Source: Cryptosporangium minutisporangium (lineage in GTDB: Bacteria; Actinomycetota; Actinomycetes; Mycobacteriales; Cryptosporangiaceae). From it: 64,000 nucleotides of DNA. Of this stretch, positions 1-64,000 are shown piece by piece. Within the stretch, counting starts at the first letter, position 1. Every line of letters starts with the position of its first letter. The position numbers were made by a program, and so were the translations under genes. The stretch is from contig NZ_BAAAYN010000001.1 of NCBI RefSeq assembly GCF_039536245.1, positions 31,008 to 95,007 on the forward strand, written 5' to 3'. Under the pieces are notes generated by a model. It was not told the origin of the DNA. It worked only from the letters and a program-made list of their open reading frames with translations, and searched no databases.

Positions 1-515
1 CCGCCGAGGTACCAGACCGCGGTGCCGGCGCTTCCCGTGATCAGCAGGGCGGTGACCCCGAGCGCGATGATCGGTACGGCCCGGCCGGGTACGGCCGCGA
101 ACGTCGCTGATCCGGACGCCACGGAGCGGGGCGCCGACGTGACAGGCGCGCGCCGCGGCCGGATCGCGGCACGGGCCATGGCGAGCACCACGACCAGCGC
201 GACCAGCGCGCCGACGCCGATCAGCGCGTAACCCCCGAGCCGCCGGGTGCGGTACTTCGCCGCGAGCTTCTCCGGAGTGACCGTCTCGTTGTACTCGGTC
301 CGCGACTTCGCCTCGTCACCGCCGCCCAGGCAGACGTCCCCCTCGCCCAGCTCCTGGTCGCCGCATTTCGGAACGTAGTTCGCCATCAGCAGGGTGGATT
401 CCCGCTCCAGCTCGGCCGTGGTCCGCGTGTTCTCTCCGACGACCCACACGCCCGGCGCAGCCAGTAACCCGGCTACGAGCAGGCCGATGATCCACCCCAC
501 GACTCTGCGGTTCAC
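1..515 (-). CDS. Membrane protein of unknown function, C-terminus beyond window
   Basis: Reading the minus strand from a GTG at 515 gives an open frame of about 171 codons that runs off the window edge. An N-terminal hydrophobic segment (about residues 6-25) is followed by a polar, presumably extracytoplasmic stretch with two cysteines (near residues 50 and 60). A second hydrophobic helix lies near residues 93-112, an arginine-rich loop follows, and a third helix begins near the edge. Third-position GC bias is strong throughout, supporting coding. No convincing Shine-Dalgarno precedes the start. It is divergent from the CorA gene by about 50 bp. I do not recognise the family and the C-terminus is missing. 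Confidence 0.6.
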   Translation of the reverse strand, partial: MNRRVVGWIIGLLVAGLLAAPGVWVVGENTRTTAELERESTLLMANYVPKCGDQELGEGDVCLGGGDEAKSRTEYNETVTPEKLAAKYRTRRLGGYALIGVGALVALVVVLAMARAAIRPRRAPVTSAPRSVASGSATFAAVPGRAVPIIALGVTALLITGSAGTAVWYLG

Positions 516-563
516 AGGGACGATTTCTAGCAGTCCGCCCTCCGTCGGCCGCGCCACCACCGG

Positions 564-1664
564 GTGGAAAGCTGGGCCACTGTGACCGACGCTCCTGTTC
601 CCGCTCCCCGGCCGGCCGCCGGTGACCCGCAGACGCCCGGCGCGCACGACCGCAGCGTCACCACCGCCCAGCCGCCGCAGTGCCCCACCCGCACCCGGCT
701 CTACCAGCAGGGACGCATGACCGCCGAGGGCTTCCCGGCCGAGGAGATCAGCGACCGCCTGGCGTCCGCGCCGGACGCCGTCGTCTGGCTGGACCTGCAC
801 GAGCCGAACGAGGCCGACCTCGGCATCGTCGTCCAGGAGTTCGGCCTGCACCCGCTCGCGGTCGAGGACGCCATCCAGGACGAGCAGCGCCCCAAGCTCG
901 ACCGCTACCCCACCCACCTGTTCGCCAACATGTACGCGGTGGCCTTCGACGCGGAGTCCGCGGACCTCAGCGCCACCGAGATCAGCGCGTTCGTCACCCC
1001 GCGGGCGCTGATCACGGTGCGCAAGTCCGCGTTCGACGTCGACGCACTGCAGGACCGGTGGGACGCCAGCCCGGAGCTGGCCTCCGGCGGCGTCGGGTTC
1101 CTCGTGCACGGCTTGTTGGACGCCGTCGTCGACGGGCAGTACGACGTGTCCGAGCAGCTGGACGACACGCTCGACGACCTCGAGGACCAGGTGTTCGTCC
1201 CCCGCCGCGACGCCGGCACCGACATCCGCCGCCGCGCGTTCGAGCTGCGTCGCGTCGTCCTGCAGCTGCGCCGGCTGGTCGCGCCGATGCGGGAGGTCGT
1301 CGAACGGGTCCTGCGCAACACCGGCGAGCACCATCTCGCACACGACTTCCTCACGCCGTACTACGAGGACGTCCACGACCACGTGCTCCGGGCCGCCGAG
1401 ACCGTGGAGAACGCCCGCGACCGGATTGCCAGCATCCTGGAGAGCGAGCAGAACATCCAGGGCCAGCAGCTCAACGAGGTGACCAAGAAGCTCGCCGCGT
1501 GGGCGGCGATCATCGCGGTGCCGACCGCGGTCACCGGCTACTACGGCCAGAACGTTCCGTACCCGGGGTTCGACCAGCACTGGGGGTGGATCACGAGCAC
1601 GGCGGTGATCGTGATCCTTTCCGCGGGGTTGTGGTTGCTGCTGCGCCGGCGCAACTGGCTCTGA
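564..1664 (+). CDS. corA: CorA-family divalent cation (Mg2+/Co2+) channel
   Basis: This 366-residue protein has the CorA layout: a long acidic and alpha-helical cytoplasmic domain, an extended coiled helix (about residues 190-300), and two C-terminal membrane helices (about 306-326 and 343-361) ending in a basic tail. The selectivity loop between the helices reads Y-G-Q-N (residues 327-330), not the classical Y-G-M-N. Family knowledge predicts a homopentameric inner-membrane channel taking up Mg2+. The GTG at 564 gives the full frame; an in-frame GTG at 582 is an equally plausible start. No operon partner is evident, since the next gene lies behind a 286-bp leader. Confidence 0.88.
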   Translation: MESWATVTDAPVPAPRPAAGDPQTPGAHDRSVTTAQPPQCPTRTRLYQQGRMTAEGFPAEEISDRLASAPDAVVWLDLHEPNEADLGIVVQEFGLHPLAVEDAIQDEQRPKLDRYPTHLFANMYAVAFDAESADLSATEISAFVTPRALITVRKSAFDVDALQDRWDASPELASGGVGFLVHGLLDAVVDGQYDVSEQLDDTLDDLEDQVFVPRRDAGTDIRRRAFELRRVVLQLRRLVAPMREVVERVLRNTGEHHLAHDFLTPYYEDVHDHVLRAAETVENARDRIASILESEQNIQGQQLNEVTKKLAAWAAIIAVPTAVTGYYGQNVPYPGFDQHWGWITSTAVIVILSAGLWLLLRRRNWL

Positions 1665-1744
1665 GCTTCGCTCCTGCAGCCCTCGCTCCCAAAGTCCGAC
1701 AGAGTTCGCGAATTACACGAAGTTCACGTGTTTTGACGCCATTT

Positions 1745-1890
1745 GCGCGGATACACGGGGACCGCGCGTTCCGCCGACGAGCATCTCGGGGTACAGCTAG
1801 GCCACCCCTGGGAGACCAGGCCGAGATGCCGCCGCGTGGTCACGAGGCCGCTCCCCGCAGCAGGGCACTGTCTGCGTCGTGGTAGCCACG
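1745..1890 (+). promoter_or_regulatory. Structured 5' leader, riboswitch-like, of the repeat-protein gene
   Basis: The stretch before the secreted repeat protein contains nested perfect inverted repeats. A 6-bp stem pairs 1745-1750 with 1762-1767. A 9-bp stem pairs 1781-1789 (GCATCTCGG) with 1821-1829 and encloses two further helices: GGGT/ACCC (1789-1792 with 1804-1807, sharing base 1789) and CCTGG-GAGA-CCAGG with a GNRA tetraloop (1807-1820). Together these would form a three-way junction. A further hairpin, CGTGG-TAG-CCACG, lies at 1878-1890. This is far more pairing than a plain spacer needs. Its place ahead of an exported surface protein recalls c-di-AMP (ydaO-type) leaders of actinobacterial cell-wall genes, but I could not match the consensus. 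Confidence 0.45.
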
Positions 1891-1950
1891 GCCCCGGTTC
1901 GCGCAGTCCAACGTGTACACACGCACTCTGTTTTGGAACGGAGCCTCGTT

Positions 1951-2916
1951 GTGAAAGCGAAACTCTTCCGCAGTGCGATCCTCGCCGGCGCGGTTGTTGC
2001 CGGTCTCGCGGCCGGTGCGCCGGCCGCCTACGCCGAGACGTCCGGAACGGAAACACCGAGCCCGAGTGGAGCATCGGTGATGCCGGGCACCGTGTCCGGT
2101 TCCTTCCCGGGCTTCGGGCAGCACGGAACGTCGACCCCGCCGTCCGGCTCGTGGTGGGTCGGCTTCTACATCGTCTTCGGCGCGAACGGGCCACAGATCA
2201 TCCCGGCAACCAACCCGAGCCAGGGACAGCCGGATCAGGGGACGACCAGCCCCTCACCGACGCCGACACCGACTACCGGAACTCCGACTACGGGAACCGA
2301 CACCGGAACCACGCCGACGACCGGAACCGACACCAGCGGGACCGACACCGGCACGGACACCACCCCGGCCACCGGCACTGACACCACCGGGACCGACACC
2401 GCCGGAACCGGAACCGACACCGGGACCGGCACCACCCCGACCACCGGAACCGACACCGGGACCGGCACCACCCCGACCACCGGAACCGACACCGGGACCG
2501 GCACCACCCCGACCACCGGAACCGACACCGGGACCGGCACCACCCCGACCACCGGAACCGACACCGGGACCGGCACCACCCCGACCACCGGAACCGACAC
2601 CGGGACCGGCACCACCCCGACCACCGGAACCGACACCGGGACCGGCACCACCCCGACCACCGGAACCGACACCGGGACCGGCACAGACGCGGGCACCGGC
2701 ACAGACGCGGGCACCGGCACCACCCCGACTACCGGCACTGACGCGGGCACCGGCACAGACGCGGGCACCGGCACAGACGCGGGCACCGGCACCACCGGGA
2801 CCGACGCCGGCACGGGCACCACCCCGGCCACCGGGACCGACGCCGCTGGCACCGACGCCGGCACCACCCCCGCGGCGGGAGCCGACGCCACCGGCGCCAC
2901 CCCGGCAGGCACCTGA
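1951..2916 (+). CDS. Secreted Thr/Gly/Asp-rich tandem-repeat protein
   Basis: From the GTG at 1951 (preceded by GGAACGGAG) the protein has 321 residues. Residues 1-29 form a classical signal peptide: basic K-A-K-L-F-R start, hydrophobic core, and an A-Y-A cleavage site before E-T-S. A short serine/proline segment and a W-W-V-G-F patch (about residues 60-90) follow. After about residue 105 the protein is almost entirely T, G, D, P and A in 12-residue units of the form TGTDTGTGTTPT. There is no LPXTG motif, membrane anchor or catalytic domain. An extended, probably disordered and possibly O-mannosylated surface or matrix polypeptide is inferred. An upstream in-frame GTG at 1879 falls inside the structured leader and is rejected. 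Confidence 0.7.
   Translation: MKAKLFRSAILAGAVVAGLAAGAPAAYAETSGTETPSPSGASVMPGTVSGSFPGFGQHGTSTPPSGSWWVGFYIVFGANGPQIIPATNPSQGQPDQGTTSPSPTPTPTTGTPTTGTDTGTTPTTGTDTSGTDTGTDTTPATGTDTTGTDTAGTGTDTGTGTTPTTGTDTGTGTTPTTGTDTGTGTTPTTGTDTGTGTTPTTGTDTGTGTTPTTGTDTGTGTTPTTGTDTGTGTTPTTGTDTGTGTDAGTGTDAGTGTTPTTGTDAGTGTDAGTGTDAGTGTTGTDAGTGTTPATGTDAAGTDAGTTPAAGADATGATPAGT
2410..2684. repeat. 36-bp perfect tandem repeat array inside a coding region
   Basis: Seven apparently identical 36-bp units start at 2410, 2446, 2482, 2518, 2554, 2590 and 2626. An eighth, broken after 23 bp, starts at 2662. Each unit encodes 12 residues. An 18-bp unit (ACAGACGCGGGCACCGGC) then takes over, with copies at 2683 and 2701 and again in the 2755-2795 stretch. 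There are no spacers between units, so this is not a CRISPR array. Identity at synonymous positions indicates recent slippage or recombination, and copy number should vary among strains. Confidence 0.95.
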
Positions 2917-3003
2917 CCTCGACGCCCGGGACCGATCACCCCGGCTGACGCCGGGCAGTCGAGTCCACACGGGTTGGCAGCTGAGACACGATCGACCCGA
3001 AGC

Positions 3004-3038
3004 GCCCCGACGCGGCGGCTGACGCCCCGCGTCGGGGC
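3004..3038 (+). terminator. GC-rich hairpin terminator after the repeat protein
   Basis: A perfect 12-bp inverted repeat (GCCCCGACGCGG at 3004-3015 with its complement at 3027-3038) encloses an 11-nt loop. It lies 88 bp past the stop of the repeat protein and before the convergent globin gene. It lacks a U-tract, as is common for actinobacterial intrinsic terminators, and could serve both strands. Confidence 0.6.
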
Positions 3039-3090
3039 CGACCTCGGGCTGCGGGAGTTCGCCGTCAGCCAGGCGTGCGTCCCGGAACGG

Positions 3091-3579
3091 TCACGTGCCC
3101 GGCACGTACGGCGGCGCGACGCCCCAGCCCCAGCGGGGCACCGGCGCCTGCTGCACCACGTCCGCGCCGGGCGCGGAGTTCGCCAGCGCGATCCGCGTCC
3201 CCCACTCGACGTAGCCGACGAACGCGGCGCGGAACTCCGGGTCGTCCGGCAAGCCGGCGTCGTCGGCCGCCAGGCTCATCAGCGACGCGAAGCGGTTCCG
3301 CTGCTCGGCGCTGATGCCGAGGTTGACGTGCTTGTTCACCATGCGGTGGTAGCCACCGTGGGAATCGGTGTAGTCGGCGGGGCCACCGAAGACCTCGCTC
3401 CACCACGCGGTGACGTGGGTGCGGTGCTCGTCGGTCACTCCGCCGGGGAACAGCGGGGACAACAGCTCGTCGTGCTCGACGCGGTCGTAGAAGGCGTTGA
3501 TCAGCCGCTCGAACGCCGCTGATCCACCGGCCCAGTCGAAAAGCGTGGGAGTCTCTGTCACCTGCAACACTGTAATCAT
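3091..3579 (-). CDS. Truncated haemoglobin-like globin, probably group II
   Basis: This 162-residue protein has the 2-on-2 globin pattern. It shows F-Y in helix B (residues 30-31), the P-L-F-P turn (42-45), an F-G-G-P segment (64-67), and a proximal His in V-N-K-H-V (His84). A Trp in the G-helix (V-E-W-G) is typical of group II. Family members bind haem and handle O2, NO or peroxide. The C-terminal tail after residue 135 is rich in proline, tryptophan and glycine and longer than usual. ATG 3579 is chosen; in-frame GTGs at 3570 and 3561 are possible alternatives, and none has a strong ribosome-binding site. It stands alone, convergent to the repeat-protein gene. Confidence 0.8.
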   Translation of the reverse strand: MITVLQVTETPTLFDWAGGSAAFERLINAFYDRVEHDELLSPLFPGGVTDEHRTHVTAWWSEVFGGPADYTDSHGGYHRMVNKHVNLGISAEQRNRFASLMSLAADDAGLPDDPEFRAAFVGYVEWGTRIALANSAPGADVVQQAPVPRWGWGVAPPYVPGT

Positions 3580-3594
3580 TGCCCGCGCTCGACG

Positions 3595-3923
3595 GTGGCC
3601 GAACGGCTGATCCCCGCGCAGCTCTCGAACGCATTCGCGACGACGGAACCGGCTCTCGCCAACGCAGACCAACTCCGACGGCCGCCCGTCACCGTCGGGC
3701 AGAAAGTCACCGCCGGACAACCGATCGGCGTCGCGGGCACCAGCGGCCACTCCTCCGGCCCGCACCTGGTTCCGAGATCCATTCAGGACTGGAGGCGAGT
3801 CCTGTCAACGCCCTCGACCCGCCAACCTTCCTAGCCGGCCGCGGAGTCTCACTCCATGCCGAGACCCGGTTGAGCAATCCACGGCCGGCGGCGCTCCGCC
3901 ATGCGGTTTGCGTTTTGGGGTAG
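3595..3923 (+). pseudogene. Remnant of an M23 (LytM-type) peptidoglycan endopeptidase
   Basis: The frame from 3595 reads T-V-G-Q-K-V-T-A-G-Q-P-I-G-V-A-G-T-S-G-H-S-S-G-P-H-L, in which each block matches the conserved core of M23 peptidases. The second His of the catalytic H-x-H is then lost. The expected continuation (E-I-H-S-G-L-E-A-S-P-V-N, then D-P-P-T-F-L) appears at once in the next frame from about 3770. Roughly one base has been deleted around 3766-3770 with local substitutions. The upstream half of the catalytic domain and any signal peptide are missing, so this is a 5'-truncated, frameshifted relic. Confidence 0.75.
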
Positions 3924-3991
3924 GGCGGGCCTTGGGGTCCAGATCTTCATCAATCCCAGCATCGGGGCCTTGAAAGGTGAAAGCGGTCGAG

Positions 3992-4669
3992 CTAGAGATC
4001 GCGCCGGGCGTACAGGCGTGCGGAGAGCGTGGTGGAGGCGAGTCCGAAGATGCTGAGGGTCGCGATCGCGGTGATCGCGGCGACGGCGAGCCGGGCGGGG
4101 CTGGCGTCGTCGAGCCACGACAGCACTGCGGCGCGGACAGCGGGGAACCCCCATGCTCCGAATACGACGGCCATGACGATGGCGGGAGGGAAGATGGCGA
4201 CGATGCGAATCGGGCCCGGGCCGGTCGCGAAGTACGCGGGTAGTTGGGTGGCGAGCAGCGTGCCGATGAGTGTGACGCTGGCGGCGGCGACGGTGGCGGC
4301 GACGGCCCAGTCGAACTCGGCGCCGAAGGCGAGCGCGGCAATCGGAGCCAGGAGGGTCCCTGCGACGGTGAATGCGATCAGCATCAGTAGGCAGGTCGCA
4401 TGACGGCCGAGGACGACGTGCTGGCGCCGGATGCCGAGCGCGGTGTAGAGGGTGTCGAGGCGGCCGCGTTCGTCGTTCCCGAACAGGTGATGCACGGTGT
4501 TGAGGACCACCAAGCAGGACATCGTCGGGATCAGCGGGTACGGGCTCAGGAGCACTGCGCTGGACGCCAGGTTCGCGACGACGACGATCGCCCCAGGGAT
4601 GATCAAGAACTTCGCGTTGGGCCGCATGGACCGCAGGTCCAGGCCGACGAAGCGGGCAATGGCATACAT
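3992..4669 (-). CDS. ABC-2 type transporter permease subunit
   Basis: This 225-residue integral membrane protein has about six hydrophobic segments and no nucleotide-binding motifs. An N-terminal cytoplasmic stub (M-Y-A-I-A-R-F-V-G-L-D) precedes the first helix at about residues 22-44. Its ATG lies one base after the stop of the ATPase gene, so it is translated from the same mRNA as the GntR regulator and ATPase. It is presumed to be the export channel of that transporter. Such GntR-ABC units are commonly linked to cell-envelope stress or antimicrobial peptides; the substrate is unknown here. Confidence 0.82.
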   Translation of the reverse strand: MYAIARFVGLDLRSMRPNAKFLIIPGAIVVVANLASSAVLLSPYPLIPTMSCLVVLNTVHHLFGNDERGRLDTLYTALGIRRQHVVLGRHATCLLMLIAFTVAGTLLAPIAALAFGAEFDWAVAATVAAASVTLIGTLLATQLPAYFATGPGPIRIVAIFPPAIVMAVVFGAWGFPAVRAAVLSWLDDASPARLAVAAITAIATLSIFGLASTTLSARLYARRDL

Positions 4670-4670
4670 G

Positions 4671-5513
4671 TCAGGGCTCCTCGTCTCTGGGCCGCATATG
4701 ATGAACGACGATCCGCTCGATCGTTGGGGTCTCGATCTGGACGCCCGGCCCGAACCCGGCGGTGTCGGCGGTGCGGATGATGCCGTCGAAGTTGTGCTGG
4801 CCGCGGCGCAGGCCCCGGATCAGTGGTGTGTTCTCCGCGGTGAGGTCCGTCAACGCTCCTTGAATATGGGCGAACTCCTCGACGAGTTCGTCCACGGCGC
4901 CGGAGTAGACGACCTGGCCGCCATCGACGAACACCAGGTAGTCGGCGAAGTGCTCCAGGTCGCTGGTGATGTGCGTGGAGAACAATAGCGACGCATCCTG
5001 ACGGCGCATGTGCTCGCGCAGAAGGTCGACGAGGTCGGCGCGCGCGGCCGGGTCGAGACCGCTGGTGGGCTCGTCCAGGATCAGCAGATCGGGATGGTTA
5101 CCCATCGCCAGCGCGATCATCAGCTTGTTGCCCTGGCCCCGCGACAGCTTGTTCACCCGCTCGTCGGCCCCCAGTCTTAACCGGCGGCACAACCGGTCGA
5201 ACCAGTCCTGGTCCCAACCGGGTCGAGACGCGGCATAGACGGCCGCCGCGTCACGGACACGCCAGTACGGCAACACGAACGGCTGGTCGAACACGACCCC
5301 GACCTCGCCGATCGGCGGCATCGCGATCCTTCCCGCATCCGCGCGGACGAGCCCGAGCAGCGTCCGCAGCGTCGTCGTCTTGCCCGAGCCGTTGGCACCG
5401 ACCATTCCGGTGACGAATCCCCGCGGAACACGAAGGTCCAGCGGGCCGAGCGTGAAGTCTCCGCGGCGCTTCACGAGCCCGACGGTCTCCACCACGTGCT
5501 CTGTCGTGTTCAT
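4671..5513 (-). CDS. ABC transporter ATP-binding protein of a GntR-linked exporter
   Basis: From ATG 5513 the protein has 280 residues. Walker A is G-A-N-G-S-G-K-T (residues 39-46). The signature is L-S-R-G-Q, and Walker B is L-L-I-L-D-E-P followed by T-S-G-L-D-P. A switch histidine occurs in F-S-T-H. The C-terminal 80 residues are the usual regulatory tail of ABC-2 ATPases. The start overlaps the GntR stop as ATGA (5510-5513), implying translational coupling; an upstream in-frame ATG at 5522 lies inside the regulator gene and is unlikely. It energises the adjacent permease. Confidence 0.88.
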   Translation of the reverse strand: MNTTEHVVETVGLVKRRGDFTLGPLDLRVPRGFVTGMVGANGSGKTTTLRTLLGLVRADAGRIAMPPIGEVGVVFDQPFVLPYWRVRDAAAVYAASRPGWDQDWFDRLCRRLRLGADERVNKLSRGQGNKLMIALAMGNHPDLLILDEPTSGLDPAARADLVDLLREHMRRQDASLLFSTHITSDLEHFADYLVFVDGGQVVYSGAVDELVEEFAHIQGALTDLTAENTPLIRGLRRGQHNFDGIIRTADTAGFGPGVQIETPTIERIVVHHMRPRDEEP

Positions 5514-5884
5514 CGCTCCCACTCCTCCGCGAGCATCGCGGTCAGCTCCTCCAGCGAGACCAGCCCGGTGTGCCGGGTGCGGGCGACGATCTGCCGCAAT
5601 CCGGCCCGGGCCCGCTCCAGCGAGCTCCGGCGGGCCTCGTCCGGGTCGATCTGTGCGACGAACGAGCCCTTGCCGGGCACGTTCACGATCAGCCCTTCGG
5701 CGGCCAGGTCGTTGTACGCCCGCGTGGTCGTGATCAGGCTGACCCGCAACTCTCCGGCCAGCGCGCGCAATGACGGCAGCGGCGTCCCGGCCGCGAGCTC
5801 CCCGGCCATGATCTGCTGTCGAATCTGCTCAACGATCTGCTCGTACAGGGGTACTCCGGGGACAGGCGAGACGATGACGTGCAT
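5510..5884 (-). CDS. GntR-family (YtrA subfamily) transcriptional regulator
   Basis: This 124-residue protein has a winged-helix N-terminus (P-L-Y-E-Q-I-V-E-Q-I-R, then the helix-turn-helix around L-P-S-L-R-A-L-A-G-E-L and T-T-T-R-A-Y-N-D-L). A short helical tail follows instead of a large effector domain, which is diagnostic of the YtrA subfamily. ATG 5884 is chosen because GGAGG sits eight bases upstream; the frame extends to a GTG at 5902. The gene heads an operon with the ATPase and permease and lies just downstream of a matching palindrome, so autorepression is inferred. Confidence 0.87.
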   Translation of the reverse strand: MHVIVSPVPGVPLYEQIVEQIRQQIMAGELAAGTPLPSLRALAGELRVSLITTTRAYNDLAAEGLIVNVPGKGSFVAQIDPDEARRSSLERARAGLRQIVARTRHTGLVSLEELTAMLAEEWER

Positions 5885-5904
5885 CCGCGAAGCCTCCAAC
5901 ACCT

Positions 5905-5933
5905 CTACTGTCTATATTCAGTATGGACAGTAG
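5905..5933. promoter_or_regulatory. Operator palindrome for the GntR-ABC operon
   Basis: Perfect 8-bp arms CTACTGTC (5905-5912) and GACAGTAG (5926-5933) are separated by 13 bp. The palindrome overlaps the predicted -10 box of the operon promoter and ends about 20 bp from the GntR start codon. This is the position expected for a repressor site used by the first gene of the operon. Confidence 0.7.
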
Positions 5934-5949
5934 TCGCCTGCGGGGTCAA
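5920..5949 (-). promoter_or_regulatory. Sigma-70-type promoter of the GntR-ABC operon
   Basis: On the minus strand TTGACC (5949-5944) and CATACT (5925-5920) are spaced by 18 bp. The predicted start point falls within the palindrome, leaving a leader of about 25-30 nt with GGAGG before ATG 5884. Confidence 0.6.
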
Positions 5950-6251
5950 GGGGGCGAGGTCGCGCTGGCCTGCGAAGCCGGCCGAGGTACAGACCGGCAC
6001 CCGCGTTGTTTCGTTTCTGAACTGAACCGTCGCTACGGTCACCACAGGCCCCGGGCTCAGCCGTACGCAGTGACAATCACGAGATCTTGGGTACCCGCAC
6101 CGGCGACGGCGACGAGACACACGCCGCGGGGCCGGCCGGGGCCTGAACCGATGACTCAGCCGCAAGCTCCGCGAGGGTCTCCCGCGTAGCCCTGCCGCCT
6201 AGCTGCCGGACCTGGCCGGTTTCCGCGCCCGCGCTCAGACGAGGGAAAGAG
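5950..6251. other. Intergenic stretch with no recognisable gene
   Basis: About 300 bp between the GntR promoter and the convergent end of the aldo/keto reductase. Short open frames on both strands lack ribosome-binding sites and codon bias. I see no strong hairpin, repeat or RNA gene. It may hold the terminator of the aldo/keto reductase gene, but none stands out. Confidence 0.5.
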
Positions 6252-7262
6252 TCAGCGGCCGGTGATCAGATCGCGCATCGTCGCGTCGTACGGATACTGC
6301 CCGTCGATCTCGCTGACCGCGGTGAGCCGGTCGAGCTCCTCGTCCGTGAGGCTCCAGCCGGTCGCGCCGAGGTTGTCCTCCAGCTGATCGAGCCGGGACG
6401 CGCCGATGATCGGCGCGGTCACGCCCGGCCGCTGCGCGACCCAGCGGAGCGCCACCTGCGCAACGCTCTTCCCGCGTGCCGCGGCGATCTCCTGGAGCGC
6501 GTCGATGATGCCCCAGGTGTGCTCGTTCGCGTAGACGGACCAGGTCTCGCTCCAGCCCTCCTTCTCCGCGGTCTCCACCCGCGAACCGGCCGGCGGCCCG
6601 GACATGTCCCGGGTGTAACGACCGGACAGCCACCCACCGCGCAGTGGCGACCAGGGCACGACGCCCAGGCCTTCCTCCTGGCAGACCGGGATCAGCTCCC
6701 ATTCGGTGGCGCGCGCCAGCAGGTTGTACTGCGGCTGCAGCGTGAGGAACCGTTCGTAGCCGAGCGCCCGGCTCACGTCGAGCGCCTTCTGCAGCTGCCA
6801 GCCGGTCACGTTGCTCGCCCCGATGTACCGGACCTTGCCGGCGGTGACCAGGGCGTCCAGCGTCGAGAGCGTCTCCTCCAGCGGCGTGGCCCGGTCCCAC
6901 GCATGGATCTGGTAGAGGTCGACGTAGTCGGTCTGCAGGCGGCGGAGGCTGGCGTCGATCGAGGCCATGATGTGCTTGCGGCCCAGTCCGACGTTGTTGA
7001 CACCGGGGCCCGACGGCATGCGCACCTTGGTCGCGATGACCCACTGGTCGCGGTCGCGGCCCTTCAGCCAGCGGCCGGTGACCTCCTCGGAGGCGCCCTC
7101 GCCGTAGACATCGGCGGTGTCGATGAAGTTGCCTCCGGCGTCGGCGAAGGCGTCGAGCATGCGGCGGCTGTCGGGCTCGTCGGCCTCGCGGCCGAACGTC
7201 ATCGCGCCGAGGCACAGCTCGCTGACGGTGGTCCCGGATCGTCCGAGGTATCGGTATTCCAT
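6252..7262 (-). CDS. Aldo/keto reductase
   Basis: This 336-residue protein has the (beta/alpha)8 aldo/keto reductase pattern. N-terminal [11 protein letters not shown] leads into F-I-D-T-A-D-V-Y-G, with catalytic Asp and Tyr at about 49 and 54. The catalytic Lys follows in V-I-A-T-K-V (about 79), then L-Y-Q-I-H with the active-site His, and the cofactor segment P-I-I-G-A-S-R near the C-terminus. It should reduce carbonyls with NADPH. It is monocistronic; the start is ATG 7262 and length is normal for the family. The substrate cannot be read from sequence. Confidence 0.9.
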
Positions 7263-7311
7263 GTCCGGAAGTCAAACGCCTGGAGCGCACTCCAGGTCAA
7301 GCCGTCGGCGC

Positions 7312-7704
7312 TCAGTCCGGCGTCGTCAGCGCCGAGGTGGACGCGCAGACGCGGCTGACCTGCTGGGAAAGCTCTTGTGCCCGGTCGAGCCTGGCCCGGG
7401 TGATCTCGGTCCACTCGTCGACCACCCGCAACTGCGCTCGCATGACGTCGGCGCGGGCGGCGTCGACGGCCGAGGTCGCCGCCACGACGTCGGCGCGCGG
7501 GCCACCCTCACGGGTCACCGCGGCGAGTTCGGCGGCGCGCGCCGCGAGTCGCTGCACGCTCCCGGCGAAGTCGTCGAGGATGGCAGCGCACCGGGCCTGG
7601 GCGACACCGTCCTCCGCGTCGGCGACCACGCAGGCCTCGGTGAGCGCCTCCCGCTGCGCACGCTGGGCCTCGAGCAGTTCCGGCAGGGACGGTTCCGCCG
7701 CCAT
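7312..7704 (-). CDS. Small alpha-helical hypothetical protein
   Basis: This frame of 130 residues is predicted almost entirely helical, with alanine/arginine/glutamate heptad-like runs (E-A-Q-R-A-Q-R-E-A and L-A-A-R-A-A-E-L-A-A-V). It contains only three cysteines and no signal peptide. It lies 49 bp upstream of the aldo/keto reductase on the same strand and divergent from the histidine phosphatase. Codon bias supports a real gene. I do not recognise the family; a coiled-coil protein is all that can be said. Confidence 0.55.
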   Translation of the reverse strand: MAAEPSLPELLEAQRAQREALTEACVVADAEDGVAQARCAAILDDFAGSVQRLAARAAELAAVTREGGPRADVVAATSAVDAARADVMRAQLRVVDEWTEITRARLDRAQELSQQVSRVCASTSALTTPD

Positions 7705-7917
7705 CGTCAGTCCTCTCTTGGGTCACGCGGAGGCGGCTCGCCCCACCTCGTCCTCGTGCTCCGGCGGTCCGGGTCGACCGACAGTTACCCGTTCCGATCG
7801 GCCGCCGCCGACCGGGGTTGAGCATTCTGCTCCGGGCAGGCACCCGCCCTGCACCTGTCACACGGTTTGAGACAATCGGTCGGTACGTCCCCTCACCTTC
7901 GCGGAGTTGACCCCGGC

Positions 7918-8586
7918 ATGCGCCTGATCCTGATCCGCCACGGCCAGACTCCGTCGAACGTCGCCCACCTGCTCGACACCGCTGTGCCGGGACCGGGGCT
8001 GACCGAACTGGGCCACGAGCAGGCGGCGGCTCTGCCGGAGGTGCTCGCCGACGAGGACATCGACGCGATCTACGTCTCCACGCTGGTCCGCACGCACCTG
8101 ACCGCGGCGCCGCTGGCGGCCGCCCGCGGTCTGCAACCGCTGGTCCGGGACGGCCTGCGGGAGGTCGCCGCGGGCGACCTGGAGATGCGCAGCGACGAGG
8201 ACGCGGTCCACACCTACCTGACGACGCTCTTCGGCTGGTCGCAGGGGGACCTCGAGCTCCGGATGCCGGGCGGCGAGAACGGCGTCGAGGCCCTCGGCCG
8301 GTTCGACGCGGTCGTGGACGAGGCGGCGGCGAGCGGCGCCGGCTCGGTGGCCATGGTCAGCCATGGTGCGGCGATCCGGGCGTGGGTCGCGGCGCGTGCG
8401 GTCAACGTCGACGTCGAATGGGCAGCCGAGCACGCGCTGAGCAACACCGGCGTCGTCATCCTGGAGGGCTCGCCGACCGACGGCTGGAAGGCGCTGACCT
8501 GGGAGGGCAACGCGGTCGAGCTACCGGAGGCCGACGTCGACAGCGGACCAGCCGGGCAGCCGGTCCACGATCAGGCGGGGCGGTGA
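7918..8586 (+). CDS. Histidine phosphatase family protein (phosphoglycerate-mutase-like)
   Basis: From ATG 7918 (GGAG about 12 bases upstream) the protein has 222 residues. It opens with the catalytic signature L-I-L-I-R-H-G-Q-T, the phosphorylated His being in R-H-G. The second conserved His is in V-S-H-G-A-A-I (about residue 142). Upstream codons of the open frame are excluded by poor coding character. Family members dephosphorylate sugar phosphates or other small metabolites; the substrate is not predictable. It stands alone before the DrrAB-like operon. Confidence 0.85.
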   Translation: MRLILIRHGQTPSNVAHLLDTAVPGPGLTELGHEQAAALPEVLADEDIDAIYVSTLVRTHLTAAPLAAARGLQPLVRDGLREVAAGDLEMRSDEDAVHTYLTTLFGWSQGDLELRMPGGENGVEALGRFDAVVDEAAASGAGSVAMVSHGAAIRAWVAARAVNVDVEWAAEHALSNTGVVILEGSPTDGWKALTWEGNAVELPEADVDSGPAGQPVHDQAGR

Positions 8587-8767
8587 CCGGCTCCGGAGGA
8601 GCCGCGCACAGCTGCTGGCCTCGGCGCCGCGCTGAGTAGCCGAATCGAGCCGATCCGCATCGCTCTATTGTCCGCCTACTCATAGATGTAGTACACCTAC
8701 TATCAACGGAGGTACCCGTTCGACTTCTGGGGTAGCCATGTTCCTGCTGAGCGAGGAGGCGACCGAA

Positions 8768-9700
8768 GTGACGGCCGCCGACGACTTCGACCGCACGATC
8801 GACGTCCGGGACCTCCGGATGCGGTACGGGAAGACCGATGTTCTGACCGGCGTGACGTTCAGCGCCCGGCCGGGCGAGGTCATCGTGTTGCTCGGCCCGA
8901 ACGGCGCCGGCAAGACGACGACGATCGAGATCCTCGAAGGATTTCGGATGCGGTCCGCCGGAGAGGTCACCGTGCTCGGCGCGGACCCCGCCCACGAGGG
9001 GGAACGCTGGCGCGCACGGATCGGCATCGTGCTCCAGTCGTGGCGCGACCACAGCCGCTGGCGGGTGAGCGAGTTACTCGAGCACCTCGGGATGTACTAC
9101 CGGGCGTTCGCGGCCGACTCCGACCGCCGGCCGTGGAACGTGGGCGACCTGCTCGACGCCGTCGGGCTGAGCAGCCAGGCCAACGCGAAGATCGGTTCGC
9201 TCTCCGGCGGTCAGCGGCGGCGGTTCGACGTGGCCATCGGCATCGTCGGCCACCCGGAGTTGCTGTTCCTCGACGAGCCGACCGCGGGCTTCGACCCCGA
9301 GGCGCGCCGCGAGTTCCACGACCTCGTCCACGAGATCGCCGACGACGACACCACGATCCTGCTCACCACCCACGACCTCGACGAGGCCGAGAAGCTGGCG
9401 GACCGGATCCTGATCCTCGCCGGGGGCACGATCATCGCCGACGGCTCGCCCGACGCGCTGTCGCGCCAGGTGTCCAGCCAGGCCGAGGTGCGCTGGAGTC
9501 TCGACGGCACGCGGTACGTGCACTCCAGCGACAACGCGACCGCGTTCGTGCGCGACCTGTTCCGGCAGCACGACGAACGGATCACCGATCTCGAGGTACG
9601 CCGCGCCAGCCTCGAGGACACGTACATGGCGATGGTGCGGCAGTTCGAGGCCGGCCGCCGGGACGCCGCGGTCCGCGAGTTCGAGGTGGTGACCCGATGA
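8768..9700 (+). CDS. Daunorubicin-resistance (DrrA)-like ABC transporter ATPase
   Basis: This 310-residue ATPase starts at GTG 8768, chosen because GAGGAG sits nine bases before it; ATG 8738 is an in-frame alternative. Walker A is G-P-N-G-A-G-K-T (43-50). The signature is L-S-G-G-Q-R-R-R. Walker B is L-L-F-L-D-E-P with T-A-G-F-D-P, and the switch His is in T-T-H-D-L-D-E-A. The C-terminal extension is typical of DrrA-like exporters. Its stop overlaps the permease start as ATGA (9697-9700). A small XRE gene closes the operon. Confidence 0.9.
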   Translation: MTAADDFDRTIDVRDLRMRYGKTDVLTGVTFSARPGEVIVLLGPNGAGKTTTIEILEGFRMRSAGEVTVLGADPAHEGERWRARIGIVLQSWRDHSRWRVSELLEHLGMYYRAFAADSDRRPWNVGDLLDAVGLSSQANAKIGSLSGGQRRRFDVAIGIVGHPELLFLDEPTAGFDPEARREFHDLVHEIADDDTTILLTTHDLDEAEKLADRILILAGGTIIADGSPDALSRQVSSQAEVRWSLDGTRYVHSSDNATAFVRDLFRQHDERITDLEVRRASLEDTYMAMVRQFEAGRRDAAVREFEVVTR

Positions 9701-10548
9701 ACCCGACCCTGAGCGCCGTCCGCGCCGGGCTGATCCGCGGCCGGATCGAGCTCCGGCAGACGCTGACCACTCCCCAGGACCTCTTCAGCCACGTGCTACC
9801 CAGCGTCATCTACGTAGCGGTCATGTTCTTCACGCGCGGCTCGACGCTGCCGGGCACCGACTTCTCGCTCGGCTCCCGCACGCTGGCCAGCCTGATCGGC
9901 ATGACCGTGGCGTTCAGCGGCGTCATGACGATGATGATGACGCTGGCGGTCGAACGTGAGGACGGAACGCTGCTGCGGGCCAAGGCCGTGCCCGGCGGCA
10001 CGGTGGGCTATCTGGTCGGCAAGATGGTCATGGTGGCCGCGATGACGCTGATCAACATCCTGATCTTCCTGGTGCCGAGCGTGTTCTTCCTCGACGGCCT
10101 CGCGATCGGCAGCGTCTCGGGCTGGCTGACGCTGCTCTGGGTCCTGGCCCTCGGGCTCGTCACGATGCTGCCGCTCGGCGCGATCTTCGGCGCCGTGCTG
10201 ACCCATCCGCGCAACGCCGGGCTCGTCACGCTGCCGTTGATGGGGGTGATCGCCCTCTCCGGGGTCTTCTACCCCATCGACGGTTACCCGGGGTGGCTGC
10301 AGACCATCGGGCACCTCTTCCCGGTGTACTGGCTGGCGCTCGGCACTCGCGCGGCCTTGCTGCCGGACAGCATGGCCGCGGTGGAGAGCGCCGGCTCCTG
10401 GCAGCACCTGGAGACGCTCGGTGTCCTCAGCGCGTGGGCGGTGGTCACGCTGATCGCGGCGCCTATCGTGCTTCGGAGGATGGCGCGCCGGGAGTCCGGC
10501 TCCACCGTGGCGGTGCGGCGGGAACGGGCGCTCCAGCGCGCCGCGTGA
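9697..10548 (+). CDS. DrrB-like ABC-2 transporter permease
   Basis: This 283-residue membrane protein begins at ATG 9697 within the ATPase stop. It has about six hydrophobic helices (approximately residues 31-46, 63-83, 110-133, 140-163, 170-193 and 228-248). The segment G-V-F-Y-P-I-D-G-Y-P-G-W-L-Q is the hallmark loop before the last helices in ABC-2 permeases. It should form the export pore with the preceding ATPase. Drug or lipid export is inferred only from family resemblance. Confidence 0.88.
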   Translation: MNPTLSAVRAGLIRGRIELRQTLTTPQDLFSHVLPSVIYVAVMFFTRGSTLPGTDFSLGSRTLASLIGMTVAFSGVMTMMMTLAVEREDGTLLRAKAVPGGTVGYLVGKMVMVAAMTLINILIFLVPSVFFLDGLAIGSVSGWLTLLWVLALGLVTMLPLGAIFGAVLTHPRNAGLVTLPLMGVIALSGVFYPIDGYPGWLQTIGHLFPVYWLALGTRAALLPDSMAAVESAGSWQHLETLGVLSAWAVVTLIAAPIVLRRMARRESGSTVAVRRERALQRAA

Positions 10549-10555
10549 GGGAGAC

Positions 10556-10810
10556 ATGGACAAGAAGGACAGCCACGAGACGATCTACAACCGGATCGCG
10601 ATGCTGCGGGCCGAGCGTGGCATCTCGCGGCGCGAGCTGGCCGAAGCGCTCGGCGTGCACTACCAGACGGTGGGTTACCTGGAGCGTGGCGAGTACAGCC
10701 CGTCCCTGCACCTCGCGCTGCGGATCGCCGAGTACTTCGAGGTGGCGGTGGAGGTGGTGTTCTCCACCTCCCCGTTCCCCCGCCTGGGCAGTTCGCGCCG
10801 CTCGGCCTGA
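10556..10810 (+). CDS. Small XRE-family helix-turn-helix regulator
   Basis: This 84-residue protein consists of one Cro/C1-type domain: Y-N-R-I-A-M-L-R-A-E-R-G-I-S-R-R-E-L-A, then the recognition helix H-Y-Q-T-V-G-Y-L-E-R-G-E-Y-S-P-S-L, with a short tail. Its ATG is seven bases after the permease stop, so it is the third gene of the exporter operon and probably its autoregulator. The region before the operon (8680-8705) has an AT-rich imperfect repeat that could be its target. Confidence 0.85.
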   Translation: MDKKDSHETIYNRIAMLRAERGISRRELAEALGVHYQTVGYLERGEYSPSLHLALRIAEYFEVAVEVVFSTSPFPRLGSSRRSA

Positions 10811-10818
10811 GTCCCGCC

Positions 10819-11814
10819 TCAGTGAGCGGGCAGGCCGGGCCGGGCGCTCGGTGGGTCGTCGGGAGTGATCGCGCGGCGGTAGCGCTCGGCGAGCCGGCCG
10901 ACCGCCTCGACGAGCTCGGGACCGTCCACGACCGTGAAGTCCGCGTCGAGCAGACCGAGGTAGTGCGCGAGCCGCTGCGGGTTGTCCGAGCCGGGCGTGA
11001 ACTCGCACCGGTCCGGGCCGAGTGGCTGCACGTCGACCGGTACCGGAATGCGATCCCGGACGTACTCCGCGGGCGCGTGCACGATCACCCGGGCCCGGTA
11101 GTGCCAGGGCGCCGCGCCAACGCTCCGGGCCACGGCGGCGGTGATCTCCGCGTCCGGCGGCAGCGCCCGCGGGGTGAAGCGCGGGCCGCCCGGCGTGCGG
11201 GGCGTGATCCGGTCGGCGCGGAACGTCCGCCAGTCCGCCCGATCGGTGTCCCAGGCCACCAGGTACCAGCGGCTGCGGTCGTGGACGAGGCGGTACGGCT
11301 CGACGTCCCGCCGGGTCTCGGTGCCGTCGTGCGACCGGTAGTCGAAGCGGAGCCGCTCGTGGTCACGGCAGGCGCCGGCGATCGTCGTGAGCACCGCCGA
11401 GTCGACCCGCGGGCCGGACACGGGCATCGGCAGCGCGAACTCCCGGAAGGCCGCGGCCCGGTGACGCAGCCGCGCCGGCAGCACTTGGTGCACCTTGGCC
11501 AGTGCTCGCACCGAGGTCTCCTCGATCCCGGCGACCGAGCCGCCCGCGGCGGTACGTAGTCCGACGACGACGGCGACGGCCTCCTCGTCGTCGAGCAGCA
11601 GTGGCGGCAGGGCGGCACCGGTGCCCAGTCGGTAGCCGCCGGCCACCCCGGGGCGGGCGTCCACCGGGTAGCCGAGGCCGCGCAGGCGCTCGACGTCCTT
11701 ACGGATCGTCCGCGCAGTCACCTCGAGCCGCGCCGCGAGCTCCGCCGAGGTCCAGTCACGACGGCTCTGCAAGAGCGACAGCAACCGCAGCAGGCGTCCG
11801 GAAGTTTCTTGCAT
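10819..11814 (-). CDS. WYL-domain (YafY/PafC-like) transcriptional regulator 1
   Basis: This 331-residue protein has an N-terminal winged HTH ([15 protein letters not shown], then recognition helix T-A-R-T-I-R-K-D-V-E-R-L-R). A WYL-type ligand domain (about 140-215, with S-R-W-Y-L-V-A-W-D and W-R-T-F-R-A-D-R-I) and a C-terminal WCX extension follow. ATG 11814 aligns with the start of the paralogue at 28976; an upstream ATG at 11823 is possible. It is divergent from an epoxide hydrolase across a 25-bp inverted repeat, so it likely controls that gene and itself. Confidence 0.88.
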   Translation of the reverse strand: MQETSGRLLRLLSLLQSRRDWTSAELAARLEVTARTIRKDVERLRGLGYPVDARPGVAGGYRLGTGAALPPLLLDDEEAVAVVVGLRTAAGGSVAGIEETSVRALAKVHQVLPARLRHRAAAFREFALPMPVSGPRVDSAVLTTIAGACRDHERLRFDYRSHDGTETRRDVEPYRLVHDRSRWYLVAWDTDRADWRTFRADRITPRTPGGPRFTPRALPPDAEITAAVARSVGAAPWHYRARVIVHAPAEYVRDRIPVPVDVQPLGPDRCEFTPGSDNPQRLAHYLGLLDADFTVVDGPELVEAVGRLAERYRRAITPDDPPSARPGLPAH

Positions 11815-11833
11815 GCCCACCATCTTCGCTGCA

Positions 11834-11858
11834 ATTGCGGAACGAACTGATCCGCAAT
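11834..11858. promoter_or_regulatory. Operator between WYL regulator 1 and epoxide hydrolase 1
   Basis: Perfect arms ATTGCGGA (11834-11841) and TCCGCAAT (11851-11858) flank the 9-bp spacer ACGAACTGA. Placed between divergent genes, it ends 45 bp before the epoxide hydrolase start. The same design (GGA-ACGAAC-N3-TCC with flanking ATT/AAT) recurs in the same orientation relative to the hydrolase gene at 28934-28956, next to the paralogous pair. Confidence 0.75.
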
Positions 11859-11903
11859 GGACTCTACCGTCGCTCTCGACACCAACTCAGAGGGAGACGC
11901 ACG

Positions 11904-13013
11904 ATGAGCGAGGCCGTCCGACCGTTCCGAATCGCTGTTCCGCAGTCCGACCTCGACGACCTGCATGCGCGCCTCGCGGGCGCCCGCTGGCCCGCCGAGT
12001 CGCCCGGCGAGGGCTCCACCCGGGGAGTGTCGCTGGCCCACCTCCGGGAGCTGGCCGACCACTGGCGGACGACGTACGACTGGCGGGCCGCGGAGGCCGA
12101 GCTGAACCGCTATCCACAGTTCGTCACCGAGGTCGAGGGCCAGCGCATCCACTTCCTGCACGTGCGGTCGGCGCGTCCGGACGCCACCGCGCTGATGCTC
12201 ACGCACGGGTATCCGAGCTCCCCCGCCGAGTTCCTGGACCTGATCGAGTTATTGACCGCGGACTTCCACCTGGTCGTGCCGTCGCTGCCGGGGTACGGCT
12301 TCTCGACACCGCTGTCCGGAGCGGGCTGGACGTTGAGCCGGACCGCGCGGGCGTGGGCGGAGATCATGCGCCGGCTGGGCTACCCGCGCTACGGGGTGCA
12401 CGGCGGGGACATCGGCGCCGGCGTCTCCGGCGCGGTCGCGGCGATCGACGGTGACCACGTGCTCGGCATCCACGTGGTGACCGAGCCGTTGACGGCTGCG
12501 GCCACCGCGACGTTCATCCCGGGAATGGCCGACAACCTCGACGAGTCCGACCCCGTCGACAAGCTGATCCTGGACCGGATGGCCGCGTTCCGCGACGAGG
12601 GCTCGGGCTACCTGGCCATCCAGAACAGCCGCCCGCAGACGATCGCTTACGGGCTCAGCGATTCGCCGGTGTTCCAGCTCGCCTGGATCGCCGACAGCTT
12701 CGAGGCGTGGACGCAGCTGCCGGTTGACCGCGATCGGCTGCTGACCAACGTCAGCCTGTACTGGTTCACCGGTGCGGGGTCGGGCGCCGCGCACACGCTC
12801 TACGACCAGGCGCACTCGTCGGACTGGGGCGGGCCCGTGTCGGCGCCGCAGGGGTTCGCGGTCTTCGGTGCCGACGAGACGGTCCGGCGGCTCGTTCCCG
12901 CCCCCGAGGGGACGCACTGGACCGAGTTCGCCCACGGCGGGCACTTCCCGGCGCTGGAGGCACCGGCCGATCTCGCCGCCGACCTGCGGGCGTTCTTCGG
13001 GCCGCTGTCCTGA
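11904..13013 (+). CDS. Epoxide hydrolase (EHN-domain alpha/beta hydrolase) 1
   Basis: This 369-residue protein has the epoxide-hydrolase N-terminal domain (residues 5-110, with Y-D-W-R and H-F-L-H-V-R-S). An alpha/beta-hydrolase core follows, with oxyanion motif H-G-Y-P (101-104), nucleophile Asp169 in H-G-G-D-I-G-A, and a catalytic His near the C-terminus in A-H-G-G-H-F-P. The reaction is hydrolysis of epoxides to diols. ATG 11904 has AGGGAG upstream. It is about 40-45% similar by eye to the second copy at 27802-28914, and each copy sits opposite a WYL regulator. A strong terminator follows. Confidence 0.9.
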   Translation: MSEAVRPFRIAVPQSDLDDLHARLAGARWPAESPGEGSTRGVSLAHLRELADHWRTTYDWRAAEAELNRYPQFVTEVEGQRIHFLHVRSARPDATALMLTHGYPSSPAEFLDLIELLTADFHLVVPSLPGYGFSTPLSGAGWTLSRTARAWAEIMRRLGYPRYGVHGGDIGAGVSGAVAAIDGDHVLGIHVVTEPLTAAATATFIPGMADNLDESDPVDKLILDRMAAFRDEGSGYLAIQNSRPQTIAYGLSDSPVFQLAWIADSFEAWTQLPVDRDRLLTNVSLYWFTGAGSGAAHTLYDQAHSSDWGGPVSAPQGFAVFGADETVRRLVPAPEGTHWTEFAHGGHFPALEAPADLAADLRAFFGPLS

Positions 13014-13026
13014 TCTCCGGTTCCTC

Positions 13027-13070
13027 CCGCCTCGGCCGGCCGTCGGATATTCGACGGCCGGCCGAGGCGG
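13027..13070 (+). terminator. Strong hairpin terminator after epoxide hydrolase 1
   Basis: Two perfectly complementary 19-nt arms (13027-13045 and 13052-13070, rich in GGCCGGCC) enclose a six-base GATATT loop. It lies 13 bp past the hydrolase stop and separates it from the co-directional FAD monooxygenase, showing that the two genes are separate units. Confidence 0.8.
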
Positions 13071-13130
13071 ACGCCGGTAACGTCGCCGTCGCAGCGCACC
13101 CACCACGCCGGCCGGGCGAGGAGGAGGACG

Positions 13131-14330
13131 ATGAGCACGCCGGGATTGTCGATCGGGGTCATCGGCGGGGGGATCGGCGGTCTGAGCGCGGCGTTGTCCC
13201 TGCGGGCGGCGGGCTTCGACGTGCACGTGTACGAGCAGGCGTCCGCGCTGGGTGAGGTGGGTGCCGGCGTCCAGGTCAGCCCGAACGCCTCCCGCATCCT
13301 GCACCGCCTGGGGCTGGGTCCCGCGCTCGCACGCACCGGCGTCGAACCGCTGGCCATGCACCAGCGTCGCTGGGACGACGGCCGGACGCTCCTGCGTACG
13401 CCCCTGGCCGAGCGGCTTCGAGCCCGATTCGGCTTTCCGCACTACCAGATGCACCGCGCGGACCTGCTCGCCGCGCTCGCGGCTGCGCTGCCCGCCGAGC
13501 GGATCCACCTCGGACACCGGCTGGTCGACGTCGTCGACCACGGCGACGTCGTGGAGGCGCGATTCGCCGGCGGGCAACGGGCCGAGGTCGACGTGCTGGT
13601 GGGCGCCGACGGCATCCACTCCCCCGTCCGTGCCGCGCTGTTCGGACCCACCCAGCCCCGGTTCACCGGCTGCGTCGCCTACCGCGGGCTGGTCCCGGCC
13701 GAGCGGCTCGAGCACCTCTCGCTGGAGGTCACCGCGCAGATCTGGATGGGGCCCGGCCGGCACTTCGTGCACTACTTCGTCGCCGGTCGGCGGCTCGTCA
13801 ACTTCGTCGCGGTCGTCGAACAGGACAGCTGGACCCGGGAGTCCTGGACCGACGCCGGCGACGTCGCCGACGCGCTCGCCGCGTTCGACGGCTGGCACCC
13901 GCAGCTGCGGGAGATTCTGAAGGCCGTCGACGGGACGTTCGTCTGGGCGTTGTTCGACCGGGCGCCGCTCGACCGGTGGTCCAGCGGCCGGGTGACGCTG
14001 CTCGGCGACGCCTGCCACCCGATGCTGCCATTCATGGCGCAGGGCGCGGCCATGGCGATCGAGGACGGCGCCACGCTCGCCGCGTGCCTGGCCGACGCGG
14101 GAGCCGCCGGAAGCGCCGCGGACCCGGCCGAGGCGTTACGCCGGTACGAGCAACTCCGGCTCCCCCGCACCGCACGCCTGCAGGCGATGTCGGCGGAGAA
14201 CAAGACACGCTTCCACCTGCCCGACGGGTCCGACCAGCACCAGCGCGACGCGCTGATGGCCGCCGGCCGGACGGACTTCTCCTTCGACGCGGTGGCCTGG
14301 ATCTACGAACACGACGCCGGCGTGCTCTGA
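13131..14330 (+). CDS. FAD-dependent aromatic monooxygenase (salicylate-hydroxylase-like)
   Basis: This 399-residue flavoprotein starts at ATG 13131 with GAGGAGGAGG just upstream. It has the Rossmann motif I-G-G-G-I-G-G-L (about 10-17) and the second FAD motif V-G-A-D-G-I-H-S-P-V-R (about 158-168). The group A signature L-L-G-D-A-C-H-P-M-L-P-F-M-A-Q-G-A (about 287-303) is also present. Members hydroxylate aromatic acids with NAD(P)H and O2. It follows the terminator and is convergent with PIG-L, so it is monocistronic. The substrate is inferred only loosely. Confidence 0.9.
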   Translation: MSTPGLSIGVIGGGIGGLSAALSLRAAGFDVHVYEQASALGEVGAGVQVSPNASRILHRLGLGPALARTGVEPLAMHQRRWDDGRTLLRTPLAERLRARFGFPHYQMHRADLLAALAAALPAERIHLGHRLVDVVDHGDVVEARFAGGQRAEVDVLVGADGIHSPVRAALFGPTQPRFTGCVAYRGLVPAERLEHLSLEVTAQIWMGPGRHFVHYFVAGRRLVNFVAVVEQDSWTRESWTDAGDVADALAAFDGWHPQLREILKAVDGTFVWALFDRAPLDRWSSGRVTLLGDACHPMLPFMAQGAAMAIEDGATLAACLADAGAAGSAADPAEALRRYEQLRLPRTARLQAMSAENKTRFHLPDGSDQHQRDALMAAGRTDFSFDAVAWIYEHDAGVL

Positions 14331-14346
14331 GACCGCCGGAGCGACC

Positions 14347-15108
14347 TCAGAGGAGCCCGAGCCGGAACACCTCGAACGCGGCTCCGTACGTGACGCCCAG
14401 GCGGCTGCCGATCTGCCGGGCGAAGCCCTCCAGGAATTCCTCGGCGTCGAAGTCCCCCGAGCCGAGACCGCGCAGGTAGACGGCGTGCGCCTCGAGCGAC
14501 CGGACGCCCAGCCCGAACGTGTCAGTGGTGTCGACGCCGTGCTTGGACAGCGGTGAGCTCGCCGCCCACACCTCTCGGACGCCGCCCCACCGCTCCAGGC
14601 CCTCGTCGATCTGCTCGCGGAACACCCAGCGGTTCGCGGCGTCGCGCACGGCGTCCAGGACGGCCCGGCCGGTGACGATGTGGTCGGACATGTTCAGCGC
14701 GTCGCCGGTCTCGTCCCAGCTGTCCCGGAAGTTGTTCGTGATGACGATCTCCGGCCGGTACTCGCGGATCACCCGGCTCAACGTCCGGCGCAGCGGGATG
14801 CCGTACTCCAGGACGCCGTCGGGCAGCCCGAGGAAGTCGACCCGGGACACTCCGACGATCTCCGCGGACGCCCGCTGCTCCGCCTCCCGCGCCGGTCCGG
14901 CCTCGGCGGGGTCCATGCCGTCGATACCGGCCTCGCCGCTGGTGAGCAGCGTGTAGGCGACCTCTTTGCCCTGCGCGGTCCAACGGGCGACCGCCGCCGC
15001 GGCACCGAACTCCAGATCGTCGGGGTGAGCCACGATGGCCAGCGCGCGCTGCCAGTCCTCGGTGACGGGCTCGAGCGGATTCGGAACCGCAGGGGCGTCA
15101 GCAGTCAT
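14347..15108 (-). CDS. PIG-L family zinc-dependent N-deacetylase
   Basis: From ATG 15108 the protein has 253 residues. The zinc site is read from V-A-H-P-D-D-L-E (about residues 26-33, His plus Asp) and the later His in M-S-D-H-I-V. This family includes the mycothiol enzymes MshB and Mca and LmbE-like deacetylases acting on N-acetyl sugars. The protein is a little shorter than MshB (about 290) and lacks obvious MshB-specific context, so a specific substrate is not assigned. Confidence 0.85.
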   Translation of the reverse strand: MTADAPAVPNPLEPVTEDWQRALAIVAHPDDLEFGAAAAVARWTAQGKEVAYTLLTSGEAGIDGMDPAEAGPAREAEQRASAEIVGVSRVDFLGLPDGVLEYGIPLRRTLSRVIREYRPEIVITNNFRDSWDETGDALNMSDHIVTGRAVLDAVRDAANRWVFREQIDEGLERWGGVREVWAASSPLSKHGVDTTDTFGLGVRSLEAHAVYLRGLGSGDFDAEEFLEGFARQIGSRLGVTYGAAFEVFRLGLL

Positions 15109-15160
15109 GGACCTATCTTGGTGGACCGGCGGTTGCCGCGTCAGCAGGCCCGACCCCCGT

Positions 15161-15379
15161 TTACACCATGATCCTGAGGAATCGGCAGCCGACCGAAGAC
15201 CATTTCGGACGGCAGAGCAGGCCCTCGGTGGAGGTAATCGAGAGCGAGTCACGAGGAATGGTGGGACGACCTGGAGCCTCGTACTGTCGGGTGACGGCAA
15301 AGCCGGGACCGCGGGTCATGCGACGACGCAATCGACGGCGGGGTACAGGTCGGTCGACCAGCGTGGGAGTGGTGGTCAT
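15161..15379 (-). CDS. Possible small Arg-rich protein upstream of the PIG-L gene
   Basis: A 72-codon frame starts at ATG 15379 directly behind a near-perfect GAGGAGG site, which is why it is listed. The peptide has an N-terminal P-R-R-R-L-R-R-R run followed by G-P-G-F-A-V-T-R-Q. Its later codons lose the GC3 bias of real genes here, so the 3' half may be non-coding or degenerate. It lies 52 bp upstream of the PIG-L gene on the same strand. No family is recognised. The rest of the 15.1-15.45 kb interval shows no gene. Confidence 0.3.
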   Translation of the reverse strand: MTTTPTLVDRPVPRRRLRRRMTRGPGFAVTRQYEAPGRPTIPRDSLSITSTEGLLCRPKWSSVGCRFLRIMV

Positions 15380-15452
15380 GGGCCCTCCTCAAAGTGAAAC
15401 GGGCAGATAAAAGAAGCAGTAATCAACAGCCATGAGATTCGAGCGCTCTCGG

Positions 15453-15911
15453 TCAGCGCCAGACTTTGTATCGGAGCGCTTGGAGGTCGGGCTCGATGTA
15501 GTCCACGTCGTACAGGACCATGAAAACGGCACCGTTGGGCACGTTGGTGGCGAGCACGGTCCGCTTCCATGCCGGGGTCGAACAGGCGCGAACCGGCTCG
15601 GTGTAGGTCGGGTCGGTGCCGTCCTTGGACAGGAACGCCACCAGGAACGTCTGGCACCGGTCGCGGGGAACGCGCGGGTCACGGATGTGGGAAACGGCGA
15701 TCGTCGTGCAGCGGGAGCGGGGCACCGTGATCGGTTTCGAAGCGACACGACCCGCCTCGTAGAACGCGATGTCTGGTCGGGTGGGCAGGCATCTGTTGCC
15801 GTGTCCTGCGCTGCTGGAGGCGGGTTGGTGGGCGGCGGCGGGGGTGAGGGGAGTCAGGGCAGCCAATCCGGCTGCCGCGAGTACGGTCGTGGCCGATACG
15901 AATCGTTTCAT
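15453..15911 (-). CDS. Secreted hypothetical protein with four mature-region cysteines
   Basis: This 152-residue protein has a clear signal peptide (K-R-F at the start, hydrophobic core, A-A-A cleavage region near residues 25-27). Its cysteines lie at about positions 41, 68, 85 and 109, suggesting two disulphides in the exported form. No catalytic motif is recognised. ATG 15911 is preceded by an AT-rich stretch (15912-15960, including a run of seven T) with only a weak ribosome-binding site. It stands alone. Confidence 0.65.
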   Translation of the reverse strand: MKRFVSATTVLAAAGLAALTPLTPAAAHQPASSSAGHGNRCLPTRPDIAFYEAGRVASKPITVPRSRCTTIAVSHIRDPRVPRDRCQTFLVAFLSKDGTDPTYTEPVRACSTPAWKRTVLATNVPNGAVFMVLYDVDYIEPDLQALRYKVWR

Positions 15912-16124
15912 GAAAATTACTATCTTCTGTCCGGCGTTTTTTTATTCGTCTCATTTCTGACAGATTGCCGGATCCAGAATTGGCCTACCGGTTGCGTCCC
16001 GGGAAGTTCGTCGAAGAAATCCAAGAAAAGGTGTCCGATCGGCGCGCTCGCGTTCGTAGCAGGAGTACGGCCGCTCGTACGGGGGCGGCGCCCGCTGTCT
16101 CGACTCCACAGGAGATGACTTCCG

Positions 16125-16448
16125 ATGCAGTACCTGGTTTCGGTGATCGACGACAAGGACAACCCCGGCAGCACGGACAGCAGGCCCGCCATCAGCGCGT
16201 TCAACGAGCGACTGATCGCCGAGGGTTACTGGGTATTCGCGGGCGGACTCGCGGACACCGACACCGCCACCGTCATCGACAACCGGGGCGAGCAGGCGGT
16301 GTTCAGCGACGGGCCGTTCGTGGAGTCGAAGGAGTACCTCGCCGGCGTCTGGGTGTGGGAGGCACCCGACTTGGATGTGGTGCTCAAACTCGCCGCCGAG
16401 GCGTCAAAGGTCTGCGACCGGAAGATCGAGGTGCGGCCGTTCCAGTGA
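16125..16448 (+). CDS. YCII/DGPF-domain protein
   Basis: This 107-residue protein opens with M-Q-Y-L-V-S-V-I-D and carries the D-G-P-F motif (about residues 62-65) followed by the family's V-E-S-K-E-Y-L-A-G. DGPF proteins are dimeric ferredoxin-like folds of uncertain function, usually encoded beside ECF42-type sigma factors. That is true here: a sigma-factor gene begins in the overlapping GTGA of this stop, but it is broken. The DGPF gene itself looks intact. Confidence 0.88.
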   Translation: MQYLVSVIDDKDNPGSTDSRPAISAFNERLIAEGYWVFAGGLADTDTATVIDNRGEQAVFSDGPFVESKEYLAGVWVWEAPDLDVVLKLAAEASKVCDRKIEVRPFQ

Positions 16449-16725
16449 GCGACCTCGAGGAGGCGATCACCCGGGCCCACCGCGGCGAGTGGGCACGAGT
16501 GTCGCCGGCCTGGCGCGGCGGTTCGGGGACCTCGACGTCGCCGAGGACGCGGCGGCCGAGGCGTTCGCGATCGCCGTCGAACGGTGGCCGACCGACGGGG
16601 TACCGCCCAACCCCGGCGCCTGGCTGACCACCACCGCCGCCGCGACCAACTGCGGTAGCGCACCCGATCACCATCCCGCGCGCGGCGGTGGCCGACCCCC
16701 GGGCCGCCCTGCCGATGCCTGCTGA
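16445..16725 (+). pseudogene. Truncated, frameshifted ECF42-type RNA polymerase sigma factor
   Basis: The GTG at 16445 overlaps the DGPF stop and starts S-D-L-E-E-A-I-T-R-A-H, typical of ECF42 sigma factors. After E-W-A-R-V the homology jumps frame near 16500 to give A-G-L-A-R-R-F-G-D-L-D-V-A-E-D-A-A-A-E-A-F (region 2), then V-E-R-W-P and P-P-N-P-G-A-W-L-T-T-T. One G appears to be missing at the jump. The remaining roughly 300 residues (end of region 2, region 4 and the C-terminal extension) are absent, and the frame ends at 16725. Loss of function is clear. Confidence 0.82.
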
Positions 16726-16741
16726 GCCGAGGAGTACCGGC

Positions 16742-17545
16742 ATGACCAGACCATTCCGCTTCGGGGTCGTGGCCCCGCTCACGACCGACCTGCCGACGTG
16801 GCTGGCCCACGTGCGCCGCATCGCCGACAGCGGCTACTCGACGCTGCTGATGCCGGACGTCCCGCGATGGCAACCCGCGCCCGGCCCCACGCTGGCCGCC
16901 GCCGCGGCCCTGACCGACCTGCGCGTCGGCACCTGGGTGTACGCCTCCCCGCTCCGCCCGGCGTGGATGACGGCGTGGGAAGCGCACTCGCTGTCGGTGC
17001 TCACCGACGGTCGCTTCGAGCTGGGCATCGGCACCGGCCGGCCGGGAATCGAGGACGAGCTCCGCGAACTCCGACTGCCCGCGGTCCCGCCGAGCGAGCG
17101 GCTGGCTCGGGTACGGGAGACCGTCAGCGCACTGCGAGAGCTCGACGGCCCCGACCGTCACACGCCGGTGGTGATGGCCGTCAGCGGTCCGAAGGCTCGG
17201 GCTCTGGCGGCCGACGTCGCGGACACGGTCACCTTCGCCCTGCACGAGGTGCCTCGGGGCGAGGTCGCGCGCCTGGCACACGACGTCCGCGCCGTCCGGG
17301 ACCTCGAACTCGCGCTCCACGTACCGGTGGTCGGTGACACGGTCGCACCGTTCATGGCGCATCCCGCCACCGACCCTGCTGCGCTCCGCGCGATGGACTC
17401 GCTGGCGGTACTTCCGGCTGACCCGACGGCGGCCGCCGAGGAAATCCAGCGGCGACGGGAGGAGACCGGCTTCTCCTACTTCGTCTTCGGCGCCCACGTC
17501 GCCGACGCGTTCGCTCCGGTCGTCGCCGAGCTCGCCGGACGTTAG
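16742..17545 (+). CDS. LLM-class flavin-dependent (luciferase-like) oxidoreductase
   Basis: This 267-residue TIM-barrel protein starts at ATG 16742 with GAGGAG eight bases upstream; the open frame extends to 16688 but that part belongs to the decayed sigma region. Typical features are R-F-G-V-V at the start, the R-V-G-T-W-V strand, F-E-L-G-I-G-T-G-R, and the G-F-S-Y-F-V-F-G segment near the end. Members use F420 or FMN; cofactor and substrate cannot be decided. It is convergent with the aquaporin gene. Confidence 0.85.
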   Translation: MTRPFRFGVVAPLTTDLPTWLAHVRRIADSGYSTLLMPDVPRWQPAPGPTLAAAAALTDLRVGTWVYASPLRPAWMTAWEAHSLSVLTDGRFELGIGTGRPGIEDELRELRLPAVPPSERLARVRETVSALRELDGPDRHTPVVMAVSGPKARALAADVADTVTFALHEVPRGEVARLAHDVRAVRDLELALHVPVVGDTVAPFMAHPATDPAALRAMDSLAVLPADPTAAAEEIQRRREETGFSYFVFGAHVADAFAPVVAELAGR

Positions 17546-17570
17546 GGCGCGTTTCCCAGGCCCGCTCGTT

Positions 17571-18326
17571 TCAGCGGCGGGCCGACGGCTCGGCGGTCCC
17601 CGCGGCGTCCGAGGGCACGACGGCGTCGGCGGCTTGCGCCGGGGTCAACCGGGGGTAGAGCACCGCGATCAGCGCGACCCCCACCGCACCCCCGACCAGC
17701 TGCGCCGCGATGAACGCCGGTGCCGACGACGGGGCGATCCCGGCGAAGGTGTCGGAGAACATGCGGCCGACCGTGATCGCGGGGTTGGCGAAGCTGGTCG
17801 AGGAGGTGAACCAGTAGGCCGCGCCGATGTAGGCCGCGACGGCCGCCGGTGCGGTCGCGGCTCGGCCGGAGCGGGCGAGGGAGAAGATCACGAGCACCAG
17901 GCCGGCGGTGGCCACGACCTCGGCGAGCAGATGTGGGCCGGTGGCCCGCTCGGTGCCGCTGACGCTGACCGCAGGCTGGGCGAACATCGCGTTGGCCAGC
18001 ACGGCTCCCGCGACACAGCCGACGATCTGCACCGGCACGTAGGCGGCGGCGGTACGCCACGGCAGCCCGCCGAACGCGGCGTCGGCCAGCGAGACGACCG
18101 GGTTGAAGTGGGCGCCGCTGACCGGTCCGAACATCAGGATGATCGCGAACAACCCGGCCGCGGTGGCGGCGGCGTTCTCCAGCAGCTGCAGCCCGACGTC
18201 GTCGGAGAGCTGCTGCGCCGCGATGCCGGATCCGACGACCAGCGCCGCGAGCAGCGCGCTACCCAAGCCCTCGGCGAGTAGTGGTCGGACCAGCGGAAAG
18301 GGGACCCGGCCCTTGACTCCAGACAT
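17571..18326 (-). CDS. MIP/aquaporin family channel (AqpS-like, arsenic locus)
   Basis: This 251-residue protein has six hydrophobic helices and the two half-helix boxes of the MIP family: first H-F-N-P-V (about 76-80), second F-A-N-P-A (about 184-188). It is divergent from an ArsR-ArsC fusion gene across tandem ArsR-type sites. In other bacteria an aquaglyceroporin (AqpS) in an ars operon lets arsenite flow out of the cell; that role is inferred here from context, as no ArsB or Acr3 pump is visible. ATG 18326 is chosen; GTG 18332 is possible. Confidence 0.88.
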   Translation of the reverse strand: MSGVKGRVPFPLVRPLLAEGLGSALLAALVVGSGIAAQQLSDDVGLQLLENAAATAAGLFAIILMFGPVSGAHFNPVVSLADAAFGGLPWRTAAAYVPVQIVGCVAGAVLANAMFAQPAVSVSGTERATGPHLLAEVVATAGLVLVIFSLARSGRAATAPAAVAAYIGAAYWFTSSTSFANPAITVGRMFSDTFAGIAPSSAPAFIAAQLVGGAVGVALIAVLYPRLTPAQAADAVVPSDAAGTAEPSARR

Positions 18327-18344
18327 GCGCACACCATACTTGGC

Positions 18345-18373
18345 TCAAGATTTATTGAGTCAATAGCGATTGA
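18345..18373. promoter_or_regulatory. Tandem ArsR/SmtB-type operator in the arsenic divergon
   Basis: Three overlapping inverted repeats sit between the divergent aquaporin and ArsR-ArsC genes. They are TCAA-N6-TTGA (18345-18358), ATTGA-G-TCAAT (18354-18364) and TCAAT-AGCG-ATTGA (18360-18373). This AT-rich cluster in GC-rich surroundings ends 12 bp before the fusion gene start, consistent with ArsR repression of both genes relieved by arsenite. Confidence 0.75.
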
Positions 18374-18385
18374 GGTGAATGTCGG

Positions 18386-19108
18386 GTGGGCGTGTCCGAG
18401 GACGTCCGGCGCCGGGCGGCGCTGCACGCCGCACTCGGCGAACCGGTCCGTCTGGCGATCGCCGACCGGCTCGCCTTCGGCGACGCTTCACCCGGCGAAC
18501 TCGGCGCCGCGCTCGACGTCCCGACCAACCTCCTCGCCCATCACGTCCGCGTCCTGGAGGAAGCCGGAGTGATCCGGCGAGGCCGTTCGGAAGGCGACCG
18601 GCGACGCAGCTACCTCCGCCTGGCGCTCGACGACCCCCGGGTGGCTCGCCTGACCGCTCCGTTGCCGACGCCTCGGCGTGCGGCCGCTGATCAGACCGGC
18701 TCGAGCGCCGAGCGGGTCGTCTTCGTCTGCACTCGCAACTCCGCACGCTCGCAGCTGGCCACCGCCGCGTGGGCCCGCGTCAGCCCCGTACCCACCGCCT
18801 CGGCGGGAACCCATCCGGCGCCGCGGGTCCATCCGCGGGCCGTGCGCATCGCGCACCGGCACGGCCTGCACCTCGACGCCGCCGGAACCGCACGCCTCGA
18901 CGAGGTCGTCCGCACCGGCGACCTCGTCGTCGCGGTCTGCGACAACGCCCACGAGGAACTCGCCGGCCCGTCGAGCCGCCTGCACTGGTCGATTCCCGAT
19001 CCGGCGCCGCTCGATACCGACGAGGCCTTCGAAGCCGCCTACCAGCTGATCACCGAACGCGTCGACCGACTCGCCCACGCCGTCCACACCGACGCGCTCC
19101 CGGCCTGA
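18386..19108 (+). CDS. ArsR repressor fused to an ArsC-type low-molecular-weight phosphatase domain
   Basis: This 240-residue protein joins an ArsR winged helix (residues 10-85, recognition region N-L-L-A-H-H-V-R-V-L-E-E-A-G) to an LMW-phosphatase/arsenate-reductase domain (108-235). The P-loop is V-F-V-C-T-R-N-S-A-R-S, with the nucleophile Cys in C-x5-R-S, and a general-acid Asp lies in I-P-D-P. No stop or frameshift separates the parts. Fusions of this kind are known in actinobacteria. It may sense arsenite and reduce arsenate, though the canonical paired As(III) cysteines of ArsR are not obvious. GTG 18386 or 18392 is the start. Confidence 0.87.
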   Translation: MGVSEDVRRRAALHAALGEPVRLAIADRLAFGDASPGELGAALDVPTNLLAHHVRVLEEAGVIRRGRSEGDRRRSYLRLALDDPRVARLTAPLPTPRRAAADQTGSSAERVVFVCTRNSARSQLATAAWARVSPVPTASAGTHPAPRVHPRAVRIAHRHGLHLDAAGTARLDEVVRTGDLVVAVCDNAHEELAGPSSRLHWSIPDPAPLDTDEAFEAAYQLITERVDRLAHAVHTDALPA

Positions 19109-19130
19109 ACTCCGAGTAAGGAACCCCGTC

Positions 19131-19544
19131 ATGGCTGACAAGCCCAGTGTCCTGTTCGTCTGCGTCCACAACGCCGGCCGCTCCCAGATGGCCGCCGGGT
19201 GGCTCACCCACCTGGCCGGCGACACCGTCGAGGTCCGCTCCGCCGGATCGGCCCCCGCCGACTCGATCAACCCGGTGGCGGTCGAGGCGATGCGCGAGGT
19301 CGGCATCGACATCACCGACCAGAAGCCGAAGATCCTCACCACCGACGCCGTCCAGGCCTCGGACGTCGTCATCACGATGGGCTGCGGCGACACCTGCCCG
19401 ATCTTCCCCGGCAAGCGCTACGAGGACTGGGAGCTCACCGACCCGGCCGGCCAGGGCATCGAGACCGTCCGCGCGGTCCGCGACGAGATCCGCGGCCGCA
19501 TCGAGAAGCTCCTCGCCGAACTGGGCGACGCGCCGCGCGCCTGA
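19131..19544 (+). CDS. arsC: Arsenate reductase ArsC, mycothiol-coupled type
   Basis: This 137-residue protein of the LMW-phosphatase fold has P-loop F-V-C-V-H-N-A-G-R-S-Q-M-A (nucleophile Cys11). It also has M-G-C-G-D-T-C-P (about 84-91), which in actinobacterial ArsC marks the mycothiol/mycoredoxin-dependent class. It converts arsenate to arsenite for export. The ATG follows the ArsR-ArsC fusion by 22 bp with AAGGAA upstream, so both are in one operon under the ArsR sites. Confidence 0.92.
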   Translation: MADKPSVLFVCVHNAGRSQMAAGWLTHLAGDTVEVRSAGSAPADSINPVAVEAMREVGIDITDQKPKILTTDAVQASDVVITMGCGDTCPIFPGKRYEDWELTDPAGQGIETVRAVRDEIRGRIEKLLAELGDAPRA

Positions 19545-19556
19545 CGCGTCGAGGGC

Positions 19557-20246
19557 TCAGCGTCGGGCGGTGACCGCGGTCGCCCGGTCCGGCGTCCGCG
19601 CCGACCGGGCGGCCGACACCGCCCACCGCGCCAGGAGCAGCACGGTGGTCACCTCGGCCAGCCCGAGCAGCCGCTCCACCCCGCCCAGCGGGATCGCCCG
19701 CCACCAGCGGACGCCCGTCCACGGCTCGGACAGCAGCGCCCAGAGAATCGGCGAGAAGCAGAGCAGCGAGGCCACCCCGCCCAGAGCGACCAGCCGCGCC
19801 GGACGCTGGGCACCCGGCCCGCGCTGGTGCGGCGCCGCGGCCAGCAGCGCGCCGGCGGGCAGGCTCAGGAACGCGAGTAGGCTCGCCGCCCGGTGGACGT
19901 CCCCGCTGAACGACGGACCCACCGCCCAGTTGTGCTTCTCGAACCACACCACGCCGACGAGCCCGGCGACCCACAGCAGGAGCGCCACCACCGCCCCCTG
20001 GCGTGCCACGCCGGCGCGCCGCAGCGCGGCCAGCACCGCCAGCGACCCCGCGGCGAGCAGCAGCGTCGCGACGTCGAACACCCAGCCGTTGGAGAGCAGC
20101 GCGTACGAACTGATCGTGCGGCGGGTCCACCCCAGCGCCGCCGACGGCGGCACCAGGTGCAGCAGCGCGTACAGGGCCAGCGACGCCACCACGCACCCGA
20201 CGCCCAGGCCGGACAGCGTGAGCACGGCGCGGTATCGGTTCCTCAT
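19557..20246 (-). CDS. DUF998 family integral membrane protein
   Basis: This 229-residue protein has about six hydrophobic helices. DUF998 hallmarks are the R-R-T-I-S-S-Y-A segment after helix 1 and H-R-A-A-S-L-L-A-F near the middle. ATG 20246 is taken; the frame extends to a GTG at 20264. It is convergent with arsC and 64 bp downstream of the VOC gene. Function is unknown for the family. Confidence 0.78.
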   Translation of the reverse strand: MRNRYRAVLTLSGLGVGCVVASLALYALLHLVPPSAALGWTRRTISSYALLSNGWVFDVATLLLAAGSLAVLAALRRAGVARQGAVVALLLWVAGLVGVVWFEKHNWAVGPSFSGDVHRAASLLAFLSLPAGALLAAAPHQRGPGAQRPARLVALGGVASLLCFSPILWALLSEPWTGVRWWRAIPLGGVERLLGLAEVTTVLLLARWAVSAARSARTPDRATAVTARR

Positions 20247-20310
20247 CGCCGTCCAGCGTGCCACTCGCCGGACGGCGGGCGGGCACGGGACCGTGCCCCC
20301 CGCGCGTCGC

Positions 20311-20721
20311 TCAGGCGACGACGTCCAGTACCCAGACGACGCCGAACCGGTCCCGGAGCATTCCGTAGAGCGGCGCCCAGCCGGCCGGTGCGAGGTCCTG
20401 GACGATGGTGGCGCGGTCGGACAGGCTCTTCCAGTAGGACGTGATCTCCTCGGCCGACGTGCCGCGGACCGAGACGAAGAACGCGTTCTGGCCGGGCTCC
20501 CACGGCAGGCTGCCCGGGACGTCGTAGGCCATCACCGCGAACCCGTCGGCGCTGCGGACCTGGCCCCACATGATCTCCTCCGCCGCGGCGGGGTCCTGCA
20601 CATTCTGCGCGTCGGCGTAGCTGACGAGGGTGAGCTCGCCGCCGAAGACGCCTCGGTAGAACTCCAGCGCGGCGCGGGCGTCGCCGCGGAAGTTGAGGTG
20701 GGTAGTCGTGGTCACGGCCAT
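20311..20721 (-). CDS. VOC superfamily protein (PhnB/glyoxalase-like)
   Basis: This 136-residue protein opens with the PhnB-like pattern H-L-N-F-R-G-D-A-R-A-A-L-E-F-Y and ends D-R-F-G-V-V-W-V-L-D. That is the beta-alpha-beta-beta-beta fold of extradiol dioxygenase and glyoxalase relatives. The metal ligand set is incomplete, as usual for this subgroup. It is divergent from the third WYL regulator with 87 bp between, so control by that regulator is likely. ATG 20721 is the start; the much longer frame upstream is antisense to the regulator. Confidence 0.87.
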   Translation of the reverse strand: MAVTTTTHLNFRGDARAALEFYRGVFGGELTLVSYADAQNVQDPAAAEEIMWGQVRSADGFAVMAYDVPGSLPWEPGQNAFFVSVRGTSAEEITSYWKSLSDRATIVQDLAPAGWAPLYGMLRDRFGVVWVLDVVA

Positions 20722-20808
20722 GAGGGCTCCTTCGTCGATAGGGACGGCCGCCAGCCTCGGCGGAGAAGAGGACAGGATCTGGCCGCTACTCCGGGCATGC
20801 TGGGTGCC

Positions 20809-21840
20809 ATGCGTCACACCTCCGGGCGGCTGCTCGCTCTGCTCTCGCTGCTGCAGGCCCGCCGCGACTGGCCGGGCCAGCTGCTCGCCGAGCGGTTGGA
20901 CGTCAGCCCGCGCACCGTGCGGCGCGACGTCGACCGGCTGCGCGAGCTCGGCTACCCGATCCGGGCGGTCAAGGGCCCCGACGGCGGCTATCGGCTCGAC
21001 GCCGGCACCCAGCTGCCGCCCCTGCTCTTCGACGACGAACAAGCGGTAGCGCTGGCCGTGGCGCTGCGGATCGCGGTCACCTCCGGGGCGGGTATCGAGG
21101 AGGCCGCCGCCCGAGCGCTGACCACCGTCCGGCAGGTGATGCCCGCCCGCCTGCGGCACCGCATCGACGCCCTGGAGCTGACCGCCGTCGAGCGCGGCGG
21201 CGTCCGCACGACGCCCCAGGCCGACAGTGGGGTGCTGCTGACGCTGGGCGCCGCGATCCGCGCCCGCGAGGTGCTGCGCTTCGACTACGCGCCCGCGACG
21301 CGCCGGGCCACCGGCGCCGCGGAGGGCGCCACGGACGACGCCGCGCAGGACCTCGTGCCGCCGCGCCAGGTGGAGCCGCACCACCTGGTCACCTGGGGCG
21401 GACGGTGGTACCTCGTCGCCTGGGACCTCGACCGGAACGACTGGCGTACGTTCCGCGTCGACCGGATCGTCCCGCGCACCCCGACCGGCCCGCGGTTCAC
21501 TCCGCGCGAGGTGCCCGGCGGAGAGGTGGCGGCCTTCGTCGCCCATCGTTTCCGTGGCTCCGTCGGGCCGGATCCGTGGCCCTGCCGCGGCGAGGTGATC
21601 CTCGCGCTGCCCGCCGAGGTCGTGGCCCGTTACGCCGGCGACGGCGTCGTCGAGGAGCTGGCCCCCGACCGCTGCCGGCTGGTCCTCGGCTCCTGGTCGT
21701 GGACCGGGCTGGCCGCCGCCCTCGGCAAGTTCGACGCCGACCTCGAGGTGATCGACCCGCCCGAGCTGCGGCACGCGTTCGCCCGGCTGTCCCGGAGATA
21801 CGCGGCCGCCGCGGCGTCGAAGGGCACCGCCTCCGCCTAA
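20809..21840 (+). CDS. WYL-domain transcriptional regulator 3
   Basis: This 343-residue paralogue of the regulators at 10819 and 28976 starts R-H-T-S-G-R-L-L-A-L-L-S-L-L-Q-A-R-R-D-W. Its recognition helix is S-P-R-T-V-R-R-D-V-D-R-L-R and its WYL core is G-R-W-Y-L-V-A-W-D-L-D. A roughly 20-residue insert rich in Ala, Asp and Gly precedes the WYL core, making it longer than the other two. It is divergent from a VOC gene rather than an epoxide hydrolase, and I do not find the shared operator motif there. ATG 20809 is used; ATG 20797 is possible. Confidence 0.87.
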   Translation: MRHTSGRLLALLSLLQARRDWPGQLLAERLDVSPRTVRRDVDRLRELGYPIRAVKGPDGGYRLDAGTQLPPLLFDDEQAVALAVALRIAVTSGAGIEEAAARALTTVRQVMPARLRHRIDALELTAVERGGVRTTPQADSGVLLTLGAAIRAREVLRFDYAPATRRATGAAEGATDDAAQDLVPPRQVEPHHLVTWGGRWYLVAWDLDRNDWRTFRVDRIVPRTPTGPRFTPREVPGGEVAAFVAHRFRGSVGPDPWPCRGEVILALPAEVVARYAGDGVVEELAPDRCRLVLGSWSWTGLAAALGKFDADLEVIDPPELRHAFARLSRRYAAAAASKGTASA

Positions 21841-21887
21841 GGCGGGTCTCCGGCCGGGGCGCCACCGCCGGGAGGTACGGTCGGCAC

Positions 21888-22193
21888 ATGCGCCTCCCTA
21901 CCGCAGCGATCACGGCAGGCTCTCTCATCGGCGGCTGGCAAGTCGCCCGCCGGACCGGCGTCCGGCCCCTCGGCGGCCTCGTCCTCGCGGCCGGCGGCGT
22001 CCTGGCGGGGCGTGAGTGGCTCCGCCTGACCAGCCCGGCGGTCACCGGCGCGCTGGTGGCGACGTACGTCGGCGCGTTCGGCCTCTCGCACCCGCTCGCC
22101 AAGAAGATCGGCTCCTGGCCGTCGGTGCTGACTGTCTCCGCGCTCACCGCCGCCGCTTCCTACGCCGCCGCGGACCGCCGCACGCTCTCCTGA
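21888..22193 (+). CDS. Small membrane protein, unknown function
   Basis: This 101-residue protein starts at ATG 21888, with GGAGG 13 bases upstream, 47 bp after WYL regulator 3. It has three to four short hydrophobic stretches (about 6-15, 25-40, 48-65 and 78-92) with a G-A-F-G-L-S-H-P-L-A-K-K loop. It appears to lie in one transcription unit with the MTHFR-like gene 16 bp further on. The family is not recognised. Confidence 0.65.
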   Translation: MRLPTAAITAGSLIGGWQVARRTGVRPLGGLVLAAGGVLAGREWLRLTSPAVTGALVATYVGAFGLSHPLAKKIGSWPSVLTVSALTAAASYAAADRRTLS

Positions 22194-22209
22194 CCAGCGG
22201 GGGCCTCGA

Positions 22210-23145
22210 TTGACTGATCGACGGTTGTTGCCGGCGCAGCTCGCCGCCGCGTCGGGCGAGGTGCTGCTGATGGGGCTCACGCCCCCGCGCCGAAGCGTCT
22301 CCCCCACCGAGGCGGCCCGGATCGCCGACGTCACGCTGGCCCGCCTGGACGGGCTGGGTCTGGACGGCCTGATCCTCTACGACATCGACGACGAGAGCGA
22401 CCGCAACCCGGAGCAGCGACCGTTCCCCTACCTCCCGACGATGGACCCCGCCGTGTTCCACGCGGAGTACCTGTCCGCCTGGCGGGAGCCGGTGGTGATC
22501 TACCGCTGCGTCGGCAAGTACCCGGAAGCCGATCTCTCCGGCTGGCTGCGCACGGTCGACACCGACCGGGTGCTGAGCGTGTTCGTCGGCTCCTCGTCCT
22601 CCGCCAAGCCGGTACACACCCGTCTGAACCGGGCGCTCACACTGCGCGACCAGCTACGCCCCGACCTCGCCCTCGGGGCCGTCGCGATCACCGAGCGATA
22701 CACCGCACGGGGCGACGAGCACCTGCGGATGGCGACCAAACAAGACTCCGGCTGCTCGTTCTTCGTCTCGCAGATCATCTACAACGTCGACGCGACGAAG
22801 AGCCTCGTCTCGGACTACTTCTACTCCTGCGTCGAACGTGGCGCGCAGCCCCGCCCGGTGATCTTCACGCTCTCGGTGTGCGGGTCGCTGAAGACGCTGA
22901 CCTTCCTGAAATGGCTCGGGGTCGACGTCCCCCGCTGGCTGGAGAACTCACTGCAACGGTCACCGGACCCGCTGACCGACTCCTACCAGCAGTGTCTCGC
23001 CAACGCCCGGGAGCTGATCGGCTTCTGCCGGAGCATCGGGATGCCGTTCGGCTTCAACGTCGAGAGCGTCTCGATCCGGAAGGTCGAGATCGACGCGTCG
23101 GTGCTGCTCGCCAAGGAGATCGGCGCCCTGCTCCACCGGCTGTGA
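22210..23145 (+). CDS. Methylenetetrahydrofolate-reductase-like TIM-barrel protein
   Basis: This 311-residue protein resembles the MTHFR barrel. An N-terminal strand E-V-L-L-M-G-L-T-P-P and a G-L-D-G-L-I-L-Y-D-I-D-D segment are present. The characteristic S-G-C-S-F-F-V-S-Q-I-I-Y-N strand equals the F-F-x-T-Q-x-x-Y/F motif of true MTHFR. Several flavin-site residues of MetF are not evident, so the reaction is uncertain. A TTG start at 22210 is used because it is the earliest in-frame start; ATG 22270 would cut off a conserved strand. Confidence 0.7.
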   Translation: MTDRRLLPAQLAAASGEVLLMGLTPPRRSVSPTEAARIADVTLARLDGLGLDGLILYDIDDESDRNPEQRPFPYLPTMDPAVFHAEYLSAWREPVVIYRCVGKYPEADLSGWLRTVDTDRVLSVFVGSSSSAKPVHTRLNRALTLRDQLRPDLALGAVAITERYTARGDEHLRMATKQDSGCSFFVSQIIYNVDATKSLVSDYFYSCVERGAQPRPVIFTLSVCGSLKTLTFLKWLGVDVPRWLENSLQRSPDPLTDSYQQCLANARELIGFCRSIGMPFGFNVESVSIRKVEIDASVLLAKEIGALLHRL

Positions 23146-23162
23146 GCCGGACGACGGACGCG

Positions 23163-23555
23163 TCACCCCATGACGTCGGGGTGGAAGTAGTCGCGTAGCG
23201 ACGCGATCAACCCGTCTTGCAGACGGAAAATCTGCACCAGCGACACCGACGAACCGTCGACGAACACCGCGTCGACCTCGGCGATCAGCAGCTCGGACGC
23301 CGGCAGGTGCAGCACCAGCCGGGACCGACCGGCGTCCACGGCACCGGTCGCCGGCTGCGGACGCCGGTAGTACTCCCCCAGGCCCCGGCGGATCTCCGCG
23401 CGCCCTTTCAGCCGGGCGGGGAACGGATGTCCGGGCGGCACCAGTGGCGCCTCGAAGACACCGTCCTCGGTGAAGAGGTCGGCGACCGCGTCGGCGTCTC
23501 GCCGAATCGCCCCCGCCCCGACGTAGCGCTCGTAAATCTCCTGTGGCGACGGCAC
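23163..23555 (-). CDS. SnoaL-like (NTF2-fold) protein
   Basis: From GTG 23555, which has GGGAGG just upstream, this 130-residue protein shows the SnoaL pattern. It has I-Y-E-R-Y at the start, D-A-D-A-V-A-D-L-F-T-E-D-G-V-F-E, then a beta-rich half ending F-R-L-Q-D-G-L-I-A-S-L-R-D-Y-F-H-P. These proteins are small dimeric cones acting as isomerases, cyclases or simple binding proteins. The gene is convergent with the MTHFR-like gene and divergent from the next VOC gene. Confidence 0.82.
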   Translation of the reverse strand: MPSPQEIYERYVGAGAIRRDADAVADLFTEDGVFEAPLVPPGHPFPARLKGRAEIRRGLGEYYRRPQPATGAVDAGRSRLVLHLPASELLIAEVDAVFVDGSSVSLVQIFRLQDGLIASLRDYFHPDVMG

Positions 23556-23668
23556 GACACCTCCCGTTGAGGACCGGTCAGGAATCAAGAAGCACTGGTC
23601 ACCGGCCCGCGCCTAGCGTGATCGCCATGGACGTCACCGTCCACCGAATCCCCGGAAAGGACCTCACG

Positions 23669-24283
23669 ATGACCGCCATCAAGTCCCTCGTCCTCGAGAC
23701 CCCCGACGCCGAGGCCGCCGACGTTTTCTACACCACCGCCTTCGGCCTGAACGGCCAGGTGGCCGTCCGCTCCACCGACGCACCGAGCGAGGGCTTCCGC
23801 GGATACACCCTCTCGCTGGTCGTGTCCCAGCCCGCCAACGTCGACGCGCTCGTCGGTGCCGCCCTCGACGCCGGCGCCACCACGCTGAAGCCGCCGTCGA
23901 AGAGCCTGTGGGGCTACGGTGGCGCGATCCAGGCACCGGACGGCGTCATCTGGACGATCGCGTCGTCCTCGAAGAAGAACACCGGTCCGGCGAGCCGGGA
24001 GTTCGACGACATCGTGCTCCTGCTCGGCGTCGACAACGTCTCCGCGACCAAGCAGTTCTACATCGGCCACGGCCTGACCGTGACGAAGAGCTTCGGTAGC
24101 AAGTACGTCGAATTCGCGGCCCCGGACGGCCACGTGAAGCTCGCGCTGTACAAGCGCCGCGCGCTGGCCAAGACCGCTGGTGTCTCGCCGGAGGGCTCGG
24201 GCTCCCACCGGATCGTCGTCAACAGCGACGCCGGATCGTTCACCGACCCGGACGGGTTCGTCTGGGACGTCGCGCCGGTGTGA
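23669..24283 (+). CDS. Two-domain VOC/glyoxalase family protein
   Basis: The 204-residue protein from ATG 23669 (AAAGGA eight bases upstream) contains two VOC repeats. The first is about residues 3-98, ending P-D-G-V-I-W-T-I-A. The second is about 110-203, ending D-P-D-G-F-V-W-D-V-A. Both copies keep the D-x-F-Y/Q-F-Y helix start. It likely binds a small hydrophobic ligand; no enzyme activity can be named. An upstream ATG at 23627 is possible but has poorer spacing. Confidence 0.85.
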   Translation: MTAIKSLVLETPDAEAADVFYTTAFGLNGQVAVRSTDAPSEGFRGYTLSLVVSQPANVDALVGAALDAGATTLKPPSKSLWGYGGAIQAPDGVIWTIASSSKKNTGPASREFDDIVLLLGVDNVSATKQFYIGHGLTVTKSFGSKYVEFAAPDGHVKLALYKRRALAKTAGVSPEGSGSHRIVVNSDAGSFTDPDGFVWDVAPV

Positions 24284-24299
24284 GGCCGCCGTCGGAGGC

Positions 24300-24340
24300 C
24301 GCGCGGTTGTCTCTGCGGGCGAGACGATCAGAGCCGCGCG
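24300..24340. terminator. Possible bidirectional hairpin between convergent genes
   Basis: CGCGCGG (24300-24306) pairs with CCGCGCG (24334-24340), and an inner GTCTC/GAGAC (24309-24313 with 24321-24325) extends the structure. It lies between the VOC stop and the convergent SDR stop, overlapping the last SDR codons. No U-tract is present. Confidence 0.4.
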
Positions 24341-25200
24341 AGCGAGTACCGGACCCCGGTGAGTCGTTCGGACCGCGCCCACAAGTCGGCAGCGAGTTCT
24401 GCGTTCCGGGAACTGCGACTGGTCCGGACGGTCGTCGGATGGCCACGACGCTGCAGCAGCCCGTCCGGCCCGACGCAGACGCCATCGAGACCGGGCACGG
24501 TCGCCGCGTAGAGGATGGGCAGCGCACCCATCCGGGGCGACTGCGCGGGCCCGCCGGCCAGGATCTTGCCCTGCAGCGACCGGTCCCGTCGCTGCCCTTC
24601 GGTCGCGGCGACGCCCGGGTGCGCCGCGACCGAACCGGTGCTCCGACCGGCCGCGGACAATTGCCGGTCCAGTTCGTAGGCGAAGAGCAGGTTCGCCAGC
24701 TTCGACTGCCCGTACGCTAGCCAGCGCTGGTAGCGGCGACGTTCCCAGTTCAGGTCGTCGTCGATCCGGCCGAGCCGGTGCAGACCACTGGAGACGGTGA
24801 CCACCCGGTCGCGCACCCGGTCGAGCAGCAAGCCGGTGAGCGCGAACGTCCCGAGATGGTTGGTGCCGAAGTGCCCCTCGAACCCGTCCGTGGTCGTGCC
24901 TTTCGGCACGCCCATGACACCGGCGTTGTTGATCAGCACATCGACGTCGTCCGCGACGCCGTCGGCGAACGCGCGCACCGAGGAGAGATCGGCCAAGTCC
25001 AGCGTGCGCACCTCGGTATCCCCGACGATCGTGTCGGCCACCGCGCGTGCCTTACCCGGGTCGCGGCAGGCGAGCACGACCCGCGCGCCCGCTCCGGCGA
25101 GCACCCTGGCTACCTGGGCGCCGAGCCCGCTGTTCGCTCCGGTGACGATCACCGTCGTACCCGTCCGATCGGTGACGTCGTCCGCGGTCCACTTCGTCAT
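24328..25200 (-). CDS. Short-chain dehydrogenase/reductase
   Basis: This 290-residue SDR starts at ATG 25200, with GAGGAG eight bases upstream. The cofactor motif is T-G-A-N-S-G-L-G (about 21-28), followed by D-L-A-D-L-S-S, N-N-A-G-V-M-G, the serine of V-V-T-V-S-S, and catalytic Y-G-Q-S-K (Tyr about 163, Lys about 167). The order and the C-terminal R-x-L match retinol-dehydrogenase/WWOX-like oxidoreductases that use NADP. The substrate is unknown. Confidence 0.9.
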   Translation of the reverse strand: MTKWTADDVTDRTGTTVIVTGANSGLGAQVARVLAGAGARVVLACRDPGKARAVADTIVGDTEVRTLDLADLSSVRAFADGVADDVDVLINNAGVMGVPKGTTTDGFEGHFGTNHLGTFALTGLLLDRVRDRVVTVSSGLHRLGRIDDDLNWERRRYQRWLAYGQSKLANLLFAYELDRQLSAAGRSTGSVAAHPGVAATEGQRRDRSLQGKILAGGPAQSPRMGALPILYAATVPGLDGVCVGPDGLLQRRGHPTTVRTSRSSRNAELAADLWARSERLTGVRYSLARL

Positions 25201-25382
25201 CTCGCGCTCCTCGGCCAGTAGTTGTGTCCACTCGCAGGTCCACGATCGCGCCCGGGCCCGCCCGGCGCGTCGTCCGGCGGGTGGCACCGCGGCTACGCCC
25301 AGCGCGGCAGGAGCGGGCACCCCGTACCGCGCGGGGCGCACGCGCGCGGGAACCGGAGCGTTCCGGCGCGCGTCGAAGGCTC

Positions 25383-26183
25383 ATGATCCGGACCGCGTTC
25401 GTCGTCCTGGCCGCTCTCGTGCTGACCGGCTGCACGGAACGATCGGACTCGACCCTCACGCCCGCCACCCACGCCGCCTCGCCGGGAACCAGTCTGATCG
25501 GCAAGTCGTTCGAAGCCGTCGAGGTGACCGAGGACGGCGCCCGGCGGCCGCTCGTCCGCGGCACCACGCTCGAGGTCCGCTTCGGCGCGGACGGCTCGGT
25601 CGAGATGGAGGCCGGCTGCAACCGGCTCAGCGCCCCGGTCACGATCGGTCGCTCCCGGCTCGACGTCGGGCAGATCATTCAGACGGACAAGGGCTGCAGG
25701 GGTGTGCTGCATGCGCAGGACGACTGGCTGGCCGACTTCTTCGGCGGCGACCCGTCCTGGCGTCCGGAGGACACCGAGGTCGTGCTCGAACGCGGCACGA
25801 CGACGATCCGGCTGGCGGTACCTCCGCCCGTGCGCCCGGAGGCGATCGTCGGCCGGAAGTGGGTGATCTACGGCCTGATCGACTCCGGGACCGAGGGCGG
25901 CATCCAACCCGGGTTCCAGCCGGACCTGAACTTCGACGGCTCGTACGTCACCGGAGACACATCGTGCGCCCAGCTGAGGGCTCCGGCGAGCGTCGGTGCG
26001 GGCACCATAGAACTGGGCACCGTCCGGCTGACCTCGGTGAGGCCGTGCCCCAGCGGGGGCGACGCCATCCACACCGCGATCATGGGCGTACTCGGCGGGG
26101 GCGCGACGCTCACCGTGACCCTCGAGGACCGCACGCTTCGCCTCATGTCCGGCGACAAGGGCCTGCTCCTGAAACCACGGTGA
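25383..26183 (+). CDS. META-domain lipoprotein
   Basis: This 266-residue protein has a short lipoprotein signal with lipobox L-T-G-C (Cys17). Two META-like (HslJ) repeats follow: about 38-140, starting L-I-G-K-S-F, and about 155-262, starting I-V-G-R-K-W-V-I-Y. Each contains the F-x-x-D-G-S and C-x-x-L pattern. Such lipoproteins are exported and anchored on the outer face of the membrane; their function is unclear, with heat-shock and drug-resistance links in E. coli HslJ. Confidence 0.8.
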   Translation: MIRTAFVVLAALVLTGCTERSDSTLTPATHAASPGTSLIGKSFEAVEVTEDGARRPLVRGTTLEVRFGADGSVEMEAGCNRLSAPVTIGRSRLDVGQIIQTDKGCRGVLHAQDDWLADFFGGDPSWRPEDTEVVLERGTTTIRLAVPPPVRPEAIVGRKWVIYGLIDSGTEGGIQPGFQPDLNFDGSYVTGDTSCAQLRAPASVGAGTIELGTVRLTSVRPCPSGGDAIHTAIMGVLGGGATLTVTLEDRTLRLMSGDKGLLLKPR

Positions 26184-26234
26184 CCGGCCGTCCGCCCGCG
26201 TTTGGCGGCGGCTCGGACCGGCAACGAGCGTGCC

Positions 26235-26678
26235 ATGTGGACCACGGAGCACATGGGAACCGGCCGGATCGTCCGTCGCGCGATCGTGCTGGCGGCCGCC
26301 GGAGCCTTCGTCGCAGGCCTCGCGATCGTGGTCGAAACGCTGCGCAACCCGGACGTGAGTACGTCCGACGTGATCTGGGCGATCGTCCGCGGCCTCGTGT
26401 TCGCCTCCCTGGCCGCCGCGTGGGAGCCGTTGGCGCGACGGTTCGACCTCATGCAGCTTCCGAAACGGTCCGCCGAGCCGACCCGGGCCCACACCGTGGT
26501 GCTCAGCCTGATCGCTGTCGTGGCGCTCGTCGGACTGGGGTGGCTGATCGCCCAACCGGACGCGTCCGCGCTTCGGCGTACCGGCCTGCTCCTGGTAGCG
26601 GCGGGAGGAGCGCTGAGCGTCGGCATCGTGAGCCGTCGCCTACTGGGCCGGCGTGCCGCACGTCGGTCACCGTGCTGA
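26235..26678 (+). CDS. Membrane protein, unknown function
   Basis: This 147-residue protein has four predicted helices (about 18-36, 49-66, 85-104 and 114-130) and a basic C-terminal tail (R-R-L-L-G-R-R-A-A-R-R). ATG 26235 is used; ATG 26253 is also plausible. It is 51 bp after the META lipoprotein on the same strand and may share its transcript. No family is recognised. Confidence 0.6.
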   Translation: MWTTEHMGTGRIVRRAIVLAAAGAFVAGLAIVVETLRNPDVSTSDVIWAIVRGLVFASLAAAWEPLARRFDLMQLPKRSAEPTRAHTVVLSLIAVVALVGLGWLIAQPDASALRRTGLLLVAAGGALSVGIVSRRLLGRRAARRSPC

Positions 26679-26689
26679 GCGCCTGACCG

Positions 26690-27772
26690 TCAGGACACCG
26701 CGTCGAACCTGACGTCGTGTGACGCATCGGGTTCGAGGAATGCGAGCAGGTCGAGCCCTTCCGCCGTCGCGGCGTCCCGGTCGGCGGTGGACAGCGGCAG
26801 GAACGTCCGTACGACCAGTGTGGCATCGCCGCGGGTCTTCTCGACCGTCCACGCCGCCGCGGTGACACCGTCGACGAGCACGGGGTGCGGTACCGGCCCG
26901 TGCGGCGTCACCGCCTTGGTGCGGAACTCCTCGGAGACGAATCGGCCGCGGTCCTTGTGTGAGAGCAGCAGGTTGTCGAAGTCGTACAGGAACCGCACGG
27001 GTGCCGGCGTGTCCGGATCGGGACGCGGGGCGTCGGGCAGGTCGAGGTACCCGCCGGCGAACTCGACCAGCCGGAGCCGCTCGACGATCTCGCTCAACTT
27101 CGTGAGCCCGCACCACATCTGGATGTCCTGGACCGTCGCCGGTCCGTACGCGGCCAGGTACCGCAGCACCAACGTCTCCAGCGACGCGGTCCGTGCCGGC
27201 GCGTCGACCCATTCGTCCAGCGGCGCGTGCGTCGTGCGGCCGCTGCGTTTCCACACTCCCCGCGGCGGGATCTGCACCACCGGCAGAAGGTTGCGCACCG
27301 TGTACGCGAGCGCCGCGGCATCGTTGTCGGGCCACCGCTCCAGCAGCGCCTCGCCGAGCTCCGCCGGGGTGCGCGGCCGCTCGGCCAGGATTTCGTGGCC
27401 GGCCGCCACGACCGCGTCGGTGTCGAGCCCGCGCGTCCAGCGCCCGTGGGTGCTGTTGCGGAACAGGTCCCGGTCGAGTGCCGGCTGCACGAGCGGGCGC
27501 AAGGCCACCGCATCGGCCGCGCTGACGAAGTGGATCGTCGAACGCATCAACGCCATCCGCACCGCCCGGCGCGAGGTGAGCAGATCGGCCACGTCGGCGG
27601 GCGGGCATCCGGCGACACGCGCCCACAGACCGACGTACCAGGTATGCGGCGTCTGCGCCTGGAGGCCGACGAGGTGCTCGGTCACCTCCAGCGGCGGCAG
27701 CCCGGTCCGCCGCAGCAGGAACTGCCGCGCCAAGGTGGCCCGGTTCAACGCCCGGTGATCGAGCACGCTCAT
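26690..27772 (-). CDS. AlkZ/YcaQ-like winged-helix DNA glycosylase family protein
   Basis: This 360-residue protein belongs to the HTH_42 family. Its H-L-V-G-L-Q-A-Q-T segment (about 33-41) holds the Q-x-Q motif that is catalytic in AlkZ. The region W-x-V-G-L-W-A-R, the central winged helices, and the C-terminal R-F-L-Y-D-F-D-N-L-L-L-S-H segment are typical. AlkZ-type enzymes unhook DNA interstrand crosslinks or remove bulky N7 adducts; the actinobacterial subgroup is less studied, so activity is inferred. It sits 29 bp downstream of epoxide hydrolase 2 on the same strand and may share its WYL-controlled mRNA. Confidence 0.85.
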   Translation of the reverse strand: MSVLDHRALNRATLARQFLLRRTGLPPLEVTEHLVGLQAQTPHTWYVGLWARVAGCPPADVADLLTSRRAVRMALMRSTIHFVSAADAVALRPLVQPALDRDLFRNSTHGRWTRGLDTDAVVAAGHEILAERPRTPAELGEALLERWPDNDAAALAYTVRNLLPVVQIPPRGVWKRSGRTTHAPLDEWVDAPARTASLETLVLRYLAAYGPATVQDIQMWCGLTKLSEIVERLRLVEFAGGYLDLPDAPRPDPDTPAPVRFLYDFDNLLLSHKDRGRFVSEEFRTKAVTPHGPVPHPVLVDGVTAAAWTVEKTRGDATLVVRTFLPLSTADRDAATAEGLDLLAFLEPDASHDVRFDAVS

Positions 27773-27801
27773 CGGCGTCCCCTCTCCTGGTTGTCGCGTA
27801 C

Positions 27802-28914
27802 CTACTGGTTGTTACGGAAGAACTCGCGCATGTCGGCGACCAGCGTCGCCGGCGCATCGTGCGCGGAGTAATGGCTACCTTCGTCGTAGTACCGCCACGA
27901 GACGATGTTCGCGTGGTCGCGTTCGCCGAGCGCGCGGATCGACTGGAAGTCGTACTTGAAGTTGGCCAGCCCCAGCGGGACCGTCGTCGGCCCCTCCGGC
28001 TTGTCGGACGCGTGCCGGTCCTCGAAGTACAGCCGCGCCGCCGATCCGGCCGTGTTCGTGAACCAGTAGATGCTCACGTTCGTGAGCACGAGGTCGGAGT
28101 CGAGCGAGCCGATCAGCTGCGCGCTCCACGCCAACTGGGCCACCGGCGAGTCGGCCAGCGCGTGCGCGATCGTCTGCGGCGCGAGCGACTGCATCTTGTC
28201 GTGCGCGCCGCCGTTCTCATTCCACCACTGCAGGAACTGCACCCGGCCCCGGTCCTCGTCGGACAGTCCCTCGAGTTCGGCCGGGTCGCCCGACGGGAAC
28301 GAGAACACCTGCGTCACGTGGACGCCGGCCACGTGCTGCGGGTCGGCCCGCCCGACCTCCGGTGCGATGAGCGCCCCGGCGTCGTTGCCATGGACGCCGT
28401 ACCGCTCGTAGCCGAGGCGGCGCATGAGCTCCGCCCACGCCCGGGCGATCCGGTACCGGTTCCAGCCCTTCTCCGCGGTACGGCCGGAGAAGGCGAATCC
28501 AGGGATCGACGGGATCACGAGGTGGAACGCGTCGGCCGGGTCGCCGCCGTGCGCCCGCGGGTCGCTCAACGGCCCGATCACGTCGATGAAGTCGAGTACC
28601 GAGCCCGGCCAGCTGTGCGTGAGGATCAGCGGCGTCGCGTCGGGCTCCGGCGAGCGGACGTGCAGGAAGTGCACGTTCTGCCCGTCGATCGTCGTCGCGA
28701 ACTGCGGAAAGGCGTTGAGCCGCTTCTCCCAGGCGCGCCAGTCGTACCCGTCGCGCCACCGCTGGACCAGCGACCGGACCCGCTCCAGTGACACGCCGTA
28801 GTCTTCACCCGCGTCGGGCAGCTCGTCGGTGAACCGGGCCCGCGCCAGGCGGTCGGCGAGGTCGTCGAGGTCGGCCTGCGGGATGTCGATCGTGAATTCG
28901 CGGATCTCTGTCAT
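27802..28914 (-). CDS. Epoxide hydrolase (EHN-domain alpha/beta hydrolase) 2
   Basis: This 370-residue paralogue of the enzyme at 11904 shares the Y-D-W-R and V-H-F-L-H-V-R-S blocks. The oxyanion region is H-S-W-P (100-103), the nucleophile Asp178 lies in H-G-N-D-A-G-A, and a catalytic His is in D-E-G-S-H-Y-S near the C-terminus. ATG 28914 has GAGGG eight bases upstream. It is divergent from WYL regulator 2 and shares with copy 1 an operator of the same design. An AlkZ-like gene follows downstream. Confidence 0.9.
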
Positions 28915-28933
28915 GCCGGAACCCTCGCACCGC

Positions 28934-28956
28934 ATTAGGAGAGGTTCGTTCCTAAT
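28934..28956. promoter_or_regulatory. Operator between epoxide hydrolase 2 and WYL regulator 2
   Basis: Perfect arms ATTAGGA (28934-28940) and TCCTAAT (28950-28956) flank a 9-bp spacer. Read on the hydrolase strand the spacer is ACGAACCTC, against ACGAACTGA at the other divergon. The shared pattern is GGA-ACGAAC-N3-TCC within matching ATT/AAT arms. It lies 20 bp from each of the two divergent start codons, so a bound protein would block both promoters. Confidence 0.78.
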
Positions 28957-28975
28957 AGCGTGGGATCCTGAAACC

Positions 28976-29956
28976 ATGTTGGAGACGTCCGCGCGCCTGT
29001 TGCGCCTGTTGTCGCTGCTGCAGAGTCAGCGGGATTGGACCGGCACCGAGCTGGCCGCACGCCTCCAGGTGAGCGGGCGCACGATTCGGGCCGACATCGA
29101 ACGCCTGCGCACCCTCGGATACCCCATCGAGGGACTCCGCGGGGCGGTCGGCGGCTACCGGCTCGGCGCCGGCGCCGACATGCCTCCACTGCTGCTCGAC
29201 GACGACGAGGCGGTCGTGGCCACCGTCGCGCTCCAGGCTGCCGCGTCGGGGTCGATCGGCAGCTCACCGCGCGGCGTGGAGGAGACCGCGCTCCGCGCCC
29301 TCACCAAACTCGAACGGGTGCTCCCGCCCCGGCTCCGCCGCCGGGCCACCGCCCTACGGATGGTCACCGTGGCCGTGCGTCCCGATACGGCCGGCCCGGT
29401 CGTCGACCCCGCCGTGCTGTCGACGCTGGCCGCCGCCTGCCGCGAGCACGAAGGCATCCGCTTCGACTACGAGTCCCACGGCGCGGTGGCCTCGCGGCGC
29501 GAGGTGGAGCCATATCGGCTCGTCAACTGGGGCCGCCGCTGGTACCTGTTCGCCTACGACCTGAGCCGCTCTGACTGGCGCTCGTTCCGCGTCGACCGGA
29601 TCAGCCTGCGGACGCCGAACAACCCACGGTTCACCCCACGCCCGCTGCCCACCGACGACGTGGCCGCGCACGTCTCCCGCGGCGCCTCCGCGGCTGCCTG
29701 GCGGTACCGGACCGCCGTCATCGTCCACGCCCCGGCGGCCGACATCGCGGCCCGGATCAACCCCGCGGCCGGCTCCGTCGAACCCGGCGACGACGGCCAG
29801 TCCTGCGTGTTCCACACCGGCGCCGACTCCATCGAGACACTGGCGGTACACCTGAGTCTCCTCGACGCCGACTTCACGGTCACCGAACCGGTGGAACTGG
29901 TCGCCCATCTCCGCGCGCTGGCCGACCGTTACACGCGCAGCACGCGGGGAGGCTGA
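28976..29956 (+). CDS. WYL-domain transcriptional regulator 2
   Basis: This 326-residue regulator starts [20 protein letters not shown]. The HTH recognition helix [13 protein letters not shown] and the WYL core R-W-Y-L-F-A-Y-D-L are intact, followed by a WCX tail. It is closest within the window to the regulator at 10819, whose neighbour is also an epoxide hydrolase. The recognition helices differ at only a few positions, in line with similar but not identical operators. The ligand is unknown. Confidence 0.88.
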
Positions 29957-30007
29957 CCGTACCCGCCCCGCGGCGACGCCGCCCAGCAGGCCCAAAAGGC
30001 GAGCCGC

Positions 30008-30415
30008 TTACGGGAGAACCGCGACCGCTTCCACCTCGACCAGCAGGTCGGGCTCACCGAGCGCCGCCACGCCGATCAACGTCGTGGGCTTCATCGGGTT
30101 GACACCCAGCCGCTCGGCGGCGCGGATCGCGCCTGACATCAGCGCCTCGCCCTTGTCGAGGCTCCAGTCGACCACGTAGATCGTGAGCTTCGCGATGTCG
30201 TCGAAGGTACCGCCGGCGGCCGCCAGCCCGGTCGCGACGTTGAGGTACGCCTGCTCGGTCTGCGCGCTGAGGTCACCCGCCCCGACCGGTTCCCCCTCGG
30301 CCGTCCGGGCCACCTGCCCGGACAGGTAGACGGTCCGGGTTCCGGTGGCGATGGCCACCTGCACGTACGCGTCGGGCTTCGGTAGCCCGTCCGGATTGAT
30401 CAGTTCGATCGCCAT
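30008..30415 (-). CDS. RidA family (YjgF/YER057c/UK114) protein
   Basis: This 135-residue protein has the RidA order: Y-L-S-G-Q-V-A-R near residue 30, D-D-I-A-K-L-T-I-Y-V-V-D, and P-x-x-T-L-I-G-V-A-A-L-G-x-P-D-L-L-V-E-V-E-A-V-A at the end. The conserved Arg of true enamine/imine deaminases is replaced in the family block, so deaminase activity is not certain. ATG 30415 follows AGGAGGAG. It is divergent from a TetR gene that probably controls it. Confidence 0.87.
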   Translation of the reverse strand: MAIELINPDGLPKPDAYVQVAIATGTRTVYLSGQVARTAEGEPVGAGDLSAQTEQAYLNVATGLAAAGGTFDDIAKLTIYVVDWSLDKGEALMSGAIRAAERLGVNPMKPTTLIGVAALGEPDLLVEVEAVAVLP

Positions 30416-30440
30416 GGCTCCTCCTCAGGTTCCATAACAA

Positions 30441-30462
30441 CGCTATATCAGTGCTATATAAT
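30441..30462. promoter_or_regulatory. AT-rich control region of the RidA/TetR divergon
   Basis: A direct repeat GCTATAT (30442-30448 and 30453-30459) overlaps a perfect TATAAT (30457-30462) on the plus strand. The TATAAT ends seven bases before the TetR GTG, so the TetR transcript is predicted to start at or next to its own start codon (leaderless). The repeat is a candidate TetR site. Confidence 0.55.
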
Positions 30463-30469
30463 CGGCAAG

Positions 30470-31114
30470 GTGCCGAGAAATCGAGAAGCGGGCGTCCGTC
30501 TCACGTTGGTGGAGAAGGCCGCGGAGCTACTGATGACCAACGAACCGGTGACGCTGCGGCGGGTCGCTGCCGCCGCCGGCACATCGACCATGGCCGTGTA
30601 CACGCACTTCGGCGGTATGCCCGGGCTCCTGCGGGCGGTCCGCCAGGAGGGGTTCACCCGGCTGGGCGCGCGGCTGCGGACGATGGCGGGCACTGACGAC
30701 CCGGTACGGGATGCGATGGCCCTGGCCTCCGGTTATGCCGCGAACGCGTGCACGAACCCGGCCCTGTACCGGGCGATGTTCGACACGCGCTACGACCTCG
30801 ACGACCCGCTGGCCGCCGACGAGACGTTCGGGGCACTCATCGGCGCGCTCGGCCGAGCGGTCGAGGTTGGACGGTTCGATCCCGACACCGATCCGACGGG
30901 CGCCGCGGTCGAACTCTGGGCGATGGCCCACGGTCTGATCATGCTGATCCTCACCGGGGCACTCCCGTTTCCGACACTCGCCGAGCACCTACCGTCGATG
31001 GCGGTGGCGGCGTTCGTCGGGTTCGGCGACGATCCAGCCGCGGCGCGGAGATCGGTCGACGCCGGCTGGTCACCACCCGAGCCACCCTCCGGGGCGGAGC
31101 CCCAGCCTGGGTGA
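30470..31114 (+). CDS. TetR-family transcriptional regulator
   Basis: This 214-residue protein has an N-terminal HTH (residues 8-55: T-L-V-E-K-A-A-E-L-L, then V-T-L-R-R-V-A-A-A-A-G-T-S-T-M-A-V-Y-T-H-F-G) and a helical ligand domain with the W-A-M-A-H-G-L-I-M-L segment seen in WHG-type TetR C-terminal domains. GTG 30470 is the start and lacks a ribosome-binding site, consistent with leaderless expression. It faces the RidA gene. Confidence 0.87.
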   Translation: MPRNREAGVRLTLVEKAAELLMTNEPVTLRRVAAAAGTSTMAVYTHFGGMPGLLRAVRQEGFTRLGARLRTMAGTDDPVRDAMALASGYAANACTNPALYRAMFDTRYDLDDPLAADETFGALIGALGRAVEVGRFDPDTDPTGAAVELWAMAHGLIMLILTGALPFPTLAEHLPSMAVAAFVGFGDDPAAARRSVDAGWSPPEPPSGAEPQPG

Positions 31115-31146
31115 ATGATGGGGGAAGTCGCCGAGAAGGGCTCGCC

Positions 31147-31389
31147 ATGATCCCGACACTGATCGTGTTCGGCTTGGTAACCGGACGGTGGTGGCGGTCG
31201 TCGCTCATCGCCGCCGCGGTCGGTTGGCCAGTCCTACTCGTCACCGCCGACGTGATGGGTGTCGAGGTGGGACTGCTCGGGGCGTCGACGCTCGCCGTCG
31301 TCGACGCCGCCGCGGGCGCCCTGATCCATCAGGCGATCTGGCGGACACTCCGGCGACTGCGGTCGTGCGAGTCCTTGGTTGATCCGTAG
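31147..31389 (+). CDS. Small membrane protein
   Basis: This 80-residue protein starts at ATG 31147 with AGAAGGG upstream, 32 bp after the TetR stop. It has two hydrophobic segments (about 2-35 and 40-62) and a basic tail R-R-L-R. Codon bias is consistent with coding. It probably belongs to the TetR transcript; family and role are unknown. Confidence 0.5.
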   Translation: MIPTLIVFGLVTGRWWRSSLIAAAVGWPVLLVTADVMGVEVGLLGASTLAVVDAAAGALIHQAIWRTLRRLRSCESLVDP

Positions 31390-31492
31390 CACCGGCCCCG
31401 CCGGAGCGGCTGCGATAGCGCGTTCCGGTTCCGCATCGGCGCCCGGCGGTGCCGCCGGGCGCCGTCGATGCTGGCGGCCGCACCGAGCCGTC

Positions 31493-31861
31493 TCAGTGAA
31501 TGGCCGGCCGAACGTCGAACCCGTTGCCCGTACTGTGCCCGAGATCGTTGGGTCGCACGGCGTCGAAGAGGCGTTGGCCGGCCTGCCCGTCTCCGGCGAT
31601 GGTGAGCCGGTCCTCGTTGATGGCCTCGGTGAGCGCCTGAGGTGAGCGGAGGACGCGGACCAGGGTGTCGGGATCCGTGTCGAGGATGGTGTCCGGCCGT
31701 TCATGCGGTTCGCCGCGATTCATTTCGACGAGGCGGCCGTCGGCGACCCGGACGGTGAAGCGGTCGCGGTCCAGACGCATCTCGTAGACGGCGGTCCAGG
31801 GGTCCTCTGGCTGCGTGTTGAAGAGGGTGCGCAGCCAGATCATCGCCGAGTCCGCGCCCAC
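31493..31861 (-). pseudogene. SCP2-like domain fragment, 5' part (probable HxlR HTH) lost
   Basis: The 122 residues align to the SCP2-type C-terminal half of HxlR-like regulators: G-A-D-S-A-M-I-W-L-R-T-L-F, then F-T-V-R-V-A-D-G-R-L, D-T-I-L-D-T-D-P-D-T-L and A-I-N-E-D-R-L-T-I-A-G-D. The homology runs upstream past the nominal GTG by a few codons (E-S-F-A-V-P) and then stops dead at about 31878. There a RidA fragment begins on the other strand. No DNA-binding domain is present. The piece may still be translated but is most likely a relic. Confidence 0.65.
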
Positions 31862-31881
31862 CGGAACTGCGAAGGATTCCG

Positions 31882-32154
31882 GTGCCTGCGCAGCATCCGG
31901 GCGACATGGCTTCCCAGCTCAAAGCGTCGCTGGACAACCTCGAAGCCGTCCTCGCGGGCGCCGAGATGACGCTCGCCGACGTCGTCAACCTCCACGTCTA
32001 CACCACCGACGTCGACACGCTTCTGGGGCACTTCGGCGTGCTGACCGCACGGTTCGAGGGCACTGGTGAGCGCTTCGCCAGTACCCTGCTCGGCGTCGCG
32101 CAGCTGCCCGCCCCGCAACTGCTCGTCATGCTCGAAGCCACCGCGATGGACTGA
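31882..32154 (+). pseudogene. RidA family fragment lacking its N-terminal third
   Basis: The 90 residues begin in mid-domain with P-A-Q-H-P-G-D-M-A-S-Q-L, normally about residue 45 of RidA-like proteins. They continue to the end (N-L-E-A-V-L-A-G-A-E-M-T-L, H-V-Y-T-T-D-V-D, L-L-G-V-A-Q-L-P-A-P-Q-L-L-V-M-L-E-A-T-A). The first two beta strands and their substrate-contacting residues are gone. It abuts the SCP2 fragment head-to-head with only a few bases between, suggesting a deletion of a shared divergent promoter and both 5' ends. Confidence 0.7.
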
Positions 32155-32179
32155 GACGCCGGCCGGCCTGCCGATCGAC

Positions 32180-32926
32180 CTACGCTCTGCTGCGCAGGTA
32201 GTTTTCGGCCAACTGGCGCAGACGTGTCCGGTCGAAGCTCTGCCCGTGGCCGGGATGGACGACGGACACGTCGAGGTCGACGAGGAACTCCATGCTGCGG
32301 CGATAGGCAGCCACATCGGAGTTCGGCAGGTCGTCGATCAAGGCGCCGTCGTAGACGATGTCGCCGGAGTACAGCGTTCCGGTGCGCTCCTCCAGCAGGG
32401 CGACGCTCCCCGGCGTGTGGCCGGGAAGGTGCAGCACAGTCAATACCCGCCCGCCCACGTCGATTCGGTCGCCGCCGTCGAGCATGCGGCTGAGGGTCAT
32501 GGGCTCGACGCGGTAGGTGCGCGGGTCGTAGTCGGGACCGGGCAGGACGTCGATCATGAGCTCCGGGACGGGTTCCCCCGCAGCGGCGATCCCCAGTTTG
32601 TCGTAGAGCTCCGCGCCGTACAGGCTCGCCGGTACGCCCGCCGCCAGCAGCCCCGCCTCGGCGGGGTGGGCGGCCCGGTCACCGAACTCGGGTGCCCCGC
32701 CGACATGATCCAGGTGCGCGTGGGTGAGCAGGACCATCGGATCCCGCTCGAACAAGCCCGGGATCGCCTCACGCAAGGCGACGACGCCGAGCCCCGCGTC
32801 GATGACGAGGTCACGATCGTTGCCGCGCAACCACCAGAAGTTCGCCGACAGCAGCTCGTTGACGTGCGGCTCCGAAATCCGGATGACCCCGCTACCCACC
32901 TCGGCCTGCGTGAACCAGTCGACCAT
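32180..32926 (-). CDS. MBL-fold metallo-hydrolase
   Basis: This 248-residue protein has the metal site T-H-A-H-L-D-H-V-G-G (about 73-82), the later His in L-P-G-H-T-P-G-S (about 170), Asp in S-G-D-I-V-Y-D-G (about 191), and a final His in H-P-G-H-G. Glyoxalase II, lactonase and arylsulfatase relatives share this pattern; the substrate is not predictable. ATG 32926 is the start. It is followed only by the 5'-truncated RidA fragment in convergent orientation. Confidence 0.87.
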   Translation of the reverse strand: MVDWFTQAEVGSGVIRISEPHVNELLSANFWWLRGNDRDLVIDAGLGVVALREAIPGLFERDPMVLLTHAHLDHVGGAPEFGDRAAHPAEAGLLAAGVPASLYGAELYDKLGIAAAGEPVPELMIDVLPGPDYDPRTYRVEPMTLSRMLDGGDRIDVGGRVLTVLHLPGHTPGSVALLEERTGTLYSGDIVYDGALIDDLPNSDVAAYRRSMEFLVDLDVSVVHPGHGQSFDRTRLRQLAENYLRSRA

Positions 32927-33087
32927 GTCCGCGAGTGTGCCAGCGCGGCGATTCCGTTTCGCCGGGCCGGTCCCGGCAACCGGGCCTCGGCGGGCCCGCC
33001 CGGTGGACCACCGCCGTACGGCACGGCAAGGTCACCCGCTGGCAAGTTGCCGATGCTTGACGGCGCCCGAGCGCTCGCTGCGGCGGC

Positions 33088-33137
33088 TGACACGTGAGAG
33101 TGGTGTGGGCGTTCGCCCACACCACTCTCAGGTGTCA
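33088..33137 (-). terminator. Very strong 24-bp hairpin terminator
   Basis: Arms 33088-33111 and 33114-33137 are complementary at 23 of 24 positions around a two-base centre. It lies 28 bp beyond the PaaX gene stop on the minus strand and 160 bp upstream of the MBL gene. Its length and near-perfect symmetry exceed what a simple terminator needs, but its position fits termination of the GNAT-PaaX operon. Confidence 0.65.
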
Positions 33138-33165
33138 GGACGCGTGGCCCGCACGGGCACGGCGG

Positions 33166-34056
33166 TCACGCGGGACGCAGTTCGCTGTAGAGCCGGAACA
33201 GGCGCAGGCGCGAAGCCTCCGGGGCTTTCTCGGGTGCGGCCTGGTCGAGTCGTTCCCAGCAGGCCGCGGCGAGGTGGCGCGCCGTGACGCCGGGCCAGGG
33301 CGATGGCAGCAGCTCCGGGGGCAGCAGGGGGTCGGGCTCCATCGCCCGGGTGAACTCGGCGGCGAGTTCGACGGCCATCGTCAGCCGCTGGGTCGCCGCG
33401 CGGTCGGGGTCGGTCGCCGGTGCGGCGTCCAGGGCCGCGAGACACTGCTCGGCGAAGGCGGCGAGCCGTTCGTGCCGGGCGCGGATCTCCCCTAGTGGCC
33501 AGAGCGTTGCGGCCACCGCAGTGGGGTCGGTGATCGTTCCGAGGCGTAGGTCGGTGCTGGTGAGGAACGTGACCGAGTCGAGGACGTCGAGCGACTCGGC
33601 GTGCGCCTCGACGATGTCGGCGACGGGGTTGGCGGTGACGTAGAGGCCGCCTTGGAGCGGCGCGGCGCCGAGGTGGAGGAGCGTCTCGCGCAGGGCGTCC
33701 CGGGCGGAGCGGCGGGATTCGGGTATCGCGAACGCGAACAAGCGCCAGGTCCCGTCCCAGGGGGCGAGCCCTGCGTCCTGGCGATAGGCGAAGCGGACGT
33801 AGTCGGCGTCGGGCGCGAGGTTCCCCGCGGGGTCGGACACCGCCCGCAGCAGGGCCTTGCGCCCGCGGCCGGACTGCGTGAAGCGGCCCTCGTCGACCAG
33901 GCGTTTGACGCAGAGCCGGACCTGCTGGTCGGTCATCCGGAGAAGGTTCGCGACGGTGTAGAGGTCGCCGGCGTCGACCGTGCCGTCCTCGCGCAGAAGG
34001 GCGTGGACGAGCAGGCGGGTCGGGATCTCCGGTCGCCCGGTGGCGATGGCGCTCAC
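33166..34056 (-). CDS. PaaX-family transcriptional regulator
   Basis: This 296-residue protein has an N-terminal winged helix (P-T-R-L-L-V-H-A-L-L and V-R-L-C-V-K-R-L-V-D-E-G-R-F). The PaaX central segment W-D-G-T-W-R-L-F-A-F-A-I-P-E-S-R-R follows, then the PaaX C-terminal helical domain (from about residue 180). PaaX proteins usually respond to aryl-CoA esters; no phenylacetate genes are present here. GTG 34056 overlaps the acetyltransferase stop as GTGA, so the two are co-translated. Confidence 0.85.
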   Translation of the reverse strand: MSAIATGRPEIPTRLLVHALLREDGTVDAGDLYTVANLLRMTDQQVRLCVKRLVDEGRFTQSGRGRKALLRAVSDPAGNLAPDADYVRFAYRQDAGLAPWDGTWRLFAFAIPESRRSARDALRETLLHLGAAPLQGGLYVTANPVADIVEAHAESLDVLDSVTFLTSTDLRLGTITDPTAVAATLWPLGEIRARHERLAAFAEQCLAALDAAPATDPDRAATQRLTMAVELAAEFTRAMEPDPLLPPELLPSPWPGVTARHLAAACWERLDQAAPEKAPEASRLRLFRLYSELRPA

Positions 34057-34685
34057 TCGCCACCCCGGCTCGCGGCGGGGAGTGCGCGGTGCATGGTGGT
34101 CACCGCGCCGAAGCCCAGCAGGCGGCGCAGGTAGGGCGTCTGCTCGGTGCGCTTCGCCACGAAGCCGTGGCGCTCGTACAGGACGCGTGCGCCGGGATTC
34201 GTGTCGATGACGTCCAAGCGGATCCGTCGGCACGCGTTCTCGGCCGCGATGGCAGTGATCTCCGTCAGCAGCCTGCTGCCGATGCCGTTGCCGCGGTGCT
34301 GCGCGTCCACCGCGATTCCGTCCATGACCAGTTCTCCCGGTTCGGGGGTGCGCTCGAACAGCGCGAGGATCGCCAGCCGTCGCAGCCCGCGGAGGACACC
34401 GTAGGCGGACAGCACATCCGCCGCACCGCCGCCGGTCAGCGCTCGCCCGCCGAGCTGGTAACCGGCCACGCCGACCACTGTGCCGTCGGCGATCGCTGTC
34501 ACGCCCCGGTCGGGGTTCAGGTGAGCGGCGATGAAGGCGCGTCCCGCATCCGGCGGATCGAGCGCCGGGCCGAGTTTGCGGCCGAACGCCTCCCAGTAGA
34601 GCGCGGCCACCACCTGCTCGCTGCCTGGTGGGACGCCGCGCCGATACACCAGCCCGCGACCGTCCGAGTCCTGCTCCGAGTTCAC
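34053..34685 (-). CDS. GNAT-family N-acetyltransferase
   Basis: This 210-residue protein contains the acetyl-CoA motif A: D-G-I-A-V-D-A-Q-H-R-G-N-G-I-G-S-R-L-L (about 121-139, Q/R-x-x-G-x-G). Motif B follows as L-Y-E-R-H-G-F (about 168-174). ATG 34685 lies behind AGGGAGG. It is the first gene of the operon with PaaX and faces an alpha/beta hydrolase across a pair of palindromes. The acceptor is unknown. Confidence 0.85.
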   Translation of the reverse strand: MNSEQDSDGRGLVYRRGVPPGSEQVVAALYWEAFGRKLGPALDPPDAGRAFIAAHLNPDRGVTAIADGTVVGVAGYQLGGRALTGGGAADVLSAYGVLRGLRRLAILALFERTPEPGELVMDGIAVDAQHRGNGIGSRLLTEITAIAAENACRRIRLDVIDTNPGARVLYERHGFVAKRTEQTPYLRRLLGFGAVTTMHRALPAASRGGE

Positions 34686-34720
34686 TACGCCTCCCTGTCA
34701 CTTGCATGATCAACTCTATA

Positions 34721-34756
34721 CGTTCATTCTCAGAACGAGCGTTTAAGAAACGAGCG
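34721..34756. promoter_or_regulatory. Tandem palindromes in the GNAT-PaaX / hydrolase divergon
   Basis: CGTTC-N7-GAACG (34721-34737) is followed by CGTTT-AAG-AAACG (34740-34752). The octamer AACGAGCG occurs directly repeated at 34734-34741 and 34749-34756. The cluster lies 36 bp from the GNAT start and 12 bp from the hydrolase start, a natural binding region for the PaaX-family protein of the same divergon. Confidence 0.6.
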
Positions 34757-34767
34757 ATTGGGCGACG

Positions 34768-35823
34768 GTGAAGCGACTCACACAACTGGGACGTGGGCAG
34801 CGACGGGTCCTCTGGGCTCTGCTGGCCGCGTTCGTGCTGGTAGCCGGGGCGACCGGGGTGGTGGTGCACCAGAACGCGTACGCGCTGCGCGAGGCGCAGG
34901 TGGAGTTGTCGCACGACGGACGGACGCTCCAGGGGGTGCTGGCACGACCCAAGACCGGCGACGGGCCCTTCGGTCTGGTCGTCTTCGTCCACGGCGACGG
35001 ACCGATCGACGCGACGCACGAGACCTTCTACCGCCCGGTGTGGGAGGCGTTCGCTCGCGCGGGGTACGCGTCGCTCTCGTTCAGCAAACCGGGTATCGCC
35101 GGGTCGGAGGGCGACTGGCTGGCGCAGAGCATGGCCGACCGAGCGGACGAGACCCTGGCCGCGGTGGCCTGGGCACGCGCCCGGAGTGATATCGACGGCG
35201 AGCGGATCGGTCTCTGGGGAGCCAGTCAGGCCGGCTGGGTACTGCCGAAGGTGGCCGCGGCGGATCGGCAGCTCCAGTTCGTCATCGCGGTCTCACCGGC
35301 GATCAACTGGCTGCGGCAGGGCCGCTTCAACCTGCTCGCCGAGCTCCGCCGGGACGGCGCCGACGAGCGGCAGGTCGATGAGGCGCTGCGGCGGAGCGAC
35401 GCGACGATCGGCCGGCTCCGGCGGGGGGCGTCCTACCAGGAGTACCGCGCCGCGGTCGGTGACGCCGAGGCCATGACGCCTGCCCGGTGGCGCTTCGTCA
35501 GCAAGAACTACACCGCCGACGCCGTCGCTGACCTGCGCGCCATGCGCAGGACGCCGGTCCTGCTCGTGTTGGCCGGCCACGACGTCAACGTGGACGTCGC
35601 CGAGACGGAGACCGTCTACCGGCAGATCCTTCCGCCCACGACGATCGACGTCGCGCACTATCCCGACGCGTCGCACTCACTGGTCGACCACGACCTCGAG
35701 CGCTCGGAGTGGCGTCTGGCCCTCACCGCGATCTGCGCGCCGCGGAGGCTCTACACCGACGGTTTCCTCGCAGACCAGCGCCGGTACGTCCGTGAGCTGA
35801 GCACAGGCGAGACGCAGGCATGA
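34768..35823 (+). CDS. Membrane-anchored or secreted alpha/beta hydrolase
   Basis: This 351-residue protein has an N-terminal hydrophobic segment (about 15-33) acting as signal anchor. The hydrolase core has F-V-H-G-D-G-P (about 74-80) and the nucleophile elbow G-A-S-Q-A-G (Ser about 152). Further features are A-G-H-D-V-N-V-D carrying an acid residue and D-A-S-H-S-L-V carrying the catalytic His near 301. It resembles dienelactone-hydrolase/YjhA-type esterases. GTG 34768 is the start. Its stop overlaps the DUF418 start as ATGA, and both lie in one operon next to the palindrome cluster. Confidence 0.82.
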   Translation: MKRLTQLGRGQRRVLWALLAAFVLVAGATGVVVHQNAYALREAQVELSHDGRTLQGVLARPKTGDGPFGLVVFVHGDGPIDATHETFYRPVWEAFARAGYASLSFSKPGIAGSEGDWLAQSMADRADETLAAVAWARARSDIDGERIGLWGASQAGWVLPKVAAADRQLQFVIAVSPAINWLRQGRFNLLAELRRDGADERQVDEALRRSDATIGRLRRGASYQEYRAAVGDAEAMTPARWRFVSKNYTADAVADLRAMRRTPVLLVLAGHDVNVDVAETETVYRQILPPTTIDVAHYPDASHSLVDHDLERSEWRLALTAICAPRRLYTDGFLADQRRYVRELSTGETQA

Positions 35824-37040
35824 GCGGAACCACCGCGCTCGGCACGCCTGCCGAGGCGACCGCCGGACGGCTGGCCACGATGGACGCCCTGCGCGGTTTC
35901 GCCCTGCTCGGCATCCTGATGGTGAACATCACCTACCTCGCCTCCGCCTACCACGGCACCGGCGTCGAGGACCCGGCCTTCGACGGCGCCTTCGACACCG
36001 CGGTCCGCTGGCTGGTGGCGATCTTCTTCGAGGCCAAGTTCTTCCTGCTGTTCTCGTTCCTCTTCGGCTACAGCTTCACCCTGCAGATGGCGTCGGCCGC
36101 GCGCGCCGAGGCCCGGTTCGCACCGCGGTTCGCTCGACGGCTCCTCGGCCTCTTCCTGCTGGGCGTCGTGCACGCGGTGGTGCTCTTCCCGGGCGACATC
36201 CTCACCACCTACGCCGTTCTCGGCCTGCTGCTGCTCGCGCTGCGTCGGCTGCGCCCGCGCACCGCCGTGCGGGCCGCGGTGGTCCTGTTCGTAGGCACCG
36301 CTGCCGCGTACGCAGCACTCGCCGCGATGCTGTGGTCGGCGGGCGGTGCGGGAATCGATGAGGACGCCGCGGCAGCCGACGCGGCCCGTGCCACCGAGGC
36401 GCTACGGGGCGACGCCGCGTCGGTGGTCGTCACCCACTTGCAGCAGCTGCCGGACGTCGTCCTTCTGCTGGTGTTCTTCCAGGCCCCGGCCGCGCTGGCC
36501 GCGTTCCTCCTCGGGCTGGCCGCCGGCCGCACGAAGGTGTTCAGTGACCTCGCGCGCCACCACCGCGTCCTCGTGCGGCTGCAGTGGGCCGGCTTCACCG
36601 CGGGGCTTGCCGGCGGCGTCATCTACGCCCACGCCAGCCTGACGCACCCCGGCGGCGCCTACCAGGTCCTCGCGCTCGGGGTGGACATGATCACCGCTCC
36701 CCTGCTGGCCTCCGCGTACGCGGCCACCCTGCTGCGCCTCACCGGCGGACGCTACGGGCGAGCCTTGGTCAGCGCCTTGGCCCCGGCCGGACGGATGACG
36801 CTGACCAATTACCTCGGCCAGTCCCTCGTCTGTGCCCTGCTGTTCACCGGCTACGGAGCCGCACTCGTCGGCCGCATCCCACCGCCCGGCGTCGCGGCGA
36901 TCGCCGCCGCGCTGTTCGGGCTGCAAGTGGCCTGGTCGCGCTGGTGGCTCCGGCGCCACCCCTACGGGCCCATGGAATGGCTGCTCCGGGCGTGGACGAA
37001 CCTCGTCCTGCCGCCGTGGAGCGGCGCCGCGGTGCGGTAA
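35820..37040 (+). CDS. DUF418 family membrane protein
   Basis: This 406-residue polytopic protein has about 8-10 helices. It starts with the family signature M-D-A-L-R-G-F-A-L-L-G-I-L-M-V-N and has F-L-L-F-S-F-L-F-G near residue 75. The conserved C-terminal N-Y-L-G-Q-S and the final R-H-P-Y-G-P-M-E-W-L-L-R are also present. These are diagnostic for DUF418 (YeiB-like), a possible relative of membrane acyltransferases. Function is unknown. It is translationally coupled to the preceding hydrolase. Confidence 0.87.
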   Translation: MSGTTALGTPAEATAGRLATMDALRGFALLGILMVNITYLASAYHGTGVEDPAFDGAFDTAVRWLVAIFFEAKFFLLFSFLFGYSFTLQMASAARAEARFAPRFARRLLGLFLLGVVHAVVLFPGDILTTYAVLGLLLLALRRLRPRTAVRAAVVLFVGTAAAYAALAAMLWSAGGAGIDEDAAAADAARATEALRGDAASVVVTHLQQLPDVVLLLVFFQAPAALAAFLLGLAAGRTKVFSDLARHHRVLVRLQWAGFTAGLAGGVIYAHASLTHPGGAYQVLALGVDMITAPLLASAYAATLLRLTGGRYGRALVSALAPAGRMTLTNYLGQSLVCALLFTGYGAALVGRIPPPGVAAIAAALFGLQVAWSRWWLRRHPYGPMEWLLRAWTNLVLPPWSGAAVR

Positions 37041-37144
37041 CCGGCGAAACTCCGTCGCCGCCGCGACGGTCAGGGCCCCTCTCGGCCCGCCGGCCGTGAG
37101 GCCCGCGTCGCCGTGGCCCATGGTGCCCTTGAGCACTCACTCGG

Positions 37145-37486
37145 TCAGTGAGCGGGTACCGAGACGCAGACCATGGTGGTGTCGTCGAGCGCCTCGACGA
37201 CGCCGGGGGCCTGTTCGGGGACGTGGAGGTAGTCACCGGCTCGGGCCGTCACAGCGTCACTGCCGGCGCCGACGCGGAGCAACCCGCTGAGCACCACCCA
37301 AACCTCCGCGTAAGGCGCCGGTAGCTCGGCCCGTGCCCCCTCTTGGAGGAACGTTGTGTAGGCGCTCATCGACCCGCCGGTCTCTTTGTCGAGCCCGGAA
37401 GCGATGAGAATGCGGTCGCCGAAGGGAACGGCGTCGTCACCGATCGCCGAGCTGAACCTCTGGACCCGTGAGGGCAGATCAGCCAT
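37145..37486 (-). CDS. Cupin-domain protein
   Basis: This 113-residue protein is a single cupin barrel: V-W-V-V-L-S-G-L-L-R-V-G near residue 63, then A-G-D-Y-L-H-V-P-E near 83. The usual G-x-H-x-H first motif is replaced by L-P-A-P-Y-A-E-V-W, so metal binding is questionable. ATG 37486 is the start. It lies 24 bp downstream of the monooxygenase-like gene on the same strand. Confidence 0.75.
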   Translation of the reverse strand: MADLPSRVQRFSSAIGDDAVPFGDRILIASGLDKETGGSMSAYTTFLQEGARAELPAPYAEVWVVLSGLLRVGAGSDAVTARAGDYLHVPEQAPGVVEALDDTTMVCVSVPAH

Positions 37487-37510
37487 GCGGACATCCTTTC
37501 GCGTCGTCGG

Positions 37511-37783
37511 TCAGGCGTCGAGGGCGGTTGCGGCGACGGCGTGCACGGGTGGCGCCTCCAGCCCGAGCTGGCGTGCGATCGCCGGGATCTCGGGGTCCGC
37601 GAGGAAGCCTTCGTAGTCCTGGGAGTCCCAGTCGAAGACCGACCACACCCGGTGGGCGTCGTCGGGATCGACGTAGACGCGGGCGCCCCGGCAGCCGTGT
37701 TCCCTCCGTTTGGCGACGCCGACAGTCTCGAAGATCTCCAGAAACCGACGGAGGTCGGTCACCCTGGCGACGGTGACGATCAT
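37511..37783 (-). CDS. Dimeric alpha/beta-barrel (ABM-like) small protein
   Basis: This 90-residue protein begins M-I-V-T-V-A-R-V-T-D-L-R-R-F-L-E-I-F. It carries H-G-C-R-G-A-R-V-Y-V-D-P and V-W-S-V-F-D-W-D-S, the layout of antibiotic-biosynthesis-monooxygenase-like ferredoxin folds. No cofactor is needed for this family; a specific role cannot be named. It is upstream of and probably co-transcribed with the cupin gene. Confidence 0.7.
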   Translation of the reverse strand: MIVTVARVTDLRRFLEIFETVGVAKRREHGCRGARVYVDPDDAHRVWSVFDWDSQDYEGFLADPEIPAIARQLGLEAPPVHAVAATALDA

Positions 37784-37951
37784 TCGATACTCCTCTGCGT
37801 TCTCAACGCCTCACCCGATCGACCCAGAACGGTAGGACCTCAACCGAAGTTGACGTCAAGCCGAGCGCGTCGCGGCGCACGCTGTTCGGACGGTGCGCGC
37901 AACTGATCAGAGGGACGAGCGAAACCATCCGGCCGTGGTTAGCTTTCGGCG

Positions 37952-38836
37952 ATGGATGTCGACAGGGTCGTCGGGCAGATCGTCGACCTCGTGGAGGAGC
38001 ACTACGTCTTCCCCGAGATCGGCGAACGGATCGGCCGGTTGCTGCGCCAGCGGCTCGAAGCCGGAGCTTATGCGGGTCTGTCGCCGGAAGAACTCAGCGC
38101 GCAGGTCACGACTGACCTCCAGTCGGTCAACGGTGACGGCCATACCCGCCTGCGTTACCACGCCGACGCGCTTCCCGAGGATCACGGCGACGCTGCGGCG
38201 GATGCCGTCCGGCGGCGCGAGTTCGCTGCCGAGTGGGCCGGTGGAGTCGCGCAGGTGCGGCGGCTCGAGGACAACGTCGGCTACCTCGAACTCGCTCCGC
38301 TGTTGTTCGCGCCGGGCGACGCCGGACCGGCCGTCGGGGCTGCGATGACCGTGCTCGCCGACACCACGGCGCTGATCATCGACGTTCGCCAGTGCCTCGG
38401 CGGCGACCCTCGAACGGTCGCGCTGATCTGCGGCTACCTTCTCGATGACGAAGCCGTGCTCGTCAACAGTCTGCGTGACCGCCAGGGCGACCTCGTGCAG
38501 TTCTGGACGTCACCCGCGGTACCGGGCCGTCGCTACGGATCCGAACGGCCAGTCGCAGTACTGACCAGCGACGTCACCTGGTCGGCGGCGGAAGAGTTGG
38601 CCTACGACCTGCAGCAGCTCGGCCGGGTACGGGTGGTCGGCGAACGAACGCTGGGCGGCGCACACAATCGGCGGACGTTCAAGGTCGACCCGCACCTGGA
38701 GGCAACGATCTCGACGTCGGCGGCGGTGAACCCGATGACCGGAAGCAACTGGGAAGGCGTGGGGGTGCAGCCGGACATCGTGGTGTCCTCCGACGACGCC
38801 CTGGAGACGGCACACCGGCTCCTCCGAGGCCGCTAG
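37952..38836 (+). CDS. S41 family (C-terminal processing/tricorn-like) peptidase
   Basis: This 294-residue protein matches the S41 catalytic domain. An N-terminal helical cap has V-G-Q-I-V-D-L-V-E-E-H-Y-V-F-P. The core strand has A-L-I-I-D-V-R-Q-C-L-G-G-D (about 146-158), followed by L-T-S-D-V-T-W-S-A-A-E-E-L-A-Y with the nucleophile Ser about 212. No signal peptide or PDZ domain is present, so a cytosolic interphotoreceptor-retinoid-binding-like S41 is likely. A large hairpin follows its stop. Confidence 0.85.
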   Translation: MDVDRVVGQIVDLVEEHYVFPEIGERIGRLLRQRLEAGAYAGLSPEELSAQVTTDLQSVNGDGHTRLRYHADALPEDHGDAAADAVRRREFAAEWAGGVAQVRRLEDNVGYLELAPLLFAPGDAGPAVGAAMTVLADTTALIIDVRQCLGGDPRTVALICGYLLDDEAVLVNSLRDRQGDLVQFWTSPAVPGRRYGSERPVAVLTSDVTWSAAEELAYDLQQLGRVRVVGERTLGGAHNRRTFKVDPHLEATISTSAAVNPMTGSNWEGVGVQPDIVVSSDDALETAHRLLRGR

Positions 38837-38865
38837 ATCGGCGAAGCGTGGTTCGGGCGTCGGTC

Positions 38866-38921
38866 CGTGACGTCATGTGGACGCAACCGCGGCGTCGGTT
38901 ACGTCCACATGACGTCACGGC
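38866..38921. terminator. Large near-perfect hairpin after the S41 gene
   Basis: Arms 38866-38884 and 38903-38921 (19 bp, containing the self-complementary TGACGTCA) pair perfectly. Inside them AACCG (38886-38890) pairs with CGGTT (38897-38901) around a six-base loop. The structure starts 30 bp past the S41 stop and lies before the convergent aldo/keto reductase remnant, so a bidirectional terminator is likely. Confidence 0.7.
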
Positions 38922-39006
38922 GGTGGGCAGGTTGAGCACCCCAACACGGCGGTACGACAGTTCGGTCAGGCGCAAGCCCTCGGTATCTGCTCGGCGATCG
39001 CTCACC

Positions 39007-39385
39007 ACGCGTATGCAGCCGCCGGAGGCTCGCCTTGCACGCGCGCCGGAGGTGGTACGCGGACAGTCGGCGGTCGTTCGGACCCAGCCCCATCGGTTGG
39101 TACACCTTGGTGGCCAACACGATGTCGTCGCGACGCCCGGTGCGCTGCAACCACCGGCCGACGGTCTCTTCCGAGACGCCGTACCCCTTCTTCATGTCCG
39201 GCGACTGCGGCCCGCCGTAGACGTCGGCCGTGTCGAAGAAGTTGATGCCTGCCTCGAACGCGGCGTCCATCACCGCATGACTGCTCGGCTCGTCGACGAG
39301 ATAGCCGAGTTCATCGTCCCCAGACCGATCCGGCTGACGAGCAGACCTAGCGTCCCAAATGTCCGTAGGTCATCACGTCGCTCAT
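39007..39385 (-). pseudogene. Aldo/keto reductase remnant, N-terminal third with frameshifts
   Basis: On the minus strand ATG 39385 starts M-S-D-V-M-T-Y-G-H-L-G-R and hits TAG where Ser-Gly-Leu would follow. Restoring one base gives L-L-V-S-R-I-G-L-G-T-M-N; a second single-base loss then shifts frame again. From 39273 the family core is open: D-A-A-F-E-A-G-I-N-F-F-D-T-A-D-V-Y-G-G, V-L-A-T-K-V. Homology ends at L-R-R-L-H-T (about 39007), leaving out the rest of the barrel including the active-site His. It differs from the intact reductase at 6252. Confidence 0.8.
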
Positions 39386-39454
39386 GTCGTGAGCATAGGT
39401 AGCCCTCGCCACGCACAGCCCGCAGCGGCGGCTCCGGCGTGAGCTACCCCACGC

Positions 39455-39484
39455 TTGCATGTTCTATGTCATACACCTTAAGTT
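39455..39484 (+). promoter_or_regulatory. Probable promoter of the enoyl-CoA hydratase gene
   Basis: TTGCAT (39455-39460) and TAAGTT (39479-39484) are 18 bp apart in a locally AT-rich stretch. The predicted start gives a leader of about 60 nt before ATG 39550. Confidence 0.4.
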
Positions 39485-39549
39485 ACTGCCGAGTAGCAGG
39501 CGAGAGCGCTCAGCTCCGCCCGCCCGGTCTTCCACTCGAAGGAGTCGCC

Positions 39550-40221
39550 ATGCCCACGCTCGACCGTCAGGATTCGGTGTTCGTGCTCGACCTCGGCGAT
39601 GGCGAGAACCGATTCCACCCCGACTGGATCGGTGCCGTGCAGGCCGCGCTGGACGAGGTGGAGAAAGCGGAAGGGCCGCGCGCGCTGGTGACCACCGCGA
39701 CCGGGAAGTTCTTCTCCAACGGCCTGGACCTCGACTGGATCTTCGCGAACGCCGACCAGCACGAGAACTACGTCGTCGCTGTTCATGCGCTCCTGGCCCG
39801 GGTGCTGAGCCTCCCGGTGATCACGGTGGCGGCGCTGCAGGGTCACACCTTCGCCGCCGGCGCGATGTTCTCGCTGGCCCACGACTTCCGCGTGATGCGC
39901 GCGGACCGCGGCTACTGGTGCCTGCCCGAAGCCGACATCAACATTCCGTTCACCCCGGGGATGTCCGCACTGATCCAGGGCCGGCTCACCCCGCAGACCG
40001 CGCACGAGGCGATGACCACCGCCCGGCGCTACGGAGGCACGGACGCCCTGGCGGCCGGCATCGTCAATTCCGCCGTCGAGGAGGACGCGGTCCGCCGTAC
40101 CGCCGTGGAGATCGCCCAATCGCAGGCGGGTAAGGCGGGCTCCACCCTCGGCACCATCAAGAGCCGGCTGTACGGGACTGCCCTGGACCTCTTGCAGACG
40201 AAGGACAACCCGCTCGGCTGA
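39550..40221 (+). CDS. Enoyl-CoA hydratase/isomerase family protein
   Basis: From ATG 39550 (GAAGGAG seven bases upstream) the protein has 223 residues, shorter than the usual 250-260. Crotonase-fold elements are A-T-G-K-F-F-S-N-G-L-D-L-D (about 49-61, the CoA and oxyanion region) and A-A-L-Q-G-H-T-F-A-A-G-A-M-F-S-L-A-H-D-F (about 97-116). It resembles delta3,delta2-enoyl-CoA isomerases of the ECI type. It lies 47 bp before a nitronate monooxygenase gene and probably shares its mRNA. Confidence 0.85.
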   Translation: MPTLDRQDSVFVLDLGDGENRFHPDWIGAVQAALDEVEKAEGPRALVTTATGKFFSNGLDLDWIFANADQHENYVVAVHALLARVLSLPVITVAALQGHTFAAGAMFSLAHDFRVMRADRGYWCLPEADINIPFTPGMSALIQGRLTPQTAHEAMTTARRYGGTDALAAGIVNSAVEEDAVRRTAVEIAQSQAGKAGSTLGTIKSRLYGTALDLLQTKDNPLG

Positions 40222-40268
40222 GAACCGCGCGACCTGACCACCGCTCCCCTCACGACGGAGGAACCTCC

Positions 40269-41231
40269 ATGCCCCTGCCCGCTGTCTTGGCGACGCCCTT
40301 CACCGTTCCGGTGGTGGCCGCACCCCTGTTCCTCGCCTCCGGCCCCGACCTGGTCATCGCCCAATGCCAGGCCGGTGTCGTCGGGTCCTTCCCGGCCTTG
40401 AACGCCCGGCCCGCCGCCCTGCTCTCGGAGTGGCTCGACCGGATCACCGAGGAGAACGTCGCCTTCCAAGCGGCACATCCCGAGGCCATCGTCGCCCCGT
40501 TCGCGGTCAACCAGATCGTGCACCGATCCAACGATCGGCTCGAGCAGGACATGGCCGTGCTCGTCGAGCACCAGGTCCCGATCGTGATCACCTCGCTGGG
40601 AGCGCGCAAAGAGATCAACGACGCGGTCCACTCCTACGGTGGGATCGTCCTGCACGACGTGATCAACAACGACTTCGCGCGCAAGGCCATCGAGAAGGGC
40701 GCGGACGGCCTCATCGCTGTCGCTGCCGGCGCCGGTGGCCACGCCGGAACCCAGTCGCCGTTCGCCCTTGTGCAGGAGATCCGCGAGTGGTTCGACGGCC
40801 CGCTACTGCTCTCCGGAGCGATCGCACACGGCCGGTCGATTCTGGCCGCCCAGGCCGCAGGCGCAGACCTCGCCTACGTCGGGTCCGCCTTCCTGGCGAC
40901 CACCGAAGCCAACACGGTTCCCGGCTACAAGCAGATGATCGTCGACAGCACCGCGAAGGACATCGTCTACAGCAACCTGTTCACCGGCGTCCACGGCAAC
41001 TACCTGCGGGGCAGCATCCAGGCCGCAGGCCTCGACCCCGACGACCTCCCGCTCTCCGACCCCTCGGCCATGGACTTCCGGTCCGGCGGGCGCATGGACG
41101 CCAAAGCCTGGCGAGACATCTGGGGCGCCGGTCAGGGAGTCGGCACGATCACCGAGTCCACGTCGGTCCAGGCGCTGATCACACGGCTCAAAGCGCAGTA
41201 CGACGCCGCGCGACTGGCGCTCACCGCCTGA
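40269..41231 (+). CDS. Nitronate monooxygenase (2-nitropropane dioxygenase-like)
   Basis: This 320-residue FMN-dependent TIM-barrel protein opens with V-P-V-V-A-A-P-L-F-L-A-S-G and carries A-A-G-A-G-G-H-A-G (about 156-164, phosphate-binding loop with the catalytic His). L-L-S-G-A-I-A-H-G-R follows, then G-A-D-L-A-Y-V-G-S-A-F. Family enzymes oxidise nitronates to carbonyls plus nitrite. ATG 40269 has GGAGGAACC directly upstream. The TetR gene 24 bp downstream is the probable regulator of this three- or four-gene unit. Confidence 0.9.
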   Translation: MPLPAVLATPFTVPVVAAPLFLASGPDLVIAQCQAGVVGSFPALNARPAALLSEWLDRITEENVAFQAAHPEAIVAPFAVNQIVHRSNDRLEQDMAVLVEHQVPIVITSLGARKEINDAVHSYGGIVLHDVINNDFARKAIEKGADGLIAVAAGAGGHAGTQSPFALVQEIREWFDGPLLLSGAIAHGRSILAAQAAGADLAYVGSAFLATTEANTVPGYKQMIVDSTAKDIVYSNLFTGVHGNYLRGSIQAAGLDPDDLPLSDPSAMDFRSGGRMDAKAWRDIWGAGQGVGTITESTSVQALITRLKAQYDAARLALTA

Positions 41232-41254
41232 CCTCCGCCATGAGAAGCTGACGC

Positions 41255-41839
41255 GTGAGCCCACGCAAGAGCGATAGCCGCGCACGCATGGTAGCGACCA
41301 CCGCAGCGATGTTGAGCGAGTACGGGGCCACCGCCACCAGCATCGACCGCGTACTCGCCGGCAGCGGCGCTCCGCGCGGATCGGTCTACCACCACTTCCC
41401 CGGCGGGCGTACCCAGCTCATCGACGAGGCGGTGGCGTTGGCCGGTGATTTCATCACCGGTCTGATCGAGACCACCATCAAGGACGACGAGGACGCGCTC
41501 CAGGCGATCGACGCCTTCTTCGCCCTCTGGCGGTCCCGGCTCGTGGACAGCAACTTCCGTGCCGGCTGTCCGATCGTCGCGGTCGCCGTGGAAACCAACG
41601 ACGACGCCCCGCAACTGAAACAAGCCGCCGCGGCGGTGTTCACCCGCTGGCGCGAGGCACTGGCCGCCGCGTTCGCCCGGCAAGGCCTGCCCGAACACCG
41701 CAGCACCCGGCTGGCCACCTTCGTCATCGCCGCCGTCGAGGGCGCCGTCATCATGTGCCGCGCCGAGCAGTCGATCGCCCCGCTCGAAGCGGCCGCCGAC
41801 GAGATCCATGACCTGCTGATGGCCGCGTTCCGCCGATGA
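41255..41839 (+). CDS. TetR-family regulator (LmrA/YxaF-like)
   Basis: This 194-residue protein has an HTH from about 8 to 53 (M-L-S-E-Y-G-A-T-A-T-S-I-D-R-V-L-A-G-S-G-A-P-R-G-S-V-Y-H-H-F-P-G-G) and the LmrA-type C-terminal domain with A-G-C-P-I-V-A-V-A-V-E. GTG 41255 is the start. Its stop overlaps the next gene as ATGA. It follows the nitronate monooxygenase gene, whose expression it may control. Confidence 0.88.
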   Translation: MSPRKSDSRARMVATTAAMLSEYGATATSIDRVLAGSGAPRGSVYHHFPGGRTQLIDEAVALAGDFITGLIETTIKDDEDALQAIDAFFALWRSRLVDSNFRAGCPIVAVAVETNDDAPQLKQAAAAVFTRWREALAAAFARQGLPEHRSTRLATFVIAAVEGAVIMCRAEQSIAPLEAAADEIHDLLMAAFRR

Positions 41840-42288
41840 TCACCGACCCCACCCTCCTCCGCATCGGCCAGGCGGTGCAGCTCAGCCACCAGGGCCAGCG
41901 GCAGGTCGCGCATCGCCTCTTCGCAGAGATCTGGGACGAGATCGGCGGCGAGCAGGGAGACCCCCTGCACCGGTCCACGCTCGCGCACGCGATGGCCGAT
42001 GTGCAGGATGACGTGCACGAAGAGCTGGTCTGGGACCTACGCGCACTGACCGCCGCTGCCCTGATCACCGACGCGCGCATGGGGCAGGCCGGGCTGTCGC
42101 TTCCGGTGGCCGGCTTGTACTCGTCGTTGCACCTGAACCTGAGCGAGTGTTACCGGAAGCTCGGCGATCTCGACCGTGCCCGTGAGCACCTCGAGCAGGC
42201 GCGGGCCACGCTCGGCGCGCTCGGCGACGACGACTACGGACGTCTGATCAGGGATGGGCTGGAGCGAGTGGCCGAGCAACTGCGCTGA
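41836..42288 (+). CDS. TPR-like helical hypothetical protein
   Basis: This 150-residue protein is all-helical. Its C-terminal half contains a TPR-like pair (L-H-L-N-L-S-E-C-Y-R-K-L-G-D-L-D-R-A-R-E-H-L-E-Q-A-R-A-T-L). It starts at ATG 41836 inside the TetR stop, so translation is coupled. A scaffold or binding role is inferred; nothing enzymatic is visible. Confidence 0.72.
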   Translation: MITDPTLLRIGQAVQLSHQGQRQVAHRLFAEIWDEIGGEQGDPLHRSTLAHAMADVQDDVHEELVWDLRALTAAALITDARMGQAGLSLPVAGLYSSLHLNLSECYRKLGDLDRAREHLEQARATLGALGDDDYGRLIRDGLERVAEQLR

Positions 42289-42350
42289 CGCGTCGGCAGC
42301 GTGCTGACGTTCGCGATCCCGCAGGAGAGCGTCCGCACGGGGTCGGCCGG

Positions 42351-42608
42351 TCACGGCAGCCGGTCGTCCGCCTCGCGGTAGCCGTGAGCCGACAGCACGG
42401 CCAGCAGCCGTTCCTCCCACGCTCGCTGATCCGGCTCACTCCAGCGATGCCACTGGGAGCACTGCCAATCGGCCGGCCGCTCGGGCAGGACGCAGCCGCC
42501 GAGCGCCACCTGACCCTCCGCAGCAGCCGCCATCGCCTCGGGGCCGGGGAGACCGAAGAGCAGCGGCACACCCGCCGCGCCGCACTCGGGACACTCAGAG
42601 ATCACCAT
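42351..42608 (-). CDS. Small zinc-ribbon-like hypothetical protein
   Basis: This 85-residue protein from ATG 42608 begins with C-P-E-C-G-A-A-G-V-P-L-L-F-G-L-P-G-P-E. It later has G-G-C-V-L-P and W-Q-C-S-Q-W-H-R-W. The four cysteines (two paired) plus His suggest a structural zinc site. Similar small proteins are widespread in actinobacteria without known function. The frame extends to 42665, but codons before the ATG look non-coding. Confidence 0.65.
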   Translation of the reverse strand: MVISECPECGAAGVPLLFGLPGPEAMAAAAEGQVALGGCVLPERPADWQCSQWHRWSEPDQRAWEERLLAVLSAHGYREADDRLP

Positions 42609-42666
42609 TCGTACGGTATCCGCATCCGTGGACGGCCAACGGGCCACGGCCAGAAACTGCGGCAAG

Positions 42667-43872
42667 TCACCGCCGTCGGGTCGTGGGCTGGGCGGCGGAA
42701 CGCCCGACGAGGACGAGAGGAATCGTCGCTGCCGCCAGGCCGGCGCCGATCCAGGCGACGGTCGTGATCGGCGCGTCGGCCCTGAGCGCGAGGCCGGCCA
42801 GCAGGGGCACGAGGCTGATACCGAGTTGGAAGGCGGACACCGTGGTTGCCCCGGCGAGGGTGGGTGCGTCGGAGGCGATGCTGAAGACTCGGCCGTAGAG
42901 GGCGGGGTTGAGCACGAAGCCGGCGACGCCGAGAAGCAGCACGAGCGGGACGACGGCGAGAGCGTGCTCGGCCAACGCGGCGATCAGCGCGGAGCAGACG
43001 ACGATCCCGATCAAACCGGCGGCCATCGCGTGGTGGGGCCGCCGGTCGGCGATACGTCCCCCGATCGCCAGACCGAGGTACGCGCCGACGCCGAACAGCA
43101 TGAGGACGGCCGCGATCCACTCGTCCGGGATCCCGGTGACACGGTCGAGAAGTTCGGCGAGGTAGTTGAACGTGACCATGTACGCCGCCGTACTCAGCAG
43201 CGTCACCGAGTAGACGAGCCACAGGGGTGGCTGCCGCATCGTCCGGAGTTCTCGTTCGATGCTGAGGTCCGGCGCAGCGTCCGTCCGTGGCATCGCGGCA
43301 GTGACGGCGGCGGCAGCCGCCAGCGTGAGGGCGACCACGGCCCAGAAACCCCCTTCCCAGCTCGTGCGGTACCCGATCAGAGTCCCGGCGGGACCGCCCA
43401 GGATCATGGCGAGGCTGAGACCACTGACCACGACGCCCGACGCGCGGGCCGCCCGGTCGGGCGGGACCAGGCTGACCGCGGTCACGGCTGCGACGGCGAA
43501 GAACCCCGCGTAGGCGAGTCCGGCGACGAAGCGGGTGATCAACAGGGCGGGGTAGCTGCCGACGATCAACCCGCCGGCGATGCAGGCGGCGAAGACGAGT
43601 TGGGTCAGCACGAGCGCGGTCCGACGTGGCCACCGCAGGCTGACGACCGCGAACGGCGGACCACCGACGACGACCCCGATCGCGAACGCCGTGATCAGCC
43701 CGCCCGCAGTGGCCAGCGTGACCTCGAGATCGGCGGCGACCGCGGGAAGCACCCCGGCAAGGAGGAACTCCGCGCTGCCCATGGCGAACAGGCTGAACGC
43801 CAGCAGATAGACCCCGAGCGGCAGAAGACGCCCGGCCGAGCGAGCGGGCCGGGTCGCGGTGTCGACGTTCAC
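42667..43872 (-). CDS. Major facilitator superfamily transporter (AraJ/Cmx-like efflux)
   Basis: From GTG 43872 the protein has 401 residues and twelve predicted helices. MFS motifs include the N-terminal A-M-G-S-A-E-F-L-L-A-G-V-L-P and W-P-R-R-T-A between helices 2 and 3. G-L-S-L-A-M-I-L-G-G-P-A-G-T in helix 5 is the antiporter motif C of 12-helix drug exporters. It is divergent from an XRE-cupin regulator across a palindrome, a common arrangement for drug or amino-acid exporters. The substrate is unknown. Confidence 0.87.
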   Translation of the reverse strand: MNVDTATRPARSAGRLLPLGVYLLAFSLFAMGSAEFLLAGVLPAVAADLEVTLATAGGLITAFAIGVVVGGPPFAVVSLRWPRRTALVLTQLVFAACIAGGLIVGSYPALLITRFVAGLAYAGFFAVAAVTAVSLVPPDRAARASGVVVSGLSLAMILGGPAGTLIGYRTSWEGGFWAVVALTLAAAAAVTAAMPRTDAAPDLSIERELRTMRQPPLWLVYSVTLLSTAAYMVTFNYLAELLDRVTGIPDEWIAAVLMLFGVGAYLGLAIGGRIADRRPHHAMAAGLIGIVVCSALIAALAEHALAVVPLVLLLGVAGFVLNPALYGRVFSIASDAPTLAGATTVSAFQLGISLVPLLAGLALRADAPITTVAWIGAGLAAATIPLVLVGRSAAQPTTRRR

Positions 43873-43990
43873 CGGGCGACCCCCCGCCGCCTCGGCCCGG
43901 CCTGCGCGCCAGCCAGAACGATTCCTACAGTGCGATGGTTCTCCACCACTGTCACCTCCGGGAACGACCGTGACGCAGCACATCGCTCAA

Positions 43991-44008
43991 CGGCAACGAG
44001 CGTTGCCG
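43991..44008. promoter_or_regulatory. Operator palindrome of the MFS/XRE-cupin divergon
   Basis: CGGCAACG (43991-43998), AG, CGTTGCCG (44001-44008) form a perfect 8-bp palindrome. It lies between the divergent MFS and XRE-cupin genes, 29 bp before the regulator start, in the expected place for an autoregulated site. Confidence 0.65.
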
Positions 44009-44037
44009 AAACCGGAACGAGCTGATGTGCTGGGTCG

Positions 44038-44655
44038 GTGAAGTCTCATCCCGCGATCGACGCGACCCTCGACCAGATCGGTCACCGCCTGCGTCGGGTC
44101 AGAGAGACGAGAAACCTCTCGCTCGCGGAGCTCAGCCGCACCACCGGTATCTCCAAGAGCACCCTGTCGAGGCTCGAATCGGGGCACCGGAAGCCCAGCC
44201 TGGAGCTGCTGCTGCCGATCGCCGCCGCCATGGCCGTCCCACTCGACGAGATCGTCGCGGCGCCGCGCATCGTCGACCCACGGATGCCGCAGGCACCCCG
44301 GCGAACCGGCGGCCGCGTCATCGTTCCGCTGTCGCGGACACAAGGTGAGCCCAAGGCGTACAAACTCACGATCCCCGCGAGCGAATCCGAGCCGTTCCCG
44401 CGCACCCACACCGGATACGAGTGGCTCTACGTACTCAGCGGCCGGTTGCGCCTCATTCTCGGCGACTACGACCTGCTCCTCGGTCCCGGGGAGGTCGCCG
44501 AGTTCGACACCCAGCAGCCCCACTGGTTCGGATCGACCGGACGGGGCAGCGTCGAGGTTCTCAGTCTCTTCGGCGGGCAGGGCGAACGTGCCCACATCAG
44601 GGCGAGGCCGAGTCGCGCTGCCGCTCGGAAAGGTCCTACCGGACCGATGGCGTAG
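44038..44655 (+). CDS. XRE HTH plus cupin transcriptional regulator
   Basis: This 205-residue protein has a Cro/C1 HTH (residues 14-68, with S-L-A-E-L-S-R-T-T-G-I-S-K-S-T-L-S-R-L-E-S-G). A C-terminal cupin follows (about 110-180: Y-E-W-L-Y-V-L-S-G-R-L-R-L-I-L-G, then P-G-E-V-A-E-F-D, then H-W-F-G). Such sensors bind small ligands in the barrel. GTG 44038 is the start. Its last 20 bp overlap the 3' end of the convergent DUF1648 gene. Confidence 0.88.
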   Translation: MKSHPAIDATLDQIGHRLRRVRETRNLSLAELSRTTGISKSTLSRLESGHRKPSLELLLPIAAAMAVPLDEIVAAPRIVDPRMPQAPRRTGGRVIVPLSRTQGEPKAYKLTIPASESEPFPRTHTGYEWLYVLSGRLRLILGDYDLLLGPGEVAEFDTQQPHWFGSTGRGSVEVLSLFGGQGERAHIRARPSRAAARKGPTGPMA

Positions 44656-45607
44656 GGGACGGGCCGCGGCCCGCTCGGAGCGTCTCCAGAAGCGCCGCCG
44701 GCTCGTGTGGATCGTCGAGCGTCACCGCGAACCGCTTGCCGTTGGTCGTCGTGACGACCAGCCCTGGGCCGTGCCGCAACACGATCGCCGACCGTCCGGG
44801 CATCCAGCGGTAGCCCCAGCCGCCCCACTCCGCTGGATTGACGTCGACGGCGCCGACCTCGGCGACGCGGTCGAGCGGGATCCGCTTGAGGGGTATCCGC
44901 AACGCCGCCGGCACGACACGGAGCCCGCGCCAGTCAACGGTCACTCGCAGCCGGACGAACAACGCGACGACCAGTCCGAGGAGGATCAGCGGTGTGAGGC
45001 TGAGCGCGCCCGATCGCTGGCCGGTCGCCCACATGATCGCGCTGTGGACGACCCCGATCGCGAGCAGGCCCGCGCCGGCCCAGGCGAACAACGGTGCGGT
45101 GATCGTGCGGCTCCAGGCGCCGGTCTCCCCTGGACGCAGATCGACCCGATCCGCGGAGACCGGAGACACCGGGGCCGAGCCGGGCGGCGACAGCAGGTAC
45201 GGCACCGCGCCGTAAGCGCCGCTGGCCACCAGCGCCACGACCCAGCCGCCCAGCACCGCGTCGTCCGGTGAGCCGGCGCGGAGCGTCAAGGCGGTCGGTA
45301 CCAGCCAGAGGCCGGCCGCCATGCCCCCGATGAAGCCGACGACCGCGAAGGCTCCGCGGCGGGTCGCGTCCGACTGCGTCGTCACCGCCGCGGTCACGGC
45401 GCCGGCCACCGCGGCGCCGAGCGCCGCCGCACCGGTGCCCGCCAGGGCGGCATCGGTGGCCATCGTGCCGTCGGGCGCGGAGGTGAGATCGGGCCAGTGC
45501 GACGCCACACGCATGGGGAGCCGGTCGTGCCAGGCGAGCCAGGAGACCCCGATCGCCAGCGGCGGCACCAACAGTGAGGCGGCGGCCACTACTCGTCGAA
45601 TCCGCAT
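44636..45607 (-). CDS. DUF1648-type membrane protein
   Basis: This 323-residue protein starts with a helix (about 6-25) followed by W-H-D-R-L-P-M-R-V-A-S-H-W, the DUF1648 signature. Further helices lie near 54-75, 83-104, 116-136, 170-190 and 200-217. A C-terminal beta-rich PH-like segment (about 222-310) carries the repeated R-I-P-L pattern. Its ATG is one base after the GntR stop, forming a two-gene operon; GntR-DUF1648 pairs are common and of unknown role. Confidence 0.8.
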   Translation of the reverse strand: MRIRRVVAAASLLVPPLAIGVSWLAWHDRLPMRVASHWPDLTSAPDGTMATDAALAGTGAAALGAAVAGAVTAAVTTQSDATRRGAFAVVGFIGGMAAGLWLVPTALTLRAGSPDDAVLGGWVVALVASGAYGAVPYLLSPPGSAPVSPVSADRVDLRPGETGAWSRTITAPLFAWAGAGLLAIGVVHSAIMWATGQRSGALSLTPLILLGLVVALFVRLRVTVDWRGLRVVPAALRIPLKRIPLDRVAEVGAVDVNPAEWGGWGYRWMPGRSAIVLRHGPGLVVTTTNGKRFAVTLDDPHEPAALLETLRAGRGPSPTPSVR

Positions 45608-45608
45608 C

Positions 45609-45956
45609 TCACGCCCTCCCGATCAGCCGGACGATCTCCTCGTGCGTCATCCCGAGCCGACGCGCCTCGGCCGTCAACTGGTCAGCCAGCTCGCGGACGC
45701 GGATGAGCCCTGCGTTCGCCTCTGGACGCACCCGCGCACCCCGGCCCTGGCGCATCTCGATGACGCCGTCGTCGCGCAGCGCGGCGTAGGCGCGCAACAC
45801 CGTGTGCATGTTGACCTGCAAGGCCGTAGCGAGGTCGCGCGCGGGCGGCAACCGCTCGCCCGCCGTGAGCGACCCGTCCACCACGCCACGACGCACCTGC
45901 CGGGCGATCTGCTCGGCTAGCGGCACCGTGGACGAGTGGTCGATCCGGAACAACAT
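45609..45956 (-). CDS. GntR-family (YtrA subfamily) regulator
   Basis: This 115-residue protein has a winged helix (V-P-L-A-E-Q-I-A-R-Q-V-R, then L-P-P-A-R-D-L-A-T-A-L-Q-V-N-M-H-T-V-L-R-A-Y) and a short helical tail, as in YtrA-type regulators. ATG 45956 is used; GTG 45962 and earlier codons are alternatives. A direct repeat ACAATG (45961-45966 and 45975-45980) sits immediately upstream with a TAGTAT box between, so the mRNA may be nearly leaderless. It heads the operon with the DUF1648 gene. Confidence 0.83.
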   Translation of the reverse strand: MLFRIDHSSTVPLAEQIARQVRRGVVDGSLTAGERLPPARDLATALQVNMHTVLRAYAALRDDGVIEMRQGRGARVRPEANAGLIRVRELADQLTAEARRLGMTHEEIVRLIGRA

Positions 45957-46029
45957 GTTCACAATGATACTAGAACAATGCTCGAAGAAGTCGGTCGCGG
46001 TGCAACGGTTTCGTCGCGCTCGGAACGCA

Positions 46030-47235
46030 TCAGCGGTCATCCGGCAGCCGGCTGGAACGGGCTACGTCGCTGTACCAATGTGCGCTGGGTTTCACGGTGC
46101 GGCGGAACGTTTGTCGATCGACCGCGACGAGCCCGAACGTGTGCGCCCAGGAGCCCCACTCGTAGTTGTCCAGAAGCGACCAGTGCAGGTAGCCACGGAC
46201 GTCGACGCCGTCGGCGACCGCTCGCCCGAGGCCCGCGAGAGCCCGCTGGGTGTACTCCCGACGCTCGCCGTCGTCGGCGGTGGCGATGCCGTTCTCGGTG
46301 ACCAGAATCGGTACCGGGATCCGACCGGCGGTGTGCCGGACGGCGTACTCGAGGGCCTCCGGGTAGAACTCCCAACCGGTCTGGGTGCGGCGGGCCGCCG
46401 GGTCGGTCGGCACCGGTCCGTCCGGTCCGATCACCACCCGGGTGTAGGCCTGTACGCCGATGAAGTCGTCGGCGCGGGCGGCGTCGAGGAACTGGTTCTC
46501 CCGCGACCACGCCCATTCTTCGGTGACCGCTTCGGCTCCGGGTAGGGCCTGGAACGTCTGGTTGGCCACGGTCCAGCCGCTGGCCGTTCCGTCGAGGTCG
46601 GCGAGCTCCGCGCGGGCCGCGTGGTGTGCGGCGACGAGCGCGTCGGCGAGGCCTTGATCCGGCGGTGGCAGGGCACCGGCGACCAGGTCGGGGGCGTCGT
46701 GGCGCAGCCGGGCGGCGACCATCGCCAGCATGTTCGGCTCGTTGATCGTGCACACCCACGGCACGCCGTCGAGGATGGGGCGGACCGCGCGGACGTAGTC
46801 GGTGAACCGTTGGATGCCGTCGGGCCCGGTCCAGCCGCCGCCGTGGCGGAACCAGGCGGGCGAGGTGAAGTGGTGCAGCGTGACCACCGGGGTCAGGCCG
46901 CGCTCCAGGCAGCCTTCGATCATCCGCCGGTAGTGCGCCAGCGCCGCCCGCGAGAGGTGGCCCGGCACCGGCTCGACGCGGGCCCACTCGATGCCGAACC
47001 GGTAGGCGTTGAGGCCGAGGTCGCACACGAGGTCGAGATCCTCGCGCCAGCGGTGATAACTGTCGCAGGCGTCCCCGCTCCGGTCGGGCAGGGGCGAGCC
47101 GGGTGCGTTCTCCAACGCCCAGAGGTCGCTGGCGGTGTTGTTGCCCTCCACCTGGTGCGGCGAGGTGGCCGCGCCCCAGAGGAAGGACGGGGATACGGGT
47201 ACGGGCACGGGGCGGTCCTTCGGGAGCAGGGTCAC
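46030..47235 (-). CDS. GH1 beta-glucosidase
   Basis: This 401-residue glycoside hydrolase opens with F-L-W-G-A-A-T-S-P-H-Q-V-E-G, the sugar-binding start of GH1. The acid/base is Glu166 in T-I-N-E-P-N and the nucleophile is Glu313 in V-T-E-N-G. The C-terminal W-S-L-L-D-N-Y-E-W substrate segment is present. No signal peptide is seen, so it hydrolyses imported beta-glycosides in the cytosol. GTG 47235 overlaps the GH3 stop as GTGA. It is shorter than typical GH1 enzymes (about 450) but complete in motifs. Confidence 0.9.
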   Translation of the reverse strand: MTLLPKDRPVPVPVSPSFLWGAATSPHQVEGNNTASDLWALENAPGSPLPDRSGDACDSYHRWREDLDLVCDLGLNAYRFGIEWARVEPVPGHLSRAALAHYRRMIEGCLERGLTPVVTLHHFTSPAWFRHGGGWTGPDGIQRFTDYVRAVRPILDGVPWVCTINEPNMLAMVAARLRHDAPDLVAGALPPPDQGLADALVAAHHAARAELADLDGTASGWTVANQTFQALPGAEAVTEEWAWSRENQFLDAARADDFIGVQAYTRVVIGPDGPVPTDPAARRTQTGWEFYPEALEYAVRHTAGRIPVPILVTENGIATADDGERREYTQRALAGLGRAVADGVDVRGYLHWSLLDNYEWGSWAHTFGLVAVDRQTFRRTVKPSAHWYSDVARSSRLPDDR

Positions 47236-49439
47236 CGGTCGCGGTACGCGCCGGAGCGGATCAGGTCGGCGCGAGCACGCTCCGCCTGGTCGACCAGTTC
47301 GGCCACGACGTCCTCGGTGAGGCCGACGCCGAACGTGCGCAACGTGCGCAGCGGTATGCCGTCGACCATCCGCAGCAGCTCGGGAGCGATCGGGGCAGCC
47401 TGCCTGCGTCGAGCCAGAACCCGGCCGAGCAGCGGACCGCCGGCCGGATGGCTACGCCACTCGCCGACCGTGGAGGTGGCCGACAGCGGCGGCAGGAACC
47501 GGTCGCCGTTGGTCCGCAGATCACCGGTGAGTCGAATGTCGCGGGACGAGGCACCCACCCGGATCGGATAGCTGCCGGGGTCGACCGTCCAGCGCTGGTG
47601 CCGCACGTCCCAGACCGCGAGGTCGCGTGGGGTGAGCACCAGCGCCACGCGACGCTCCGCCCCCGGCTCGAGGGAGATCTTCGTGAACGCGCGTAGCCCG
47701 GTCGGGGTGTACAGCTGGACGACTTCCTGCCCGGCACGATCCCCGGTGTTGGTCACCGTGCAGCCGATCTCCCAGCGCTCGTCGTCGACCGGAGTGATCG
47801 TCAGGTCGGCGTAGCCGAACGTGGTGTAGGTCAGACCGTGGCCGAACGGGTAGGCGACCGGGGCGTCGACCGCGTCGAAGTGCCGGTAGCCGACGAAGAC
47901 GCTCTCGCCGTAGACCACCTGACCGTCGCGGCCCGGGAAGGTCAGATGGCTCGGGTGGTCGGCCAGGCGCAGCGGAATGGTCTCGGCCAGCCGCCCGGAC
48001 GGGGCGTGCACGCCGAGCAGCAGATCGGCGAGGGCGTCGCCGCCGGCCTGACCGGGCAGCCAGCCCTCCAGAATGGCGCGGGCGTGCTCACGCCACTCGG
48101 CTACCGAGACGACGCCGCCGTTCGCCAGCACCACCACGATCTCCGGGTTGACCTGCGCCAACTGCGTGAGCAGGCGCAGCTGATCGGCGGGCAGCGAGAT
48201 CGTGGTGCGGTCGAAGCCTTCCGATTCGGCCTCCGCGGGCAGTCCCAGTAGCAGCACGACCGCGTCGGCGCCCTCGGCAGTGGCCAGCGCCTCGGTGAGC
48301 AGCGCGGAGTCGCCGGTGCCGTCCAGGCGATAGCCCGGGGCGAAAGTGACCGCGTCGCCGAGCCGGTCGGTCAGCGCGTCCAGCAGCGACGAGACCGCGG
48401 TGGGGACCACCCGGGAGGAGCCGCCGCCCTGGTAGCGCGGGGTGCGGGCGAGCTCGCCGACGACGGCGATCCGGCGCAGCGTGACCGCGTCCAGGGGAAG
48501 GACCGCGTCGTCGTTCTTCAGCAGCACGGCGGCCTCGGTGGCGGCCTGCCGGGCCAGTTCGGCGCCGGCGGCCTGCGCCTCCTCCAGCGAAGCGGCGGCG
48601 GTTCCGCGCACGCGCTCGTGTAGCCGGTGCAGGCGGTCCCGTACCCGCTCGAGGGCGGCCGCGTCCAGGGTGCCGGCGCGGACGGCGTCGGCCACCAGGT
48701 GGTCGGTTCCGGTCGGCGGCATCTCGACGTCGCAGCCGGCGCGTACCGCTGCGACGCGGTCGACGACCGCACCCCAGTCGGAGACCACCACACCGTCGAA
48801 GCCCCACTCGCCGCGCAGGACGTCGGTGAGCAACCACGGGTGCTCGCTGGCGGGCACCCCGTTGACCCGGTTGTAGGCGCTCATCAGCGCCCACGGTCGG
48901 GCGGTGCGCACCACGTGCTCGAATCCGGCCAGGTAGACCTCGCGCAGCGCACGCTCGTCGACCTGGGCGCTGATCCGCATCCGGTCGGTCTCCTGGTTGT
49001 TGACCGCGAAGTGCTTGACGCAGGCGCCCACCCCGGCCGACTGGACGCCGTCCACCAGGGCCGCCGCGAGCACTCCAGTGAGGAGCGGATCTTCGGCGAG
49101 GTACTCGAAGTTGCGTCCGCCCAGCGGCGACCGCTTGATGTTCATGCCGGGACCGAGCAGAACGTCGACGCCGAGCGCGCGCGCCTCGCGTCCGAGCGCC
49201 TGTCCGACGCGCCTGAGCAGTGCCGGGTTCCACGTCGACCCGAGCGACACCGCCGGCGGGAAGCAGGTGGCCGGGATGCTGTCACCGATGCCGAGCGCGT
49301 CGCCGCCGGGGCGGGTGCGCCGGACGCCGTGCGGGCCGTCGGCCAGGGTCAGCGGCGGCAGGCCGGCACCGTCTCCGGTCGTGTGCCACGTGTCGCTGCC
49401 GGACGTGAGAGCGGCGAGCCGATCCGGATCATCCGTCAT
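47232..49439 (-). CDS. GH3 beta-glucosidase
   Basis: This 735-residue enzyme has the GH3 barrel (residues 1-290), with L-L-G-P-G-M-N-I-K-R-S-P-L-G-G-R-N-F-E-Y, C-V-K-H-F-A-V-N-N-Q-E and nucleophile Asp in V-V-S-D-W-G-A (about 227). The alpha/beta sandwich (to about 560) and a fibronectin-like C-terminal domain follow. No signal peptide is present. ATG 49439 faces the ABC transporter across a 28-bp palindrome. With the GH1 gene it should cleave imported beta-linked oligosaccharides. Confidence 0.92.
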   Translation of the reverse strand: MTDDPDRLAALTSGSDTWHTTGDGAGLPPLTLADGPHGVRRTRPGGDALGIGDSIPATCFPPAVSLGSTWNPALLRRVGQALGREARALGVDVLLGPGMNIKRSPLGGRNFEYLAEDPLLTGVLAAALVDGVQSAGVGACVKHFAVNNQETDRMRISAQVDERALREVYLAGFEHVVRTARPWALMSAYNRVNGVPASEHPWLLTDVLRGEWGFDGVVVSDWGAVVDRVAAVRAGCDVEMPPTGTDHLVADAVRAGTLDAAALERVRDRLHRLHERVRGTAAASLEEAQAAGAELARQAATEAAVLLKNDDAVLPLDAVTLRRIAVVGELARTPRYQGGGSSRVVPTAVSSLLDALTDRLGDAVTFAPGYRLDGTGDSALLTEALATAEGADAVVLLLGLPAEAESEGFDRTTISLPADQLRLLTQLAQVNPEIVVVLANGGVVSVAEWREHARAILEGWLPGQAGGDALADLLLGVHAPSGRLAETIPLRLADHPSHLTFPGRDGQVVYGESVFVGYRHFDAVDAPVAYPFGHGLTYTTFGYADLTITPVDDERWEIGCTVTNTGDRAGQEVVQLYTPTGLRAFTKISLEPGAERRVALVLTPRDLAVWDVRHQRWTVDPGSYPIRVGASSRDIRLTGDLRTNGDRFLPPLSATSTVGEWRSHPAGGPLLGRVLARRRQAAPIAPELLRMVDGIPLRTLRTFGVGLTEDVVAELVDQAERARADLIRSGAYRDR

Positions 49440-49475
49440 GCGGACCCCTCCTGAGCAGGCGTTTCAATGAGGCGA

Positions 49476-49503
49476 GAAAAATCTACCACGTGGTAGATTT
49501 TTC
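49476..49503. promoter_or_regulatory. 28-bp perfect palindrome between GH3 and the sugar ABC operon
   Basis: The arms (49476-49489 and 49490-49503) are exact complements with no spacer. The core is CTACCACGTGGTAG, flanked by A5 and T5 runs. It lies 36 bp from the GH3 start and about 65 bp from the solute-binding protein start, so one bound repressor could shut both operons. The only regulator in the locus is the TetR at 56137; a LacI protein encoded elsewhere is the alternative. Confidence 0.85.
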
Positions 49504-49567
49504 GCTATGCTTCGTGCCGCACGCGGGGCTCCGCGGCGCATCACCAACCACAACGAGGTGTTTGTCG

Positions 49568-51106
49568 ATGAGACGGACTCTGCGCACCGCCACGGCCGCG
49601 CTCGCGTTCGGCGCGCTCCTCGCCTCGGGCGCGTGCACGACCGACGGCGACACGTCCACCGGCGCGACCAAGACGACCTTGACGATCGGCACCATGACGC
49701 CGGCGCGCAGCATGGACCCGATCGACGCCGGCGGCGGCGGTACGCCGTACTTCCAGGCGGTCTACGACACGCTGATCAAGCGGGAGCCGGACGGCAAGCT
49801 CACGCCGATGCTGGCCAGCGCCTGGAAGTACGACGCGAGCCTCACCTCGCTCACGCTGACCCTGCGCGACGGAGTCACGTTCGACGACGGCACACCGCTG
49901 GACGCACCGGCGGTGAAGGCGAACCTCGACCGGTTCCGCAAGGCCGCGAGCGCGGAGGCCGCGCAGGCGCTGAGCACCAAGTCGGTCGCGGCCCCGGACG
50001 CCAAGACGGTCGTCCTCACGCTGAACGGCCCGGACCCGGCGCTACTCGACAGCCTCTCCGACGCGTACGGCTTCATCGCGAACCCGGCCAAGTTCGGCCG
50101 GGACAAGCCGTTCGCGACGCTCCCGGACGGCACCGGCCCGTACGAGCTGGACGCCGAGAACACCACCACCGGCTCGATCTGGACGTTCACCCGCAAGAGC
50201 AAGTACTGGGGTGAGGCGCCGCCGTTCCAGAAGGTGACGATCCGCGTGTTCGACAACGAGAACGCGATCGTCAACGGGCTCAAGACCAACCAGATCGACG
50301 CCGCCGTGCTGCAGAACGTCGACCAGCAGGTGGCCGCCACCTCCGGGACGAAGCTCAAGACCGCGTCCCAGGAGATCGACCTCAAGCTCTTCAACATCTT
50401 CGACCGCAAGGGCGCACGGGTGCCCGCGCTGGGCGACGTTCGGGTCCGGCAGGCGATCAACTACGCCCTCGATCGCGACGTGATGGTCAAGCAGATCCAG
50501 CAGGGTCGTGGCACGGCCACCAACCAGATCTGGGGCACGCAGGCGCCGGGGTACGACAAGGAGTTGGACTCGTATTACGCGCACGACCCCGCCAAGGCGA
50601 AGGCGCTGCTCGCCGCGGCCGGCTACGGGTCCGGCTTCACGTTGACGCTGTCCCGGCTCGCCGCGCTGGTGCCGGACTCGCTGGCCGAGGCGATGAAGTC
50701 AGATCTCGCCGCGGTCGGCATTACCCTGAAATGGGACGACCTGGACCAGGCTTCGTTCCTGACCAAGACGTTCCGTGAGTTCAAGTACCCCGGCGTCGTG
50801 ATGAACGGCGGCCAGCCCGCGAAGGACTGGGCCACGGTCAGCGCGTCCCTCCTGCCGAGGACGATCTCCAATCCGTTCGGCGACACCGACCCGACGGTCG
50901 AGCAGTTGGCGGCCAAGATCCGTGCCAGCGAGCCGGCTCGGGCCGCGACCTACGCCCAGCAGCTCAACCGGCACATCGTCGAGCAGGCGTGGTTCGTTCC
51001 GCTGTACCGGATGCAGTACCTGCACGTCACCGTCCCCACGGTGACCGCCGTACCGCAGGCAGGCCTTGCCGTACCCGCCCTGTACAACTACCGCCCGGCC
51101 GCCTGA
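49568..51106 (+). CDS. Peptide/oligosaccharide ABC transporter solute-binding lipoprotein (SBP_bac_5)
   Basis: This 512-residue protein has a lipoprotein-like signal (R-R-T-L-R, hydrophobic core, S-G-A-C with Cys22). The family-5 solute-binding fold follows, with L-T-I-G-T-M-T-P-A, Y-D-T-L-I-K-R-E-P-D-G-K-L-T-P-M-L-A-S-A-W and V-R-Q-A-I-N-Y-A-L-D-R. Family-5 proteins bind peptides or, in loci with glycosidases, beta-oligosaccharides. The latter is inferred here from GH1, GH3 and GH20 in the same locus. ATG 49568 is chosen. Confidence 0.88.
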   Translation: MRRTLRTATAALAFGALLASGACTTDGDTSTGATKTTLTIGTMTPARSMDPIDAGGGGTPYFQAVYDTLIKREPDGKLTPMLASAWKYDASLTSLTLTLRDGVTFDDGTPLDAPAVKANLDRFRKAASAEAAQALSTKSVAAPDAKTVVLTLNGPDPALLDSLSDAYGFIANPAKFGRDKPFATLPDGTGPYELDAENTTTGSIWTFTRKSKYWGEAPPFQKVTIRVFDNENAIVNGLKTNQIDAAVLQNVDQQVAATSGTKLKTASQEIDLKLFNIFDRKGARVPALGDVRVRQAINYALDRDVMVKQIQQGRGTATNQIWGTQAPGYDKELDSYYAHDPAKAKALLAAAGYGSGFTLTLSRLAALVPDSLAEAMKSDLAAVGITLKWDDLDQASFLTKTFREFKYPGVVMNGGQPAKDWATVSASLLPRTISNPFGDTDPTVEQLAAKIRASEPARAATYAQQLNRHIVEQAWFVPLYRMQYLHVTVPTVTAVPQAGLAVPALYNYRPAA

Positions 51107-51170
51107 GGCCGACTCGTCGCCCGGCGCCACGGTGGCGTCGGGCGGCGCTGCCCCGAGAGGAAGATCCGGC

Positions 51171-52112
51171 GTGCTCGGATTCGTGCTCCGGCGAGCGGGC
51201 GCAGGACTGCTGCTCGTGTTCGTCATCTCCTTCGTGACGTACCTGCTGTTGTCGATACCGGACAACGACGTGGCGCGTGCCCTGCTCGGGTCGAACGCGC
51301 CGGAGTCCCTGGTCCGGGCGAAGAACGCCGAGCTGGGCGTCGACCGGCCGGTGCTCGTGCAGTACCTGGACTGGCTCAGTCATGCGGTCCGCGGTGACCT
51401 GGGGCGGTCGTGGTTCACCAGCGAGAACGTGTCCACCGCGATCGCGGCCCGGCTCCCGGTCACGCTGAGCCTCATGGTCGGTGTCACGCTGCTGACCGCA
51501 CTGGTCGCCTTCGCGCTGGGGACCTGGGCCGGAGTACGCCGGGGCGCGGCCGACCGGTTCGTCCAGGTGCTCGGCGTGCTCGGCTACGCGCTGCCGGGCT
51601 TCCTCGTCACGCTCGTGATCGTCCTGGTCTTCGCGGTACGGCTGGGCTGGTTCCCGGCGATCGGCTACATCCCGCTGACCGACTCGGTGAGCGGCTGGTT
51701 GTCCACGATCACCCTGCCCATCCTGTCGCTCTCGATCAGTGCGGTGGCAGGCACCAGCCAGCAGGTGCGCTCGGCCGTGATCGAGGTGTCACGCCAGGAC
51801 TACGTCCGGACGTTGCGCTCCCGCGGGCTGCCCACGCGAACCATCCTGTGCAAGCACGTGCTGCGCAACGCCTCCGCGCCGGCGCTGACCGTGCTCGGCA
51901 TGCAGTTCGTCGGCCTGCTCGGCGGCACGGTCCTGGTCGAGCAGATCTTCGGCCTCCCCGGCCTGGGGAGCATGGCCGTGCAGTACACGACCCGAGGCGA
52001 CATTCCGGTGATCATGGGGCTGTTGACCGTCACGGTGATCGGCGTCGTCCTGATCAACCTCGCCGTGGACCTCGCCATCGGCCTGCTCAACCCGAAAGCG
52101 AGGCGCGCATGA
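51171..52112 (+). CDS. DppB-type ABC transporter permease
   Basis: This 313-residue protein starts at GTG 51171 with GAGAGGAAG upstream. It has the N-terminal helix (about 9-28) and L-G-V-D-R-P-V-L-V-Q-Y-L-D-W-L. Five further helices follow, and the coupling segment Y-V-R-T-L-R-S-R-G-L-P (EAA loop, about 208-218) contacts the ATPase. The order after a family-5 solute-binding protein is the usual one. ATGA overlap joins it to the next gene. Confidence 0.9.
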   Translation: MLGFVLRRAGAGLLLVFVISFVTYLLLSIPDNDVARALLGSNAPESLVRAKNAELGVDRPVLVQYLDWLSHAVRGDLGRSWFTSENVSTAIAARLPVTLSLMVGVTLLTALVAFALGTWAGVRRGAADRFVQVLGVLGYALPGFLVTLVIVLVFAVRLGWFPAIGYIPLTDSVSGWLSTITLPILSLSISAVAGTSQQVRSAVIEVSRQDYVRTLRSRGLPTRTILCKHVLRNASAPALTVLGMQFVGLLGGTVLVEQIFGLPGLGSMAVQYTTRGDIPVIMGLLTVTVIGVVLINLAVDLAIGLLNPKARRA

Positions 52113-53806
52113 GATCCGCTCGCCGGCTGCTGCGCAATCCGCTCGGCGTGGTGTCCGCGCTGATCCTGATCCTGGTCGTCGGTGCAGCGCTGGCCGCGCC
52201 GCTGCTCACCCAGCAGCAGCCGGACGCCGCGTCGCTGCGCGACGCCTTCGGCGCCCCGCGCGCCGACCACCCGCTCGGCTTCGACTCCGCCGGACGCGAC
52301 ATCTTCAGCCGCCTGCTCTACGGGGCCCGCAACACGCTGGGCGGCGCCGCCCTCGCCGTCGCGGTGGCGGTCGCGCTCGGCATTCCCTCCGGCCTACTCG
52401 CCGGATACGCCGGCAAGTGGTTCGACGCGATCGCCAGCTGGCTGGTCAATCTGATCATGGCGCTGCCGGCCATGATCGTGCTGCTGGCGTCGCGAGCCGT
52501 CCTCGGGCCGACGGTCTGGGCCCTCATGGTCATCCTGGGCGTGCTGGCCGCCCCCAGCTTCTTCCGGCTGGTCCGAGGCATCGTCGTCAACGTCCGCGGC
52601 GAGCTCTACGTCGACGCCGCCCGGGTCTCCGGGCTGCCGCCGTGGCGGATCGTCGTGCGGCACGTGCTGATCGTGGTCCGCGCGCCGATCATCATCCAGC
52701 TCGCCCTGGTCGCCGGCCTCGCACTCAGCCTGCAGGCCGGCCTGGAGTTCATCGGCGTCGGCTCGAGCAGCGCCCTGCCCACCTGGGGCGCGATGCTCAA
52801 CGAGGGGTTCCAGAACGTCCAGCGTGCTCCCCGGCTCATGCTCTGGCCCGGCCTGGCGCTCGGGCTGACCAGCGCGGCGCTGGTGCTGCTCGCCGCCGCG
52901 CTGCGCGATGCGCTGGAGGATCGAGGCACCGATCCCGCCCCGGTACGCCGCCGGCGAGTCGCCGAGGCACGTCCCGCACGGACGGACGGGAAGCCGGAAC
53001 GGGCTGCCCTGCTCTCGGTGCGTTCGCTCGCGGTCGCGTACCGGCTACCGGACGGCACGGAACGGGAGGTCGTCCACGACGTCGACCTCGACGTGGCGGC
53101 GGGCCGCATCGTCGGCCTGGTCGGAGAGTCCGGATCCGGTAAGACCCAGACCGCCTTCGCGATCCTGGGCATCCTGCCGGACGGCGGCCGGGTCAGCGGC
53201 GGGAGCATCACGATCGACGGTGAGGACGTCGCCGGGTTGAGCGCCCGCCGGTGGCGCACGCTGCGCACCTCGGTCGTCGCGTACGTCCCGCAGGAGCCGA
53301 TGAGCAATCTCGACCCGTCGTTCACCGTCGGCTCGCAGCTCGTCGAGGCGATCCGGGCGGCAGGCGGGCGATCGCGCGCCGCCGCCAGGCAGCGCGCCGT
53401 CGAGCTGTTGCGGGCGGTGGAGATCCGGGACCCGCAGCGGGTGCTGCGCAGCTATCCCCACCAGATCTCCGGCGGGATGGCCCAGCGGGTGCTGATCGCC
53501 GCCGCGATGGCCGGCGACCCGCGACTGCTGATCGCCGACGAGCCGACCACCGCGCTCGACGTCACGGTGCAGGCGGAGATCCTGGCCCTGCTGCGCCGGC
53601 TCCAGGCCGAACGCGGTCTCGGGGTGCTGCTGGTGACCCACAACCTCGGTGTGGTGGCCGACCTGTGCGACACCGTCGCGGTGATGCGCCAGGGCCGGAT
53701 CGTCGAGAGCGGGCCGGTCGCCGAGGTGCTCGGCGCACCGTCCCACGACTACACCCGTGCGCTGGTCGACGCGGTGCTCGATCGGCCCGAAACGGAGGTC
53801 CGGTGA
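52109..53806 (+). CDS. Fused DppC-type permease and DppD-type ATPase
   Basis: This 565-residue single frame combines a DppC-like permease (about 1-280) with an ATPase (about 300-560). The permease has [20 protein letters not shown] and EAA loop Y-V-D-A-A-R-V-S-G. The ATPase has Walker A G-E-S-G-S-G-K-T, signature I-S-G-G-M, Walker B L-L-I-A-D-E-P and switch T-H-N-L. A charged linker joins them near residue 285 with no stop, new start or ribosome-binding site. ATG 52109 overlaps the previous stop; the end overlaps the next ATPase as GTGA. Confidence 0.9.
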
Positions 53807-54624
53807 CCCTGCTGCAGCTCACCCAGGTGCGGGTCAGCTATCCGGGCCGCGGCTGGCGTGGCCGTCCCACCGAGGTACTGGCCGGCGTCGATCTGGCGCT
53901 CGAGGCCGGGCAGACCCACGGCCTGGTCGGCGAGTCCGGATCCGGCAAGACGACGATCGGGCGGGCCATCCTCGGGCTCGTCCCGATCAGCGGCGGCGCC
54001 ATCCACCTGGACGGCGTACCGATTCACGGCCTGCGCCCACGGCAGCGACGTGCGCTGAGCCGGGACGTCCAGGTGGTCTTCCAGGACCCCTACACGTCGC
54101 TGAACCCGTCCCGGCCGATCGGGGACACGCTCGCCGAGCCCCTGTACGCCCAGGGGCGTCGACCGCGTACCGCCCGGGACCGCGTGGCCGGGCTACTGGA
54201 GCGAGTCGGACTGCCCGCCGACGCGATGCACCGGCTGCCGCGGGAGTTCTCCGGCGGCCAGCGACAGCGCATCGCGATCGCCCGCGCGCTCGCCATCGAG
54301 CCGCGCCTGATCGTGTGCGACGAGCCGGTGTCCGCTCTGGATCTGACCACCCAGCGCACGGTGCTCGACCTGTTGCTCGAGATCCAGCGTGACACCGGGG
54401 TGGCGTACCTGTTCATCTCGCACGACCTGGCCGTGGTCCGGCACGTCAGCCACGTCGTCTCGGTCATCCGGCACGGCGAGATCGTCGAGTCCGGCCCGGC
54501 CGCGACGGTGACCGGCGCGCCGCAACATTCCTACACGCGCCAGTTGCTGCTGTCCGCGCCGGTCGCGGATCCGGTGCGGCAACGGGCACGGCGGGAAGCC
54601 TACGAGCGGGAGTTCGCCCGATGA
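53803..54624 (+). CDS. DppF-type ABC transporter ATPase
   Basis: This 273-residue ATPase from GTG 53803 has Walker A G-E-S-G-S-G-K-T, the oligopeptide-type Q-D-P-Y-T-S-L-N-P segment, signature F-S-G-G-Q-R-Q-R, Walker B L-I-V-C-D-E-P and switch S-H-D-L. The C-terminal S-Y-T-R-Q-L-L-L-S-A-P is characteristic of the DppF/OppF half. It pairs with the ATPase half of the fusion to power import. Its stop overlaps the GH20 start as ATGA. Confidence 0.9.
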   Translation: MTLLQLTQVRVSYPGRGWRGRPTEVLAGVDLALEAGQTHGLVGESGSGKTTIGRAILGLVPISGGAIHLDGVPIHGLRPRQRRALSRDVQVVFQDPYTSLNPSRPIGDTLAEPLYAQGRRPRTARDRVAGLLERVGLPADAMHRLPREFSGGQRQRIAIARALAIEPRLIVCDEPVSALDLTTQRTVLDLLLEIQRDTGVAYLFISHDLAVVRHVSHVVSVIRHGEIVESGPAATVTGAPQHSYTRQLLLSAPVADPVRQRARREAYEREFAR

Positions 54625-56126
54625 TCCGAGCAGTTGTTCCGAACCCGCAGCAGCTCGCCTGGTCCGGACGGGTCCGCCCGTTGGAGGCGGGTGTGCTGCG
54701 GGTCTGCGGTCCGGACTCGCTGATCGCCGACGTCGCGGCCCTGGCCGCCCGCTGCGGCGGTCCGACGCTCCGGGCCGCCGCGGCGGACGCCGCCGACGTG
54801 GTCGTCGAGATCGACGCCGAGTGGCGACCCGATCCGGTGTGCGAGGAGCCGATCGGCCTTGACCCGGGCTGCGGCCCGGAGGCGTACGCCGTGCACGGGC
54901 GGCTGGTGCAAGCCGCCACCGAGGCCGGGGCGTACCGGGCGCTGACGGTGATCCTGCAGGCGATCGATGCGGACGGGCTCCCGCTGTTCGAGGCCGTGGA
55001 CGCACCGGCCCTGCGCTGGCGAGGTCTCACCCTCGACGTTTCTCGCCACTTCCTTTCGATCGCCGAACTCGAGGCGATCGTGGACCTGCTGGCCTACTAC
55101 CGGCTGAACGTGCTGCACCTGCACCTGACCGACAACCAGGCGTGGCGGCTCCGGATGCCGGGCCGGCCCGCGCTGACTCCGCCCGAGGGCAGCTACAGCG
55201 CCGACGACCTGGCCGCACTCGCCGCGTACGCGGGTCGTCGGCACGTGACCCTGCTGCCCGAGATCGACATGCCCGGGCACGTGCTCGCCGCCCTGACCGC
55301 GTACCCGGACCTGGTCGGCGATCGGCCCGCCCCGCTGCCGGGGCTGGGCCATCTGCGGCCGCGCGTCCCCGCCGCGGTCCGGTTCGCCGAGGAGGCCGTC
55401 GACCTGCTCTGCTCGCTGCTGCCCGGGCCGTACGTGCACGTCGGCGGGGACGAAGCGATCGGCATGGACCCGCAGGAGTACGCGGAGTTCGTCCAGCTGG
55501 TCCACGCCCGGGTCCGCGGCCACGGAAAGCGCCCGGTGGCCTGGCAGGAGGCGTCCCGGGCACGGGTCTTCCGCGAGGGTGACGTGCTGCAACAGTGGAT
55601 CTCACCGCGCGATGCGCCCCGGCCGGAGGACCTCGACCGGCTGCCGCCCGAGTACGCCGCATTCCGCGACACCTTCGCGGCCGCCTTCCGCCCGGCGCCG
55701 CAGGACCTGCCGCGTGCGCTGGCAGACGGCGCCTGGCTCCTGCTGTCGCCGAGCCATCCGTGCTACCTCGACCGTCGATACGCCGAGCCGTCCCTCGATC
55801 CGGCGCAGGACGCGCTGATGACCCGCCTCGGCCATCCGGGGTATCCCGCGGAGCACACCCGAGATCTTTACCGAACCACCTGGGACGACCTGCCCCGGGT
55901 GGCCGGCGCGCAGGCGGCTCTGTGGGCGGAGACGATCACCGGCATCGGTGATCTGGCCGCGCTGTTGCTGCCGCGCCTGCCGCTGCTGGCGGAGATGATG
56001 TGGAGCCGACGCCGCCGCCCCTGGCCGGAGGTGGCCGCTGGGATCGCTGGGCACGCGCCGGTCTGGGAAAGCCTGGGGCTGGCCGGCTACTACCGTTCCG
56101 CCGATGTCTTCGTCCGCCATTCCTAG
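54621..56126 (+). CDS. GH20 beta-N-acetylhexosaminidase
   Basis: This 501-residue protein has a small GH20b-like N-terminal domain (to about 125). The barrel starts at R-G-L-T-L-D-V-S-R-H-F, with L-H-L-H-L-T-D-N-Q-A-W-R, P-E-I-D-M-P-G-H, and catalytic pair Asp277-Glu278 in H-V-G-G-D-E. No signal peptide is present, so cytosolic cleavage of imported GlcNAc- or GalNAc-containing oligosaccharides is likely. Coupling to the ATPase stop (ATGA) ties it to the transporter, which suggests the system takes up mixed N-acetylated beta-oligosaccharides, for example chitobiose. Confidence 0.9.
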   Translation: MIRAVVPNPQQLAWSGRVRPLEAGVLRVCGPDSLIADVAALAARCGGPTLRAAAADAADVVVEIDAEWRPDPVCEEPIGLDPGCGPEAYAVHGRLVQAATEAGAYRALTVILQAIDADGLPLFEAVDAPALRWRGLTLDVSRHFLSIAELEAIVDLLAYYRLNVLHLHLTDNQAWRLRMPGRPALTPPEGSYSADDLAALAAYAGRRHVTLLPEIDMPGHVLAALTAYPDLVGDRPAPLPGLGHLRPRVPAAVRFAEEAVDLLCSLLPGPYVHVGGDEAIGMDPQEYAEFVQLVHARVRGHGKRPVAWQEASRARVFREGDVLQQWISPRDAPRPEDLDRLPPEYAAFRDTFAAAFRPAPQDLPRALADGAWLLLSPSHPCYLDRRYAEPSLDPAQDALMTRLGHPGYPAEHTRDLYRTTWDDLPRVAGAQAALWAETITGIGDLAALLLPRLPLLAEMMWSRRRRPWPEVAAGIAGHAPVWESLGLAGYYRSADVFVRHS

Positions 56127-56136
56127 GAGAGATCGC

Positions 56137-56787
56137 TTGTCCCAGACGGAACGCCTCACCAAGGGTGAGCGCACGCGTCAGCGGATCCTGGCCGCGGCCC
56201 TGAAGATCTTCGCCGAGCGTGGCTACGCCGGCGTGTCCCTGCGCGAGGTCGCGGCCCGCGCGGATATCACCCACGCCGGCCTGCTGCACTACTTCACGGG
56301 CAAGGACGACCTGCTGCTGACGATGATGATCGAGCGGGACCGGGCCGAGATCGAGGCGATTCGGAGTTACGTCGCCCGGCGCGGTGCCGGCGCCGAGCAG
56401 GTGATCATCCCGTGGATGATCCGGGACATCGCCCGGAACCAGAGCCGCCCGGACATCGCGCCGCTGTTCGTGAAGCTCTCCGCCGAGGCCACCGAGAGCA
56501 GCCACCCGGCGCACGAGTACTTCCGCAATCGGTACGCCCAGCTTCGCGAGTCGCTCGCCCGCGGCTTCGCGTACGCGTTCGCCACTGCCGACCCACCGGT
56601 GCGCGGACGCGACCCGCAGCACTGCGCCCAGCAGCTGATCGCGCTCGCCGACGGACTGCAGGTGCAGTGGCTGCTCGACCCGAACTCCACCGACATGGTC
56701 GCCTCGCTCCTGGACTACCTGCGCGGCGTCGGTGTCGAGGCGGACGGGTGGGCCGACATCGCCGTCCCCGAGGACCGGTCCACGTGA
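56137..56787 (+). CDS. TetR-family regulator of the carbohydrate locus
   Basis: This 216-residue protein is assigned a TTG start at 56137 because AGGAGAG sits six bases before it; ATG 56104 lies inside the GH20 gene. The HTH is at about 12-58 (I-F-A-E-R-G-Y-A-G-V-S-L-R-E-V-A-A-R-A-D-I-T-H-A-G-L-L-H-Y-F). The C-terminal domain has L-I-A-L-A-D-G-L-Q-V-Q-W-L, as in BetI-like TetRs. It is the only regulator in the operon and the best candidate for the 28-bp palindrome. Confidence 0.87.
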   Translation: MSQTERLTKGERTRQRILAAALKIFAERGYAGVSLREVAARADITHAGLLHYFTGKDDLLLTMMIERDRAEIEAIRSYVARRGAGAEQVIIPWMIRDIARNQSRPDIAPLFVKLSAEATESSHPAHEYFRNRYAQLRESLARGFAYAFATADPPVRGRDPQHCAQQLIALADGLQVQWLLDPNSTDMVASLLDYLRGVGVEADGWADIAVPEDRST

Positions 56788-57821
56788 CGTGGTTACTGGT
56801 CGCGGTGGTGACCGTGGCCGCGTTGGTTATCGGCACCTGGTCGGCGTTCCGGCTCAGCCCCTGGCCGCTCGTGCTGCTCATCCGGCACCTGCCCGCGCTG
56901 TCCGGCGAAGCGCTCAACGACCGCTTGGCCGGCCTCGTGCCGGACGGTGTCGCCTCGGTGGTCGACGAGCGATACGACGACGCCGACCGCGACGCCTACC
57001 TCGACGTGTTCCGCCCGGCCGGGAGCGCCGCCCTGCCGACGATCGTCTGGGTGCACGGCGGCGCCTTCATCGCGGGCACCCGCCTCGACATCCGCAACTA
57101 CCTGCGCATCCTCGCGGACCGCGGCTTCACGACGGTCGGTGTCGAGTACTCGCACGCCCCCGAGCGCCGGTATCCGACCCCGATCCTGCAGGTCACCGCG
57201 GCACTGAGGTACCTGCAGCAGCACGCCGACCGACTCGGCGTCGACCCGGACCGGATCGTGCTCGCCGGGGACTCCGCGGGTGCGCAGATCGCCGGGCAGA
57301 CCGCGTTGGCCCTCTGCGACCGGGAGTTCGCGGCCAAGGCCGGGTTGCCGCTGGTCCCACCGGCGGTCCGGATCCGGGCGACGGTGCTCGCCTGCGGGCC
57401 GTACGACCTGCACCTGCCGGACTACCAGGGCCAGTACGGCCGGTTCCTGCGCGCGATCATGTGGGCGTACACCGGCACGAAGGACTTCGAGAGCGATCCC
57501 CGCGTCGCCTGCGCCTCCCTGCCGCAGCACGTGAGCGCGCACTTCCCGCCGACCTTCCTGACCGTCGGCAACGGCGACCCGCTCCGCCGCCACTCAGTGG
57601 CCCTGGCCGAGGCACTGCGTGCGGCCGGTGCGCCGGTGGACACGTTGTTCTACCCCGACGACCACACGCCGCTGCTCGATCACGAGTACCAGCTCGACGT
57701 CACGACCGAGGCCGGCGCGGCCGCGTTGGAGCGGATCGTGGCGCACGTCGACGCGTACACGTCAGCTGAGCGGCCCGTCCGTCCCTCAGGACCTAGCCGG
57801 CGCGGCGCAGCCCGCGACTGA
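56784..57821 (+). CDS. Alpha/beta hydrolase (HSL/carboxylesterase type) with N-terminal membrane anchor
   Basis: This 345-residue protein starts at GTG 56784 in the TetR stop (GTGA). A hydrophobic segment at about 2-21 is likely a signal anchor. The esterase core has V-H-G-G-A-F (oxyanion, about 91-96), nucleophile Ser in G-D-S-A-G-A (about 165), an acid in the T-V-G-N-G-D-P loop and the final His in D-D-H-T-P-L-L. In this locus it may deacylate sugars such as acetylated oligosaccharides, an inference from context only. Its 3' end overlaps the MFS remnant by 29 bp. Confidence 0.85.
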   Translation: MTWLLVAVVTVAALVIGTWSAFRLSPWPLVLLIRHLPALSGEALNDRLAGLVPDGVASVVDERYDDADRDAYLDVFRPAGSAALPTIVWVHGGAFIAGTRLDIRNYLRILADRGFTTVGVEYSHAPERRYPTPILQVTAALRYLQQHADRLGVDPDRIVLAGDSAGAQIAGQTALALCDREFAAKAGLPLVPPAVRIRATVLACGPYDLHLPDYQGQYGRFLRAIMWAYTGTKDFESDPRVACASLPQHVSAHFPPTFLTVGNGDPLRRHSVALAEALRAAGAPVDTLFYPDDHTPLLDHEYQLDVTTEAGAAALERIVAHVDAYTSAERPVRPSGPSRRGAARD

Positions 57822-58276
57822 GCAGCGCGGACAGACCCTTGACCAGCGCGCCCGCGGCGTTGACCAGGCCGGGACGCCGCCGGCCCAGCCGCGCGGCCAG
57901 CGGGAGCGTCGCGACCGCACCCAACCCGAAGAGCACCCACAGCACGCTGTACGTCGCCTCGCCGGCGCCCAGCCGTTCCCGGACGAACGCCGGGCTCGCC
58001 GACTCGAAGGGCCCGTACACGAAGTAGTACGCGGTCGACAGGGCGATGAACAGCGCCACCCCACGCCCGGAGCGCGTCGCGGCGCGGTCCTCGCCGCCGG
58101 AGCACCAGGATCACCAGCGCGGTCTGCAGCCCCGACCAACCCTGCGGCTGCGCGATCCAGAGCAGCAGCATCAGCACGAAGTTCTCCGCCGACGCGGAGA
58201 GGAACGACACCGCGCTGATCTGCCAGACGACCCGCGGAAGCCGTCCGCTTCCGGGCCGCGTGGCGGTGACCGTCAC
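57793..58276 (-). pseudogene. MFS transporter remnant with large internal deletion
   Basis: GTG 58276, in GTGA overlap with the MarR stop, begins T-V-T-A-T-R-P and then the first MFS helices (V-V-W-Q-I-S-A-V-S-F-L-S-A-S-A-E-N-F, Q-T-A-L-V-I-L-V-L-R). The homology breaks there. In another frame from 58059 a middle portion appears (A-L-F-I-A-L-S-T-A-Y-Y-F-V-Y-G-P, W-V-L-F-G-L-G-A-V-A-T-L-P), ending at 57793. Several helices between and all later helices are missing, so no transporter can be made. Confidence 0.75.
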
Positions 58277-58797
58277 CGGACGTCCGCCGAACCGGCGCCA
58301 CCGTCCTCGCGGGGCACGCTCAGGTCGACCGGGCAGGTCCGGCCGCACGCGGACCAGGTGCAGGTCCGGCAGGTCGTGTCGGCCTCGGCGCGCTGCCGTG
58401 GCTCGGTGATCAGGACGGTCGCCAACGCCTCGACGAACGGCCCGCGTTGCTCCGGGGGGAGCCGGACGAGCAGCGAGTCGACGGCGGCGTCCCGCGCGTG
58501 TTGCCAGGCGGCGAGCCGCTCGGCCCCGGCCGGGGTCAGCCGCAGCGGCACCCCCCGCCCGGTCGATCGGTCACGGCGCAGCAGGTCCCGGGACGCCAGC
58601 CGGTCGACGAGGCGCACGGTGCCGGACTGGGTGAGCCCGACCCGCGTCCGCAGCCACTCCACCGAGCAGCCGTCGTGCTCCGCGACCAGGGTCAGCGCGG
58701 CGAGTTCGCGAGGGTCCACGTCGGCGTCCCGGGCCGCGTCGCACATCCGGTCGTGTAGCACCGAGGCGAACGCCATCACCACGTTGGCGGTATGCAT
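58273..58797 (-). CDS. MarR-family regulator with C-terminal cysteine cluster
   Basis: This 174-residue protein has a MarR winged helix (L-T-L-V-A-E-H-D-G-C-S-V-E-W-L-R, recognition T-Q-S-G-T-V-R-L-V-D-R-L, wing D-R-S-T-G-R-G-V-P-L). The tail contains C-x2-C-x4-C-x3-C (about residues 143-155), followed by P-V-D. The four cysteines could bind zinc or an iron-sulphur cluster, or act as a redox switch. It was translationally coupled to the MFS gene that is now broken, so it may have lost its main target. Confidence 0.85.
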   Translation of the reverse strand: MHTANVVMAFASVLHDRMCDAARDADVDPRELAALTLVAEHDGCSVEWLRTRVGLTQSGTVRLVDRLASRDLLRRDRSTGRGVPLRLTPAGAERLAAWQHARDAAVDSLLVRLPPEQRGPFVEALATVLITEPRQRAEADTTCRTCTWSACGRTCPVDLSVPREDGGAGSADVR

Positions 58798-59020
58798 GAG
58801 TCATTCATATCGCATCGACGACTCGCGTCATGGCGGTCGGGCGCAAACAAAGGTCGTGTGGTATTGGCCATCGCCGATCCCCGCTCGTGCCCTGTGATTC
58901 GCGATAAAAGAGGCGACCTGAGCGAGATCTCTTTCGATTGAGCCTTGACGCGCGGCGTGAACCTGGCAGCCTTATACCCAGTGGTTCGCAATGGGGCCGC
59001 GCTTTCAGAGGACATTGAGT

Positions 59021-59224
59021 ATGGCTACTGGCACCGTTAAGTGGTTCAACGCTGAGAAGGGCTTCGGGTTCATCGCACCCGACGGAGGCGGCGCAGACGT
59101 CTTCGCCCACTACTCGGCTATCCAGACGCAGGGTTACAAGGAGCTGAACGAGGGCCAGTCGGTCGAGTTCGACGTCACTCAGGGGCAGAAGGGCCCGCAG
59201 GCGGCCAACATCCGCCCGCTGTAG
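59021..59224 (+). CDS. Cold-shock protein (CspA family)
   Basis: This 67-residue protein is one cold-shock domain with both RNA-binding motifs: [12 protein letters not shown] (residues 7-18) and V-F-A-H-Y-S-A-I (about 27-34). ATG 59021 with GAGGA upstream gives the canonical M-A-T-G-T-V-K-W start; the open frame extends ten codons upstream without support. It acts as a single-strand nucleic acid chaperone. The upstream 200 bp lack any other gene and probably form a regulated 5' leader. Two hairpin terminators follow. Confidence 0.95.
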
Positions 59225-59231
59225 GCCACCG

Positions 59232-59257
59232 CGCCACCGCCTCGGCGGTGGCGTTTT
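59232..59257 (+). terminator. Intrinsic terminator 1 of the cold-shock gene
   Basis: CGCCACCGCC (59232-59241), a TC loop, GGCGGTGGCG (59244-59253), then TTTT (59254-59257). The 10-bp stem with a U-tract, eight bases past the stop, is the most textbook-like intrinsic terminator in the window. Confidence 0.85.
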
Positions 59258-59267
59258 GCACGTAGAC

Positions 59268-59313
59268 GCAGCGGGCCTGCGCCCGGTCAAGCGACCGGAC
59301 GCAGGCCCGCTGC
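59268..59313. terminator. Second hairpin downstream of the cold-shock gene
   Basis: A 14-bp arm (59268-59281, GCAGCGGGCCTGCG) pairs with 59300-59313, and CCGGTC/GACCGG inside (59283-59288 with 59293-59298) continue the helix past one mismatch to an AAGC loop. It stands 10 bp after the first terminator and could act as a backup or stop transcripts arriving from the other side. Confidence 0.7.
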
Positions 59314-59498
59314 TCTGTGCTCAGAGGCGGAACGCCGGCGCGGCGGTCCGTACACCTAGCCGACCATCCGGCAGGCGTCTGCTCAGGACGACTCGGCGAC
59401 CGAGTACCGCCGCGGTTATACGGCACGACCCTGGCGAACCCCCGGATGGATCGACGGACCGTCAGGGGCCGAGACCCATTCGTGATCGGTCCCGGAGG

Positions 59499-60326
59499 TC
59501 ACCGGAAGTCGTCGGCGTGGAGCGCCGCCCACTCTCCGAAGGAACGCGGTGGGCGCCCGGTGACCTTCTCGACGTCGGGGAAGACTTGGGACTCGTCGAG
59601 CGTGCCGTCGCCGTAGAAGCTGAAGAACGCGTCGACGTACTCGGCCGGCGTGCCCTGCTCCATCTCGGCGCGGGCCTCGTCGTCGGAGAGCCCCACGCAG
59701 CGCAGCTCGCGGCCGATCGCGTCGGCCAGCACGGCGACCTGATCGGCGGGCAGCAGCGACTGCGGGCCGGTCAGATCGTAGATCCGCCCTTCGTGCCCGC
59801 CGCCGCTCAGCGCCCGGGCGGCGACCGCCGCGATGTCCTCCGGAGCGACGCACGCGACCCGGACGTTCGGGAACGGCACCCGGACGACGTCGCCCTCGCG
59901 CAGCTGCGGCAACCAGCGCAGAGCGTTGGACATGAACGCCCGCGGCCGCAGCATCGTCCAGGTCAGGCCCGAATCGCGCACCGCCCGCTCGGAGAGCGTC
60001 ATGTAGCGGGAGATCGCGTTGGTCAAGTCCTCCAGCGCCGCCGACCCGCCCGACAGCAGGACCACGTGCCGCACACCCGCCGACCGGGCCCGCGCCAGCA
60101 TCTCCGGCATGCCGGCGTAGCCGGGCAACAGGAACATCGCGTCCACGCCGGCGAATGCCTCGTCCAGGGACTCGGGACGATTGAGGTCCCCCAGGACCGC
60201 CTCGACGCCGTCCGGGTGCGCGGCCTCGCGCCTGCGGACCAGGGCACGCGCCGGTAGCCCGGCTTCGGCCAGCGTGCCGACCAAAGCACTGCCCACGTTG
60301 CCGGTGGCGCCGGTGATCAGAAACAT
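59499..60326 (-). CDS. NAD(P)-binding NmrA-like/atypical SDR protein
   Basis: This 275-residue protein starts M-F-L-I-T-G-A-T-G-N-V-G-S (Rossmann motif G-x-x-G-x-x-G, residues 6-12). R-A-L-V-R-R-R follows for NADP selectivity. The NmrA-type core includes H-V-V-L-L-S-G-G-S and W-T-M-L-R-P-R-A-F-M-S-N. A catalytic Y-x3-K is absent, as usual in atypical SDRs that serve as redox sensors or quinone reductases. ATG 60326 follows GAGGAG. It is 72 bp downstream of the response regulator on the same strand. Confidence 0.88.
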   Translation of the reverse strand: MFLITGATGNVGSALVGTLAEAGLPARALVRRREAAHPDGVEAVLGDLNRPESLDEAFAGVDAMFLLPGYAGMPEMLARARSAGVRHVVLLSGGSAALEDLTNAISRYMTLSERAVRDSGLTWTMLRPRAFMSNALRWLPQLREGDVVRVPFPNVRVACVAPEDIAAVAARALSGGGHEGRIYDLTGPQSLLPADQVAVLADAIGRELRCVGLSDDEARAEMEQGTPAEYVDAFFSFYGDGTLDESQVFPDVEKVTGRPPRSFGEWAALHADDFR

Positions 60327-60398
60327 GCTGCTCCTCGTCTCACGGGGACCCTGAATCCTCTCATCACGCCGCCAGGACGAGACTGAACAGCGCGTCGC

Positions 60399-61064
60399 TC
60401 AGGGGCCACCGGGGACGACCAGGCCGGACTCGTACGCCACCACCACGGCTTGCGTGCGGTCACGCAGTCCCAGCTTGGCGAGCACCCGGCTGACGTGCGA
60501 CTTGACCGTCTCCTCGCCGACCACGAGACGAGCGGCGATCTCCGGGTTCGACAGGCCCTCGGCGATGAGCCGGAGCACCTCGGTCTCGCGGGCGGTCAGC
60601 GTGCGGAGGGCGGGGCCGAGCTCACGCCGTCGCACGCGCATCCGGGCGAACTCCGCGACGAGTCGCCGGGTCACGGTCGGGGCGAGCAGAGCCTCCCCGG
60701 CGGCGATGACGCGGACGGCGTCGAAGACCCGCTCGGCGGTCGCCTCCTTGAGCAGGAATCCGCTGGCGCCGGCGTCGAGGGCGTCGTAGACGAGCTCGTC
60801 GAGGTCGAACGTCGTCAGGATCAGGACGCGCGGTGGCTGACGGCCGGCGAGTAGACGGCGGGTCGCCTCGATGCCGTCCATGCCCGGCATCCGGATGTCC
60901 ATCAGCACGACGTCGGGGTGCAGCTCGCGGCAGACCCGCAGTGCCTGCTCGCCGTCGGCGGCCGAGCCCACCACGGTGAAGTCGGGCTGGGTGGAGAGCA
61001 GAAGCTCGAAGGCCGTCCGCACGACGTCCTGGTCGTCGACGACGACGATGCGGGTCGCCGTCAT
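60399..61064 (-). CDS. NarL/LuxR-type response regulator
   Basis: This 221-residue protein has a receiver domain (D10-D11 acidic pair, phospho-acceptor Asp56 in V-L-M-D-I-R-M-P-G, Thr in L-T-T-F, Lys in F-L-L-K-E). A LuxR HTH follows ([35 protein letters not shown]). Its ATG overlaps the kinase stop as ATGA. It probably controls the divergent ABC exporter at 62331, as in many similar actinobacterial sets. Confidence 0.93.
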
Positions 61065-62197
61065 CGGGTCGCTCCCTTCGTCGGCAGAACCGCTTCGACC
61101 AGGAACCCGGCGCCCGGCGCGGCCCCCGCCACGACCCGGCCACCGACCACCGCGGCCCGTTCCCGCATCCCGGCCAGGCCGTGTCCGTGTCCGCTGTCGG
61201 CCTCCGGCTGCGGGCCGGGGCCGTTGTCGTGGATGCGAACGACCAACTCCTCGCCGTTGTACCGCAGTTCGACGTCGACCGCCGCGCCGGCGGCGTGCCG
61301 GCGGGTATTGGTCAGCGCCTCCTGCACGATCCGGTAGGCGGCCAGCTCGATCCCGGGGTCGAGTGGTTCGACCGCGCCACTCACGATCAGCCGGACACCG
61401 CTGCCGGACGCCGCGTCGCGTACCTCGTCGAGGAGCGCATTGAGCTGGTGGAGTCCCGGCTGGGGCTCCAGTGTGGACTCCGCGTCGACGTCCTCCCGTA
61501 ACACGCCGAGCAGCCGCCGCATCTCGGTCAACGCGGTGCGGGCCGTGTCGCCGATCGCGGTGAGCCGGCGGGCGCCGTCGGGCGGCAGCCCCGGGGTGGC
61601 GAGCCGAGCCGCCTCCGCCTGCAGGGCGATCATCGTGATGTGGTGCGCGACGACGTCGTGGAGCTCCCGGGCGATGCGGGCGCGCTCACCCCGGGCGGCG
61701 TACTCCATCAACGAAGCGGCCGCGGACTGCTCGGCCGCACGGTGTCGGCGGCGGGCCTCGCGCAGCCGTAGCGTCGCTCCCACCGCGGTCGCCAGCGTCG
61801 TCACCCCCAGGAGGGCGAGGGCGAGGGCGAGCCCGCCGGGCCGGTCGTCCCACGCCGCCAGGGCGGCGTACGCGACGAACGGCAGGACGAGCGGGGCAGC
61901 GATCCGCAGTGGACGCGTCCGTCCGGCGGCGCCGTAGAGCACCACCAGCGCGGCGATTCCGGCGACCGTCACCGGGGACACGATCAGCAGACCGGACAGG
62001 ACGGCCACGGCCGACAGCGCGGCGGCCGTCGCCGGCCAGAGCCGCACCAGCGCGACCGGAGCCACCCCGGCGAGCGCGACGAGCACGGCCAGGGCCAGCG
62101 GAGGGCGATCGGAGGCGCGCACCACCACCTCGGTCACCGCGGCGGCACCGAGCGCGGCCGTCAGGGCAGCCGCCCCCACTCCCTTCACCTCCGTCAT
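61061..62197 (-). CDS. Sensor histidine kinase (HisKA_3 type, NarX/DesK-like)
   Basis: From ATG 62197 this kinase has 378 residues; ATG 62215 is an alternative. It has about five N-terminal membrane helices (to about residue 135) and a short coiled linker. The dimerisation box [13 protein letters not shown] carries the phosphorylated His, and the ATP domain has N-T-R-R-H, H-D-N-G-P-G and [12 protein letters not shown]. No large extracellular sensor is present, so it probably senses the membrane itself or the adjacent exporter. It overlaps the regulator start. Confidence 0.92.
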
Positions 62198-62330
62198 TGT
62201 GACCGGCCCGGACATCGGTGTCGTCCATCCCGGCAGGGATGCGTACCCCCCAACTGAGGGAGATCGGCGGCGGCGAAGAACCCCCTGCGCCGGGACGCGT
62301 GCGGCGACCCCGGCTGCATAGCCTCCCGAC

Positions 62331-63281
62331 ATGGACCCCACCATCGAGGTACGCGGACTGCGCAAGCGTTACCGCACGACCGTCGCGGTGGACGGACTCT
62401 CGTTCACCGTCCGGGCCGGCGAGGTGACCGGCTTCGTCGGACCCAACGGCGCCGGTAAGTCGACGACGATGCGGCTGATCCTCGGGCTCGACTCGCCGGA
62501 CGAGGGCGAGGCCTTGGTCAACGGTCACCCCTACCGCCGGTTACGGACGCCGCTCACGCAGGTCGGTGCGCTGCTGGACGCCGCGGCCCTGCACCCGGGC
62601 CGGCGGGGTCGCGATCATCTGCTGTGGCTGGCCCAGAGCAACGGCCTCGGCAAACGCCGGGTGTCGGAGGTACTCGACCAGGTGGGGCTGGCGTCGGCGG
62701 CGCGTCGCCGCGCCGGCGGCTACTCGCTCGGGATGCAGCAACGGCTGGGCATCGCCGCCGCGCTGCTCGGCGACCCGCCGATCCTGCTCTTCGACGAGCC
62801 GGTGAACGGGCTCGACCCCGACGGCATCGTCTGGATCCGCGGCCTGATGCGATCGCTGGCCGCGGAGGGCCGCGCCGTCCTGGTCTCCAGCCACCTGATG
62901 GGCGAGTTGGAGGAGACCGCCGACCGCCTCGTCGCGATCGGCCGGGGCCGGGTGGTGGCCGACACGAGCGTGGCCGAGCTCCTGGCGGCGGCCTCGAAGG
63001 GCCGGGTGGAGGTGACCACCGCGCGGCGGGCGGACGCAACCAGAGTGCTCGCCAACGCGGGCGCCACCGTCGCGGTGGCCGGCCCGGAGACCGTCATCGT
63101 CGAAGGCCTACCCGGCGACCGCGTGTCGGCGCTGCTGACCGAGGCCGCCATCCCCTTCTCCGAGCTGCGGCGGCACCGGGCTTCGCTGGAGGCGGCCTAC
63201 ATGGACCTGACACGCGGTGCGGTCGAGTTCGCACCCGACGCTCCCGGTGGCGCACCCGAGACCGAAGGGAGCGTCCGGTGA
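62331..63281 (+). CDS. ABC transporter ATPase (bacitracin/lantibiotic-exporter-like)
   Basis: This 316-residue ATPase has Walker A G-P-N-G-A-G-K-S (37-44), signature Y-S-L-G-M-Q-Q-R (variant of LSGGQ), Walker B L-L-F-D-E-P-V-N-G-L-D-P and switch S-S-H-L. The C-terminal extension (about 215-316) resembles BcrA-type ATPases. It is divergent from the kinase-regulator pair (134 bp between start codons). Its stop overlaps the permease start as GTGA. Export of an envelope-active compound under two-component control is inferred. Confidence 0.92.
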   Translation: MDPTIEVRGLRKRYRTTVAVDGLSFTVRAGEVTGFVGPNGAGKSTTMRLILGLDSPDEGEALVNGHPYRRLRTPLTQVGALLDAAALHPGRRGRDHLLWLAQSNGLGKRRVSEVLDQVGLASAARRRAGGYSLGMQQRLGIAAALLGDPPILLFDEPVNGLDPDGIVWIRGLMRSLAAEGRAVLVSSHLMGELEETADRLVAIGRGRVVADTSVAELLAAASKGRVEVTTARRADATRVLANAGATVAVAGPETVIVEGLPGDRVSALLTEAAIPFSELRRHRASLEAAYMDLTRGAVEFAPDAPGGAPETEGSVR

Positions 63282-64000
63282 CCGGCCGCGAGTCCTTCCG
63301 TGGCCTGCTGCTGGCCGAGTGGACGAAGCTGCGCTCGGTGACGCGGTGGGTCGTCACCCTGGTCGCCGCCGTGGCCCTCACGATCGGCTTGAGCTACCTG
63401 GCCGCCTCGGGTAGCCGCAGCGACATCAACAAGCACGCCGACTTCGTCGCCGGGCCGCTCGACGAACCGGTCGCCGACTCGTTCTACTTCGTGCACCAGC
63501 CGATCACCGGGGACACGACACTGACCGCCCGGGTCGCGTCGCTGACGCCCCACTCCCAGGGCGGCTCCCCCGGCAACGGGCTGACCCGACTGGACGATCC
63601 GAGCCCGTTCGCGTCGCCGGCCGCCGGACTCATGATCAAGGACGGCACCCGCCCGGGCTCCTCGTACTCCTCGCTGATGCTGACCCCTTCGCGGGGCGTC
63701 CGCATGCAGTGGGACTTCGACGCCGACCGCGGAGGCAGCGCGAGCAGCGGTACCCGCTGGCTACGGCTGGTCCGCTCCGGCGACACGATCACCGGCTACG
63801 AGTCGGCCGACGGCGTCGCCTGGGAAAAGGTCGGGACGGCGACGCCGAAGAGCCTCCCAGACACGGTGGAGGTCGGCTTCTACGTCTCGTCGCCCCCGGA
63901 CGTCTTCACCTCGCGGGGCGGGGGCAGCTCGTCGGTGGGCGAACGCCCGACCCTCACGTCGGCGACGTTCGACAGCGTGCGGGTCGACTCCGGGACCGCG
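63278..64000 (+). CDS. ABC permease with large extracytoplasmic jelly-roll-like domain, incomplete
   Basis: GTG 63278 starts a protein whose first 45 residues are those of ABC-2 permeases (L-L-A-E-W-T-K-L-R-S-V-T-R-W, then a membrane helix at about 26-45). Instead of a short loop, more than 190 residues of soluble, beta-rich sequence follow. These include S-F-Y-F-V-H-Q-P-I-T-G-D-T-T-L-T-A-R-V, A-A-G-L-M-I-K-D-G-T, W-L-R-L-V-R-S-G-D-T-I-T-G-Y and S-A-D-G-V-A-W, a pattern seen in DUF1349/concanavalin-like domains. The frame is open to the window end and remaining helices lie outside. Confidence 0.82.
   Translation, partial: MTGRESFRGLLLAEWTKLRSVTRWVVTLVAAVALTIGLSYLAASGSRSDINKHADFVAGPLDEPVADSFYFVHQPITGDTTLTARVASLTPHSQGGSPGNGLTRLDDPSPFASPAAGLMIKDGTRPGSSYSSLMLTPSRGVRMQWDFDADRGGSASSGTRWLRLVRSGDTITGYESADGVAWEKVGTATPKSLPDTVEVGFYVSSPPDVFTSRGGGSSSVGERPTLTSATFDSVRVDSGTA

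Follow-up and report, generated by a model that had tools for sequence, protein, structure and literature searches.

Palindromes between WYL regulator and epoxide hydrolase genes of Cryptosporangium minutisporangium as variants of a proposed actinobacterial operator class

The two palindromes that lie between divergent WYL regulator and epoxide hydrolase genes in Cryptosporangium minutisporangium belong, by sequence comparison, to a widespread actinobacterial class of operators of SiwR-like WYL regulators. They are studied here in a stretch of 64,000 nucleotides, called the window. In the reading that we favour, and to which we give a probability of about two in three, they would be operators of SiwR-like homodimers. 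Each would form a -26 element shared by two promoters, a code at residue 42 of the regulator would specify part of the half-site, and activation would follow single-stranded DNA (ssDNA) or DNA damage. WYL regulators are abundant, and few of them have known sites.

Operators and divergent genes in the window

Both palindromes are present, with perfect arms, exactly where and as the original prediction had written them (Table 1). Its account of the flanking genes was equally accurate: on both copies Pfam identifies HTH_11 and WYL domains in the regulators, and EHN and abhydrolase domains in the enzymes. HTH_11 and WYL score above the cut-off in WYL1, WYL2 and WYL3, and WCX does so in WYL2 and WYL3 while staying below it in WYL1 (21.6 vs 23.9 bits), which gives the architecture winged HTH, WYL and WCX. 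The third divergon, that of WYL3, has the commoner form of the operator and goes unmentioned in the original prediction. Its partner is a PhnB-like gene of the VOC type (the N-terminal 90 residues match Pfam Glyoxalase with E 0.0009, slightly below the cut-off).

Table 1. Operators, predicted -10 boxes and genes, with positions in the window
Feature	Position	Strand	Remarks
Operator copy 1	11834..11858	+	ATTGCGGA-ACGAACTGA-TCCGCAAT; between WYL1 and EH1; position and form kept in relatives
Copy 1, 15-base core	11839-11853		GGAACGAACTGATCC; centre 11846
Operator copy 2	28934..28956	-	ATTAGGA-ACGAACCTC-TCCTAAT on the hydrolase strand; between EH2 and WYL2
Copy 2, 15-base core	28938-28952		Centre 28945
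Third operator	20770..20784	+	GGACAGGATCTGGCC; Arg42 type; ahead of WYL3
Predicted -10 box, EH1	11865..11870	+	TACCGT; +19..+24 from centre
Predicted -10 box, WYL1	11822..11827	-	GAAGAT
Predicted -10 box, EH2	28921..28926	-	GAGGGT
Predicted -10 box, WYL2	28964..28969	+	GATCCT
WYL1 regulator	10819..11823	-	HTH_11 + WYL; start anchored at Met4, 11814; residue 42 = Lys
EH1, EHN-type epoxide hydrolase	11904..13013	+	PF06441
WYL2 regulator	28976..29956	+	HTH_11 + WYL + WCX; helix column 42 = Ala
EH2, EHN-type epoxide hydrolase	27802..28914	-	PF06441
AlkZ-like DNA glycosylase	26690..27772	-	PF06224, E 2.3e-81; 29 bp downstream of EH2, same strand
WYL3 regulator	20809..21840	+	HTH_11 + WYL + WCX; residue 42 = Arg
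Glyoxalase/PhnB-like (VOC) gene	20311..20721	-	Divergent from WYL3

The symmetry of the outer arms masks an inner asymmetry. In both copies the WYL-proximal half, GGAACG, is the sole regular half-site; the hydrolase-proximal halves, GGATCA in copy 1 and GGAGAG in copy 2 (WYL strand), are degenerate when compared with relatives. The two copies are variants of the operator class, each with one regular and one degenerate half.

Equally long perfect arms with a spacer of 5 to 13 arose in 98 of 20000 dinucleotide shuffles of the intergenic stretch for copy 1, and in 407 of 20000 for copy 2. The pattern GGAACGAACNNNTCC occurs twice in the window without mismatches; when up to two mismatches are allowed, it is found 10 times in the window against 6.55 expected, a number reached by 12 of 100 shuffles and not significant. 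Given these shuffle frequencies and the lack of enrichment of the loose pattern, each element alone is only modestly unlikely, and the strength of the case comes from comparison. Short palindromes are common, and with these frequencies in mind one might regard the two elements as products of chance, or as transcription terminators, with no link to the regulators. We consider this exceedingly improbable: the elements stand upstream of two start codons and not behind a gene, and position, form and covariation are kept over 182 loci, as described below.

The palindrome in related regulators

The genome (9.23 Mb, 152 contigs) holds 18 WYL matches, and a 15-base quasi-palindrome can be read upstream of nine of its HTH_11-WYL genes, copies 1 and 2 of the window included. 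A position weight matrix built from these nine sites, which are themselves within the 143 distinct WYL loci scored, reached a score of at least 8 in 92 of 143 upstream regions among the matches listed. Of the shuffles, 46 of 715 scored as high, and of the coding controls, 0 of 143.

A second search made no use of a matrix: it looked for GG-N11-CC in which 2 or more of the 6 flank pairs were complementary. Relatives were taken as best matches, namely the best 80 of at least 585 confirmed in one search, and the best ones in the others. The first set started from 236 hits, of which 222 distinct ones were kept (13 duplicates and 1 truncated protein dropped); 217 of these have the RTxxxD helix, 197 have a site and 182 have a positioned site. 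A larger set, which overlaps the first, comprised 307 distinct proteins (16 duplicates, 3 truncated and 1 short dropped), then 294 with RTxxxD, 268 with a site and 240 positioned. Among the matches listed, 197 of 217 distinct relatives have the palindrome upstream, whereas 292 of 2170 shuffles contain it; measured from the aligned start of the regulator, 168 of these 197 palindromes begin precisely at position -39 or -38. Base counts were limited to sites at -42 to -35, so that the distance to the WYL start in the set of 182 is bounded by selection. Since sites were picked by GG-N11-CC, bases 1, 2, 14 and 15 are fixed by selection as well, while base 4 is free.

Loss of the element from related divergons had been named beforehand as one observation that would count against the proposal; the palindrome is in fact kept, in position and in form. 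Its conserved place and sequence and its covariation with the recognition helix make it very probable that this WYL subfamily recognises the palindrome, as had been proposed. HTH_11-WYL(-WCX) regulators would bind it, probably as homodimers, with each recognition helix reading one half-site. The more detailed signature GGA-ACGAAC-N3-TCC did not hold for the family: the predicted start, GGAACGAAC, is found in 10 of 101 epoxide hydrolase (EH) divergons among the matches listed, which rules out ACGAAC as the consensus of the operator class. The commonest half-sites of the Arg42 class, among the matches listed, are GGACAG and GGTCAG.

At six loci (L008, L037, L030, L031, L114 and L118), WYL genes are divergent from closely similar ABC-transporter ATPases. 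The operators there are of the type GGYCA-N4-CTGRCC, and in five of the six CC immediately precedes the site.

Promoter geometry

Among the matches listed, an EHN hydrolase is the divergent gene at 101 of 182 loci, and the gap between the two genes measures 61 to 64 bp in 88 of these 101 divergons. The operator centre lies 31 to 32 bp from the regulator start and 30 to 31 bp from the hydrolase start in 84 of the 101; the distance on the hydrolase side is free of selection, unlike that on the regulator side (-42 to -35). Copy 2 follows this layout, with a 61-bp gap and an operator centre 31 bp from each start. Copy 1 has a longer gap but keeps the usual spacing between operator and -10 box.

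On the hydrolase side, a -10 box of the form xANNNT was present at all 101 EH loci among the matches listed, with A at +20 and T at +24 from the operator centre, and 84 of them had the fuller T19A20T24. At control offsets on the same side, an A/T pair of the same spacing occurred at a mean of 0.012 and a maximum of 0.059. The A20/T24 pair is also found on the WYL side, at 172 of the 182 loci listed. At non-EH loci, where neighbours were identified in part, the partner-side -10 box was seen in just 47 of 81 among the matches listed.

Transcription that begins at the start codon, or close to it, would put the centre of GGA/TCC at about -26 in each promoter. In EH divergons the two facing promoters are probably leaderless. 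EH1 is predicted to be leadered, unlike most hydrolases of EH divergons, its ATG being 58 bp from the operator centre. SiwR combines a gap of this type with a palindrome at its centre and GGA at -26, and the same combination is found here when predicted starts are used, with a longer gap in copy 1. In the promoter motif of PafBC, the step from TGTC to TANNNT is likewise 16 bases. We propose that two divergent sigma-A promoters, one for the regulator and one for the hydrolase and both without the usual -35 box, would share the operator as their -26 element.

Residue 42 and base 4 of the half-site

Over the 182 positioned sites, the fourth base of the half-site was compared with helix residue 42 (WYL1 numbering). 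With Arg42, base 4 was C in 193 of 200 half-sites; with Asn42, it was A in 118 of 118; with Ala, Ser or Thr42, it was A in 35 of 38, and base 5 was G in 34 of 38; with Lys42, it was A in 6 of 8 (all among the matches listed). The larger, overlapping set of 240 sites gave C4 in 300 of 310 half-sites for Arg42 and A4 in 124 of 124 for Asn42, and the base-4 rule was broken at 7 of 155 Arg42 loci, again among the matches listed. Base 4 was A in both halves at 77 of 82 non-Arg42 loci listed, and copies 1 and 2 are both among the five exceptions. WYL2, which has Ala42, also breaks the base-5 trend of Ala42 proteins, since its regular half has C5 and not G5.

Of the protein columns with at most 20 gaps, which were those scored, column 42 stood far ahead in normalised mutual information with base 4, at 0.50 in one half and 0.54 in the other, the next values being 0.21 and 0.17; in the same scan, flank bases and base 3 showed no clear protein-column partner. 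The column falls within the predicted recognition helix, residues 37-49 of the WYL1 structure model, and is aligned with R50 of PafB, while column 38 is aligned with R46. A PafB double alanine mutant at R46/R50 has a phenotype like that of the pafBC knockout (PMC6789036), and activation is lost in SiwR R38A-R42A (PMC10693628), whose residues 38 and 42 were matched to columns 38 and 42 by spacing alone. Arg38 is retained in WYL1 and WYL2, and WYL3 has both arginines. Because their residue 42 is not Arg, copies 1 and 2 were filed as a variant of the SiwR-type divergon. Residue 42 would set base 4, with Arg specifying GG(A/T)C, Asn specifying GGAA, and Ala, Ser or Thr specifying GGAAG.

How often did residue and base change together? 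In trees built without the HTH, parsimony counted 8 changes between Arg and non-Arg at residue 42 in the first set and 6 in the larger one. Well-supported independent Arg/non-Arg pairs numbered 3 and 2, respectively, and none was discordant. The switch between Asn and Ala/Ser/Thr gave 4 supported pairs; in most random pairings all of them agreed, and occasionally a discordant pair turned up. No single test of independent switches was significant. Widening the sample by 90 loci (30 + 60) as a way to gain switches was not successful, as supported Arg/non-Arg pairs fell from 3 to 2. With so few changes and pairs, the association could be mostly a matter of shared ancestry, the Arg and non-Arg clades differing for other reasons. 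This explanation seems to us quite improbable. The supported Arg/non-Arg pairs are never discordant, base 5 mostly tracks residue 42 once more inside the non-Arg set, and no other column comes close in mutual information. Moreover, at columns 38 and 42 PafB has arginines that are essential (PMC6789036), as apparently does SiwR, and the arginines of DriD read the guanines of GAC-N7-GTC (PMC12340889). The specificity of the operator thus appears to be partly readable from residue 42 of the regulator, with few independent switches behind the association.

History of the two divergons

The original prediction held that the divergon had been duplicated and had diverged as a unit. Its second half agrees with the data: regulator and hydrolase distances are correlated (Mantel r 0.68, 0 of 2000 permutations as high, n = 101), as expected of genes inherited together. 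A duplication linking copies 1 and 2 does not agree with the ranks. In the list of 182 matches of WYL1, WYL2 comes at rank index 141, and in that of WYL2, WYL1 comes at 59 of 182; similarly, EH2 stands at rank 90 among the 101 matches of EH1, and EH1 at 81 of 101 in the list of EH2. Among the matches listed, WYL1 is closest to proteins from another genome of its genus (82%) and from Virgisporangium (70%), and the nearest relatives of WYL2 are at 66%, also in other genomes. As each copy has its nearest relatives elsewhere, a recent duplication of the two divergons is rejected. By these comparisons the divergon is inherited as a unit, and copies 1 and 2 are old, separately related lineages.

Sites elsewhere in the genome

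In the 9.23 Mb genome, GGAACGAACNNNTCC occurs four times, against 0 for a reversed control pattern; two of these sites are outside the window, at L003 and L004. Neither was retained as an unlinked target. The L003 site is inside an ORF. The L004 site is centred 33 bp ahead of a DinB-like ORF, but A..T is missing where the -10 box should be (the family name is our reading of the protein, and the absence of the box our reading of the sequence). This site is GGAACGAACTGTTCC (L004:1501-1515), and a second similar palindrome is nearby; no WYL gene was seen in the 3-kb L004 locus. When the operator pattern was combined with the box, eight matches were obtained in the genome against 0 for the reversed control, two of them being the window copies. 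With one mismatch allowed, the Arg42-type pattern matched 29 palindromic places and its control pattern 18, which is too noisy to define a regulon.

Partner genes

A Pfam scan of partners, made on nine 90-residue pieces, placed single examples of other families above the cut-off: ABC transporter, NmrA, MFS, DinB_2, SDR and AlkZ-like. Varied partners behind the same operator argue against one dedicated epoxide ligand.

AlkZ-like genes were encountered on the divergent side at 24 of 182 operator loci listed; 18 of these are among the 101 EH loci and 6 among the 81 non-EH loci listed. Fifteen of the 18 matches at EH loci start 1175 to 1255 bp from the WYL start, that is, directly behind the hydrolase gene, and 5 of the 6 at non-EH loci are directly divergent from the WYL gene. 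Such cases behind EH genes may be missed, as only 67 of the 182 loci hold at least 2 kb of upstream sequence. Among the 182, two further loci have an AlkZ-like gene downstream of the WYL gene and convergent to it, and none has one on the WYL strand. The genome itself has 9 AlkZ-like genes above the cut-off. At copy 2, EH2 and the AlkZ-like gene probably form one operon, and the glycosylase would be activated along with the hydrolase. At L012, a WYL gene is divergent from an ORF that starts, in our reading of the sequence, like a UvrA-type ATPase; its only Pfam match is ABC_tran, below the cut-off, and an AlkZ-like gene lies 1.7 kb downstream on the contig, convergent. A survey of AlkZ-like genes in mBio mentions ABC, VOC and DinB-type neighbours, and the word WYL is absent from its main text (PMC9040887, cited for part of its content).

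The list of partners, with epoxide hydrolases, AlkZ-like glycosylases, DinB-like proteins, exporters and VOC proteins, suggests a broad role in defence against genotoxins. This is the simplest reading of the biological role that we infer.

Signal and direction of control

R202 and R205 of WYL1 align with the ssDNA-binding R211 and R214 of PafB, and are Arg in 214 of 217 and 213 of 217 relatives, respectively, among the matches listed. Mutation of R211/R214 together with the PafC pair abolishes ssDNA binding by PafBC (PMC11804915). The conservation of these arginines makes ssDNA or DNA damage a likelier signal than epoxides; the epoxide or diol ligand considered in the original prediction finds no support, and the conserved pair that binds ssDNA in PafB points elsewhere. 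Structure comparison of the WYL1 model gave PafB on mycobacterial RNA polymerase as the first match in both searches (Foldseek E 9.2e-15; VIA Z 13.6, rmsd 13.4, 251 aligned). DriD came next in Foldseek, while CapW and BrxR came above DriD in VIA-align. The model is of moderate quality (pLDDT 71, pTM 0.52), and it superposes poorly over the full length (TM 0.32, rmsd over 13).

The same operator could in principle work with the opposite sign. A WYL autorepressor would then cover both facing promoters until an epoxide, a diol or another small molecule released it. The palindrome does lie between both -10 boxes and over both -35 regions, where a bound dimer would block polymerase, and a hydrolase that adjoins its regulator suggests induction by substrate. 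CapW, like other WYL regulators of anti-phage systems, is described as a repressor (PMC10693628). SiwR, however, whose divergon matches in the 62-bp gap and in GGA at -26, activates its target (PMC10693628), the ssDNA-binding arginines are conserved, and EH partners account for just 101 of 182 loci, with other partner families behind the same operator (among the matches listed). We regard autorepression as unlikely, if still the most serious competitor, and by analogy we prefer, with modest confidence, activation by DNA damage to repression relieved by epoxides. On this preferred reading, ssDNA arising from DNA damage would bind the WYL domain, the regulator would then activate the hydrolase by sigma adaptation, and it may adjust its own expression as well.

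Significance and comparison with known systems

If taken together, the observations allow a more ambitious proposal: a single palindrome would supply two facing leaderless promoters with their -26 element, swaps at residue 42 would insulate paralogues from each other, and epoxide hydrolases and AlkZ glycosylases would be under damage control. We put this combination forward tentatively, as somewhat less likely than not. If it is true, natural swaps between Arg, Asn, Ala, Ser and Lys keep the paralogous regulators of one genome apart, and ssDNA-sensing regulators place hydrolases and crosslink glycosylases under DNA-damage control against epoxide genotoxins. An operator that is computable, fixed in position and paired with a swappable specificity residue may make operators predictable for many WYL regulators. 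Were ssDNA, and not the substrate, the cue, the reading of epoxide hydrolases beside WYL genes would change. In open-licence PMC literature, the operator class, the residue-base rule and the EH link were not found among the matches listed; a search for WYL with epoxide hydrolase returned unrelated papers only, and one for the YafY family with epoxide hydrolase and regulator returned none.

PafBC of mycobacteria and Arthrobacter shares with the present system the -26 motif, the residues R46/R50, which correspond to columns 38/42, and R211/R214, which correspond to R202/R205. It differs in being a heterodimer with a non-palindromic site and about 150 genes, which binds no promoter DNA without RNA polymerase (in the parts cited of PMC6789036 and PMC11804915). 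The HTH of PafB engages the -26 promoter motif in sigma adaptation (PMC11804915). Of the PafBC arrangement, with its -26 contact and the partner HTH on sigma domain 4, the fit here is limited to the position of GGA/TCC relative to the predicted -10 box.

DriD of Caulobacter crescentus is a WYL homodimer activated by ssDNA, and its main contacts are with RNA polymerase beta and alpha-CTD, not sigma (PMC12340889, a preprint, cited in part). The spacing of its GAC-N7-GTC core is that of Arg42-type operators, which have G-x-C-N7-G-x-C in 95 of 100 cases and strict GAC-N7-GTC in 45 of 100, among the matches listed. The window copies lack this core, having GAT-N7-TTC (copy 1) and GAG-N7-TTC (copy 2) on the WYL strand.

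SiwR of M. smegmatis, an ssDNA-sensing activator, has a divergent gap of about 60-62 bp with a 19-bp imperfect palindrome and GGA at -26; the homodimer binds this palindrome, and activation requires the -26 region and the ssDNA-binding arginines (PMC10693628). The words 'epoxide', 'autoregul', 'bidirectional' and 'glycosylase' are absent from the main text of that paper (PMC10693628). SiwR targets DinB_2/DUF664 genes, whereas epoxide hydrolases stand on the target side of copies 1 and 2, and its Arg42 is replaced by Lys in WYL1 and by Ala in WYL2, the regular half-sites of the window being of the GGAA type. The siwR/dinS pair and the divergons studied here are alike in having an HTH-WYL-WCX regulator divergent from its target, the gap, the palindrome, GGA at -26 and the arginine pair of the WYL domain (in the part cited of PMC10693628). 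By this analogy, the mode of action resembles that known for SiwR and PafBC, with a residue 42 that departs from the arginine of SiwR.
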